Shown piece by piece: positions 1 to 64,000 of a stretch of DNA of 64,000 nucleotides; positions within the stretch are counted from its first letter, which is position 1, and the number at the start of each line of letters is the position of its first letter. The position numbers and the translations under genes are program-made. The stretch covers positions 1-64,000 of the forward strand of contig JAPMOS010000015.1 in the NCBI GenBank assembly GCA_027972325.1, written 5' to 3'. The notes under the pieces were generated by a model. It was given only the letters and a program-made list of their open reading frames with translations, was not told the origin of the DNA and made no database searches. This DNA is from Paratrimastix pyriformis. Taxonomy: Eukaryota > Preaxostyla > Paratrimastigidae.

Positions 1-537
<537 letters not shown>

Positions 538-652
538 CGGAAAACCGAGCCACCAGGGCCCGTAAAGGGAACAAAGAGAAAAAGAAATCACTTAAAATAC
601 CAACTGGTTGGCTCCGTCCCACTCAGTGCTCAGCCCGTAGCTCGTCGAGCCC

Positions 653-792
653 TCAGGCGGCACCAGGAAGCAGCAGCTTCTTGTCGCAGTCGGTCTTGGC
701 CACGCACGGCGGGCCTGGGTTGATGGCAAACGGGTTGCGGGTGTCGGCCAGTCTCCCGGAGGCAGTCTGGTACCAGAAGTCAGGCATCAGGG

Positions 793-829
<37 letters not shown>

Positions 830-3800
830 ACTCGTGAAGCCTGAATCCATCAATTGTCACCCATCACCCAATCATCACCATCATCCAATCATCATCATCC
901 TCCAATCATCAGGGGGGGGCGGAGCAGACGCGTCGGTCGAGTGCGCCCAGGAAGAGCATGCATGGCGTCTTGACCTGGTCCGCCCAGGCCACAGGCGAGC
1001 ACGCGATCAGCTCGCGATACAGCGCCGCCCAGCGGTCTGGCGCCTCGGCTGGGGTACCCACCAGCCGAGCCTCCTCCGTCGGGAGGCTCGTGCCCTTGGC
1101 CTCGTAGACGGTCCAGTCGGGGATGTCTGAGGTCTCCAGCATGTGGGCCATATTGCAGACTGGGTTCCGCAGGGCCGCCGCCCGGAAACGGGCCGGGAAT
1201 TGGCCCAAGAGGTGGGCACCGAGGAAACCCCTGGACAAAGGGCAGATGGTGATGTTTGGATGATGGAGTGGACGATGATGGGATGATGCCGACTGGATGG
1301 ATGACTGGATGGGGGTGATGATGACTGGTGGCCGACCTCACCCATGGCCGACCTCACCCCCATGGCCGACCTCACCCCCATGGCCAGTCCGCTCCTCTGG
1401 GCAAGAACCCACATCTATTTGAAGTGGGTGAACAAGAAGCCAAATGACCTAAACTCTTATAGGCACTCATCTTGTCACCAATTCAGCCACCAGAAGTCGG
1501 TATTTTGTAGTAAATCCGGGGCTTGTACACTGATCAAATCATTAATAATGTTCAAAGTGAAGCCTCAATACCGGTTTTCGTTGGAACAGATCAGTGACCA
1601 CCGAAGGAGGGTTTGGGAATGGTGGCGGAAAGTTATGGGAGCCGATCGGGGAAACCAACGCATTGGCCCCGTGTGTGTCAGACTGGGTTGGCGCCAGGCC
1701 GCAGTTGGGGAAAGTGGTATACGGCAGCGGACGAGGACAAGACAGGGCAGCAAGACGGAACGGGAAAGAAAACCAAAAGCAGAGATGCGCGGGCACGAAT
1801 GTCACCGCACCCCCGGAGGAGCAGACCCATGGGAGCCCCCAAAGACGGCCACCCGGTCGGGGTCCAGCTCCGGGTGCTGCGCGAGGATTGTCTCGAGCCC
1901 GTACTGCAAGGCAGACATCCCGGTGGGCGGGTGGGGGTGAGCGGGCAGGTGGGATGGTCCAGGGTGAGTGGGAGTGGGTCGGTTGGCCGGGGGGGGATGT
2001 CGACCATCACGTCGGCAACGTCCTGGGTGCCTACATGCCCCGGGAGGCCGGTGACGCTTGCCTGCCCCTGGCCCAGCGAGCCCCGGTAGTTCACTGCGTG
2101 TGCGCGCGCCCGCGTGGTGGGTGGGTGGGTGGGTGGGTGGGTACGAAGGTCAGTCCAGTCCAATCCCATCCCAGGTCCTCGACCCCATCACTCCCCGTCC
2201 CACCCCACAAACCTTGGAGCACGGCGCATCCCATACGGCAGAACATCCCCCATCCCATCCCCATCCCTCCACCCCCCACCCCCATCCCTTCCACAAACCT
2301 TGGAGCACGGCGCATCCCATGCGGCAGAACATCCCCACGAAGCGGTTATACTCGGCCACGAAGACGGCATGCGGTCCGCCGTGGATGTAGAGGACTACGG
2401 GCATGCGGGGAGGAGGCGGCCCCAGGGACGGGCAGCGACCGCCCGAGGTCAGGAGGGTTTCAATCCACTGGTCGCCGCCCCCTGCAGCAGCAGCGCTCGT
2501 CAGGGGCAGCCGGGCGAAGGTCGTGCGGAGGGAGCGGTGGAGCCAGCCCAGCGGGCCTGGGGAGGAGCAGGAGGGGGAAGGTGGGGAGGTGGGTTGGGGC
2601 ATGTGGATGAGGGGGGGAAGAGGCCAGGGGTGATGGAGGCCAGGGGTGATGAAGGCCAGGGGTGATGAAGGCCAGGGGTGATGGAGGAGGACAGGGGTGA
2701 TGGAGGCCAGGGGTGATGGAGGAGGACAGGGGTGATGGAGGGGTGATGGAGGCCAGGGGTGATGGATGCCGGGGTGATGGAGGCCAGGGGTGATGGAGGC
2801 CAAGGAGGTAGCGACCGGAATGATGCCGCATCGTGAGAGGGGAGGGGACCCTGTGTGACTTGGGGGATTGGGTGGCGGGGCGACGGACCCAGGGTCGGGT
2901 CGGGTGGCGATGGCACTTGGCGGAAGGCCACGAACCGGGGGCCGGGAAGCTCCACCCAACCCACAACCTGCCGTGGTGCAGACGCAGACACAGACACACA
3001 GAAAACCACCGAGAGAACAATGAAGCCACAGACCCACAGACCCAGACCCACAGACCCACAGACCCACACCACACCAGACAGACACACAGGCAGGCATTGC
3101 ATCCCACCTTGTTCGTGTTGCTCATGCCCCATCTCCCCCTTGATCACGCACGACCATCCGCCCATAGCCATGCCCCCATCGTCGGTCGTGTTCCATTCCC
3201 CCTCAGTTCCCTCGGAGTGCCATGAAGGGCTCCGGATGGCGGCGCAGGCGGGGGTGGTGATGCCGACCAGCTGGGGGGCCGTGTCCGGTCCGGTGCGCAC
3301 CAGCACCATGACGTTGCCCGCCAGGCCCAGCAGCTGGTAGCTGCAGGGGTCCGCCCGGTCCGCGTCTGGGGTGGCGGAAAGAGATTCTGACAATCAGTTG
3401 AAATTCGGTCGGGTCGTCTCGTGATTTGAGAGCGGTGGTGGACCGTTTCAAAGACTCCAGAGGCGAAAGGCGTGCCCGGGTGGGCGAGGCGGCGAGAGGG
3501 CCACGTGGGTCGCCCGCCCACCGCGCACCCCAGTGGGGCGGACGGACCAATCACGAGTCGGGTCACCTCGGGCTGGGCTCCTTCGCCCACAGGGACCGTA
3601 CAGATGCACTGAGCCGAGTTCCACACCGTCTCAAACGCCAGCCGGTAACAGCCACGCACCCCCGTCGGGTCACCCGGCACAAAGGACGCGAGGGTGAGCC
3701 AGGGCTGACGGGGCAGATCGCAGTAGCAGCCCGGGAAGGCATCCGAGGGGGACGGCCGGGCGACTTGGGGGACCAGCGGCCGAGCGGTCGCAGCCGGGTG

Positions 3801-5148
3801 GCTGGCGGTGGGCCAGTCCATCTGATGTTGTACGAAGGGAGAAGAGGGGAGGGGGGGAGGGGAGGAGAGGAGAGGGGAGACAGACTCCGATCAGTCCGAC
3901 GCAACATTGAAGGGCCGAGCAGACTCGAGCGAGACAGAGCACAACCCGGACCCCCATTCCGCATGCTCAACACCATCCCACAGCCACCTGCCACCACCAC
4001 TCGCCGCCGCCACCACCACCACCACCACCACCACCACCACCGCCACCACCACCCCATCGGCAGGCAGACGATCATGATTTGGTCGCATTCCCGATGGGGC
4101 AGCGGGTCCGTGGTCTGCACGAAGGCCACCATGCGACCGTCGGGGCTGAATCGCGGCAGGCGGCCCTCGATCCCCAGTGGCTCTGCCCCCCGGGGAGTGG
4201 ACACATGTGCGTGTGCGTGCGCGGAGGTGTGAGAGACATGATGACGGGGTGGGGCATGGGGCATATCCACCTTCCGTAAATTAAAAAAAAAAAACGCCCC
4301 ACCATCCACATGAGTGGCCATCCCCGGGGTGGGTTCTGTCGACCCGCCGGACAGACCCGAGCTGCCCGTTTCCGTGTTGAGGCGGAAGAGGCGCGAGGGC
4401 CGGTTGGAGCAGTAGATCATACCCAGTTTACGCTCGCCCGGGGCGCCCCAACCGACGTACAGAGCGGTGTGTGGCTCCGTGGGGTGATAGACAACCTGAC
4501 CGGGGGTGTCGATGACCGGGGGGATGTCGATGCGCCGCGTGGTGCCGGCCACCAGGTTGTGAATAAACAGGCCCATCTTGGCATTGGTGTATCTGGGAGG
4601 GTCGTCAGTGATGAGATCATCTGTGCTCGCAAGTGGGCTTATTTTACAAACCCTTCGCCCCAATCGTCCTTATAATCGAATCGGGTCTCCAGACAGTTGG
4701 CAGGGGGGAGCGGCTCCCCGATGAAGGCGATCTCAGTCCCGTCGGGCGAGAAGCTGAGGCCTTCGAACCCATCATCATCATAGATCCCTTTTACGCCGTA
4801 CAATTCATGGGACAGAACGCGAGTGGATCCCTCCCACTGCTCGACGATCGCTGATTTCCCCTCCCCGCTTGAAGCATAAAAGAGGAATTGTCGATCGTTG
4901 TTGTAGGCCAAGTGTTGAATCGAAGTTGGTGTTGGAAATCCAGTGCTGACGAGTTCGTTTTGAGCCGTCAGATAATAAGTTTGCAGTGAGTTGGTCGATT
5001 TGGGCTCCTTTTTAAGAAATGAGCCCAGCAATGTCGCGATCCGGTAACCACCTTGAAGATCCGGCGCTATCCATGCCCTTTTAATCGAGGTGTTGCCCAG
5101 GAGCTCAGCCGGGAAGTTGAACGTGGTTGACATGGAAACTGTTTCCAT
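653..5148 (-). CDS. APEH: Acylaminoacyl peptidase (prolyl oligopeptidase family), multi-exon
   Basis: Serine peptidase of family S9C that removes N-acylated residues from peptides in the cytosol. The N-terminal exon (5148-4630) and the following exons carry beta-propeller blades (SFSPDGTEIAFIGEPLPP; PRFSPDGRMVAFVQ). The hydrolase half shows the oxyanion strand YIHGGPHAVF near 2400-2300, NYRGSLGQG with LPGHVGTQDVADV near 2090-2000, the nucleophile elbow GGSHG near 1830, and NMAHMLETSDIPDW with GALDRRV (catalytic Asp) near 1150-930. Introns are rich in minisatellites. I could not find the His-containing last block; the final open stretch (about 780-653) does not resemble the family, so the 3' end is uncertain. 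ATGs at 5148 and 5133 are both possible starts. It is divergent from the LRR gene at 5208. Confidence 0.8.
2620..2812. repeat. Intronic minisatellite, unit close to GGGTGATGGAGGCCAG
   Basis: About ten imperfect head-to-tail copies of a 12-18 base unit lie inside an intron of the acylaminoacyl peptidase gene. Purine-rich on the plus strand, so pyrimidine-rich on the transcribed-sense (minus) strand. A second simple array (ACAGACCC units) follows at about 3020-3075 in the same intron. Confidence 0.85.
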
Positions 5149-5207
5149 CTCCTTTTGGGTACTCGTCACCTACGGCAGCTTGCTGTTTGTGCAGCAGCAG
5201 CCCGCCA
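5149..5207. promoter_or_regulatory. Compact divergent intergenic region
   Basis: Only 59 bases separate the chosen start of the acylaminoacyl peptidase (minus) from the ATG of the LRR gene (plus). Both promoters and 5' leaders must share or overlap this space. No TATA-like box is evident. Inferred from gene positions only. Confidence 0.45.
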
Positions 5208-7538
5208 ATGATGAATGATCATCCAACGTTGGGCACACTCCCCGTCGAACTTCTCTGGGAACTGATCGAGGCCTCTTGGTTCTCCCTGGAAACTTATGCT
5301 CAGCTCATCGCCCTTTCATCCCAGACCCGGGTTCGCCTGCGGGGAGGCGCTCGGAGCATCGCTGTTGCTCCACAGACCCTGGAGTTTGAAAAGGAGGAGG
5401 GGGCTTCTCCCACTGCCAGTGCCTTGTCCGCTTTGCTGGGACCCTGCCATTCATTGGAAGAGCTTCGCGGGCCCTTGAACCCCACCGAGCGGGGACGCAC
5501 AGAGGCGACCTGGGCGGCATGGATTGACGCGACATTCGCGGGTCACACCGCCCTCCGCGCGGTCGACCTGACACCCTTGTCCGGCCCGATGGCTGCCCGG
5601 GCCATCCGTCATCTGGGTGCCCTGGAGGATGTGGCTCTGACCCTGACCGACGTCGACGGCGGCCGCACCGAGCCGCTCCGTGCCCTGGCAGAGTGCTGCC
5701 CTCACCTGAGAAAGCTCCGCGTCGGGAATCCCCTCCGGTCCTGGCTGGGCATCCACCCCGACTTGGGGGCCCTCGGGGGGTGCTCGGGCATCACCGAGCT
5801 GGTCTTGCACAACCTCGACCCGACCTCCCTCGAGGGTCTCATGCCCGCCCTGCCCGCGTTGGAACTCCTCAAGGTGTCCGAGCCTGGGGCCCCCTGGGCG
5901 TCGGACGGAAGCCTTCCGACTGGCCCCCGATGGGCCTCCCCCGCCCTGCGGGAGGTCTTCCTCAGCCGCATCGACTTCTGCTCGGCGGCTTTCGTGGAGT
6001 CCCTGGCGGCCGCGCCTCGCCTCGCCTCGCTCATACTCCGAGGCGATTTCCCGACCCTTGAGCCGCTTCTGCCCCGGTTGGAGACCTTTGATGGCCCGCT
6101 GCACGGCCCCGAACTGGCGGGTCTGCTGGCCGCGGGCCCCTGCCTCCGCCGCGTGACCGCCATCGTCAATGGCGACGCGCCCGCCCAGCCCAGCCAGGCC
6201 GCCATCGACCGGCTGGAGCGCCTCGCCATCACGGTGGGCTACGACAAGCGCTTCGCCTGGCCGGTTGTCACCTCGACCAGCCTGCGACACCTGCAGCTGG
6301 ACTGCGTCATGTCAGACCCGCTGACCGTCTCGTGTCCGCTCCTCGAGACGCTCAGAGTCCCCCGGGGCTGCCGCGCCGTGAATCTGGTCTCCTGCCCACG
6401 GCTGACCGAGCTGCGTGGTCTCGGCCCCCGGACGGTCCTCACCGGGTTGGCCCAGTGCCGGGCGGGGCTGGTCCTGGTGGAGGGCGACACCTCGTCGACC
6501 AGCGCGGGTGCCACCCGCTGGCTGGACCAGCTGGCCGGTCTGCCCGCCTTGCGGACTCTGTACCGCGTCTGCCTGAGCCACCCCGACCAATTCGGGGAGA
6601 TTCTGGGCGGGTCGCCTCGGCTGACCCGTGCCTATGTGACCCTGGTGGAGCCGGCCGACGACGAGCGACCTCCGGCCGACTCCCAGAGCGCTGCGGCCGA
6701 TCTGTTCGGGTTTGAGGACGAGGACAACGGCGGGGCTTCCTCGCTGTGCCGCCCCGGCTGTGGCGAGGGCCCTTGGACGCTCCGCGGGCCGGCCGCCCTC
6801 CGCTCGCTGCACATCAGGGTTCACGCCCCGACCGCCCAGTTGGCCCTCGAGGCTGCGGGGTTACGGACGCTCACCATCGAGCGCTATACCTGTGGCCAGG
6901 GACTGCGCACTCCCCAGCGGGTCGACCTTCGCCAGTGCCCGCGCCTCGCTCGGCTCGATGTGAATCTTGGCCTGACCGTCCCAAGCACGGCCCCGCCGGC
7001 CACCTTCGACATGCCCGAGGGACTCGAGGCCATCGCGTACCAGAGCCAGACCCCGACCGACCCCGAGCGGACCTCGCGCGCCCTGGCGGATCTCCTCAGG
7101 GCTCCCGTGGGCCCTCGGCTGCGCCGTTTGCAGGTGGCCTGCCCTCCGGCCTGCGCGGACCAGCTGGCTGCCCTCTGCCCCAACCTGCGGGTCCTCTGTC
7201 TGACCGCCACGGATCTGGACGGACCCGCGGGGGTGCGCATCCCGGCCCTGCCCCGGCTCCGCGAGGTGGCCGTTCGAAAAGTCTTGGCCTCGCCCGTGAA
7301 GGCCGTGGCCCGACTCGTGGTGCCCGCCGAGTGCGTGGGGCTGGAGGTGCTCGAGGTGGTCGCGTCGGCCCTGCGTGAGGTGGAGCTGCCCCCGGGGTTG
7401 CCCTTGCTGCGGGACATCCGGCTGACGATGTGGCTCGGCAGCCAGGCCGATTGCGATCGGCTGACGGTCCCTTTGCACTGCCTCTACCCCGGCTTAACGG
7501 TCCTGCGCTCCTGTCCCCAGCCCCTCCCCTACCGGTAA
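5208..7538 (+). CDS. F-box-like leucine-rich repeat protein (paralogue 1)
   Basis: Single-exon reading frame of 776 residues. The N-terminus (LPVELLWELIEASWF, then LIALSSQTR) resembles a short F-box. The rest is irregular leucine-rich repeats (LRELRGLGPRTVL, LRTLYRVCLS, LRRLQVACPPAC, LREVAVRKVL) of the kind that form a curved binding surface. F-box LRR proteins usually recruit substrates to SCF ubiquitin ligases; that role is inferred here. I start at the ATG at 5208 because the earlier in-frame ATG at 5127 falls inside the divergent neighbour's first exon, and because the paralogue begins at the same point relative to the F-box. Extremely GC-rich. It faces its paralogue at 7707-9970 tail to tail. 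Confidence 0.8.
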   Translation: MMNDHPTLGTLPVELLWELIEASWFSLETYAQLIALSSQTRVRLRGGARSIAVAPQTLEFEKEEGASPTASALSALLGPCHSLEELRGPLNPTERGRTEATWAAWIDATFAGHTALRAVDLTPLSGPMAARAIRHLGALEDVALTLTDVDGGRTEPLRALAECCPHLRKLRVGNPLRSWLGIHPDLGALGGCSGITELVLHNLDPTSLEGLMPALPALELLKVSEPGAPWASDGSLPTGPRWASPALREVFLSRIDFCSAAFVESLAAAPRLASLILRGDFPTLEPLLPRLETFDGPLHGPELAGLLAAGPCLRRVTAIVNGDAPAQPSQAAIDRLERLAITVGYDKRFAWPVVTSTSLRHLQLDCVMSDPLTVSCPLLETLRVPRGCRAVNLVSCPRLTELRGLGPRTVLTGLAQCRAGLVLVEGDTSSTSAGATRWLDQLAGLPALRTLYRVCLSHPDQFGEILGGSPRLTRAYVTLVEPADDERPPADSQSAAADLFGFEDEDNGGASSLCRPGCGEGPWTLRGPAALRSLHIRVHAPTAQLALEAAGLRTLTIERYTCGQGLRTPQRVDLRQCPRLARLDVNLGLTVPSTAPPATFDMPEGLEAIAYQSQTPTDPERTSRALADLLRAPVGPRLRRLQVACPPACADQLAALCPNLRVLCLTATDLDGPAGVRIPALPRLREVAVRKVLASPVKAVARLVVPAECVGLEVLEVVASALREVELPPGLPLLRDIRLTMWLGSQADCDRLTVPLHCLYPGLTVLRSCPQPLPYR

Positions 7539-7706
7539 AATGAATGATGGAACACGGGGGTGCCCCCGCTGCTTCCGATCTGCTGCGGAGGGTCCCATAG
7601 GGAGTATGATGACGCGCCAAAGTTACAAAAACAACAAAAACCAAACAGACACAGAGGTGGTGGGGTAGAAGAAGGAACAGGGATGGAGAGAGGGAAGCGA
7701 AATCCG
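7539..7706. other. Convergent 3' intergenic region
   Basis: A 168-base space between the two LRR stop codons. A-rich on the plus strand (ACAAAAACAACAAAAACC near 7625). It must hold both 3' ends. No canonical AATAAA is seen on either strand. Confidence 0.5.
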
Positions 7707-9970
7707 CTATCTTGTGATCGCGGCTCCGGGCCAGCGTCCCTCCAGCCGCTCTGCCCATGGGGGCCACACGTCGCCCACTAGGCGCAAGTAGGGTGCCTCC
7801 CCGACCAGCTCGAACCGCTCCAGTTCTGGGCCAAACGGGACCCGAAGCTCCTCCAGCAGCGGGCAGTCGAGCACCAGCGAGCGCAGGGTCGTGCTGACGG
7901 TAAACAACCGCAAGGCTGGGCAGGTGAGGGCCAGATCTGCCGGGTGCTCGCCACCGATCCCGAGGCGGGTCAGCCGAGGCAGCGCGCTCAGGGCAGCGGT
8001 CAGCTGGGGCCAGGCATCACACCACTTCTTGGGGACGAGCTCAAGGACCACCTCGCACAAGCGGGCCCCATGTTGCACCAGGCAGGCGAGCAGGGTGGCA
8101 GGCTTTAGGGCGGGGCACTCGAAAAGATAAAGACTGCGCAAGAGCGGCGGCCCGCCCGTGCCGGTGCCGATGGGGGCCGTGCCCAGGGTGAACGTGGTTA
8201 GGGTAGGCATCAAGGAAAACGACAAATCGGTCAGGGCCGGACAGTGTAGAGCGACCGAACGGAGACAGTCAGAGTCGGTCAATCCGAAGCCCCGCAGGCC
8301 CGGGGCCTCGATGCTCATGTCAAAAAGTTGGTCCTTTTTCCCCTCCAGGGTCAGATCGAGAGAATTCACCTGGCGGGGGAGGCGCACCTCCATCTGAGCC
8401 GAATGGTCGTCGTCGCTGCCCCGGCTGACCAAATAGAATGGCGCCAGGGTGGCCTGGATGTGGGCCAGGACCGGCATCGCTTCGCAGAAGTGATGAAGTT
8501 CTTGAGGGTTCGCGAAGTGGGCACCCGACACCCAAGATAGGCGGGGCGACCCGGCCCGCAGGGTGTCCAGAGAGTCTTGGGTATCACGGCAGCTTTCGTG
8601 ATAGTCCACTCGGGTCAAGTGGGGCATGGCCTGACACTCCACCTGCTCGCCCAGTCCCGAAATCTGCAGAAGCCTGGGACAGCGCAAGACGAGCGGAATA
8701 GTGGTGTTGCTGTCGGCAAATTTGGGGAGGACGAGTCTCTCCAGGGCGGGGCAGGCCAGGGTCAACGAGGCGCCGATGCCCAGGACGACCTCCTTCAGAT
8801 TCAACTTGCGCAAGGAGTTGCTGGTAATCTGTATGGGTGTTTGATACCCCATACCATCTGGCGCCATCCGAGGGGTGAATATGCCCAGGCGGAATGATTG
8901 CAGCCGGTTGAGCAGCGACGGTGGAAGGTCTGCCAGGTCGACCTCCGCAGTATCCGGAATGGCCAGGACCAGATCCGTCAAAACCGAGCATTGAGCCAGC
9001 ACCTGGAACAGGGACCCGACTGGGTGTAGAGGTCGGACAGCCAGCGAGCGGAGTGTGGCCCGGTTGGCGGCCAGCAGGGCGGTCACGTCGGTGCATGGCG
9101 CCTCACCAAAGACGGAGAGCGATTCGAGTCGGGTGAGCCCAATGTCAAGAAGACCCCTCGCCTCGCAGTGGTCGAGCAACAGGTGGGTCAGATGGGATGC
9201 GACATGGGCCAGAGAGGGTAAGTACATGCCGAGGTGGAGATGTTCCAGGTTGGTGAGCGATGGCAGGAAGGCGTCATCCTGAAAGATACCGGAGATGGTC
9301 AGTCGCTTGAGTTGGCCGCAGAAGTGAGGAAATTGAAGCAACGGGGTCGAGTCAACATGGGTGCAGTACTCCCCAAGATGCAGGGCCTCAAGATGGGGAC
9401 AGGATCGCGCAAGGGCATCGAGGATTGCAACCGGAATGATGGTATCTTCGAAGGTGTGAAGCTGAAATTCCACCAGACCAGGCAAGTGCCCCAGGATGCG
9501 TGGCAGGGCAGCCATGACATCACCATCGATGCGGAGCACGGCGAGCTGGTCATGACCGGTGAAAGCCTCGTCGACCCAGGGGCCATGTGTGGCCTCGGTG
9601 CGTCCGCAGCCCCACAGGGCCGATTCGTGAGTTAGCAGGGAAAGCTTAAAGAGGCCCTTGCAGGGGCCAACCAAGGCTGCCAGGGCATCAGCCGTGGGTG
9701 TGGGCAGCATCTCGATCACATCATCAGAAGCGGTGGTGTCCTCCGGGTTGGCATCACCGAATGAAATACAACGCAGGGTGCCACGGATGGCCTCTCGCGT
9801 GGTGTGTGATAGCCCAAGAAGCGAAATGTACACGCGGAGGGAGGCCGAAGTGCCTTCCGGGCCCATCAGAACCCGCAGCAGTTCGGGTGGCCATCGAGTG
9901 AGGTCCTTAACGTGGAGGTGTTCGTGTATTGCCCAGATGCCGCTCCGAAGTCCAAAGCCGAGCAGACCAT
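7707..9970 (-). CDS. F-box-like leucine-rich repeat protein (paralogue 2)
   Basis: About 733 residues of irregular LRRs, clearly paralogous to the gene at 5208-7538. Both share a ...LP/WPxELL... F-box-like start, then GRTEAT followed by W(I/V)D and F(A/T)GH. The first in-frame ATG (9866) would cut into the F-box, since the frame reads DLTRWPPELLRVLM upstream of it. A good solution is an intron at 9967-9906 with donor GTCTGC and acceptor TTAAG, which joins an ATG at 9970-9968 directly to GAC (Asp) at 9905, giving MDLTRWPPELL. The first coding exon would then be the start codon alone. The function is inferred to be protein recognition, perhaps in an SCF complex. Convergent with paralogue 1; stops are 168 bases apart. 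Confidence 0.75.
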
Positions 9971-9997
9971 GAACGTTTAGAGAAGCAATTTCCGGAC

Positions 9998-10439
9998 GAG
10001 AGATAGTCGATGTATTCTGGCTCTACCCGCAGGCACAGGCAAAACGCCGGGAGAAGCAGAGGGTTTATGGACTAGTCTACACCCTCTGGGGAGAAGGCCC
10101 CATTGCCTGGGCTCCCTTATGGGATCCCGGGGTGAGGCCCCATTGCCTGGTTCCCTCCACCCGGGGGAGAAGATGCAGTGGTTCTTGTGATTGGGTCCCC
10201 TCATCTATTGCCCCTCCCCTTCCACCACCCCGTCAGGTGGTGCTGTGCTGCGGGCCGAGCGAGGTGTGTCACGGGATGGAGTACCAGGGCGACGGGGTCT
10301 CCTGCCCCGTCACACCCGACTTGGAGGACCTGTCCGCAATCCATCCGCCCTCCCCACCCACCCCCCGGACGGATCGGTAGAACGCAAGGCTCCAGAGATA
10401 GTCGATGTATTCTGGCTCTACCCGCGCACAGGCAAAACG
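9998..10439 (+). repeat. Pair of near-identical 46-base direct repeats
   Basis: The sequence beginning AGAGATAGTCGATGTATTCT occurs at about 9999-10046 and again at 10394-10439, differing mainly by two extra bases in the first copy. Between them is another short duplication (GGCCCCATTGCCTGG at about 10098 and 10137). The segment lies upstream of LRR paralogue 2 and beyond the end of the TTLL gene, with no convincing coding frame. Confidence 0.8.
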
Positions 10440-10508
10440 AGATTGTTACTCGAGACACACACCGTCAGAATACACTCTTGGCTCTTCTTCCTGTTGTGGG
10501 CGAACTCA

Positions 10509-13594
<3,086 letters not shown>

Positions 13595-13714
13595 TTTCCG
13601 ATTTGGACTTTCAAAGGGCACAAGAAATAGCGATAAGCGCACGGGGGGTCTGTTGATCATCCGCAGGCAAAGCATCACCTGGGGCCGCAATAAAACCACC
13701 CCGAGAAATCAAAT

Positions 13715-16611
13715 TTACAATGCCAGCGCCAAAAGGGACCGATCAGTTCGGAGGCCGGCGCCCTCCGCCGATGGAGCCGTTGGTTGATGCAGCTCCCAGA
13801 AACGGGGCACCCGGAGCCCGAGGGTCATCAACTGCTCCTGGGCAGCCGAGATGTCGTCTTTTTGGTCTGGCTGGGCCTCCCCCGCCCCGGGGCGGTTCCG
13901 CACGGGGATGAGAGGCACAAAGTGGTCGAGCTGCCCCGCGGAGAGGTGTCGCACGGCCTCGTCGACCTCGCCTTGGGTGCGTAAGGCCCCCTTGACCCCA
14001 AAGGCCGTCCAGGTGACGGCCAGTGGGACCCCGCCGAGGGGACCCGACTGGTGCCGGAGTGGCTCAAACAGCGCCCACAGCTGTTCCGGCGCCGTGGGCA
14101 GGGCAGGACACAGCATCACCAGGGGGCGCCGGAGAACGTTGGACAGGGCGGCGACGTGCAGAACGCCTGAAAAAGGAAAAAAAAAATGTCATGAAGCCAT
14201 GGACGCAGCAGTAGCCAGACAGACCGAGGAAACTGCCCTTCCGTGTGGCCTCCTGCAAGCAGCCTACCATCTCCTCGCGCATGGTCGGGTTCCACGGATC
14301 CGGCCCGGCCAGCCCCTCCGCGGGCAGCAGGTCGGGCCGCCGATCGCGGAGCTGCTCCGCGTACCACTCGGCATGGTGCGCAAGCTCAACCACCAGCCAC
14401 CATCGCACCCGCACCCACGGGTCCTGGCTGCCCCACAGGGCCATCGCCACGGAGCGGCAGAGGCAGTTGCCGTCGCCCAGGATGAAGGGCACGTGGTAGG
14501 GCAGGTCGAAGCCCGCCGGGGGCCCGGTGGGGTCCGGCGGCGGGACGCCGGTGGGCCTGAGGGGTCCCAAGGGCAGCAAACTGGTGGCGATGGGGTCCCG
14601 GGACTGGCTCTCGCCCCCCGGTACGACATGCAGCGCCTCGGAGACCTCAGGGCCTGCCGGGACCATGTCCAGGTCGGGGTGGGCCCGGGCAATGGCCACC
14701 AAGGCCGCCCGGACGGCCCTCAGAAGCCCCGTCCAGTCCGGGTTGGCATACCGGTTGACCGGAGGCCCCTGCTTCAGGGCCTCGTTCAGCTCGTGGAAGG
14801 CCGTGCAGTAGAGGCACCCCGCCCGATGGTCCGCGCCGCTGCTGTGGATGTCGAGCGGCTTGACAGGGTCGAAGAAATCCTCGGGGACCGTGCCAGACAG
14901 CTGGTCGGGCAGCTGGGTGGGCCGCAGCTGGGCCGCGTGGGTGGCCGGGGCGTCGGCGGGCAGCGGGAACATCCAGCCAGAGACGCGCCACCGGCGCCCG
15001 TCATACTGCAACTGGGGGCGCTGATCCGGGGTCAGGGCCCCCGGGCGGCCGGGGGGTACGGGGCACGGGTCGGCCGGGGCGATGACGGAACGAGGCTCGG
15101 GGTACTTGTCCTCCGTGGGCATGGCGGCGATGGTCGAATGGGCAGCGGCCGTCTCGGCCTCGAGGTCGGCCAGTCCGGGGCTGTTGGCGCAGGGCGCGGA
15201 GCACCAGCAGGACAGCCGCCGAGTCGATCCGACGGCCAGCAGGAAGGGCGGCATGCCGCGGGCCCACTGGTGCACGAACGAGGCATAGTTGGGGTTCGTT
15301 GAGGGTGGCGGCGGCACGGTCGCCTGGTCGGTGGCAGGCGCTGGCGGGAGGGCGGGCAGGGGCAGGATGGCGAGGGTCTGCGACCCGTCGGCCGGGTGGG
15401 GCAGCCGGGCAGCCTCGGCGAGCACGTAGGGCGCGATCTCATCCGACTGGCCGCAACACTCCAGCGGGGCCATGGTGGCCATCAGGGCCAACACCCGGGC
15501 GGCCCCGTCCAGGCCCACGGCCCCCAGCAGACAGTGCGGCTGAGGCGCCGTGACCGGGGTGAACTCGGCCGGGAAGGCCGCCAGCCCAAACTGGAAGGAC
15601 GTCGTGGCGAAGGCGGCCACGGGGTGCGCCCGGACCAGCGGGGGGATGCCGTCGATCTCAAGCCGGGTCACCCGGATGGAGCAGTCGTTGCCGCAGCTGG
15701 CCAGCAGGGGAGCCGTGTCCCCGGCGAGCCGGGGGAGGAGTACCATGCCCCGGATGGGGGCCCCGTGCACCGGGACCGATCCCCGGGGTGAGTACAGCAT
15801 AAAGGTGCCGGGGGGGTCGTATAGTGGATATGCCCCGGGGTATTCGCGACACTCAAAGACCCGGCCACCCTCGATCGAACCGATCTGGAACTCGGAGACG
15901 ACGAGGGTTCCGCGCTGGGTTCCAGCCACCACGAGCGCCCTGCCGGCCCCGTTGGGGATAGCCACCAGGGTGTAGAGGGCGTTCACTTGGGCGTCCGCGT
16001 CGGCAATCACGCCCACCAGATGCGCGACAAATGGGGTCGTCGTATCACCGGGGCTGTTCCCCGTGGGTTCTCGCCGCAATACTTTGAAGATTCGGATGGC
16101 TCCATCCCAGGATGTCGTCACGAAGAATGTCACGGCGGGGGAGGGACCCTGAAGGGGCAGCATGCGCACAGCCGAACAAACCGCGGTCACATCGAGGGTT
16201 GCCAGATGAAGTCCGGAAGGCGTCCAGAGGCGTGCAGTCTTGTCGCCCGATGCGGTCAAGAGGAGACCCTCTGGAAACATCTCGGAGGGAGGGCAATAAT
16301 CGACATTGTAAATCTAAGCATCGGAAAAGAAGGATGGGTCAGAGTACACACTCAAAGAATCAGACATATCCAGTATGCCCCTGACACACGGCGGTTCGAA
16401 CAAGGGCGAAGGCGGAATCAATTTCATGGACCTCGGCATCGCGGGCATCCATGCTCCCCATAAAGACTCGCGCACGACCATCAGGCGATGGGGGCAACGC
16501 AACCAAAGATCGTGGCGTGGCTTTCTCAAAGCGAGTGGTGCAGAGAAGGCGCATAAATTCTGTATCACCCCAAAGGTTCAGTACACATGCGGGGGCAACA
16601 AACTCGGTCAT
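13715..16611 (-). CDS. WD40-OTU fusion, A20/Cezanne-type deubiquitinase
   Basis: Three exons (16611-16366, 16313-14225, 14166-13715; donors GTCTGA and GTCTGT) give about 928 residues. The N-terminal part is a WD40 propeller: GHTGYIYNVDYCP, LLLTASGDKTARLW, TTSWDGAIRIFKV, ASCGNDCSIRVTRLEIDG. The C-terminal part is an OTU cysteine peptidase: GDGNCLCRSVAMALWG (Asp-Gly-Asn-Cys with the catalytic Cys), VAALSNVLRRPLVML, and DHFVPLIPVRN (catalytic His). The SNVLRRP and HFVPL blocks are hallmarks of the A20/Cezanne/VCPIP subfamily. OTU enzymes cleave ubiquitin chains; the propeller probably binds ubiquitin or substrate, as in PLAA/Doa1 (inference). A CLYC pair lies between the domains. All three catalytic elements look intact. 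Adjacent to TTLL, same strand, with about 120 bases between. Confidence 0.88.
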
Positions 16612-17448
16612 TGTCAGTGATCTTCGTTCACCGAGATTGTGCTAGGGGTCTGCCGGTTCTCGACGAAGTGTTTGGTGGTTCAAAGATCAAACCATCAAAG
16701 CGGCCCGCACCGCCGCAGGGGACACAGAAAGACAAGCGGCCTTCGCGTCGTAGCGCGGTTATGCGATCATCCAATGGGGGCCCAGTGCCTCATCCTCGAG
16801 GTGGGCGGGGGGGGGGGGGGGGGGGGGGTACGTGGCCCATCGGCCCATCGATCTCCCCCCCTCCCGCCATCCCGGCCATGGAGCCCACAAGCCGCCCCAG
16901 GGCTGATGTCCCCCATCATCACCTTCTCATATAGACCGGACGGTTCTTATGTCATTCCAATGTTGGTGGCGCGGAATCCAAGGTGAGAAAGCGCTCAGGC
17001 GGAGAGGATCAAGGGGATGAAAAAGCAAGGCGTCCAAAAAACAAAGAAAACAAACATTGAGAAAACGAAAATCAAGACGGTGGGGAAAATTGTCTCTTGG
17101 CGCAACCACCAGCAGCTGGACTGGGCGTCTAATCGCCCGTACAACCAGTCAACGCTGAACAAAACAAAATTTCAAGAAAGAAAGAAAGGAAAAGATATGG
17201 TTTATACGTTTCGGAGGGGAACGGGGGGTGGAACGGGGGGTGGGTGGGAACTCGGGACGTCGCAAGGAACACGACAGGTCCCGGATACATCCGTGGAGGG
17301 TTATTCTCTGGCCTCTGTGCCCCATTCGAAGAATCGGGATGGAGCACGTCAAAAAAAGCACAACGGAAAAGGCCAGGCAGAGAGCCGAACAGAAGCGCAG
17401 GGGAAAAATAACGAGACCGAACGCAATGCGCGTGGAATCGTCGCCGGT
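16612..17448. other. Intergenic region between OTU gene and megasynthase
   Basis: 837 bases with no convincing coding frame. It holds the promoter side of the OTU gene and the 3' region of the megasynthase, a G run at about 16807-16829, and an A-rich stretch at 17020-17200. Both flanking genes are on the minus strand. Confidence 0.6.
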
Positions 17449-18335
17449 TTAGTGGGCCAGCGGCAGCTGCCAGGCGGCGCCCAGAAGCTCCGCCTCGGCA
17501 CCGGCGAGGGTGAGTGCCCCATCGGGGCGGAGCGACACCCGGAGGACGGCACCGCTGGGGGCATGCGAGCAACGAACGACCGTCAGCTCGAAGCAATCCG
17601 GGGCGACGCCCGCGCGCAGGGAGCCGAAGGCGAAGAAGGAAGTGCGGGCCGAGGCGGCGGCCTCCTCGAGGGTCGCCGCGGCGGGGTTCTCGGAGCTGAA
17701 GGCCCACCGGGCCCGATTGGGGGCGAACAGTTGCACGGCAGCCGTGCCCGAGGCTGGGTCGCAGGCCCAGTGGCCGGAGGCGCCGCTGGCCTGGGCGAGC
17801 AGGCGAGCTCCGCCCAGCGGGAAGGAGGCCCCCAGGACGGGAGCCAACCCAGCGGGCTGCTTGACCCGGGCCCAGACCAGCCGGGCGACCAGGCCCACGG
17901 GCCCGCGGGGCACCGTTTCGAGGGTCAGCCGATCGGTGGCCGGATCCCAGCGGGCCAGGCGGATCTGTTCGGTCCCCGACATGTGCGGGTTGGTGCACTG
18001 GTGGCACTGGTGGTGCAGCATCAGCCGAGTGCCCGCGTCCGTCGCCGCCGAGTGGGTGTAGTGGGAGTAGTAGGCCAGAGAGGCATAGAAATTGGCGAGG
18101 ACATCGCCGGGGGTCTGGTGGCCGTACAACTGGGCCGACATGGTCTGGCTAGCGGCGTTGTAATACAGAAGGCCCGTGGCCTCGGGGCCGAAGTGGGACG
18201 GCATGACCATGGCCCCGTCGTTCATAACGGTGGCACTCTCGACCAGCCTGCAGAGCCGTGGGGGGAAGCAAGTGATGAACAACTCACCATACGAAACCAT
18301 ACGAAGAAGACACGGCGCGACAGAGGGAAGAAAAC
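17449..18335 (-). other. Megasynthase C-terminal lipocalin-like domain
   Basis: After the thioesterase the frame reads EGFWT, then across an intron (donor GTCTGT) LVESATVMNDGAM, PSHFGPEATGLLYYNA, TMSAQLYG, then FYASLAYYSHYTHS and EQIRLARWDPATDRLTLE. The pattern G-x-W-x-L-V, P-x-G-x-L-x-Y, MSxQL, YxxY matches the lipocalin-like family (Pfam Lipocalin_5 style), which binds small hydrophobic molecules or acts in natural-product pathways. Stop TAA at 17449. The last ~150 residues, rich in Ala, are unassigned. Confidence 0.65.
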
Positions 18336-21300
18336 AGACGTCCAGAAGCCTTCCAGTGTGGGGAACTGCGCAGTGGGGGCAGGCGCCTTCGACAGGGCGG
18401 CGGTGAAGACGGCAAAGAGGGCGTTGGGCGGGTAGAGGCAATAAAAGTGCGCGCCTTGCAGCTGCGTGCACTTGAACGAGGCCGGCTGCTGGCTGACCCG
18501 GTACCACATCCCGATCGCGTCCGAGTCCAGCACCACCGTGTCGTGGTCCGCATAGAAGGACTGCACTGGGCAGGCGAGCTGGCGGGGCAGAGGGCAAGTG
18601 CGGTAGTGCTGCCCGTAGGAGGAGAGCAGCCTGGCGTCATTGACCAGGTATTCGTCCGACAGGCGAGGGGCCGTGGGCGGGGGGGTCCAGCGGGCCAGGT
18701 CAACCAGGCGAAGGACGCTGTCCGTGTCTGTGGCCTCGAGGACCGCAGTCATGGGCCAGTTCATGCAGGCGCCAGCGCAGCACATCGGCTCGGCCACAGC
18801 ACCCGCGCAGAAGAGCGAAGGGGCAGGCAGGAGGCCGCTCTTCAGGACCATGCGGGTGAACTCGTAGGCGACGAGGCCGCCCAGCGAGTGGCCATAGACC
18901 ACGTAGGGAACAGCGGGGCCACGAGACGCCATGGCAGCGGCGCCCTTGGCGAGGACCTCAAGCAGGGTCGACCAGGTGGCAACAGGCTCAGCCGAGGCAC
19001 ACAGCCACACCTCCACACCGGCAGCCGCCAGACGGGACGGCCAGGCGGCGAAGGCGGACGAGCCCATGCCCAGCGGGGGGAAGACGAGCAGCCGCGAGCG
19101 CAGGGCGGTCGGGCTGAGAGCCTGGATGGGCCCAAAGAAGCGAGAGTCCTCGGGAATGGAAAGGGCGGCCACGGCCGGGCTGGGCGAGAGGGATGCCCCG
19201 GGGAGGGTGGGCGAGGGGACCGGGGTGGTCGAAGGCGGGACGGGGAGGGTCGCGGTCAGGTGCTGGGCCAGGGCGGCCGGGGTGGGGTAGCGGATGACAA
19301 AGTCCACGGGCAGATCGGCCGAGGTCAGCGCGGGGAAGGCTGCAAGCAGGCGCTGGTGCAGTTGCAGGACGACCAGGCTGTCCACGCCACTCTGATCGAC
19401 GAAGTTCAGGTGCGCGTCGTCCGACGCGTCCGGGGCAACGGCCGCCAGGCAGCTGAGGATCTGCTGCAGCGGGGTGAGCGGACCACTCGAGGCGGCCAGG
19501 GCAGCCGTTGCGGCGGGTTGGGCGGGGGTGGGGGCGGCGCGGCGCGGCTTGGCCGCGATGGTGATGTGCTCGCGTGTCTTCTCCCAGCCCGCGCATTGGA
19601 CCACGGCCAGGGTCGAGGAGCCCAGGATGGGGACGTCGGGTGATGTGCACACGAAGGAGGCGGGGCTGGCGATCTGGCCCAGTGAGGTGAAGAGCTCGCG
19701 CCAGCGGTCGACCGACATGCCGGGGAAGCGGTTGCCCTTGCGCCAAGGGTCGGAGCAAGTCTCGAACAGTTGCCAACCTGAAACGGAATGGACGAAACGG
19801 GATGGGCGGTGCGGAGTGGTTGGCGATGAGGAGAGGAGCAAGCAGACCCTCAGTGGTGCCCACCGTGACGTCCAGGAAATGGGTCGGCTTGGTCACCTCG
19901 ACCAGCATGAAGAGTCCCCCTGGGCGCAAATAAGCGCAGCCGTGCTCCACCGTGAAGGCGATGCTTCCCGTGGTGTGCATGACATTGTTGGCGATGATGA
20001 TGTCGTAGGAGCCCAGGGGAACCGATCCGGTGGGCTGCTTCGAAATGTCCAGAATCTTGTACTCAATCCAGGGGTACTTGGTCTGCCACTCGGCGCGGGC
20101 TTGGCTCAGGAAGAAGTTCGAGATATCGGTGAAGGTGTACGTCAGCCGGGTGGGTCCCACCACGGCCGTCAGCATATCGAGCAGATGCGAGGTGCTGCTG
20201 CCCGTGCCACCACCAATCTCCAGGATGCGAACATGAGGCGCAGCGGCACCCGGCAACCTGGAGCAGCGAAAACACCAAAGAAGGCAACGAGAGATGATCG
20301 GTATGGTGACACCGGGCATGCAGACCGCTCCTTGGCCGCCGCCAGGATGCGCTCGAGGGCCGTGCGGACAGCCCGGTTGAAGGAGGTGAGCGCCACACCG
20401 GTCCGGTAGAACTTGGTAAAGGTGTCGTCATCGAACAGGACCGAAGTGGCTGCCGTCCGGCCCGTCAGAATCGAAGACAGAACGCGGCCGCACTTCGCCA
20501 GAACCTGCTCGTCACGAAGTTGAGAGAAGGGATGCGCGGAATTGGGCTGCAGACAATGAAGTCAGGCTGCGAGGTGAGCACCGCATGATGCTTCTCTTCA
20601 AAGGCCTGCGCGGGAAGAAGCTTCTCGGAGGCCTTGGCAACCACCACCCAGCTGTCCTTGGCCGCGTCTTGGGCCCGAAGGACGCCCGCATCGGCGAGCA
20701 GCTCCAGATAGCGAGGGAAGCCAGCGCGGTGGACGGGATGTGGATCGATGTGGCACATCTCGGCGGCCTCGGAGGTCGTGAACGTGGAGGCGACGGTGTT
20801 CAGGGGCAGGCCAAGCTCGAGCAGAGCATCAGCAATATAGCAGTGCGCTGGGAATGTCAGGAGAGAAAACAAAGACAGTGATCATGAGGAGGCGCGTTTG
20901 AGGTGAGCAAGAGACGGACAGAGAGTTTCAAAGACGGGCGTGAATTCATGGTAGGCCTTGAGGTCGTGCGACCGGTACTCCTTCAGCAGGGCGTCATCCA
21001 GCTCGGCAGCTGCGGGCAGGGCCAGATGAAGCCGAGTCTGCTTCAAGGGCGCGCCCGTAAAAGGATAATGCAGAGGCAGCCGAAGCAACCCGCCGCCCTC
21101 CTCCTCGGGAACCCAGGCCAGGGTGGAGGTGGGGTCGGCGCTGCGCCAAACGAAGCCGACCGCATCAAGCAGAGCGAACATCTCGTCCCGCTCGGTCGGC
21201 ATGGCGTCCTTGAGACGGGGCAGGCAGCTGACAGCGCCCCTCAGATTGACGCCACGGGGGCCCATCTCGACCAGCACCGAGCAGGCCATGGCCTCCACGG

Positions 21301-24300
21301 CCGGGGCGTAACGAACACAGCCGCACAGTTGGCGCTGGGTCCAGTAGGTCGGATCGGTGGCATCAGCGTCCGTCATGCGGAGACCTGATGATGGCAGCAG
21401 GCGGATGAAGACGCGATGTGAGAAGGAGGAGGGGGGAGGGAAATGGAGGGGACGGACCGGTGCATGTGGAAAAGAGCTGAACGGGTCGGTTCAGCAGGGC
21501 CGGGGGAATGCCCACCTGCTGGACCAGTTCCTCGGGAACATGAATTCGCCCATCCGCCGAATGGAGGTCGATCGAAGCGAAGGCCGCCGCGAGAGGCTCC
21601 GACGCAGCCCCCATGTAGTACGGGCAATGGAAGGCCGCAGTGGTTTTCAGGGGAGTGCAGACAACCTCGGGATGGGTGGCCTTGAGATGGGCAACAAGCG
21701 CCTCCTGGGCCGCGGGCGACCCGCTGAAGACACACTGCGTCGCCGAGTTGACCGCCGCAAGGGCCAGAGCGGGCTGGGTCTGAGAGACGTGAGCAAGGAC
21801 ATCACGGGCTTCCGGCTCTCCAAGGCTCACGGCAACCATCGTGCCCCAGTGGTCGCGAGTGGCCCCACGAGTCAGAAGAGCGTGGGCCATGGCGTGACCG
21901 CGGGCGATGACCGCCTTGAGGGCCTCGGACAGGCTGAAGACGCCCGCCAGGCAGGCCGCCACATACTCGCCGATGCTGTGGCCCAGCAGGGCGTGAGGCG
22001 CCAGGCCCCAGTGGAGCCAGGTGAGAGCCAGGCCGTATCCCACAGTGAACAGGGTCGCTTGGATGCGGGGCATGCGCTCCTCGATGGCCTCGGAGTCCGC
22101 CGGGGTGAACATGACCTTGGCGAGGTGGGCCTCTCCAAGGGACTCGATGACCTTGAGGCAAGCAGTGACGGCTGCGCGGTAGCAAGGCAGAACCTCCATC
22201 AGGTGGGCACCCAGGGCAGGGGTGTACACTTGCTGACCCGGGAAGACCATGGCCGTTTGGTGTGGGCGGGATGCTGCAGCAGGGAAGTCGGCCTGGGAAT
22301 CGGCCAAGTCCTTGAGTCCAGTCAGCAGCTCAGCCACCGAGTCTGCATGGACAGCTGCCCGAACGGCAAGGCGGGGCCGTGCATTGAGGGTCCGTTCCAG
22401 CAGCGTCAGGAAAGCCTGCTGGCCTGCCTCGGTGGCCATGGCGGCAGATTCGACCATGACCCACTCCAGCAAAGCGCCGGCCATGGCCTTCAGCTGGGCA
22501 TCGGTGGCCGCCGAGAGGACCATGAGGTGATATTTGTTGGCGGATGGGGCAAATTTGGCGGCGGGGGCCTGCTCCAAGACGACATGCGCATTATTGCCAC
22601 CTGCCGGGGAAAAGGCGTATTCAGCGGGGGATGTGACGGAATTCATGGTGCCAGACCGATGCCAAAGGAGGACACGCCGGCGTAGATAGGGCTGCCCGGG
22701 AGAGCCAGATCGGCCAGGGATTTCTTTGTCGTGTGTACCACCAGAGGTGCCAAGCCAGCACTTGGGGCAAGCGCAGCCGGCGAGCAAAGGCGCAGCCCCG
22801 GATGCGGAACCTCGTGACCGGCAGGAGCGGGGAGGGTGGCATGCTCAAGACAGAGCACGGCCTTGATCAGCCCCGCAAGACCGGCAACCTGTTGGGTGTG
22901 ACCGATGGAGCCCTTGCACGAAGAGACTGCAATCGGAGGACGCTGTGCCAGAGCGCTGGATGAAGAGGCGGCCTGGACCAGCGCCTGGGCGAGAGAGGTC
23001 GCTTCGATGGCGTCACCCAATGAGGTGGCCGTGCCATGGGCTTCGACGAAGGCCAGCTGTTCGGAGGCGATGTGGGCATCGGCCAATGCCTGCGATGCAA
23101 CACCAACAGAACGGAGAAGATGTTATCGAAAGCAGGCCCAGAACACTGCGGCTCTCATCGTACGGGAAGCTCGAGACGGACCTTGACGACAACTTGCTGT
23201 TGGCCATCAACGGCCGGCGCGGCGAAAGTGAGCCGCTGCGGCCCGTCGTTGGTGACGGCCGAACCGCGAATCAGCGCCCGCACGGGGCGGCCCTGCGCCA
23301 AGGCGTCCGAAAGGCGCATGAGCACAACCGCAGCTGTGCCCTCAGTGAACACGGTCCCGTCGGCGCGTGAGTCGAAGGGCATCACACTGCCCTTGGCGCT
23401 CATCATGGCTGCAGCCTGATAGCCGCGCCGGGGTCGAGGGGCCAGGCTGCATGAGCCCACGACGGCCATTGCACATTCGCGGCGGCGAAGCGAATGTAGG
23501 GCGTGATGAACGCCCACCAGAGAACTGCTGCAAGCCGTTTGGATGTTGATGGCGGCTCCGCGGAGACCTGGAAAGACAGAGAAAATGAGGCGGAAGCGAT
23601 AGAGCGGAAACGGACCCATGAGATAGGCGATCCGCGAGACGGCCAGATCACGATCATGGCCCACCATGACGTTGAAGTGTTCCTCGAAGGGCAGCTGGCC
23701 AGCGAGGTCGCTCGAATCCATGGCACCAAGGGATCCGTACAGCGAGATGTCGCCCTGTTGCATCTGGAAGCGCACCGCATCGACGTTGGCGTCCTCGAGG
23801 GCCATCCAGCAACTGTGTGCCAGAACCCGGACGTGCGGGTCGAGGGTCTTCTTGGCCTCCGCCGTGCTGAGCTTCCTGTGGGTTGAATGAGGTTGGCACG
23901 GATGGGGATGCGATGAGATCGATCAGACCAGAAGGTGGGATCCCACGAATCCAAACCAGGGACGCGGTTGTCCGAGAGCCAGCCGCCCCGCTTGACATAT
24001 TGCGGGTCCTGGCCAAGGGGAGAAACAGGAAGTGCAGGTGGACGACAAAACGAGTGTGACAACGAACCGCGATCTCGGCGGGCGACAAGCCAGAAGCCTC
24101 CAACTCAGCCGGGGTCAGGGTTTCGAGGCACTCGACGCCCGCGACCAGGGCATCCCAGAACTCCTCGGCCGAGGCGCATCCCGCGAACGCGCAGCTCAGA
24201 CCAACAATGGCAATCGGCTCGTCGGGTTGGGTGGGAGCAGGGGCAGGTTTGGGGACGGAAGGAACGACGACATTTTGGGAAAGCCAGGCGGCCTGGGTAT

Positions 24301-25767
24301 TGATCGAGGTGTACTGGAAGAGGAGGGCGATCGAAAAGCTGGTCTGGAATTCGCGTTCGAGCCGGTCGTGAAGCTCGACAATCCTCAGGCTGCTTCCACC
24401 GCACTCGAAGAAACTCACTGTCGGATCGATCGGGCCCTGCTAGGAGGAGGATGGGATGACCAGGAGATGCGTCGAGGTGAGACAGACCGCAGGGCCGAGA
24501 ACCAGTTTCCAAAGGGCGGCCACGCGCTCGAAGATCGACGCGCCAGGAGGAGCGACAGATTCAGGGGCGGGGAGAGCTGGAGCAATAGCCGGAGCAGGCG
24601 CAGGTGCAGCCACTGGTGCAGGCGAAGGAACCACTGGCGCGGGGGCGGCTTGAGGAGCCGGAGCAGCAGGGCGGGTCTGAGGGTTAGCTGCGGAGCAGGA
24701 CTTGTACAGGGCGGTCAGGGGCTCGAGGAAGGAGGCCTTGACCATGGCGCGCTTCAACTTCCGGGTGGGGGTCAGGCAGGACGGGGTGATCGAATCGGGC
24801 AGCAGCAGCACACCCAGAGGATGCTAATAAACAGGAAACACAAAGGCAAAAGGGTTGAGGCGAACCGGAGAAAGGCCAGATTGCTGGAGAGGGCTGCCAG
24901 CCAATGAGGGGCGACAGACCAGCTGGGGTGTGATGCCGGCCCGCTTGCACTGCTCCACCAGCTGCTGCAGCACGAAGCGGTTGGTGGCCGGGTGCTCGCA
25001 GATGTGCTTCAGCAGGTCCGCCGGGACTGCGGGCACAGGGGACTGCTGCTGCTGCTGTTGCTGCTGTTGCTGCTGCAGTTGGGCCTGGGCGGCAGCCACA
25101 GCAGCCGTCGCGGTGGTCAGCCACGCCTCGACGGCCGGGTCGGCACTCAAGAGGTGCTTGCCCGCGCGGAAGAGCCACTCGCGAAGGACCTCCTCGCGAG
25201 GCTCGACCAGCACAACTAAGCGCACGGGCAGAGACGCAAGAATTGATGGAGGGTTGGTGGCGCATGAGGGGAGATGATGGGGGGCGAACGCGCAACGCAA
25301 CGGAGCATCACAGCGGAGCAAAACGGCAGCCACAGCAGAGCACCACCGCAGCAGACCGACGCCCTCCCAGAGGGGCTCCGCATACGAGGCGCAGTTGGCC
25401 ACCACCGGGCACAGGCGCAGCTCGTTCTCGAGCTCGTCGGGCACGAAGAACTCCCCGTTGCTCAGCTTGATGACGTCGCCCACGCGCCCGTGCAGGCGGA
25501 CGTTCCCCCGGGCCGTCAGCTCGCCCGCGTCGCCCGTGTGGAACCAGCCCTCGGCGTCCAGGTGCGACCCGAAGGGCCGCCGGAAGTAGCCCCCGAAGAG
25601 GCCCGGCCCCCGCACGCAGATCTCGGTCAGTTTGGTATCGGGCACGGCCACCAGCCGCACGTCGACCCCCTCCGGGATCCGGCCCACCGTCCCGCACTCG
25701 GCCTCGTTGGGGTGCGTGCAGCTGATCACGGCGTGTTCAGTCATCCCGTAGCCTGCGGGCGGGCGGG

Positions 25768-25809
<42 letters not shown>

Positions 25810-25999
25810 GTGGGTGAACGTGGCGGCGTGCGCGGGCGGGCGGGCGTGCGCGGGCGGGCGGGCGTGCGCGGGCGGGCGGGCGTGCGCGGGCGGGCGGGCG
25901 TGCGCGGGCGGGCGGGCGTGCGCGGGCGTGCGCGGGCGGGCGTGCGCGGGCGTGCGCGGGCGGGCGTGCGTGCGTGCGCGGGCGGGCATGGGGCAAGCA

Positions 26000-26031
<32 letters not shown>

Positions 26032-26698
26032 AGCAGCTGGGTAGAGACCGACCCTCCATGACGGCAGCCTCGGAGAGGACCCGGGCAAAGGTGCGCATGG
26101 CGGGCGGCAGGGGGGCGCTGCCAAAGCTGAAGTTGCGCACCCGCCCGCCCAGCGCCATCCGCGTCCGGCCCATCAGGCCCTCGTACAGCGGCGACAGGGT
26201 CGGCCGGGGGCCCTGGAAGGCTGCTGTGACACCAGCCGCGTCCGCCTGCTGCTGTTGTGGCTGCTGCTCGCCCGAGTCGTCGCCCACCCAGCGGCGCATC
26301 TTGGCGTAGTCGGCCCAGAAGAGCTGCTGCTGCGCCGGGGCAGGGCCTCGATGGCCCGCATCACCCGCCGTGCAGGGCCGCCAGCACCAGCGGCACCAGC
26401 ATCAGGTAGGTGGGCCGCAGCACGGGGATGTCGGCGAACATGGCGGCCGCGTCGCCCGACAGGAACCCGATCGAGCAGCCCCACCGGAACATGCGCACCA
26501 TGAAGTACCGCTCGAAGATGTGCGCCATGGGCATGTACGAGTAGTACACGTCGTCGGGCCTGGGTAGGTGGGTGGGTGGGGTGGGGTGGGGTGGGGTGGG
26601 GTGGGGTGGGGGGGGGGGGGGAGGGGAGGGGGGAGGGAGGGAGGGGAGGTGTGTGTGTGTGTGTGTGGGGGAGGGAGGAGGAGGTGTAATGAGGATGA

Positions 26699-26774
<76 letters not shown>

Positions 26775-29376
26775 TGGGAAGTGGGCAGTGCGGACTTGGT
26801 CTCCGCGCCGAAGCCCTGCTGCTGGCAGTACTCGTTGGTCAGCTGGGCCAGGATGGAGCGGTGCGTGATCATGACGCCCTTGGGGCTCCCCGTCGTGCCG
26901 CTGGTGTACACCACCGTCCAGACGGCCTCGGGCACGGGCAGGCGGGGCGTCCACGCGGCCACCCGGCCGGCGCCGGCCTGCTCGAGCTCCTCGAAGGTCA
27001 TCAGGGTCACGCCCTTGGACGCCGCCAGCCCACGCACGTCCGCCTCGAAGGCGGGCACCGTCCCATCGGCGGCCTGCATCGCTGGGGGCGTGTACGTGAT
27101 CAGCACCCGCAGAGGGCCGCTCGGCGGGGTCTGGGCGGCGGGCTGGGCGGCGGTGTTGTTGCAGCAGGCCAGCAGCAGCTTGAGCAGGCGCCGGTCGCAG
27201 ACGGCCGCCTCGGCGCGCGTCTCGCCCAGCACGTGGCCCACCATCTTCGGGGCCGCGTTCATGTACAGCGGCACGCTCACCACCGACAGGCCCGCGCAGG
27301 CCCAGTCGCACAGGGTCCACTCGGTGCAGTTGGGCATGCAGATCGCCAGGCAGGTCGGCTCGGTCCACTGGGGCCCCGGCACAGGAGCCTACGGAAAAAC
27401 GAACACTCGATGAGATAAGATCTATTCGGCGAGTGACCACTGCTTTTGAGGTCTTGTTTCTTGCGTGTCAAAGAACTCCTCTCTTCTTCCATTTCCGTCG
27501 TCCCTCAACTTGTGTTTGATTTTCGTTTGCGCTGCAGTCTCGGGGAGCAGGGCAGTGCGAATCACACGGAGAAACTGTGTCAAAAACGTGGAGCCCGTTC
27601 AGAATGATGGTTCCTCGGCCTAAAAGCAAGATCTAAGCTCCATTCTGGAATCTCCGAGGTTCTCTCCGCGAGTCCAAAGACAACAAAAACACCTCAAACA
27701 ATCGGACCCAGGCAAAGCTCCCTCATAAATCCACGTCTGGTCCAGCCCCTCCCCCTCCCTCCTCCCCCCCTCCTCCTCCTCCTCCTCCTCCTCCTCCTCC
27801 TCCTCCTCCTCCTCCTCCTCCTCCTCCTCCTCCTCCTCCTCCTCCTCCTCCTCCTCCTCCCTCCCCCTCCTCCAGCCCACCTCCCCTCCTCCAGCCCACC
27901 TCCCCTCCTCCAGCCCACCTCCTCCCCCACCTCCCTCCCCACCTCCCATCCCCACCTCCTCCCCCTCCCCCTTCCCCCCTTCCCCCTTCCCCCCCCCCCC
28001 CCCTTCCCCTTCCCCTTCCCCTTCCCCGCCTCCCCCTTGCCACTAAATTCAAGGCTTCAAATATAAAAAACCAAAAACCAACTGAAAGCACTCACGGCAC
28101 TTGGTCTGCTTTGAGACTCGTCCCAGGCCCAACCGACACATTCATCGTTCGCCTTGAAGGATGTGCTTCAGGTGAAGCTAAACAGAAATAATGTGCCTTT
28201 GCATTGGTGATACGATGTGCTCTTCGCTTTGCCGTTGGCCGACCTGTTCGCTGCTGCCTGCTTGCGGATGTTGGCCTGGCGGACACTGCTTGACTATGGC
28301 GCTTCCCTTGTGGACTGTGCCTACACTTCTTGCGGTGTCTTTCCTCTCTCTTCTTTTGGTGTGCGTGTGCGTGTCGTAAAGAAGGAACGGAGTCACGGAA
28401 AAACAAAGGAGAGGTAGAAGTGGACGTGTGTGTGTGTGTCGTGTAAAGAAGGAACGAAGTAACGGGAAAATAAAACAAAAACCAGAGAGAGAGAGAGAGA
28501 GAGAGAGAGTGTGTGTGTGTGTGTGTGTGTGGGGGAAAGGAGAAGCATCACGGACCGGCCGAAATGCGATGCCGTGCTTGGCAAAGGTGGCTTCCAGTCC
28601 AGCAGCTACGAGCTTGACACGGTCGATGACCTGCTGGTAGGTCAGGAATGCATACGGAGCACCGGGGGTGGGCCGGGTCCCCTGGAAGGGTCGCTCCGCG
28701 TACTTGGGAGCGTAGCGCATGAAGTTCTCGAAGATGCTGGGGGCCAGGTTGAGGCGGGCAACCAGTTCGGCACGAGAGGGACCTTTCGCTGCCTCAGAGG
28801 CCGCAGGGGTGGATGCAATGGCGGGAGCTGCCGCGGGGACGGAGGGCAGAGCGTGACCACAGGACTTGTATAGGGCGGTGAGGGGGTCGAGGAAGGAGGC
28901 CTTGACCATGGCGCGCTTCAGCTTCCGGGTGGGGGTCAGGCAGGACGGGGTGATCGAATCGGGCAGCAGCAGCACCCCAAGGGGATGCTGCGCATCAAGA
29001 GGAAAACGGTGTGAATGAGCGCCAGCGCCACGAGGGTCGAAGAGTGAAAATGCAGCGTCATGTCAAATTAGGGTGTGTGTCATACAGAAGGAAAGAAGTA
29101 ACGGGTGTGGTGGATCAGACAAAATCGAGTGGGAACAATGGCCTCGTTGCGAACAACAGCCCTGAAAAAGCGCCGCAGAACACGTTCTCCTTCGCATTCC
29201 AGAGAGCCAAAAACAGAAAAGGGACGGGCGGGGAAAGCAAGAGGATGGGCAGACCAGCTGGGGTGTGATGCCGGCCCGCTTGCACTGCTCCACCAGCTGC
29301 TGCAGCACGAAGCGGTTGGTGGCCGGGTGCTCGCAGACGTGCTTCAGCAGGTCCGCCGGGACAGCGGGCACAGGGG

Positions 29377-29465
<89 letters not shown>

Positions 29466-31205
29466 AGCTGGGCCTGGACGGCGGCCACGGCAGCCGTCGC
29501 GGTGGTCAACCACGCCTCGACGGCCGAGTCGGCACTGAAGAGGTGCTTGCCCGCGCGGAAGAGCCACTCGCGAAGGACCTCTTCGCGGGGCTCGACGAGC
29601 ACAACTGCCCGCGCGGGCACATACACGCAGGGACGGAGAGGGAGAGGAAGAATTGATGAGTGGGGATGAGGGTTTGGGTGCATGAGGGGAGATGATGGGG
29701 GGCGAACGCGCAACGCAACGGAGCAACGCAACGGAGCAACGGAGCAACGGAGCATCACAGCAGAGCATCACAGCAGAGCGCCACAGCAGAGCATCACAGC
29801 GGAGCGGAGCATCACAGCGGAGCGGAGCATCACAGCGGAGCAAAACGGCAGCCACAGCGGAGCAGCAGAGCACCACCGCAGCAGACCGACGCCCTCCCAG
29901 AGGGGCTCCGCATACGAGGCGCAGTTAGCCACCACCGGGCACAGGCGCAGCTCGTTCTCGAGCTCGTCGGGCACGAAGAACTCCCCGTTGCTCAGCTTGA
30001 TGACGTCGCCCACGCGCCCGTGCAGGCGGACGTTCCCCCGGGCCGTCAGCTCGCCCGCGTCGCCCGTGTGGAACCAGCCCTCGGCGTCCAGGTGCGACCC
30101 GAAGGGCCGCCGGAAGTAGCCCCCGAAGAGGCCCGGCCCCCGCACGCAGATCTCGGTCAGTTTGGTATCGGGCACGGCCACCAGCCGCACGTCGACCCCC
30201 TCCGGGATCCGGCCCACCGTCCCGCACTCGGCCTCGTTGGGGTGCGTGCAGCTGATCACGGCGTGTTCAGTCATCCCGTAGCCTGCGGGCGGGCGGGCGG
30301 GCGGGGGGGGGGGGGGGGGGGGGGGGGGTTGTGGGTGAACGTGGCGGCGTGCGCGGGCGGGCGGGCGTGCGCGGGCGGGCGGGCGTGCGCGGGCGGGCGG
30401 GCGTGCGCGGGCGGGCGGGCGTGCGCGGGCGTGCGCGGGCGGGCGTGCGCGGGCGTGCGCGGGCGGGCGGGCGTGCGTGCGCGGGCGGGCATGGGGCAAG
30501 CAGCAGCAGCAGCAACAACAACAACAACAACAGCAGCAGCAGCTGGGTAGAGACCGACCCTCCATGACGGCAGCCTCGGAGAGGACCCGGGCAAAGGTGC
30601 GCATGGCGGGCGGCAGGGGGGCGCTGCCAAAGCTGAAGTTGCGCACCCGCCCGCCCAGCGCCATCCGCGTCCGGCCCATCAGGCCCTCGTACAGCGGCGA
30701 CAGGGTCGGCCGGGGGCCCTGGAAGGCTGCTGTGACACCAGCCGCGTCCGCCTGCTGCTGTTGTGGCTGCTGCTCGCCCGAGTCGTCGCCCACCCAGCGG
30801 CGCATCTTGGCGTAGTCGGCCCAGAAGAGCTGCTGCTGCGCCGGGGGCAGGGCCTCGATGGCCCGCATCACCCGCCCGTGCAGGGCCGCCAGCACCAGCG
30901 GCACCAGCATCAGGTAGGTGGGCCGCAGCACGGGGATGTCGGCGAACATGGCGGCCGCGTCGCCCGACAGGAACCCGATCGAGCAGCCCCACCGGAACAT
31001 GCGCACCATGAAGTACCGCTCGAAGATGTGCGCCATGGGCATGTACGAGTAGTACACGTCGTCGGGCCTGGGTAGGTGGGTGGGTGGGTGGGGTGGGGTG
31101 GGGTGGGGTGGGGTGGGGAGGGGAGGGAGGGAGGGAGGGGAGGGAGGGAGGGAGGTGTGTGTGTGTGTGTGGGGGAGGGAGGGTGTGTGCGGGGCATGAG
31201 GATGA

Positions 31206-31277
<72 letters not shown>

Positions 31278-32187
31278 GGGGAGCGAGTGGGCAGTGCGGA
31301 CTTGGTCTCCGCGCCGAAGCCCTGCTGCTGGCAGTACTCGTTGGTCAGCTGGGCCAGGATGGAGCGGTGCGTGATCATGACGCCCTTGGGGCTCCCCGTC
31401 GTGCCGCTGGTGTACACCACCGTCCAGACGGCCTCGGGCACGGGCAGGCGGGGCGTCCACGCGGCCACCCGGCCGGCGCCGGCCTGCTCGAGCTCCTCGA
31501 AGGTCATCAGGGTCACGCCCTTGGACGCCGCCAGCCCACGCACGTCCGCCTCGAAGGCGGGCACCGTCCCATCGGCGGCCTGCATCGCTGGGGGCGTGTA
31601 CGTGATCAGCACCCGCAGAGGGCCGCTCGGCGGGGTCTGGGCGGCGGGCTGGGCGGCGGTGTTGTTGCAGCAGGCCAGCAGCAGCTTGAGCAGGCGCCGG
31701 TCGCAGACGGCCGCCTCGGCGCGCGTCTCGCCCAGCACGTGGCCCACCATCTTCGGGGCCGCGTTCATGTACAGCGGCACGCTCACCACCGACAGGCCCG
31801 CGCAGGCCCAGTCGCACAGGGTCCACTCGGTGCAGTTGGGCATGCAGATCGCCAGGCAGGTCGGCTCGGTCCACTGGGGCCCCGGCACAGGAGCCTAACA
31901 CAGAAAATGGTGAACAACGAGGCAAAACAAGACAGTGCACGGACGGGGCGGAAATGCACGTTGTGTGTTTCAAAAACGCTTTCAAGGCCAGCAGCCACAA
32001 TCTTAACACGGTCAATAATCTGTTGGTATGTCAAGAAGACGTACGGCGAAGCGGGGTTTTGACGAGTTCCCTGGAAGGGGCGCGCAGCATATTGTGGCGC
32101 ATACCGCATAAAATTCTCATAAATGGACGGCGCAAGATTCAATTTGGCAACCAACTCGGCTCTGGATGAAGATTTTTGCAATTCCAT
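17449..32187 (-). CDS. Hybrid double acyl-adenylating / single-module polyketide megasynthase
   Basis: One gene of about 14.7 kb and roughly 3,600 residues (my sum of estimated exons). Domain order: acyl-CoA-synthetase-like (ACSL) module 1, ACSL module 2, carrier protein, ketosynthase, acyltransferase, C-methyltransferase, carrier protein, thioesterase, lipocalin-like domain. Fusion is supported by unbroken frames across borders: module 1 tail to module 2 head (28975-28550), module 2 tail through an Ala/Pro linker to the carrier (24811-24450), carrier to ketosynthase (24418 onward), carrier to thioesterase to lipocalin (19785-18330 and next exon). Start ATG at 32187 (MELQKSSSRAELV). No KR, DH, ER or NRPS condensation domain is seen. 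Likely role: activate a carboxylic acid as acyl-AMP, load it on the carrier, extend once, C-methylate, and release it by hydrolysis. The product is unknown. The alternative that module 1 is a separate gene is less likely given the shared exon. Confidence 0.85.
18330..19780 (-). other. Megasynthase carrier protein 2 and thioesterase
   Basis: The carrier motif FVDQSGVDSLVVLQLHQRL (near 19370) supplies a second phosphopantetheine Ser. After a Pro/Ser/Thr-rich linker comes a type I thioesterase: LLVFPPLGMGSSAFAAW, nucleophile elbow YVVYGHSLGGLVAYEF near 18890, YADHDTVV near 18550, and GAHFYCLYPP near 18440, where the His is the expected catalytic one. The domain continues in the same exon into the start of the lipocalin-like domain. 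Confidence 0.88.
19780..20880 (-). other. Megasynthase C-methyltransferase domain
   Basis: SAM-dependent polyketide C-methyltransferase. SAM motif RILEIGGGTGSSTSHLLDM near 20200, then YTFTDISNFFLSQA near 20110, YKILDISKQP near 20060, YDIIIANNVMHTTGS near 19990, LRPGGLFMLVEVT near 19910, and VGTTEGWQLFE across an intron with donor GTCTGC. This is the canonical motif set for cMT domains, which methylate the alpha carbon of the beta-keto intermediate. Confidence 0.9.
20885..22630 (-). other. Megasynthase acyltransferase domain and linker
   Basis: Acyltransferase with TAMVFPGQQVYTPALG near 22240, nucleophile elbow GHSIGEYVAACLAG near 21970, and the His block TAAFHCPYYMG near 21610; then DPTYWTQRQLCGCVRYAP near 21340, a standard end-of-AT motif. 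A post-AT linker (RLPLHYPF) leads directly to the methyltransferase with no dehydratase between. Extender specificity cannot be called safely: the usual malonyl AFHS reads AFHC here. Confidence 0.88.
22630..24560 (-). other. Megasynthase carrier protein 1 and ketosynthase
   Basis: The carrier domain starts SIFERVAALWKLVLG and, after an intron (donor GTCTGT), continues QGPIDPTVSFFECGGSSL; the Ser before Leu is the expected phosphopantetheine site. The ketosynthase follows: EPIAIVGLSCAFAG, DPHVRVLAHSCWMALEDA, active-site Cys in INIQTACSSSLVG (near 23540), first His in AFVEAHGTATSLGD (near 23030), second His in SCKGSIGHTQQVAGLAG (near 22890). All three catalytic residues are present, so condensation should be possible. 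Introns here are short and ordinary. Confidence 0.9.
24995..25080 (-). repeat. Short polyQ tract in ACSL module 2
   Basis: A CAG/CAA mixture encodes about 12 Gln between AQL and SPVPAVP. The homologous site in module 1 carries a much longer and pure CAG tract (29381-29465). Same reading frame in both copies. Confidence 0.8.
25760..26055 (-). repeat. Intronic repeat stack in ACSL module 2
   Basis: On the coding strand, from donor GTCGGT: a CAG/CAA tract, then tandem units of GCCCGCCCGCGCAC type (about 25820-25985), then about 39 C (25769-25807), then the acceptor just before GGCTACGGGATGACTGAAC. The whole order is repeated in module 1 at 30290-30555 with different copy numbers. Confidence 0.9.
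26567..26790 (-). repeat. Intronic ACGC and CCCCA arrays in ACSL module 2
   Basis: About 18 units of GCGT (26700-26773), then GT, then GGGGT/GGGA units on the plus strand, ending at the acceptor before the exon that starts PDDVYYSYMPMAH. The matching array in module 1 is at 31070-31280. Confidence 0.9.
27757..27860 (+). repeat. (CCT)n microsatellite in megasynthase intron
   Basis: About 33 CCT units in the intron between exon 1 and exon 2 of module 2, followed by imperfect CCTCCAGCCCACCTC copies to about 27930. The poly-Glu, poly-Arg and poly-Gly frames on the minus strand here are repeat translations. Confidence 0.95.
28372..28490 (+). repeat. Interspersed intronic repeat, tandem copies in megasynthase intron
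   Basis: Two neighbouring copies of the family described at 12399: 28372-28420 (AAAGAAGGAACGGAGTCACG...) and 28440-28490 (AAAGAAGGAACGAAGTAACG...), the second running into GA and GT microsatellites. A core-only copy (GGAAAGAAGTAACGGG) is at 29079-29106 in another intron of the same gene. Confidence 0.8.
29381..29465 (-). repeat. Long pure CAG tract (polyQ) in ACSL module 1
   Basis: About 28-30 uninterrupted CAG codons on the coding strand, at the same site as the short, interrupted tract in module 2. The flanking sequence of the two modules is otherwise nearly identical, so the tract has expanded (or contracted) since the copies were last homogenised. Confidence 0.9.
30290..30555 (-). repeat. 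Intronic repeat stack in ACSL module 1
   Basis: Counterpart of 25760-26055: a CAG/CAA tract, GCCCGCCCGCGCAC-type units, a run of about 26 C on the coding strand (30303-30328), then the acceptor. Unit counts differ slightly from module 2, but the order and flanks are the same. Confidence 0.9.
31070..31280 (-). repeat. Intronic ACGC and CCCCA arrays in ACSL module 1
   Basis: Counterpart of 26567-26790, with GCGT units at about 31206-31276 and GGGGT/GGGA units at about 31080-31155 on the plus strand. Confidence 0.9.
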
Positions 32188-32572
32188 ATTTCCTCTCCAG
32201 TAATCCGGCTCCTCGATTTGGGTGCCTCCTTTGCCGTGTGTTCACACGACTGCGTCGATCGACTCTGCTTTTCCGACGATCCGACACGGCCCTTTTCGCC
32301 ACGTCTCCACCGCACGTTCGCCCCGAGCCACATGCTCGCAGCCACTCCCCTCCAGGCTCACACAATCGGCGGTCTGGTTCGAGAATCCTTGATTGTATCG
32401 ACGAACCCTTTGCACGAAATCGTCGATCGGGAGCCGGAATAATAGTACATCTTCCCACACGGAGGATGGGAAAGGGTTTGGGGGGGGGGGGGGTCCAACG
32501 AAACCCCGCAATCCAAACAAGCCGATTCAAGACAGAAGAATGAGCCGAAACCCAGACAACACAGCTGGGTCC
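32188..32572. other. Intergenic region upstream of the megasynthase
   Basis: 385 bases between the megasynthase start codon and the stop of the next minus-strand gene, so the promoter of the megasynthase should lie here. Less GC-rich than the flanks. A G run of about 14 lies at 32480-32493. No recognisable core element. Confidence 0.5.
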
Positions 32573-35500
32573 TCACAAGACACCACTCTTTTCCAATTCG
32601 AGGGCGACATGATGAGCTGATGGCCGTTTTGCCGGGACGGTGGCGAGCAAGCGCCTGGCCAGCCGTCGCCACCCATCCGGGCAGGAGGCGGGCAGGATGT
32701 GTGTTTCGAATTGTCCGGCGCCGGTCTGTTCGACCCGACCGGGTTCCAGCGACCCCAGTTCGAAAAGGTGCATCCCAAACGCATACAGATCGCCTGCGAT
32801 TGTGGAGGGTTTGACCTGCTGCGGATCCGCGTGAAGAAGCTGGTTTTTGGGGTCAGAAATGAGGGGAACACAGACAAAGTAGCAACAGACCTCGGGGGCG
32901 CAAAACCGCTCCGCCGGGGTGAGAGCCGCCCCAGGTCGGTGCGGGGCCACGATCACCTGACGGCAATTGGGCCAGCCTGCCCCATCGAGCCGGAGGATCC
33001 CACCCTCGTCAATGAGGACATTCCCAGGGTGCAGCAGACGCGGCTCGGCCCACCCGGCCGCCTCGGGGTCTGCATGCAGGGCGGCTAGTGCCCGGGCCAG
33101 CCCCACGGCAAGGCGGCGCCGCTCCGGCCAGGAGGGGTGCACGGGTCGCTTGTACAGGTCGGCAAGCGAGCCGCCAGGGCAGCGGGGCAGCACAATGAAG
33201 GGACGGTCCACGCTGCTCTCCAGATCGGAGACGGCGATCTGCAAAGGGCACCCGCGAAACCAAAACGGCAAGCTGAGTGAGGCCCCTCTTTCGTTTCCCA
33301 CTTCCGAGGATGCTTTGGTTCGAGGGGAACGCGCGGCGGCATCATGCAAGAGAAAGTGGGCGTGGGAATACTGACCGGTGCCAGCAAGGCCTCCACCCCC
33401 CGGGCCTGGTCGCCGCCCGCCCGCTGCCTCAGCACCAGCCGCTCCCACAGTGCCACGTCCCTGGCGAAGCACTCGGCCGCCTGGGCGGGAGCCACGCTGG
33501 CCGGGAAGCAGAGCCGCTTGAGGACCACCGGCCGGCCGCCCCAGGTGGCCGTGTGGGTGGCCGCGAAGGGCCCCATGGCCACCAGCCGCCCCGGGGTGAG
33601 ATCCGCTAAGGTGACCCGGGGGATCACCGCTGTGCGCATCGTAAAAAGAGCGAGGGGGACGGGAGAAGGGAAATGAGGGAAGTGGACTCGGGATGATGTG
33701 AGATGACGGGGGGCATCAGGCGGGGCAGCAGGGAGGAGGAGACCAACCTGGGGGCTTCGGGTTGGCCCCGGGGGGCGAGGCGGTCCGCACATGATAATGG
33801 TAGCTGCGTGGGGACCGGGTCGCCACTTCGCCGACCGACTGGGCGGCTGCCGGCGTGGGCGAAGTCGAGCGCGGGGCGGCTGGGGGGTCGGGGATGCGCG
33901 GCTGGGGCCGGGGGCGGAGCCTCATCAGACGCAGCGAGTCGGGGGGACTTGGACTCGCGGGGGATGTCGATTGCTGCGGCGGCGGCTGGGTCCGGGGTGA
34001 TGATGACGGGTTGCGGTGTGGGGCGTGCGGGCGCAGCACACCAGGTGAGGGTGGGTGGGCCGGGGGTGATGCAGGCACCCGCGGGGTGGACCGGCCCCCG
34101 GGGGAGCAGGAGACCCTGGGTGAGACAGCCGGGGCCCGAACGGCTGCTGCCGGCGGAGCGGGTGATGACGATGGTGGGGAGGGTGCGGGTGCGGGTGGTG
34201 AGGGGCATGGGGCCGGCGGAGGAGACGAGGAGGTCTGGGCGTGAAGAACCGCCGTGCCCGGCAAGTCATCGTCATCGTCGGCAGGGGTGGAGGGGCGCCA
34301 GTGTGCCGGCGCCGGCTGACCCCACTCCTCGGCACCGCGCCCCGCACGACCCGGCGGCTGAATGAGGCTCTGGCTCTGCAAGCGTTGTGGCTCCCTGTGC
34401 AAGTGATGCCTGCGCGGGGAGCCCAGCAGGGGGTCGGAGGACGCGGACGGGGTGACCGAGCGGACGGAGGCCCGAGGGGAGCCGCCCCATGTTCCCGTCA
34501 TCCACAGGGGCGGGTCGGCGGGCAGCGGCGGGGATCCCTGGCAGCCCAGTGAGGTGGCCGGCCTGGGGCTGACCTCGGAGCGGACGGGGTGCTGGGGCGG
34601 CGAGAGCCGGAGGGGCGGGCAGAGGGGCGGGTGGGGGCTGCTGCCCCGAGATTGGGGCGAGAGGGTCCGGAAGATGGGCGGGAGCATCGGCGGCCCCTGC
34701 AGGTCGCCCGGGGGCGGAGCCACATGCAGGGAGAAGTCGGGCAGGTGAATGCGGGTCGGCGGGGAGGTGGGAGAGTGCGAATGAGCGCCACCAAGCCGGG
34801 GGCTGTTGGTCGGCGAGGGTCGCGGGACCAGGGGCGAGTGTGCCCCCGGGGAGGGGTGTGCTGTCCGCTGGGAATTGGCGCTGCCCGAGATCGGGGCAGT
34901 GGGGACCGGGGATGTGAGAAAGCTCCTGGGGGATGGATATATGGGGGAGGATGTGGGCTTCGCCGGGGGCACAGCGGAGGGGGGCGGATAGACGGCCCGG
35001 AGACGAGAGGGCGGACTCCGTGCGCGCGGAGATCCGCCCTCCTTGCTTGGAGATGGCGAACGCGCGGAGATGTGCAGCATCGGAGAAATCAGCGTGGTGA
35101 CCACCATCTCAGAATCGTCCGGCGACGAGGGCGACTGTCTTGTGGGCAAGGAGGCGGATGTTGCGGGCCTTGCCGGGGTTGTGGGTGCTATGATCGGGGG
35201 CGCGGTTCGAGGAACGGAGGAAGAAGTGGCCTGAGTCTGAAAGGACGTAACATTGGGGCCATTGAGAATGCCCGGAGGCAGGGCAGGCTGGGCCGGCAGG
35301 TCCTCATCGTGCGGCGGAATGGAGGCACTCTGATCGGACTGTTGCGAAATGTTGGGGTCTGAACTCGTCTCTTGGTTTTCAAGTGGTCGAAAATTCAAAA
35401 GGTCTGAAGGGTCCGGCGGGTTGAGTTCTTCGGCATTGACATTAAGCAATGACTTTAACAGCCGATCCCGAGTCCTCGACTCATCACTTTCTTCTTTAAG

Positions 35501-35611
35501 AGGGTCTGCAGAGAAAATTGGTTGGATGACGTCCAAAGGAGACGGAGATGGAGAAACGGAAACCAGGACGGAAACCGGGACAGCGCCTGCGACCCGAGGG
35601 GATCTTCGCAC
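32573..35611 (-). CDS. Ser/Pro-rich protein with C-terminal degenerate (TKL-like) kinase domain
   Basis: A long low-complexity Ser/Pro/Arg region (35500-33740, about 590 residues, probably disordered) is joined by an intron with donor GTTGGT and acceptor CACAG to a kinase-fold domain. Visible kinase blocks: RVTLADLTPGRLVAMG, VVLKRL (the Lys of VAIK), FIVLPRCPGGSLADLY, LLHPGNVLIDEGGILRLDGA, RFCAPEV, GDLYAFGMHLFELG. The glycine loop has lost most glycines, HRD reads as a segment with no Asp at the expected place, and DFG reads DGA, so catalysis is doubtful; a pseudokinase scaffold is the likely role. Stop TGA at 32573. The true start is not found: the frame is open to 35611 but has no ATG there, and a CTGCAG acceptor near 35507 suggests another upstream exon. 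Confidence 0.7.
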
Positions 35612-35690
35612 AAGGGCAGGAGAAGCAAAAGTCTGCCTCTGGTGGTATTCTTTCTTTTTCTGACCGTCCCTCTCGGTCTCGCCGATACAG
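35612..35690. promoter_or_regulatory. Divergent promoter region of SDA1
   Basis: Upstream of the SDA1 ATG and opposite the kinase-like gene. It contains a pyrimidine stretch (TTCTTTCTTTTTCTGACC near 35649-35666). Boundaries are approximate because the start of the minus-strand gene is unresolved. Confidence 0.35.
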
Positions 35691-36236
35691 ATGAGTGCGG
35701 AGAACTATTCCCTCTTGCAAGAGAAGGTTATGCGGGACCCTTCCTCGTACCTGCAGGAAGTCCTCCAATTGAACACTCTTTTCGAGAACCAGCTGCGATT
35801 GTTTGAGCTGAAGACCCCCGATGACTCCAAAAACTTTGGCGCCCTAGTGGCCTTCTTGGCCCAAGTGTCCAACTGCTATCCCGAGATGGCTTCATTCCCC
35901 CCAAAAATGGTGACATTCCTTCATAACCACAAGGAGGCCATCGCCCCCGAACTGCGCCTCTCTCTGGTGAGGGCGTGCATTTTGTTGCACAACCGGAAAC
36001 AAGTGCAATCCACCGAGTCTGTCTCTGCACCATTTCACCCGCGAACCTCCCCCCAGAATTTTCCCGCTGTTCTTCGAGCTCTTCCGCGTGAAGGATCGCC
36101 CCCTTCGGGATCTCTTGTTCATGCACATCGTGGCCGACCTCAAGCGGCTCAACCTGAAGTCAAAAGACCAGAAACTCAACAAAATTCTTCAGGTCTCGTC
36201 AGCCCCGGATCGCGTCTCCGCTCACCCCGCCCCCCC

Positions 36237-36267
<31 letters not shown>

Positions 36268-39200
36268 ACATGCACACAGAATTTCTTGAGCAAGATGCTG
36301 CAGGACCCCGTCCAGAGCGCTGCTCGCAAGGCCATGGACGTCATGGTCAGCCTCTACCAGAAGGGCATCTGGTCTGCCTGAAGGGTGCGAGAGCCGCCCA
36401 TCCCACCCCCACCCATCCGCTCCTCGCCCCTTCCCCGCCACACCACGCCAACCGCCTTTTCATTCCTCGGTTGCTCCCACCCCGGTCAGGTGTGACGAGC
36501 GCACCGTGAACGCCCTCGCGACGGCCTGCTTCTCGCCCATCCCGAAGATCCGCACCCTGGCCATCCTGTTCTTCCTGGGTGAGCACAAGGCCGTCCTGGG
36601 GGCCGACGAGGAGGACGAGGAGGCCCCGCCGCAGCCCCCAAGAAGAAGAACGGCAAGGTCGGTGCTGACGGCCTTCCCGTGTCTCTGCTGCGTTTGCGTC
36701 TGCCGAGCATCTGCCGATGTGTCATCATCTGCAGGGGAGGCTGCAAGGGGAAGGGGAGGCTGCAGTGGAGGCTGCATTTTGCATCTGCACGGTCGATCAT
36801 CAACCTCCCATCTCGCCTCCATCACCGGTGATCCATCCATCCATCCGCCCACCCATACATCCACCCATCCATCCATCGCCCCCCCCCCCCCCCCCCCCCC
36901 CCCAGCTGCCCTCGAACAAGGATATCTACGACCTTGCCTACAAGAGCACCAAGAAGAGCGCCAAGCGCACCCGCAAGCTGCAGGCGGCCCTGAAGGCCGT
37001 TCGCAACCGCCGACAGGCGCGGGACGGCCGTCCTGCTGCCCTGCTGCTCGCGACCTGCAGGGCTTCCCTGGCCCAGGCCGAGGAGATTAAGAGTGGGTCT
37101 GTGTTGTGTCTGTGTCTGTGCCTGTGTGTGGAGCTGACCAATCGGACAACTGTCTGTGTCTGTGTCTTCTGTGCTGCCATCCACGAGTCGTTCACTCACT
37201 CGCCTGCACCGATGACCTTCGAGGTGCGGCTGATGCACTTCGATCTGATCTCGCGCCTGATCGGCGTTCACCAGCTGCTGGTGCTGAACTTCTACAAGGA
37301 CATCATGCACTACCTGCGCCCCGTCCAGGAGGGTCCGCAGTCCCCGCGCCGCCCTGCCCGGTGGTTCATGTGCCTGCCTCCCTGTTTTTCTTCGAATTTG
37401 GTCGCGTTTTGCGAGGAGCGGCATTCTGTTGTGAATCCTGTTTGCCCACAGGGCGCCCGAGTGCTCAGTCTCTTTGCTCCACACGAACATGTTGTGATTT
37501 TCTTTGCGAAGGCATCGCCATTCTGTGTGATTCTTGTGTGCCACGGGCGCCCCCAAAAGTTCGCTCGGCTGTGCGTCATGTCATTCGAGAGACGCCCCTT
37601 CCTGTCCGAGTGCTCAGTCCCTTTGCTCCACCACCACGCGATGGCTCGCAGAGGTCACTCGGCTGCTTGCCATCCTGTGCCAGGCCTGCCACCCGCTGGT
37701 GCCCCCGGACGCACTGGAGCCCGTCCTGCGGCGCATCGCACACGAGTTTGTGCAGCCCGACGGGCTGCCCGCGGCCACGGCGGCCGGTATCAACACCATC
37801 CGCGAGATCTGCACGCGGTGCCCGTTCCTGATGACCCCGGCCCTCCTCCAGGTCCGCCCCGAACCCGGAGTCGCCGCTCTGCTGGTGTCGGTGGCCCTTG
37901 GGATGGATCGATTTTTTTTGTTTTTGGCAATCCTGCCAGACCTTGGTTGGGGTCCCCCCCCCGTCACGTCCACTCTGCCCGGGTTGGGTCGGACGAACAC
38001 TGGGCGATGAGTGAGGCCTCCGATCCGCCGGCTTGCTCACCCTCCGATGCCGTCTCTGCTCTCGCCGCCCCGCCGCCCCGCCGCCCGCCCCCACAGGAGC
38101 TGTCGGACTTCAAGGACAGCAAGGACAAGGGCGTCATGATGGCGGCCCGGTCGCTGATCCAGGTGTACCGGGTCCTCAACCCGACCATGCTCAAGAAGCG
38201 CGACAGGGTCCGCCCCCCCACGCCCCCCAAAACCCCAACCGCGCACACCCACCCACCCAATACCGCTCTTTGCGACGCGTTGCCACCCCTGCTGCCATCC
38301 CCGCCCTCAGCACCTCGGCTCCTTGTCCTTGTTGTCGGTTTGGTCTCATGTCCCCCCCTCCCCCCCGGCACCTGCAGGGCAAGTTCACGGACATTGGCGT
38401 GAAGGCCCTGGGGTATGGGTCTGTCCGCTGCCCCTTTCTGCCTCGCCACCAGCTCCCCCACGCCCGAGCCTCCGCCTCACTCGTTTCTCTGCCATGCCTC
38501 CTCCCTTCCCTTTCCCTTTCCACTCCCCCTCCCTTTCCATCCATCGTTGCGTCCAGTGAGGCTCGGGTGGCCCACGGCGTCGAAGGCGCCGAGTACCTGT
38601 CCGAGGAGGGTCGGCATCTCCCCATTCCCCATCTCCCTCCATGCCCCCGCGGGGCACATCCCGTGTGCGGGCGTTCGACACTCATCCATGTGTCGTCCAT
38701 CCATCCAGCCTCCATTCAGCCATCCCTCCATTCATCCACCCGTCCACCCATTCAACCATCCTTCCAGCCATCCATTCATCGCATCTTCACCACCCACATC
38801 CCGGTCCCCTCTGCCTGCAGCCCCTGCCCCCGGCAGCGTCCGCACGAAGGCTGCCCCGGTGGGCGAGGACGGGGAGGAGCTCGAGGAGGTGGACAACCTG
38901 CTCAGGGTGGCCGAGGACCTCGAGGAGGAGGCCCGGCAGCGGCGCGTGCAGGCCCGCCTGGCCGGCGAGGATGTCGATGATGATGATGAGGACGAGGAGG
39001 GCGAGGGCGAGGTCTGTGCTCCCTGAGCCGACCCGTGTGTGGTGTGTGTGGTGGCATCGCCCCTCCCTGGCTGCAGTACCCCTGGTGTGTTGTCTGTCGG
39101 TCTGTGTTGGTGCCTGGAAAGGTGCGCGATCGATATGGCTGGTGGTCGATGGGATGATGACTGGATGATGATGAAAGCGCTCCCTCTCATCTCATCCCCT

Positions 39201-40046
39201 TTCCCCTGCCGGCGCTGCTGGGGCACGCAGGGCTCGGATGATGACGACGGCTCCGAGGAGCCCCCGGAACTTGTGGTGGACCCCCAGGCGGCCGTGGTGG
39301 GCGAGCCCGTCAAGCCGAGGCCCCTCGCCGCCCGGCACCCCAAGCGGCCCCAGGCTGCGAGCGGGAAATCGGACGACGAGGACGAGGACGATGGGGCCCA
39401 GGCCCGGAAACGGGCCCGGCCGGAGAAGGACGCGGAGGAAGAGGACGAGCAGGCCGAGGGCGACGAGGGTGAGGGGAAGATGGAGGCGGAGGCGGAGGCG
39501 GAGGCGGCCCCTGCCCCGGCGACTGCCAAGACCCCCATCGACCAGATCAGAGTCCGTCCGGCCTGCAGAACCGTGTGTGCAGATGGCGCGAATTTGTGCG
39601 TGTGGTGGGGTTCTGTGGCCCTCTGTGCCCCCGTGGCGGCGCATCTCTCACCATCTGTCGTTCCGAATGATGCTTTGGGGGGTGCGCAGTTCCTCTCGGA
39701 CGAGGATCTCCGACTCCTCCGCGAGCGCCGCAAGAAGGACGCCCTGCTCCGCGTCTCGGGTGTCCTGCAGGACTCCACGTCCGTCCCTCTGAATGGCGAT
39801 TTCTCGGACGCCCGACCTGCCTTGCCCCGGTCATATACCCACACGCCCACGTCCCCCCGTCCCTCCCAACAGAACGGCCGGCCCGAATGGGGTCGTGGAC
39901 GAGGACGACATCGAGGGCTTCCGCGCCAAGCAGCGCACATCTCTCGAGGAGCGCCGTGCTGCCGCCAAGGTCCCCCCACGCGACCCGCCTCAGGCTTCCC
40001 TCCATGGGGCGCGCTGCTCCTGCTTCATACTTGACTCGCTCGGGGT

Positions 40047-40078
<32 letters not shown>

Positions 40079-40350
40079 GGGATGCAGAGCGGCGCGGAGC
40101 ACGACCACAAGAGCCACCGCAAGCCAAAGGCGGGTGGCCTGTCCAACAAGCAGAAGCGCAAGAACCTGCCCTACATGGTGGCCATCCACTCCTCAGGGGT
40201 GCGCTCCAAGCGCAAGACTGGATCGCGCAAGAGCAAGGGAGAGAAGGTCCGGGGATTTTTTTCGCAATGTAATTTCGATGATCTTTATTTCTCTCCCTTC
40301 CATCTTTTTAGAACATTGCCAAGAAACGCCAGGGACAGAAGCGCAAGTAG
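35691..40350 (+). CDS. SDAD1: SDA1, 60S ribosomal subunit export/maturation factor
   Basis: Nucleolar protein needed for late 60S subunit maturation and export. At least a dozen exons. Blocks that match the family: NFGALVAFLAQVSNCYPE (exon 1), FELFRVKDRPLRDLLFMHI, NFLSKMLQDP with MDVMVSLYQKGIW, DERTVNALATACFSPIPK, MTFEVRLMHFDLISRLIGVH, ILCQACHPLVPPDALEPVL, GINTIREICTRCPFLM, KDKGVMMAARSLIQVYRVLN, then a long acidic region (39232-39551), FLSDEDLRLLRERRKKDAL, and a basic tail ending NIAKKRQGQKRK with stop at 40350. Donors GTCTGT, GTCTCG and GTCTGC fit the local consensus; for example GGCATCTG|GTCTGC rejoins as Trp-Cys-Asp. Two introns end in C runs plus CA repeats right before the acceptor. Start ATG at 35691, directly after ATACAG. 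Confidence 0.92.
36229..36276 (+). repeat. C run plus CA repeat before a 3' splice site
   Basis: About 22 C followed by (CA)n and GCACACAG, directly joined to the SDA1 exon starting AATTTCTTGAGC. A similar C run at about 36880-36903 directly abuts the next exon (CTGCCCTCGAACAAG). They serve as very long polypyrimidine tracts. Confidence 0.85.
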
Positions 40351-40571
40351 TCGAACGAGATTCTTTCCTTCTTTTTCCCCCCCCCCCCCGTGGTTCGATG
40401 CCTTTCGTGGAGTCAACTATGTATTCGAGGCTCACGAACACATTCAGGACGTTCAAACCACCCAGGAGTGAGAAGAAAAAGTTGGTCGACAACAAACTGA
40501 GCCAGTTGTGAAATTTTAGTCTGCTCCACCTCGGCGTCCTTGACGTGTTGAGATCTCAGAACACTTGCTCA

Positions 40572-42018
40572 ATGGGTGACGTTGCTCAGTCGATCGCTCC
40601 TCAGACCATTGCTGCCGAGGCCGTGAAGGCCGCGATTCCCGTTGCTCAGACTCTGCCCCCTGTTGACGAGCAGCTCCCCGTCTACCTCATTAATCTGAGC
40701 AAGGTTGCTCTCCAGTACAACCGCTGGGTTTCCCTGTTCCCTAACGTGAAGCCCTACTTCGCCATTAAGGCCCGGACACTCGTTTTTTCGAGCGGCTGAT
40801 GCTGACTTTGACAAAATACCACTTTTTCTGTTGCCTTTTTAGTGCTTCCCTGACACTGAAATCATCAAGACCCTTCGCGACCTTGGCGCCAACTTCGATT
40901 GCGCCAGCGCTGGTGAGATTGACCGCGCTCTGAACCTGAACATTGCCCCCGAGCGCATCATCTTCGCCAACCCATGCAAGATCCCCGCCCACATTAAGCA
41001 CGCCAAGGAGGTTGGTGTTCACCGGATGACTGCCGATTCTCAGGAGGAGATGGACAAGATTGCCCGCGTCTATCCTGGTTCTGGCGTTCTTCTTCGCATT
41101 GTTGTCTGCGACAAGGACAGCAAGCTTCCTTTCTCCAGCAAGTTCGGCGCTGGTCCGTTTCTCTCACCAAATTTTCCCTAATTATTTTTCGTCTTTCTTC
41201 AGATGAGGATATCGTGGAGCCGATCCTCCGCCACTGCCTCTCTCTGCCCATCACGATTGAGGGTGTCAGTTTCCATGTCTGTGACTACCAATTATTGCCT
41301 TCCAGATTTTCTCAACCTTTTTTTTTTTTTGTTCAGGTTGGTTCTGGCGGCTGCACTGCGGAGACCTTCCGTGAGGCCGTCAGCCACGGCATTCAAATCG
41401 TGAAGCTGGCCCGCGAACTTGGCCATGCCCACGCCAATGTTCTCGATATTGGCGGTCTGTTGTTTTGTGAAGTAAATCCGCCCGGTTTGCTGATTGCACC
41501 TCTCTCGTCTCTCAGGTGGCTTTGTCGACAACGACTCCATCGTTGAGGTTGCCCGCGGTGTTGAGGCCGGCATGGCTGGCTGCCCCAAGGACATCGAGTT
41601 CATGTCGGAGCCCGGCCGTTGGTTCTGCGGCGGTTGCCTGACCCTCGCTGCCCCCGTCATTGCCACCCGCTTCCGTCGTGGCCGTCACTCTGTCCACCTC
41701 TCCGAGGGCGCCTATGGTATGTTCTCCAACGTTGTCTGGGACAAGCAGGAGATCGAGACCATCATCCCCATGGGCAAGGAGACTGCCCCCAAGCTGGAGG
41801 AGCCCGCCGATCTGTGGGGCCCCTCTTGCGACTCCATGGACTTCATTGTGAAGAACATCCGTCTGCCCCGCATGGAGGTTGGCGACTGGGTTGTCTTCCC
41901 GACCATGGGTGCCTACACCTACGTCTCGGCCACTGAGTTCAACGGCTTCAAGCGCGGCCGCATCATCTACGCCGACGACCTCTCCTTCCTCCAGACCCTC
42001 CGCAAGGCTGATGTGTAA
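40572..42018 (+). CDS. ODC1: Ornithine decarboxylase (PLP, fold III)
   Basis: Makes putrescine from ornithine, the entry to polyamine synthesis, in the cytosol. Start ATGGGTGACG at 40572. Family motifs: YFAIKA with the PLP-binding Lys, NFDCASAGEIDRAL, IIFANPCKIPAHIKHA, the glycine loop HVGSGG split by an intron, ANVLDIGGGF, EPGRWFCG, and LWGPSCDSMDFI with the active-site Cys donated to the partner subunit of the dimer. Five exons. The introns are short and T-rich with no homopolymers, and codon use is milder than in its neighbours, which suggests a well-expressed housekeeping gene. The first intron's donor (CACTC|GTTTTT) is the least certain border. Stop TAA at 42018. All key residues are present, so it should be active rather than an antizyme-inhibitor-like form. 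Confidence 0.95.
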
Positions 42019-42368
42019 GCCCTTGCACCCCGGAGTTGCCTCGCCTCTTCTTTCCATGTTTCTCCATTCTCCATTCATTTATATCACTACGACCGCGGAG
42101 GGAGCCTTGCGAGTGTGCATCAGCGCCCACTTGTCTTCACCCTTTTTTTGTCTGGGTTTTCTCTTTCTGGGGTTTTTTGTTACCTTGGCTTCCTTTCCGT
42201 TCGGGGGGGTTGAGCGGGGTACGGCACGGGTTTATTTTTCCTTTTCCCCTTCCCGCCTGCTGCTGGTCCCGTCTTCGCTCTCTCTGTCTTCCTAAATAGT
42301 CCGGAGAAATATCGCGAAATTCGAGCATCCCTTTTTTTGGTTCGGACCGGGGGAGGGGATTAGTCGGC
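42019..42368. other. Convergent 3' region of ODC and WD40 gene
   Basis: 350 bases, T-rich on the plus strand (TTTTTTTGTCTGGGTTTTCT near 42145), no coding signal. It should contain the ODC 3' UTR and the end of the minus-strand WD40 transcript. No clear AATAAA. Confidence 0.5.
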
Positions 42369-44392
42369 TCAGCCCTGGGGGAGTTGAGACGGCGGGGTCG
42401 AGAGAACATCCCCACTGACGGGTCCCCGGGCGCTGGTCTGGGTGGTCGCCTCCACCATCATGGCCGGCGCCTCCTCCGCCTCCTCGCCGCCCTCCTCCTC
42501 CTCCTCCTCTGCCGCTTCGGCGGCGGCGGCGGCGGCCCCTGCGGCGCTCTCGTCATACGAGACCTCGTCGTCCGCCCAGCCCCACTGGGCCCCCGGCTGT
42601 CGGGTCACCTCGACCGACCTCCAGTCCCCCGGGATCTGTCCACCCGTCCGCGCCCGACCCAGCTTGGCCGCCCGCACCTGGGCCTCGTGTTCCTTGCGCT
42701 CCTGCTTCCACTGACGCACCTGACGCATCAGCGCCTCGGCCGGGTTGGGGGCCTTCTTGCGGGCCGTCACGTGGAGCAGGGACAGCTGGGGCGGGGGCGC
42801 GTGGAAGTTCGGATCGAAGTCGTCGTCGCGCGGCGAGGGGGCCGCGGCTGGGGCGGCCGCCTCGTATGCGGGTGGCGCCGGTGGGGGGGCGGGGGTGGTC
42901 GGGGCCGGGCCGACCGAGGGGGGCGACAGCGGGGGCGACAGGGGCGCCGGGCGGGACGAGGCGCGGCTCTGCTTCGGGAGCAGCTGTCGACGGGGGGTGA
43001 GTTGGGGGGTGAGGGTGCGAGCAGGCCAATGGTGATGATGGGGTGAGTGACGGCGGAGAGATGATCTTCACCCTCCCCGTCTGACATCTCCCCCCCCACC
43101 CCACCCCACCCCACCCCAGCACCGGTGGCGATGATGTCGACGCGGACCGAGTCGAGGAGCGGGTACGAGACGACCATCCCGATGGTGGTCCCCGCCAGGA
43201 TGGTGCGCGGCCGGCGCCGATAGCCCAGGCAGCAGAACTCCGCGACGTAGGTGAAGACCTGCCCCATCCCGCATCCATCACACACAGACAGAACGCATCC
43301 ATCACACAAGACAGACATGAGTCCGGGGGGACGTGGCGTGATGGTGGGCAGTAGTAGTAGCGGTGCGTGCTGGCAGGGTTTCGGAAGTGTGCGGGCCAAC
43401 CCTGGATGTCGATGTGTCGGGTGTGCCGGGGGAGGGGAGGATGGGAGCTATGTCGGGCGGGGGTTGAGCAGACGTGGATCTGGGATCGGGTGCGGGGGTT
43501 CCAGACGCGGACAGTCCGGTCGATCGACCCGCTCAGCAGCAGCCCCACGTCATCCGCCACCTGACACCAGCCACCACCACCATCACACACACACACACAC
43601 ACACAGACACATACCCAGCAGCCGGCGGACCCAGAATCCCTCACCCGGTGAGCCAGCAGGGCAGGGTGACGAGTGGCCCCCACGTTGAGAGCCGGGAGGC
43701 CAAATGTGTGTGGTTTCGCGCGATCCGTCTGTGTCCATTCCGTGCTGTGCGGGAGGCCGCCCCGTCATTCCGCAATCAGCGCGGCTTCTACCCATCGGTT
43801 TCGGCTCATCTCAAGGTAGCCGTGGGATGGGAGGGAGGGGACGGCGGGACGGACAGCGAGGGCGGTCACGGCCCCGGTGTGGCCTGTCAGGGTGAAGAGC
43901 CGACAGCGACGGAAAGCATCCCAGGCGATGATCTGCGCACGTTGTGTGGCAGTTTCCAACGATTACCGACAGAGGACAGTTCGGGCATCCCATCACAAGC
44001 CAGCGAGCGTGAGAGTGTGATGAGCGGGGGGGCGAGCGATTTCTAATATGTGTGAGTGCGGCAAACAGATGTGTGTGTGTGTGTGTGTGTGGGGGGGCAT
44101 TGAGGACATTTTGTCGTCGCCGCCCGAGAAGAGCATGTCGCCTTGCACCGCCATCGCGTTGACCGCTGCACCCACCGCCGAAAGGGATGGTGATGGTGAT
44201 GGTGATGGTGATGATGTTTGCATGAATGATGATAGATGATGACGCTGAGATAGATGCTGATGGATGCATGAGGGGCTGGGGTGCTGCACGGACCATCATT
44301 GTGAGCTCGCATCTCATCAAGCAGGCGGAAGGTGGGCCCGAAGGCCCGAATGACCCCATCGTTGCCCCGCAGAAGACCATCCTGCAGAATCC

Positions 44393-44431
<39 letters not shown>

Positions 44432-47400
44432 GGGATGTAGAAACGGAACAGAATATTCATGACGGGGCAGCAGAACTGTTTGCAAGAGGCGCTGTAGCAT
44501 GAGAACGCAGGGGGAAGCCGAATTCGGGGTGGGTGGGCGGGGGCAATGTCGACGGGGGTGGGAGCGGCGAGGTGACGTCGACGTGGACGGGCATGCCGAC
44601 GGGTGGGTGGGAGCGGCATGGGCACTGTCGACGGGGGGGGGGGGGGGGGGAGGCGTGGGCAATGCCGACCAGGTCGGGCCGAGGGCTTCCCGGGATGCGT
44701 TCGGGGCTGCCGTCGGCTCGGCCTGCCGTCTGGTGCCGTAGTAGCACAGGCACTGGATCTCGCTCCGCTGGGCCTGCAGACGGGTGATGGAGCGATGCGT
44801 GGGGGTGATGGAGCGATGCATGGGGTGATGGAGCGAGACTGTGGACCGGACCTGGAAGGCGCGGACGAGGTTGAGGTTATGGCCGACCATCTCGTAGACG
44901 GCGATCATCCCGTCGAAGCCGCCCGTCCAGATGCGGTGGTAGCAGTCCGTTACGATGCAGCTCACGGCGTTGCTGTGGCTCCGGTGCTGCCACCGCTGCA
45001 CTGGGGGGTGGGCCGCGCGGGGCGGGGGGCGGGGCGGGAGGATGGGGAGAGGAAGGGAAGGGGAGCAGACACGGGTTGGGTTGGGTTGGGTTGGGTTGGG
45101 TTGGGTTGGGTTGGGAGGAAAGAGGTGCGCAATGCATCACAGCCCCTGCCGCGTCAAGACCAGACAATTTGTATGTCAAAAAACCTGTCCCAGCCCCAGT
45201 CCCAGTCCCAGCCCCACAGCCCCACAGCCCCAGCCCCAGCCCCAGGTCAGAGGAACTCTCTCACATCCTTCATCCATCTCATCGCACGCATCAAGTCACA
45301 CAGCCAGCCAACTTCCTGTCACATGCCAGTGACCAGCACCACCACACGTTTGGCGGCTGGGTCGGGGGGACGGAACTGCGCTCGCGGCTCTGGATGAGGA
45401 AGGTGCCGTCGCTACAACCCAGGTAGAAGAGGCCCTGCAGCTGGCAGAACCGGAAGGCCGACAGCTCGGCACCCGGGGCGATGCCCCGCTGGACACCAAT
45501 CTCGACCGGGCCGCACTCGGCAACTGCGGGGGCGGGGGGGCGGCGGGGGGCGGAGTCCAAGAAAACAGGCAGGCAGAGCGAATGCGGTGGTGGATGAGCG
45601 GCAGGGGTGGGGTGGGGTGGGTGGGGGAGGGGGAGGATGAGGGATTGTTTCCTGAGGTCGTTTCGGCGCCCATTCCCTTCCGTCTCGGTTTGTATTCGTG
45701 CCTGTTGTTTGGATGGGGATACAACATCTCATGGCTTTCCCTGTGATCAGCAGCCAGCAGCCACCAGCCAGCAGCAGGGCAGCCGGCAGCCGGCAGCCAG
45801 CAGCCAGCAGCCAGCAGCCAGCAGCCAGCAGCCAGCAGCCGGCAGCCGGCAGCCAGCCAGCAGCAGGGCAGCGGGGGGGGGGGGGGGGGGGGGGGGGGGG
45901 CGTCCCCGATGGGCGGCAGGCGGACGGCTGCTGGCTGCCGGTGCGCGGAGGGGCGGCTCCTGCCAGGGCTTGGCATACACCACCCGGCGGCGCGAGGGGA
46001 TGGGGCTGGCGGCCCGCCGGAAGACGGGGTCGCGGTGCTGGGGCCCCAGGTCGGTCCGGTTGCTCATGGAGCTGTGTGCGGGCGACCGCCGCCCGGGGGG
46101 AGCCGCTCGGTGCGTCGTGGGCCGAGGCGGCCTCGAGGCGGGCGCTGGGCGCGAGGGGCGACCAGGTCTGCGAAGAGGGGGGAGGTACGGAAGGGGGGGG
46201 GGGGGGGGGGGGGAGGAGGGAGAGGAGGGAGGGATGATTTCTGTGGCGTTGCTGGGTGTTGATGTGTCGTCTCGCCAGTGTCAGTGTGTGGCCGTGTGAC
46301 TGCTGGCCGAGCCGTGGCGACACTCTGTCCCTTCTGGCGCTCGCCGTGGGAGATGGCTCCTTCCACTTCCCCGCGGCCTCACTCTCGCCATCTGCGTCGC
46401 CATAACCCCTGAAGAGACAGGGGGGGGGGGGGGGGGTAGAGACCAGGGTGTGGACCTGGAGGGTGTGTGTCGGCCTTTCCCCGTTCGCCGTCGCCATAAT
46501 CCCCAAGCGACCAGGGCGGGGGGGGGGGGGGGGGTGGGGGTTGAGACCAGGGTGGCAGGGTGGTGGCTCTCGCCCCAGACCTGGATGGTGTGTGCATCGG
46601 GGTCCCAGGCGCGGATGGTGTTGTCGCAGCTGGCGGTGTGGGTCATCGAGAGCAGCTTGGCCGTCTGGCGCCGGCTGAGGCAACCTTCGGGCAGACTGGG
46701 AAGCGGTGGGGGGGATGAGAGGCCAGAACATCCTGATCAGCAACACCCAACATGATGGGAGGAATGAGGATTGGAATGAGGATGACGGACGGATGGGATG
46801 GGGGCGACGGGTGGATGAGTCGGGGGATGGAGACTCCACGGGGATGGGGGGGGGGGGGGGGGGGGAGTGGGGTGACGCAGGCACGGACGAGGCGAGGAGG
46901 CTCTGGGCGAGGGCACCGGGGGCGCGCCACCGGGCGACTGGGGATGGCTGTCGCGGCCACGACGAGACACGACGAGGGAAGAGAAGATGCCGATGAGGCG
47001 GGTAACAGAAGGGAGATGAGCCGGCGGGTGACCAACCACGGGCTGCTCTGGGGGTTGGGGGTTGGGGATTGGGCGGACTTGGGGTCGTGGCCGCCCAGCC
47101 ACCCCGAGAGGGTCGATGACCGGGCGGGGCTCCGGATTCGCGACCCTGCAGCAGCCCCGTCAGCCCACTCGCTGGGGAGGGGTGGGGGTGAGGTGGGGGG
47201 GGGGGGGGGGGTGGCAGGTGGTCAGCCGCTGCGCTGTTTCTCGTACCACCCCGACTCGGGGAGGGGATGATGAAGGAAGGGGTGGGAAGGGGTGGATGGC
47301 GGGGGGGGGGGGGTGGGGGGGCAGCTCGCGTCCACGGACCGCCATCGATGGCCTCCGGCGATGCGTCGGCGGTGGCTGCCTCGCAGGGGCCCAGCACGTC

Positions 47401-48900
47401 CGGCTCGAGGACGTCGATGCCCAGGATCCGGTTGTCGTGGCCGCCCATCTCCTCCCATTGCACCTGGCCGCCGCCCCCACCCCATCCACCACAGCAGGCC
47501 GGCCCCACATAGACACACACACACACATACGGGGGGGAATCGGAGACGCGTGAGCAGCAGCGGGTCGCCCGTCGGCCACCAACTCAGGTCTCCATCACCC
47601 CGGGTATGGGGGGGTCATCGCCACCCACTCAGGTCTCCATCACCCATCAGTCATCATGCCGCCGGGCGCTCGGACCTGTCGGACGATGGAGAATGCCAGG
47701 ACCATGCCCCCATGGGAAACCAGCAGCTTCTTGACAAGTGGCCGTTGGGCCTCGTCCTCCTCCTCCTCCTGCAGCCGCCCGCCCTCCGCCTCCCCGACCC
47801 CGGTCCCCGCCTCCGTTCCCGGCCGGCGGCGGCTCAGCGACTCGGAGCCTGCCCCAGCCCCTGTCGTGGCCTCCGTTCCTGGCCGGCGGCGGCTCAGCAG
47901 CTCTGCCCCATCACCCGGCTCCCCACCCGTGATGTCAGTGCGTGCGGTCCACTGGGACTCGGGCGGTCGGCCGGTGCTGCGCGGGGGGCCGGTGCTGGCC
48001 AGGGTCAGGGAGGGCACCTCGAGGCCCGTCAGGACGGAGGAGGCCGTGGTGGGCCGGGCCGAGGAGGGCGTGGTGGGGGTCAGGGGCGGGGCGGAGCGAG
48101 CCGCGGGGGTGGGCGGCGGGGGCGGCTGGGGGGGTGAGGGGGGGTGTTGATTGGATGATGGATGGGGCACGAATGAAGGAACGGAAAAACTGCGGACACA
48201 CGACGGGAGGACGGAGAGCGGGAAGGGGAGGGGTGCATGGTGGACAGGGGCCGGGCAAGAAGGAGAGGTGAGAAGCGGGCGGTGGTGGTTGTGGGGTGGT
48301 TGTGGTGTGGTTGGGCGTGTGTGCATGTTGTGTGTGTGCGTGGGGGGGGAGGTGGGGGGGGGGGGGGGGGCACCGGGCGGACGAGGCACTCATCGAAGAC
48401 CACCCGCCCGTTGGCGAAGACCCGGCTGATGGTCAGGAAGCCGGCCTCGTCCCCCAGAATGAGCTCCTGCGACCGCCCATCGGGACCCGCGACCGTCATC
48501 GTCACCATCCATGGATCCAATCAACAGCACCATCGCCACCATCATCAACAGCATCACCATCCAGCACCATCATCACCCCGATCATCATCACCCCGATCAT
48601 CATCATGTGTGTGTGTGGCGGTCCAGACCCGTGCCTCCTCGTCGAAGAGCAGGGCCGTGTAGCGGCACGACCGGGGGTTCTTCCGGAAGAAGATCGGCGA
48701 CTTGGAGGTCAGCGCGTACCCTTGCACTGCGCACGCCCGCACCCCGCCCCACGACAAAGGCGGCACGCAAACAGGGGAGGGACGAATGAGCGAAGCTGGG
48801 AGCCGATATACCCCAAATCCGGCACATCACATGTGAACTGGGGATCCTTCTGCCCCCACCCTGTCGCCGACAGGGCACTTCAAATTTGACGCCTCGCGAA
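42369..48900 (-). CDS. WD40-repeat protein with acidic Ala/Glu-rich tail
   Basis: A spliced gene whose WD blades can be read as separate exons: TALLFDEEARVWTA near 48650, GDEAGFLTISRVFANGRVVF near 48430, PLVKKLLVSHGGMVLAFS near 47720, MGGHDNRILGIDVLE near 47430, TASCDNTIRAWDPDAHTIQV near 46600, FYLGCSDGTFLIQSRE near 45410, HSNAVSCIVTDCYHRIWTGG near 44930, FSGGDDKMSS near 44120, TLTGHTGAVTALAV near 43880, LLLSGSIDRTVRVWNPRTRS near 43520. The last exon (about 42980-42369) is low-complexity and ends in poly-Ala/Glu and SQLPQG. I cannot assign an orthologue. The 5' end is not resolved; 48900 is only an outer limit. Introns carry many C runs and CAGC-type arrays (45750-45870). Probably a scaffold protein. 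Confidence 0.6.
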
Positions 48901-49226
48901 GTGTCGACCTGACTCGCGCGCCCTTGTCAGAGTTTCTGGCACGCCTGCGGATGGACCTGGGTGGGGATGGGGGGCCATGGCCCCAGTCTATGAACAACAG
49001 TACCCTTGCCCAACCCTCATTTCCGGCTCTCGAAACAAGGGCCGAACGAGCGCCCCCCCCCCCCCCCCCCCCCCCCCTGTGCCACTGCGCCGACCATTCC
49101 CGCCCATCCACAGCGGTGTGCTCGAATAACACGCCAGCGCATTCCCAAACGTGGAGGAAAAGCGTCAAAGAAGCGAATAGAGAGTGGAAGTCGACACAAA
49201 TGGGGTGGTGGAGACGGGGGTGAGGT
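48901..49226. other. Region between WD40 gene and Rab1
   Basis: No convincing coding frame. A run of about 27 C lies at 49052-49078. It may hold the 5' exon or promoter of the WD40 gene and the 3' UTR of Rab1. Confidence 0.4.
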
Positions 49227-50145
49227 TTAGCAGCAGTCTTTCTTCTCCTGCTTTGGTGGGACAAGGGGATTGACGGCGGATGGGTTGGGAACAGGCTTGG
49301 GGGCCATTCCTTGCCCGAGCCTGGGTGAGTGTGAGCATGCGAGGAATGATGGAATGTGTGCGGACTTGTTTTTGATTTCGGCAGCGATTCTCAAGAAGGC
49401 CTTCTCAACGTTCACACCGGTCTTTGCTGAGGTCTCAATCAAAGGAATCGAATGCCTCTAACGAGATGAGATCGAAATGTGGGGAGCGAATATATCAACT
49501 GAGGCTGCAAGCAAGAAGACCTCAGCAAACTCCTGAGCCTGCGCGGCTTCGACTTGCCTTTTTGTCACCATATCCGCCTTATTGCCAACGAGAAGCTTGC
49601 ACACATTCTCGCTTGCATAACGATCAATCTCATTCAGCCACAGCTGGACATCGTTGAAACTTTCGGAATCTGTGACGTCATAAACAATGATGATACCCTG
49701 TGCACCACGGTAATAGCTGGAAGTAATGGTCCGGAACCGTTCCTGCCCGGCCGTGTCCCACTGCCGAAAGAAGTGCGGAACAATTAGGCAGAAGAAGGTG
49801 CCGACACAGACAATTTGAAGTTTCACCACCTTACCATCAAGCTCTGTGTCAAGGAAAGGTAAAAAAAACAAAGATGGGAAAGAACAATGGGGAAAAAGAT
49901 GGTATTTTTCGGCTGAAACCAAGATGATCCAGACCTATGGTTCGAATTTTGAAATCAACACCAATTGTTGAAATATATGAGTCCGTATATGTTTCGTCTG
50001 CGAACCGCAGAAGGAGGCAGGACTTGCCGACAGCAGAATCGCCAATGAGCAAGAGCTTGAAGAGATGATCGCTAAAAATTGTCCACCAAAAAAGGTTGGT
50101 CGAAATGTACGGTCTTCCCACCGAAGAGGCAGACTAATCAGTCAT
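49227..50145 (-). CDS. RAB1: Rab1/Ypt1 small GTPase
   Basis: Controls ER-to-Golgi vesicle tethering on early Golgi membranes. Exon 1 is tiny: ATGACTGATTA (start 50145), then donor GTCTGC and acceptor TTTTTAG, giving [20 protein letters not shown]. Motifs: P-loop GDSAVGKS, switch [35 protein letters not shown] (switch II), GNKADM, ETSAKTG, and the C-terminal CC that is prenylated (KQEKKDCC). Six exons with donors GTCTGC, GTCTGG, GTCTGT, GTCTTC and GTCCGC; each rejoins in frame to the expected Rab sequence, for example [19 protein letters not shown]. All GTP-binding residues are intact. Lower GC than the flanking genes. Confidence 0.95.
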
Positions 50146-50379
50146 CGAGGAGAAAAAAAGGTGTTGGCCCCCCGGGGAAGATGAGATTTTGCAGGGAAAA
50201 CCACGGATGGGCAGGACACGGAGCACGAGCTGAACTCATGGGAGGAATGTTTCATGTTCTCCCTTGCAAATACACAGCATGTCTTGGGAGTTCCAGCTTC
50301 CACTGCATTCCCAGGCCTCAGATCACTTTAGCTTTGCGGATTAGCACTTGGCACCCAACATCGCACCACCACGACTCGT
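50146..50379. other. Promoter side of Rab1
   Basis: 234 bases with no coding signal, upstream of the Rab1 ATG on the minus strand and downstream of the small unknown gene. Confidence 0.4.
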
Positions 50380-50836
50380 TCATGTCAGCACTCTGTCAGT
50401 CCACCCAACGAAACATCGATCCCGATAAAATTTAGCTCGGACGTTGGGGTCCTTCCAGTCGCTCATAGGCACGGATGCGCTCACAGGGTGCCGGTACGAC
50501 TCCGGGGACAGACCGACAGAGAGCGAGAGCAGCCCGTGCTTTTTGGCTGTCCTTCTCCAGAGCTCCCAGTGCCGCCATTCTCGATCCACAGGATGTGCTG
50601 GGGCATCCGAAGATGTTTGCGGCCCGTCCTGGGTAGTGACGATCAAGGCTCTGCGGAACCTTTTCATCATCACCGCATGCTGCTGCAGCGTATGCGCCAC
50701 GATCGTCTTCAGCGAGGTCTGGTGGTGCTCAACGAGTTATGTCGCTCTGCTTGTCGAAGAAGCGCACCGGCGAGGAAAAACAAGATCTTCGAGGTCTTTT
50801 CTGGAGAAGATGACGCTGCATCCCGGCAGTATATAA
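50380..50836 (-). CDS. Small protein of unknown function
   Basis: The main frame (about 50710-50380) reads TIVAHTLQQHAVMMKRFRRA, then REWRHWELWRRTAKKH, and ends SDWKDPNVRAKFYRDRCFVG before WTDRVLT. An intron of about 40 bases (donor GTGCGC) could join it to MQRHLLQKRPRRSCFSSP starting near 50830, giving a basic N-terminus that would suit a mitochondrial targeting peptide (inference). Rich in Arg, Trp and His. I recognise no family. A plus-strand frame covers the same DNA (50488-51042) and cannot be fully excluded. Confidence 0.35.
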
Positions 50837-51042
50837 TAACAGGAGATCACAAAGGGTGGGATGTTCTTCTGTTTTTTTGGAACCAGATAAAAAAAAACTC
50901 TTCATACCGCAAGCCATCCCCTCCCCACCCCCGCAAAGGTGGTAGGGAGACGATCATCAAGGCCCCAAGAACCCCAGCGCCCCCGAAGGGACAGAGGGGC
51001 TCAATCGGAGGCCACCTTCCCGCTCAGAACGGCTTGCCATGA

Positions 51043-51159
51043 CGGTAATCGTCAGAGTTTTTGGTGTTGCCTTTATTGGAAAATAAAGGGTAAGAACGTA
51101 CTACAGAAATGATTCTGTACGAGTACGGTCTTAAGTTTTCACTTGGAACGGGCGCCCTC
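51043..51159. other. 3' flank of WD40 gene
   Basis: AT-richer stretch containing CCTTTATTGGAAAATAAAGG, a near-palindrome with AATAAA on both strands (about 51069-51090). It is a plausible poly(A) signal region for the minus-strand WD40 gene ending at 51160. Confidence 0.45.
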
Positions 51160-53699
51160 TTATCGGCGAGTCAATCGGGGAAGAATTATGGGACAACCGC
51201 AAAAATGCGGACCTGTTTGGTCTGCCCCGATGGAGAAGATCACGTCTTCACCTGGCACGTGAACCAGTTGCGTGAGGCCCAACGAATGCACTCGCGTCAG
51301 GCCGCCCAGCCGGGAGAAATTCAATGCCGGGTCGACTGCCTCCGATGATCGACCCACGATGGTGATGCCCAGCGGGGCCACATCCACGCGGCGGGACCCC
51401 TGGGTCGTCGGAGTGGTTCGGTGGGTATCCCGAGCTGTCGGGTGATGATCGCTGCATGACAAAAAAGGTTGGCATGGTCAGACATGTCTATCGTCCACCG
51501 TGACATTTTTCAAGGGGCGAGGACACTGGACGGAGATCGACCTGAGAATGTCGACATCCCTGTGGGGGATGAAGACCACGAACTCCCCGCGGGCCGTCCC
51601 CGCGAAGAGGGCCCCGTCGGCCCCGAAGCGGTTGGGTGCCGTGTATGAGAGGCTCGTCACCCACCTGCGCACGGCCCATCCCCCCGGCACCAGCAGCCGG
51701 CGCCACAGCCCCCAGAAACGCAACGCCATCCCTCCATCGGTGAGCAGATGGACAATCAGCAGCTCGCGTCGGATCTGAACATCCAAACACATCGACACAC
51801 ACAGACGCACAGGGCACAGCAGACAGGCCCAGACCGACGTGCACACGACGCCCGGAGGGGGTGCGGACAGTTTGCTCCTCTGGGAGCCGCGACACAGACA
51901 CGGACACGGACACGGACACACACAGACGACACACATGACCATGGGAGGCGGGCAGTTTGCTCTTCTGGGAGCCGCGACACAGACACGGACACGGACACAC
52001 CCAGACGACACACATGACCATGGGAGGCGGACAGTTTGCTCTTCTGGGAGCCGCGACACAGACACGGACACGGACACACCCAGACGACACACATGACCAT
52101 GGGAGGCGGACAGTTTGCTCTTCTGGGAGCCGCGGGTGTCGCTCATCAGGAACTCGTTCTCGTCCAGCATGGCCGTGTGGGTGATGTGGTGCGTCGCCAG
52201 GAATCTGCGCGTGAGAGAGAGAGAGGGGGGGGGGGGGGTGAGGCAGGTGGGCGATGGGGAGGGGAGGGAGGAGGAGAATGGTGAGGTGGTATCCTGGAAT
52301 CGCGCGTGTGTGTGTGTGTGTGTGGGGGGATAGGATGACGGGTGATGGGTGAGAAATGGCGCGTCGCCAGGAACCGTGCGGGCGGGGCAACATGGGATGA
52401 TGAGGGCACAGGCGGTGTGCGATGATGAATGGGGTGGGGGGGAGGGACACCTCATCGGGCTGGTGGATTGACGGGGTGGTGGAAGGAGGATTGAGGATGG
52501 GGTGGACGCCGGGCAGGACTGGAGTGACCAATGAACAATGGACAATAATGGTGGAAGGGAATGGAATGGGCAACAGGAGCGTGGAAACATCAGGGCAATG
52601 GAGGGATGGACTGCAAGGATGGCAGGTCAAACAGAGTGGAGGGGAGGGAGGATGGAAGGTGGATGGAGGACGTGGGGAATGGAAGAGATGAAGAATGGGG
52701 GGGGAAGAGACCAAGGGAAGGGAAGGGATGGACAAGGAAGAGTGGGGGCGGACAGGGGGGGGATGGACAGGGAGGATGGGTCCAAGAGTGGAACGGCTGT
52801 GTATCGTGGCTCGCTCCCAACCCTCCCCCCCCCCCGGGGATCCACAGACAAGGGCGTGGCCTCGGCGTGGGCGCGCTCGGGCCGTGGCGGAGATTCGGTG
52901 GGGTTGCTGCGACCAGGGGTGAATGTCTCGACCGCATGGGGGTGGGGGCTGCAGACGAGGAGAGGTCCCGCAGCACGACGTAGGGCGAGAAGAACGGGTA
53001 GAGCAGGAGGTCTCGGCCTGCACAACCACCGCGGGTGGGAGACGTGAAGATCGGCCGCAGGGGTGAATGAACCGGGGGGGCGACAGACCAGGCGACGCCA
53101 CCCATACCCGGATGGTACAGTCGGCACTGCTCGAGAAAACGTACATTCCATAGTCGGCCATCGAGAAGACCTAACCCCCCGGGATGGAGATGATCCAATG
53201 CCTCGCTTTTCCGAGCAGACCGAGCCGGTGTGTCCAACAAGGGTTTGCACAACAGTTCCCTGGGGCTTATTCGGAGAGAAAGGATCCCAGGCTGCCGAGG
53301 ATGATTGTGATGAACTGCTGTGCGTTGGAGCAGACCTCGGATGGTCCGATCCGCCGACCCGGACATGAGGAGCGAATACCGTTCAAGCCAAAGGAGGCAG
53401 TACACAGGACCGCCGTGCCCATGCAAGGTCAAACTGGGGGTTTCGACCCGCTTTGCAGCCTGGATTTTTTTATATACGTCGATTTGCCCATTCGAGCGCG
53501 CAATAAACAACGTGTTTTGCGTGGGCACATAGAGGGAAGCCGTGACCGCTGTCGAAGTTGGTGTGGTGCGGGCAAGAGCGAGCGGGTCATCATGCGTCTC
53601 GTTTTTTTGTTCGTTTCGTGGAGGAGCAAGGACAAATTCTTGCTCGAGATCGAGTTCTAGTGAGAGGGAAATGAACTGCGTTTGCTGTTCGTCAGCCAT
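51160..53699 (-). CDS. WD40-repeat protein
   Basis: Start ATG at 53699 (MADEQQTQFISLSLELDLEQ). Blades: NTLFIARSNGQIDVYKKIQ, HGHGGPVYCLLWLERYSLLM with SGSADRTIR, QTLVGHTGSVCS near 53250, YGMYVFSSSADCTIRVW near 53160, LLLYPFFSPYVVLRDL near 53000, TAMLDENEFLMSDTR near 52170, then IRRELLIVHLLTDGGMALRF near 51770, DGALFAGTARGEFVVFIPHR near 51600, and a last exon with VHVPGEDVIFSIGADQTGPH near 51230. Orthology unknown. Different from the WD40 gene at 42.4-48.9 kb. One intron holds a 79-base minisatellite. Exon borders after 53,300 are approximate. Confidence 0.7.
51866..52131. repeat. 79-base minisatellite in WD40 gene intron
   Basis: Three full-length periods begin at about 51943, 52022 and 52101 (GGGAGGCGG(A/G)CAGTTTGCTC), with a partial, slightly different unit from 51866. 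On the coding strand each unit contains GTCCGC and GTCTGG, both matching the local 5' splice-site consensus, and a degenerate TGTCCG array. Confidence 0.9.
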
Positions 53700-54166
53700 T
53701 GCAACATTTCAACATTGCTTTTCAAAAAGTTTTCAACTGAGCAGTACCCAGGGGTTCAAGCCGCGTAATTGATTGACAGAAAGGGGATGATGACGAGTGA
53801 TGGGACCCGACTGCTTCCTTTTCGGTGCAACTGATGTGCTGACTCCATCAACTGACCGATCCCACAGCAGCTCACCGGAAGCAATGGCCAGATGCTCTGT
53901 CTGCCACTCTTACCCGACCGTGTCGCTCCGTCCCTGACGCTCCGCAGCAAAGGCCTCCAGCAGCAGGCAGGTGTTCCAAATATTTCCATCCCCTCCTGGG
54001 TCTCTCTTACCCGGCCCCTCCCCGCTCTTTTCTTCGTTGTTCTCCCCGCCAATACGTTTTCCCTCTCCCACATTCCGCTCAGATCGCTCGTTTTCTTTCA
54101 TTCCCCCTCGTGATGGCCACTTTTTGCGGGCGACCACAGATGAAATGAAGCACCCACGTCTTGTCG
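53700..54166. other. Intergenic region upstream of WD40 gene
   Basis: No convincing gene on either strand. It contains the promoter side of the WD40 gene starting at 53699 and possibly the end of the small coiled-coil gene. A pyrimidine-rich stretch spans about 53980-54110. Confidence 0.4.
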
Positions 54167-54967
54167 TCATTCCGCCCATCTGGCGGCGGATGGGTTCACA
54201 AACACGAACGCCCACGGACTGCCATGTGGACGAGTCCGACCGTAAACAGATCCACGAGGAGCGCAGCCCCCCGAAGTGCTCCCCGAAGTGCTTTCGAGGG
54301 GAGGGAGGGAGGGAGGGAGGGAGGGAGGGGAGGGAGGGAGGGAGGGAGGGAGGGAGGGAGGGGAGGGGGAAGGGAAAAAATGCCCCGGATTTTTTCGTGA
54401 TCGCAAAAGTGCCAAATGTCCCGTGTTTCGGGGGGGGGGGGGGGGGGGATAGGCGAGACGTGTCGATTTCATGCGCCGGCTCTTCGTGTCTTGGCTCGAC
54501 GCCCACTGCGCGCTCGTGAGATGAGGCGGGGATGCCATCGCGGCAGCACTCGGCGGAGCCAAAGCTCGAGAGGCGCATGCGCATTTGAAAGGAACAACTT
54601 CATGTCCCTGGCAAGAAAGACACCTCTCAACATGGTGGAAAAAGTGGTCGGTCATCGGGCGGGCCCGGTAGGCTTCCTCACAGGGATTTTTGAGAGCGGA
54701 TGCAAGCGCTATGCCGTCGTGGAAAAATTGAGCTGGAGATGACAAACAAGTTCAAACCTGGTCTGCCCTACGAGCAGCTTCCATGGACAGAGCATCATTC
54801 TTGAGTTGCCCGATTTTCTGGACATAATCTCGATCGAGATCGGAAATCTTTTGCAGCTCGGCATTGATCGTGTCAATGTGTGTTCTGTTGTATTCGTTGA
54901 TGTCACGGTTAATCCGATCGCGCTTCTCATGTTGCGGCTTAAACTCATCACGGCCAGTAAGTTCCAT
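54167..54967 (-). CDS. Small coiled-coil protein, unknown family
   Basis: Exon 1 (54967 to about 54765) encodes MELTGRDEFKPQHEKRDRIN, then NEYNRTHIDTINAELQKISD and DRDYVQKIGQLKNDALSMEA, a charged heptad-like helix. Donor GTAGGG with acceptor CTCCAG gives a second exon with QFFHDGIALASALKNPCEEA and MTDHFFHHVERCLSCQGHEV. The 3' end is unclear: a GTCTCG donor near 54460, followed by a long C run, suggests at least one more intron, and the GGGA-repeat region at 54298-54372 is unlikely to be coding. The lower limit given is the outer stop of the frame. No family recognised. Confidence 0.45.
54298..54372. repeat. GGGA tetranucleotide array
   Basis: About 17 units of GGGA/GAGG on the plus strand, probably in an intron or the 3' region of the small coiled-coil gene. 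A G run follows at about 54430-54448. Confidence 0.9.
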
Positions 54968-55051
54968 GAGTTGAGAACGGTTGGATGGTGGCTTGGACCT
55001 TTTGGGCGTTGCACACTATGATTGCGAAAGCGTTTTTCCGTTCGTCGATTT
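54968..55051. promoter_or_regulatory. Compact divergent promoter
   Basis: 84 bases between the start of the coiled-coil gene (minus) and the RhoGAP ATG at 55052 (plus). No TATA-like element. Inferred from gene positions. Confidence 0.4.
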
Positions 55052-56667
55052 ATGAAAGGTATTCCTCGTGTTTTTCTCGACTCTTTTATTCATTGATGCC
55101 TCTAGGGGAGAAGCTGTTCTTTGGCCAGAGCCTCGCAGCCATTCTCTCGAGGCCGGAGAATAATCCACTGCCACAGGTTTTGGTGGCTTCTTTTCGCGTC
55201 ATTTTGGAGAGCGGCTTCATTAGTGATGACCTTTTTCGAAACACCTCCGTCCCCGGCCTGCCGAATCTTCGAGCCGAAATTGATCGAGGTCATTCATTTC
55301 ACATTCCCGTGTTGTGTGACTGACCCGCTGCAAAGATGGCGCCGTTCATTTTCGCTCCAGGATTGACGAGGAGTTTCTCGCAATTGCCGTGGTCAAGGCA
55401 TTCCTTCACGACTTGCCAGAGCCCTTGATCCCCTTTGCGCGCTACTGGGACTTTTTGGCTGTTGCCTGTCTGTGTCCCGCGGCTCTCACGCCACCAAACT
55501 CCTTGTACAGCTCTCTCTGAAGAACGCCATCAAGTGCAGGATCTATGGACCCTTGTGCAAGCGTTACCTCCGCAAAACTATCAGATTCTGCTTTTTCTGG
55601 TTCGACAAATCAACGAAATCGCCCGACGGTCCGCGAATGGCAATGTCTGCGTTCAGCCAGCCCCTGTCGGCTTGGGCTCATTTTCCTCGCAGGCATTGCG
55701 GAAATCAGGGGCGCGTTCACTCGCGTCCGATATCCTGCGCCCTCCCCGGACTGCGTGCGATTTGACGCCGATCTCGGAGCGGGATGCGGCTGCTCGGGTC
55801 TTCGAGGAAATCTTCGGGGCACCTGACCGTTATTTCCCCGTCCGTGTCGACACTTGTCGCCGCGCAAAACATCACCACACCGCGTAGGAGCTCGGGACCA
55901 CAATCGAGCCCATGCCTGTCGGGCCCCTCGCTCCAGGCGCAGCAAAAACCGATTCCGCCACCCCGGCCGAGTCTCCGATGTTTTCGCCCCCACCACGCCC
56001 GCCCTCCCCATTACCCTTTACACCTCCGCAAGCCGCCCGATCTCCCGGGATCGTCGAGGCACATGAATCTCCTCCTCCCCCGAACTCATCCTGCCTGTCG
56101 GTTGCGACCACCCTGCCGGCAGCAGCGACCCCATTGAGTATGGCCCCGTATCGCGACTGTCCAGCGTCCACTTCGGCCCTCTCGCCGTACCAACCGCCCA
56201 GCTACTACTTCCCCACCCAGCCGCCGCCCAACACCCCCTGCAACATGGACGACTGCTGTTCGCCCACTCCGCTCCGCCCCTGGCTGGCCGAGAACGCCGA
56301 GCCGGAGCCCGTGGTCCAGGTGGTGCCCACAACAGGCGCCACCACCCTGGGCGACAGCCGCTCAAGCACCAGCACCACCCCTGGTCCCCTGAAGGACGTC
56401 GGACTCCCCCAGCAGCCCGAGGTGGTTTCGGGTCTGCATCATTCGCTGTTTGCCTTCTCGATTTTCATCCCCTTCGCATCATCGCAGGGAGCGCCGGGAG
56501 GCAGTGCTGCCACCACTGCCTCATCATGTGACTATGACAGACTGCTCAGCGTTGGCGGTGACGGGGGGAGTCCAGAGGACATGACGTCGGCTCTCAATCT
56601 CTCTTTGAATTCAGTCCGCTTGTCGCGCATGCCAGATTTACACATCACAAAACGACACGCCGCGTGA
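55052..56667 (+). CDS. RhoGAP-domain protein with Pro-rich tail
   Basis: GTPase-activating protein for Rho-family GTPases, acting on the actin cytoskeleton. Exon 1 is seven bases (ATGAAAG, 55052-55058); a 47-base intron (donor GTATTC) joins it to give MKGEKLFFGQSLAAILSRPE. The RhoGAP fold follows: VLVASFRVILESGFISDDLF with FRNTSVPGLPNLRAEIDR, where the Arg in LFRN is the likely catalytic finger; EEFLAIAVVKAFLHDLPEPL; LPPQNYQILLFLVRQINEIA. Further donors: GTCATT, GTCTGT and GTCCGT. The rest (about 55890-56667) is Pro/Ser/Thr-rich and probably disordered; a possible additional intron at 56420-56487 is unresolved. The RhoGAP domain starts almost at the first residue, so there is no N-terminal targeting domain. 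Confidence 0.82.
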
Positions 56668-56717
56668 CGACGACCAAAGCAGAGAAACGAGCAACGGAGG
56701 GGTAGATGTAACACTGC

Positions 56718-58770
56718 TCATGAGGTCTTGTCCTTCGCTCCCCTGGGTGCCGGAGCATCAGCCGAGGAGGCGGCCGGCTGAGGTGAAGACGAAGCGGCGG
56801 GCAGCGGTGGTGTTGGGGTCTGATCGGGCAGCTTGCCGATGCTCACGTCCATGGGGGGCAGCTCGTTCTTGGTGGCCGGCTCGTTGGTGAACCACAGGCG
56901 GACAGAACCCAAGGCCGAGGAGAGGTCGATCACCTGGGGGGGGGGGGGGGGGGCAACAGCCACACGGTGGAGATGCAGCACCAAGCCCGTGAGGTGAGAT
57001 GACATCTGCTGCACCGAGCCGGATGGGCTTTTTGGTCAGTGCTGTCCCCCCTGGGCGCGCTCGCACGACAGTGTTGGGCGGAGGGCGGGGTCATGTACCC
57101 GTGCTTGTGAATCTGCGCCCATTTCATGTTGCGGCGGGTGGGCTGGGTGGGCGTGGGCGGACCTGTGGGCCCTCCCCGCCCCCGGAGGTGCCGTGGATCT
57201 TCTTGCAGTCGCTGAGGAGGGTGTAGTCCTGGCCGCGGGTCTCCCCAGTCGCCTCGACGGCGCCCTCGAGTCCGCTGGTCAGCGTATGCACCCAGCACGT
57301 CGGCAGCCTGACGTGCCAGGGGGAATGATGGCGGCGGTGTGGTGCAGTGGTGGTGACGATTGGGCGATGATTGGGCGATGATTGGGCGATGGTGACAGTT
57401 GGTAGTGGTCATGGTGGTGGTGGTGGTGGGGGGGAAGCCGACCTTGAGCGTGGCCAGCACCGACCCGACGCCCTCCATGCGGACGGCCACGTGACCCGTG
57501 GCGACGTTCCGCAGTTCGACGATGCCATCCTGGCCGCGCACCATCAGCCGGCCCAGCTGGTTCTGCAGCTCGGCCATCGTCCGCGGGGCGGGCGGCGCCT
57601 CGCCGGCCTTTGACTTGGCGGCTGTTCCCCGGGTGGACGAGGCCTTGCCGCTGTTGCTGCTGCTGTCGCCCGGGAAGCAGGCCGCCGTCACCAGCTGCAC
57701 GTCCTCGAAGCGCATCAGGCCTGGAGGGATGACAGATGCACGTGGTGCGTGTGGAGCAAAGGGCCTCTCAAATGACGTGGTGTGAGCGTGCAACAGGCGT
57801 GTGAATGTGTTTCGGTGGGCTCCGGACCTGACTGCAACTCGCCGATGACCTCGTGGCAGGTGGCGCTGGCGAGGCTGAAGGGCATAGTCTTTGCAACCAT
57901 GGTAATCGAACGGGCCAAGATCCCGTGGACAATGGCCGTCCCTGTCAACCGGCGGCACAAACGTCATGGGCCAAAAACCAGGGGGGAAGCAGACCGCGGC
58001 CGGCGGCAGAGAGGCCGACTTCGTTGCTGATTAGAGCCTCGACGGACATGTGGCCGTCAACCGTGGAGAGATCCACGCGACCAAGGCAGCGCACCTTGCG
58101 CAGGGTCATGGGGCCCCGGGTGGTGCGCGCCTGGAGGGAGCGACACACCACGTTCTGAGATTGGGAAAGGTGTGCTGAGACATGGTGGGCGATGAGACGA
58201 CACAGACATTGAGGGTCAGACTGCCCCCGTTGGCCGCGAGCGAGAGGTCGCCGAGGGCTTCGTTGAGATGCCCATCGATGCGAACGTTCTAGCCCAAAGA
58301 GTTGGTTTGGGTGCCAAGCAGCATGAAAAACCAACCTTTGCAAGCGCTTCCACCTTCGTGACCTTCGAGAACGTCCTGGGGATATGCAACTCGAATGTAC
58401 AGCGATCACCAAGGACCACCGACTTAAAGAAGGAGGGCTATCGAGGCGTGGAGTGAGTGGGAGTGAGAACTTAGAGAAAACAAACTTGGAAAAGGAGGGA
58501 CTTCCCTTCCTTCACCGATGATGTGACTTTGGGCATAATGAATCGGGCACGAATGGGGAGAATCGAACTCTTGATACAAGTTACGGAGTATTTGTCTGCG
58601 TCCACCACACGCATCAAATAATTACCTGAGGAAGTGTTGAGCACGATTTTTTTGCATGAGAGGTCGGGTCTGAATTCAAGTTTGGATTTCCGAACAAAGA
58701 GAGGGGAAATAAGTCGCAAAATGACAAAGAAAAGCAGGCTGTATAAAAAGACGGCACCCCAAATTGACAT
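56718..58770 (-). CDS. Membrane-anchored beta-repeat (DUF4097/FAM185A-like) protein
   Basis: Start ATG at 58770. An N-terminal hydrophobic segment (IWGAVFLYSLLFFVILRLIS, residues about 3-22) looks like a signal anchor. Then KLEFRPDLSCKKIVLNTSSG, VVDADKYSVTCIKSSILPIR, and, across introns with donors GTTTGT and GTTGGT, TFELHIPRTFSKVTKVEALA, NVRIDGHLNEALGDLSLAAN, LRKVRCLGRVDLSTVDGHMS, VEALISNEVG, IVELRNVATGHVAVRMEGVG and DLSSALGSVRLWFTNE. Short beta-strand repeats with turns at Gly/Asp/Asn resemble the DUF4097 adhesin-like fold (also in FAM185A); this family call is tentative. The C-terminus is Pro/Ala-rich. Divergent from AlaX. Function unknown; probably facing the lumen or outside. Confidence 0.6.
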
Positions 58771-58817
58771 ACGGGAAAGAGACGGAAGAGCACTGAGGGA
58801 ATACCCATTGTTCCACG
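58771..58817. promoter_or_regulatory. Compact divergent promoter
   Basis: Only 47 bases between two opposed ATGs (58770 minus and 58818 plus). Transcripts or promoters must overlap. No clear core element. Confidence 0.45.
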
Positions 58818-59803
58818 ATGGCGACACGTTGTCTTTATTTGGACGGGGTTGAGGGCATGAAGACCCTGCAATGCACCACCGTAATGGTGAACTGTCGTTT
58901 AAAGGAACCATCACACGCCCCCTCGCCAGCGGCAGTCCCCGCTGTCGTCTATGATGTTGTTTTGGGCAGCACCGTGATGTACCCCCAAGGTGGCGGGCAG
59001 CCAAGTGATAATGGTATCTTAACAATTTCTACCAACCCACCTCTCGTATTTAATGTCACCGATGTCCGTTCCGAGTCCGGCGTTGTGCATCACTACGGTC
59101 AATTCGCTGCCGCCACTGCGGATCCTCTTCCGGAGGCTGGAACCCCAGTGGAGGTGAGCGTTGATCCACGCAGGCGCGCTCTCAACAGTGCCCTGCATTC
59201 TGCTGGACACCTGCTCGACTCTTGTATGCGCAGAATCGGCTGCAATCTTTTCCCAACCAAGGGCTACCATTTCCCACCTTCCCCATATGTGGAATATGAA
59301 GGGCAGATCCCCGCCGAACTGAAAGAGACAATTGTGCAGCGCCTTCAAGAGGCCGTTACCGATGCCATTGCCCGGAATGAGCCCGTTGCCATTGTCTGGC
59401 GTTTCATCACATCACCTGGCACATCCCGAACACTTCATTCTTTAGCGGCCCGTGGCGCCCTCCGATCTGCAGAGTATCTGCGATGCCGGGCTGTTTGCCC
59501 ATGGGAACCCATACGCCAGCCTCCCCGAGGTGCGGGTGGTCACGCTGGCCGGGGCTGCCTGCCCCTGTGGCGGCACCCACGTGACCCACGTGGGCGATCT
59601 GAAGCAGGTCTGTCCCCCATGGCCCTTTGGCGGTGGGACCCAGGGCGATATGGTTTGGGCGCTGGATGCGAGGAGGCTCCAACCTCTGCTGATATTCCCC
59701 TCGACCGTCTCTCCTCCCCCGGGGGCAGGTGGTCATCGAGAAGGTGAAGGCGAAGGGGAAGAATATCCGCGTCTCGTACGCCCTGCCGACCTTTGCCGCC
59801 TGA
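58818..59803 (+). CDS. alaX: Alanyl-tRNA editing protein AlaX
   Basis: Free-standing editing domain that hydrolyses mischarged Ser-tRNA(Ala) or Gly-tRNA(Ala), backing up alanyl-tRNA synthetase. Three exons: 58818-59393, 59446-59607 and 59729-59803 (donors GTCTGG and GTCTGT), 270 residues. Motifs: PQGGGQPSDNG, the first zinc pair in ALHSAGHLLDSC (HxxxH), TKGYHFPPSPYVEYEG, and the second zinc pair in CPCGGTHVTHVG (Cys and His). The protein ends IRVSYALPTFAA, without the C-terminal extension of animal AARSD1, so it is of the AlaX-M/S type. All metal ligands are present. Start ATG at 58818. No mitochondrial targeting signal is obvious. Confidence 0.92.
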
Positions 59804-60062
59804 CGGACACGTCGACTCCACTTTCCCGGAATAGTCGCACGATGAAGATCATAACCCCAACGTGTGCCGTTTGGGGAGGGGCACGTCGTGTTGATATCTT
59901 CAGCTTCGAGGGCGCGGGGCGAGGGGGGAGGAAGAGGGAGATGGAGGCGGGGGGATAGCAACAAAGTGCAACCCTGTACAGAAGAAGACCCTTGTTGTCA
60001 CGCGGCAGGCGGGGGGGTGGGCGAGGGGAGGGGAGGGGAGGTGCGAGCCCCAGGGGGGAGTG
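59804..60062. other. Convergent 3' region
   Basis: 259 bases between the AlaX stop and the likely end of the FAM184-like gene. A GGGGA-rich stretch at 60010-60035. No coding signal. Confidence 0.5.
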
Positions 60063-61172
60063 TCACCACCCCCCCATTTCAGCTCCCCTCCTACCCGGGG
60101 TGATGCTGCTGTCTGCACTGACGGTCTCCCGGAGGGGCGGCTGCTGGAGGGCCACGGGGGCCCGGTCCTCCTCGGCCGTGGTCGACCTCACCAGGGGACC
60201 AGCCACCCCCACCCCCACCCGAGCAGGGTGGTGGTCCAGGGGGGCCAGCAGCCCGTAGCGCGAGCCTGCCGACCCGGTGGGCGACGAGGCGGTGTTGGTC
60301 GTGCGGAGGCTGGACGGGGGCGGGGAGTCGATTGGACTGTGATGCTGATGAGCTGCGGCGATGCTGCTGGGGGTGGTGGGGGTGGTGGCGCCGGGGCTGG
60401 ACGGCACCAGCAGGGGGGCGGCAGGCGAGTAGCGGGGCGGGGGGGTGGCCAGGGGCGGGGGCGTGCGGGCGGCGGCCGGGGTGGGGGAGGGCGAGAGGGC
60501 GGGGTGGTGGGCGGGGTGGGCGGGGGATGCAGCATCGTCGCCTGGGAGTCACCTCGGGTCTGCGGGTGTGTGAGGGGGAGAGGGAGGGAGGGAGGAGCGA
60601 GTGAGTGGGACGGGTGGGGCGGGAAGGTGATATCTTGGACATCATGGATCATCGCCCCATCACCACCATCACTCCATCATCATCGTCATCACCCCATCAT
60701 CCGGCATCTCGACATGATCATCACCACCCCCAGACCACCCAGCGGCAGAGGGGGGGTGGCAGGCGGAGAGCACCCGGGGCAGCGCGGACTTCCTGCCGTC
60801 CGGAACTTGGAGCCGCCAAGCGGAGGCAGCTTGGACGAGTTCACCACCACGCTGGGCTTCTTCAACTGCGGTTGGCGGTGATCGTGGCGGTGAGAGTGGT
60901 GGTGAGGAGGAGGAGAAGGTGCGGACGTGAGGTGTGTGTGTGGAGACGGCAATTTGACCCCCACCCCTCTCCCCCTCCCCCGCGCCTCCCCCAGGGATCG
61001 AGTCGACAGACCCCGGGTGGTGCCACCAACCCCATGGCCATCCCGCCAGGCATGCCGGCCATCTGCTGCAGCGAGCCGACCACGGGTGACCGGCCGAAGG
61101 TCTTGTTGAAGCTGTCCTCCCGGTTTTGCAGCTCCAGCCGGTAGTACTTCAGGTCCTCCTGTGGAGAGGGGC

Positions 61173-61204
<32 letters not shown>

Positions 61205-61993
61205 GGAGAGAGCGAGAGAGGGGGTGTGGCGATGAGCGAAATGTGCCCCCAGATCAAAGGAAGTCATGGAGGCGTGATGGATGATGGCAACGAGGGACGA
61301 TGACGATCGGACGAGGATTGGGTGATGACGATTGGGTGATGGCGATTGTGTGGTGATGTGCTGCTGCTGATAGTGAGATGATATTGGTGGCGGTGGATGC
61401 TGGATGATACTGGCGGTGCTGCGGGCCTGGGCCTTCGCCAATGCCGCGTCGCGCTCCTGCGCCTCGCCCTCAAGCTGCCTGATCCGGGCCACGTCCTCGG
61501 AGCGCGACTCGCGGTTCTCGTAGCGCCGCTCGGCTTCGGCAAGTCTGCCGACACCACCAGAGGGATGAGGGGCAAGAAGCACAGGGGGTGAGGAGCAGGG
61601 GCGAGGAGGAACAAGGAACAGGAAGGCAGGCAGAGTGGCAAGAAGACTGACAGCGGGGGGCGGGGGAAATGATAGAGGAGGGAATGACAACCACAGCGGG
61701 GGGGGTGGGGGGGATGCGGACTCCTGCTGGAGGACGGCGCAGCGGTCGTCCATGGACTTCTGGGCCCGCTCGAACTCCTGGTTGAGCAGCCGGGTCTCCT
61801 CGAGGTTCTCCTGCACGACCCGGTCGAGGGCCCCCTTGTGCTGTGCGGGGCGGGTGGGGCGGAGGGGGAGGGGGAGGGGTGTGTGTGTGTGTGTGTCGTG
61901 TAAAGAAGGAACGAAGTAACGGGAAAATAAAACAAAACCAGAGAGGTAGAAGAGACAGCACGAATGTCACTGCACCCGTGGGCGAAGGAATCC

Positions 61994-62082
<89 letters not shown>

Positions 62083-64000
62083 ATACACGCTCCGTCGCAC
62101 CCATTTCGTTGTCCGCCCTTTCGTGCCCCGTTCGCGTCCCTTTCCCGCCCTTTTCAGCCCCCAACGACGCACGAGCGAGGGCCCGACGGACCTCAGTCCT
62201 GAGGCGCTGCTCGAGGTCCTGCAGCCGGCCGGTGGCCTCGCGGCGTGCCCTGGCCAGCTCGTCCTGGGCGGCCCGCAGGTCCTGCTGCATCCGCAGGCCC
62301 TCCGTGTCCGCCGATTGCAGCCGCCCGCGCAGGTCGGCAAGCTGGGTCTGGACGGGGCAGGGAGGGAGGGAGGGAGGGAGGGGGGGGGGAGGGAGGGGGG
62401 AGGGAGGGGGGGGGGAGGGGGGCAAAGATGAGCGCGGGGAGGCAGGTGAGGGGCACATGATGGCTGGTCAGTGGTCGTGCGTGAAGGGGACCTCTGCCGG
62501 AATAGTGTTCTTTGTCGGTGGGCTGCGATAATCCCGGGGGGGATGCAGATGCGTGTCAAATTGCGTTTTTAAAGTTTCGTGCCCGAATCCTCAATTTCGT
62601 GTCACTGTGGTGCTGCTTGTCATTACAGAGAGAGAGAGAGTGGTCTGTGTGGAGGTGGATCGCAGGCGGACCTGCATGATGGCGGCCTCCTTGGCGATGG
62701 TCTCCTTCTCGTTGCGCAGCAGGCCCATGGCCTCGTCGTGTTCCCGCTTGATCTGGCCCAGGGCCGCCTGCTGCTGTCTGACCAGCTCGGCCTTGATCTG
62801 GTCCGCCCGCCGGTCGGCCTCCCGCGCCACGGCCTGCAGGTCGGCCGCCTTGGTCTGCTCGGCTTTCTGCAGACCGGCAGCCGACCCGCCCCAACCCCAG
62901 GTGATGATGACGATGATGAAGTGATGATGATGACGAAACACCTTAAAATGACGCAGACGGAAACAACAACAACAGCAGCAGCATGATCATGATCATGATC
63001 ATCATCATGATCATGATCATGATCATCGTCATCATCATGATCATGATCATCGTCATCATCAACCCCACTCCTCAAACACACAGACGCAAAAAAAAAAAAA
63101 AACGGACACACGCGCACCCACGCCCATACGTGCACAGACATCCGCATGCCCCCATCCACTCCCGCGCCCACATGCGCACGGACCCTGGCGGCCTCGCGGA
63201 GGGCCTCCTCCATCTGACGGGCGGCCTGGGCCAGGGCCTGCTTGTTGGCCTGCTCGGCCTGCCGCAGGGCGGCCTCGGCCTGGCGTTGGGCCTCCTGAAG
63301 CTGCCGCTGGGCCTCGGCACGGGCCCTGGGAGGCATCACCGTCCAGTCATCATCAACACCGTCAACGTCAACAACAACAACAAGAACAACAGCATCATCA
63401 TCATCACCATCATCATCACCACCACCACCATCATCATCATCACCATCATCCGGCCAGAGAAACGGGCGAGACAGAGGATGATGAACGGCACATTCCTCTT
63501 TCTGATCCACCAAAATGGCGATTCGTGTGTTGTGTGTGTGTGCGTGGGGGGTCCGACTTTGCCTCGGCCTGTGCGCGCTCGTCGGCCATCTTCTGCTGGG
63601 CGCGTGTCATCTCGGCCTGGTGGGCCTCCTGCAGGCCGGCCATCTGGCCCCGGTGGGCCTCCTGGGCCCGGGCCGCCTCCTGGGCGTGCCGCTGGGCGGT
63701 GGCATCGGAGGCGTGCGGCATGGCATCAGGGGGGAGACGAACCGTAACGTCAATGAAATGAAAGAGAGTGTGGGTGCGGTGGGCGTCTTTCTCGGGTTCA
63801 ATCTCCTCCTCGTTCCCTCCCCCCGATTGCCACTGCGCCTGACGCTACTAAGTTCCACCCCTTCAAAAAAAAAGCAAAGCAAAACGGAAGAAATGCGACG
63901 TTGCTCCCTCCCCAACTCGGGCGGGTTCTTGGGGGGCGCCGGGGCGAGGCGGCCCCGGACCTCATTGAGCTGCTGCAGGGCCAGCTGGGCATCGGCCGAG
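60063..64000 (-). CDS. FAM184-like coiled-coil protein (partial, runs off the window)
   Basis: Consecutive minus-strand exons encode long Ala/Gln/Arg/Glu heptads: AAQLALQQLNEVRGRLAP (window edge), QKMADERAQAEAKS, QRQLQEAQRQAEAALRQAEQ, QIKAELVRQQQAALGQIKRE, LRTEVRRALARA with MQQDLRAAQDELARARREAT, ENLEETRLLNQEFERAQKSM, AEAERRYENRESRSEDVARI. Near 61140 comes EDLKYYRLELQNREDSFNKT followed by FGRSPVVGSLQ, which matches the conserved C-terminal block of FAM184A (KFYKxELxNRExNFNKxFxxSPNVG). The last exons are Ser/Pro-rich, ending about 60063. The family is linked to cilia in some species, which fits the TTLL gene nearby. The 5' end lies beyond 64000. Nearly every intron contains microsatellites. Confidence 0.7.
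61173..61201 (+). repeat. G29 homopolymer (C run on coding strand)
   Basis: Long G run on the plus strand directly upstream, in the sense of the minus-strand gene, of the exon EDLKYYRLELQ; it forms the polypyrimidine tract of that intron. Confidence 0.9.
61897..61975 (+). repeat. Interspersed intronic repeat, longest copy
   Basis: Fullest member of the family noted at 12399 and 28440: GTAAAGAAGGAACGAAGTAA, CGGGAAAATAAAACAAAACC, AGAGAGGTAGAAGAGACAGC, ACGAATGTCACTGCACCCGT. Preceded by GT repeats and followed by a (GT)n array at 61997-62078. It lies in an intron of the FAM184-like gene. Confidence 0.85.
61997..62078. repeat. (GT)41 microsatellite
   Basis: Uninterrupted GT/AC dinucleotide array in an intron of the FAM184-like gene; poly-HT and poly-CV frames across it are repeat translations. 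Confidence 0.95.

What the first reader, a model, noticed from the sequence alone, without database searches (positions are those of the whole stretch)
17449..32187. A single-gene acyl-ligase/polyketide megasynthase with order A-A-ACP-KS-AT-cMT-ACP-TE-lipocalin
Seen: catalytic motifs for every domain, and reading frames that cross the domain borders without interruption. Known: fatty-acyl-AMP or CoA ligases loading a polyketide synthase occur in bacteria and some protists. Inference: I know of no described enzyme with two adjacent ACSL-type ligases feeding one C-methylating KS module and ending in TE plus lipocalin. It may make a previously undescribed alpha-methylated acyl product.
Basis: partly seen in the sequence, partly recalled or inferred. 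Interest (0 to 1): 0.95.

Follow-up and report, generated by a model that had tools for sequence, protein, structure and literature searches.

The report
Ligase-loaded polyketide synthase with lipocalin tail
An unidentified eukaryote carries one long gene for an enzyme that should activate an acid, extend it, add a methyl group and release it through an unusual thioesterase-lipocalin end; its second activating part is a near-identical copy of the first and is broken in this assembly.

Summary
Pfam confirms AMP-binding, ACP, KS, AT, methyltransferase, ACP, thioesterase and Lipocalin_5 in that order; the methyltransferase is of the PKS C-methyltransferase kind (nearest CurJ, 7.9e-37). Two claims need correcting. 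(1) The two ligases are an internal duplication: 1,498 coding bases in three exons differ by one substitution and two single-base losses, whereas flanking exons are 72% and about 95% identical. (2) The frame is interrupted: the two losses break copy 2 as assembled, between ligase 1 and the PKS. I cannot tell assembly error from decay. A ligase feeding ACP-KS-AT-ACP is the layout of hispidin synthase and of FadD32/Pks13. The TE-lipocalin tail is not unique: a bacterial TE-lipocalin-lipocalin protein stands directly behind a PKS frame with three KS. Best reading: an acid is loaded, extended with malonyl, C-methylated without reduction, and released as a methylated 4-hydroxypyrone or an alpha-methyl-beta-keto acid. 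New variant of a known kind. The large protein database could not be searched, so uniqueness is untested.

The parts
17449..32187 (-). whole gene, ATG at 32187 to stop at 17449
   Evidence: neighbours
28860..32187 (-). ligase 1 (A1), exons 32187-31945, 31894-31302, 31067-30559, 30282-29887, 29604-29255 and the first part of 28987-28556; open
   Evidence: model; PF00501 4.7e-56; best NCBIfam model long-chain-fatty-acid--CoA ligase 2.5e-46, below its cut-off
28556..28987 (-). exon holding the end of A1, a linker and the start of A2 without a stop
24696..28777 (-). ligase 2 (A2): N-terminal part 28777-28556, exons 27388-26796, 26559-26053 (frame lost here), 25752-25357, 25215-24920, C-terminal part 24823-24696
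29815..31897 (-). near-identical duplicated tract, copy 1
   Evidence: 96.6% identity with 25293-27391 over 2115 columns, introns included
25293..27391 (-). near-identical duplicated tract, copy 2
24281..24529 (-). ACP1 (GGSSL), split by an intron
   Evidence: PF00550; coordinates worked out
22460..24220 (-). ketosynthase with TACSSS, EAHGT and GHT motifs, split by introns (low end approximate)
   Evidence: PF00109 2.5e-50, PF02801 9.5e-29
21200..22246 (-). acyltransferase (GHSIGE; AAFH, malonyl-like by recalled motif); ends approximate
   Evidence: PF00698 4.4e-19; KS-AT against PDB
19650..20990 (-). C-methyltransferase with N-lobe (approximate ends)
   Evidence: PF08242 3.7e-13; CurJ C-MT 5thy 7.9e-37, citrinin PKS 5mpt 6.3e-25
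19261..19486 (-). ACP2 (GVDSL), approximate ends
   Evidence: PP-binding has two stretches; motif
18436..19093 (-). thioesterase (GHSLGG)
   Evidence: PF00975 5.8e-12
17866..18349 (-). Lipocalin_5 domain, interrupted by intron 18339-18248
   Evidence: PF13924 9.4e-10; only match in the genome
17449..17865 (-). C-terminal region of uncertain relation; a second lipocalin was suspected, tests inconclusive
   Evidence: Pfam 0.23; 2 of 2000 shuffles score higher; direct alignment z 0.7

Best explanation
One eukaryotic gene encodes a ligase-loaded, non-reducing, C-methylating type I PKS. The acyl-CoA-ligase-like domain adenylates a carboxylic acid (probably a fatty acid) and passes it to ACP1; the KS takes it and condenses it with malonyl placed on ACP2 by the AT; the cMT adds a methyl from SAM to the alpha carbon; no ketoreductase or dehydratase was found, so the beta-keto group stays; TE plus lipocalin release a hydrophobic product. 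I think a C-methylated 4-hydroxy-2-pyrone after two rounds most likely, with a one-round alpha-methyl-beta-keto acid close behind. The ligase was duplicated inside the gene and its core kept identical by gene conversion; copy 2 is broken in this assembly, either truly or by a sequence error in the repeat. Shown: gene structure by hand model, domain order, identity pattern, broken frame, resemblance of the TE-lipocalin tail to a bacterial PKS-linked protein. Inferred: substrates, number of rounds, product, lipocalin role, gene conversion.
For: Domain order and scores; cMT kinship; active-site motifs readable in the translation (their meaning is recalled). A1 scores best on a long-chain acyl-CoA ligase model and next on carboxylic acid reductase, both under their cut-offs; best PDB matches are an 'oxidoreductase' and carboxylic acid reductases. 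The ACP1-KS segment matches a generic PKS model best (2.5e-103) and the Pks13 model second (6.8e-81), both under cut-off. No interruption in the 2,523-base first piece or the 6,594-base PKS piece. Duplication: exon 2 593 of 593 bases identical, exon 3 507 of 507 aligned with 2 gaps, exon 4 395 of 396; flanking exons 71.6% (222-base part), 95.3% and 94.5%. Third-position GC 0.94-0.97 in A1 exons 2-5 against 0.51 in exon 1, 0.76 in exon 6 and 0.65-0.88 in the 13 exons of the PKS piece, as GC-biased conversion could leave. TE-lipocalin colinear with a bacterial TE-lipocalin-lipocalin protein: BLASTP 9e-25, 95 of 432 identical.
Against: No transcript or product data. The frame is broken in A2, so as assembled one protein cannot contain both A1 and the PKS. 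Splice sites were chosen by me by eye, partly with the emerging GTCYG donor pattern in mind (notably the intron at 20919-20848). High GC3 could mean a different origin of the ligase part instead of conversion. Fatty acid versus aromatic or other acid was not tested. Single extension versus iteration cannot be read from sequence.
Confidence: 0.6

Rival explanations
1. The working protein has one ligase: A2 is decayed, and splicing skips it (A1 exon 5 joined to the exon at 24823), giving A-ACP-KS-AT-cMT-ACP-TE-lipocalin, a hispidin-synthase-like order. (Compatible with the chemistry of the best explanation.)
For: Copy 2 lacks two bases in one exon; phase 0 at both 29255 and 24823; the PKS piece has no interruption over 6.6 kb, as if still used.
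Against: Two losses in runs of one base, in a repeat whose exons otherwise differ by one base, also look like long-read errors that could not be polished (inference). No RNA.
Confidence: 0.3
2. Sequence or assembly artefact: the frame losses are errors in a real second copy, or, less likely, only one ligase exists and the repeat was expanded.
For: Near-identity of the tracts; only two copies in the assembly.
Against: Against pure expansion (about 0.05): N-terminal exons are only 72% identical and C-terminal ones about 95%; intron lengths and repeats differ; one exon joins A1 to A2. Nothing here argues against plain sequence errors.
Confidence: 0.4
3. Two separate genes: a stand-alone ligase and a PKS with its own ligase.
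For: The frame break lies between A1 and the PKS.
Against: A1's last part and A2's first part are in one exon without a stop, with a matching donor.
Confidence: 0.05

Closest known systems
Hispidin synthase (HispS, Neonothopanus nambi and relatives)
   Same: Single eukaryotic protein AMP-binding, ACP, KS, AT, ACP; acid loaded in cis; two malonyl rounds proposed (PMC9866795, passages read)
   Different: Takes caffeic acid; its five listed domains include no cMT, TE or lipocalin; one ligase
FadD32 / Pks13 (mycolic acid condensation)
   Same: A ligase loads ACP1 and one elongation follows on a two-ACP, KS-AT protein (PMC9210659, passages read) with thioesterase activity (PMC5509550, abstract in listing); ACP1-KS hits the Pks13 model second
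   Different: Ligase is a separate protein and product goes onto polyols; no cMT or lipocalin (recalled); score far under the Pks13 cut-off
CurJ and citrinin-PKS C-methyltransferase domains
   Same: Same domain kind by sequence (7.9e-37, 6.3e-25)
   Different: Different domains around them (recalled)
   Same: TE then Lipocalin_5 at the end of a PKS line; Pfam, BLASTP 9e-25
   Different: Separate protein; the PKS frame before it has no AT among its 19 Pfam families and a frame with an AT motif follows; two Pfam lipocalin stretches there, one here
Algal type I PKSs
   Same: Eukaryotic type I PKSs; that paper's domain key includes ligase, MT and TE (PMC4661987, passages read)
   Different: Lipocalin not mentioned in that paper (0 occurrences); the own genome gave no light-harvesting match

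Membership tests
Type I PKS module | KS, AT and ACP in one chain with catalytic motifs | tested here: met
   scores; motifs (meaning recalled)
PKS C-methyltransferase | sequence match across the cMT fold including the N-lobe | tested here: met
   query 31-366 on CurJ 59-376; the N-lobe Pfam HTH_51 was only 0.02, under cut-off
Hispidin synthase | AMP-ACP-KS-AT-ACP in one protein | tested here: inconclusive
   order met in the gene, with extra domains; frame broken in A2, so one protein is not shown
Hispidin synthase | hydroxycinnamate starter and pyrone product | not testable with these tools
   needs enzyme assay
Hispidin synthase | closest kinship of KS and ligase to HispS | not tested
   protein database switched off
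Pks13 | NCBIfam NF040607 above cut-off | tested here: not met
   272 bits against 2100, for the ACP-KS part only
Acyl-CoA ligase (ANL superfamily) | AMP-binding domain and C-terminal Lys motif | tested here: met
   LTPTRKLKR (role of the Lys recalled)
Long-chain acyl-CoA ligase | curated long-chain ligase model above cut-off | tested here: not met
   158 bits against 476, a prokaryotic model
Lipocalin_5 | PF13924 above cut-off | tested here: met
   39 bits against 25
Tandem lipocalin tail | second Lipocalin_5 stretch | tested here: inconclusive
   Pfam 0.23, under cut-off; beaten by 2 of 2000 shuffles; direct alignment reached by 212 of 1000 shuffles
Two independent loading ligases | two open, diverged ligase domains | tested here: not met

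The most novel reading that the evidence does not exclude
TE followed by a Lipocalin_5 barrel is an undescribed chain-release unit shared by this eukaryotic PKS and a bacterial PKS, in which the lipocalin holds or cyclises the greasy chain as the TE frees it; and the eukaryotic enzyme keeps two ligase copies identical by gene conversion to double its loading rate.
Probability: 0.25. Interest if true: 0.65.

Novelty: new variant of a known kind. Interest (0 to 1): 0.45.

Why it matters
It adds a C-methylating, lipocalin-ended variant to the eukaryotic PKSs that load their own acid, and points to TE-lipocalin as a release unit that could be tested in bacteria, where a 602-aa protein carries it. 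The duplicated ligase shows how gene conversion, or sequence errors in a repeat, can mimic a new domain architecture.

Tried and rejected
Tandem lipocalin at the C-terminus: suspected by eye and because the bacterial relative has two. Pfam gives 0.23; a profile of 24 bacterial sequences scores it above all but 2 of 2000 shuffles; the direct alignment to the bacterial second lipocalin is reached by 212 of 1000 shuffles. Left open, not claimed. A single-sequence fold of the lipocalin region gave pLDDT 37; not used. A 2,671-residue frame with a partial Lipocalin_5 in G030 runs through a masked stretch, so what it is joined to cannot be told; dropped. The genome-contig scan with the PKS part gave 2 loci at 24-25% identity; my motif scan saw only an AT-like motif there; not used. 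Plasmid searches: in the rows listed (15 of 49 and 15 of 21 records) only the TE part was matched (one looked at). Cluster around the gene: of the 200 stop-to-stop frames, 10 were scanned and 3 of 10 had any Pfam match; no cluster is shown, and most frames were not scanned. No KS tree was made. Organism not identified.

Full report
Observation. The gene lies on the minus strand, ATG at 32187, stop codon ending at 17449. I modelled it as two pieces because the middle is broken. Piece A (six exons, 841 aa) holds ligase 1, a linker and the N-terminal part of ligase 2; piece B (13 exons, 2,197 aa) holds the end of ligase 2 and everything to the stop. Both are open throughout. The 17 introns within the pieces are GT...AG, by my choice of sites; 15 of 17 begin GTCCG or GTCTG (counted). 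I used that pattern to settle some donors, so it is partly built in.

Domains. Piece A: AMP-binding 4.7e-56. Piece B: KS 2.5e-50 and 9.5e-29, two PP-binding stretches, AT 4.4e-19, Methyltransf_12 3.7e-13, thioesterase 5.8e-12, Lipocalin_5 9.4e-10, each above its Pfam cut-off; no KR, DH or ER matched at 0.01. Against solved structures the methyltransferase matches 7 distinct sequences, best the CurJ C-methyltransferase at 7.9e-37, then citrinin PKS, last LovB. KS-AT matches modular PKSs best (7zma, 3.2e-101) and Pks13 lower (9f48, 4.9e-59). Ligase 1 is nearest to an 'oxidoreductase' (6oz1) and carboxylic acid reductases, then malonyl-CoA synthetase, FadD5 and 4-coumarate ligases; in NCBIfam a long-chain acyl-CoA ligase model is best and carboxylic acid reductase second; none of the 25 shown of 89 reaches its cut-off. 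The lipocalin region has no sequence match in the PDB (0 at E up to 10).

The two ligases. Blastn aligns 25293-27391 with 29815-31897 at 96.6% including introns. Exons 2, 3 and 4 have 0, 0 and 1 mismatch over 593, 507 and 396 aligned bases, but copy 2's exon 3 lacks two bases in two places. Identity falls to 71.6% in the 222-base comparable part of the exon before and to 95.3% and 94.5% in those after. Introns 2 and 3 differ by 5 and 2 mismatches and by 28 and 30 gap columns. Third-position GC is 0.94-0.97 in A1 exons 2-5, 0.51 in exon 1, 0.76 in exon 6 and 0.65-0.88 in piece B. The simplest reading is an old internal duplication with later conversion of the core. As exons 2-4 carry the substrate-binding core (recalled for this superfamily), the two ligases would share a substrate. 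The losses put the frame out of step between ligase 1 and the PKS. They may be sequence errors in a repeat or true decay; no result here separates these. The linker exon shows that the fusion is not a chance neighbourhood. Because phases repeat, splicing could skip ligase 2 in frame.

Context. The window is the first 64 kb of a 712,539-base contig of a 56.06-Mb assembly in 495 contigs. The light-harvesting family gave 0 matches (its control rang in a cyanobacterium, no eukaryotic alga is among the controls), so the organism is probably not photosynthetic. The KS family gave 23 pieces on six contigs; AMP-binding gave 21 matches with only 14 of 113 candidates scored. Of ten window frames scanned, three had Pfam matches (LRR under cut-off, WD40, SDA1); I saw no gene cluster.

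The tail. Lipocalin_5 has one match in the own genome. In bacteria it occurs in 25 of 398 genomes of the phylum of G001 (G001 is a beta-proteobacterium by its record title), in frames of 141-338 aa except one 602-aa protein in G104 and one frame in G030 that runs through a masked stretch. The 602-aa protein is TE plus two Lipocalin_5 stretches, follows a 4,632-aa PKS frame with three KS and no AT among its Pfam families, and precedes a frame with an AT motif, the layout of a trans-AT PKS (inference). The window tail aligns with it across TE and lipocalin (22% identity, 9e-25). For lipocalin 1 alone, 2 of 1000 shuffles reach the score. With the bacterial lipocalin part as query, 18 of 300 genomes of that order matched, 28 places, none but G104's in a frame over 393 aa.

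How it probably works. By established PKS logic (recalled) and two papers: ligase to ACP1 to KS, malonyl by AT to ACP2, condensation, C-methylation, release. FadD32/Pks13 does the loading and one condensation with a separate ligase (PMC9210659, passages); hispidin synthase does it in one protein and is proposed to run two rounds (PMC9866795, passages). The lipocalin is proposed to hold or fold the hydrophobic chain; this is inference.

Novelty. Searches aimed at this order or at a TE-lipocalin unit were 20 of 71 papers listed; 4 of 4; 5 of 5; no paper held all five terms; neighbouring topics were 19 of 19; 8 of 8; 15 of 115; 8 of 15. I saw listings, and passages of four papers. None described it. 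I rate it a new variant of a known kind. On checking against the calls I changed the second lipocalin and the 'one protein' hispidin-synthase test to inconclusive; the odds did not need changing.

Noticed in passing
G000:C481:80000-89999 (L019): A 3,333-aa open stretch of a multimodular PKS carries in one frame two HMG-CoA synthase N-terminal and two C-terminal stretches and enoyl-CoA hydratase domains beside KS, AT and ACP (positions). A KS on the same contig (L007) is interrupted by a stretch with a stop codon that looks like an intron. This would be a beta-branching cassette built into a eukaryotic PKS.
   Followed up: partly
L055:17860-19665 (G104): Bacterial TE-Lipocalin_5-Lipocalin_5 protein directly behind a PKS frame without an AT match.
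   Followed up: yes
window 17449-32187: Intron donors are mostly GTCCG or GTCTG (15 of 17) instead of the usual GTRAG (recalled); partly influenced by my own choices.
   Followed up: partly
G000:C463, C90, C64, C485, C146: AMP-binding matches in open frames of up to 5,272 aa suggest large NRPS genes; C146 has condensation, AMP-binding and KS matches in neighbouring frames.
   Followed up: no
window 31206-31277, 26699-26776, 27746-28037: Introns of the ligases hold microsatellites (TGCG, 18 and 19.5 copies; a CCT-rich array).
   Followed up: no
window 50897-51132: U3 snoRNA on the minus strand, 101 bits.
   Followed up: no
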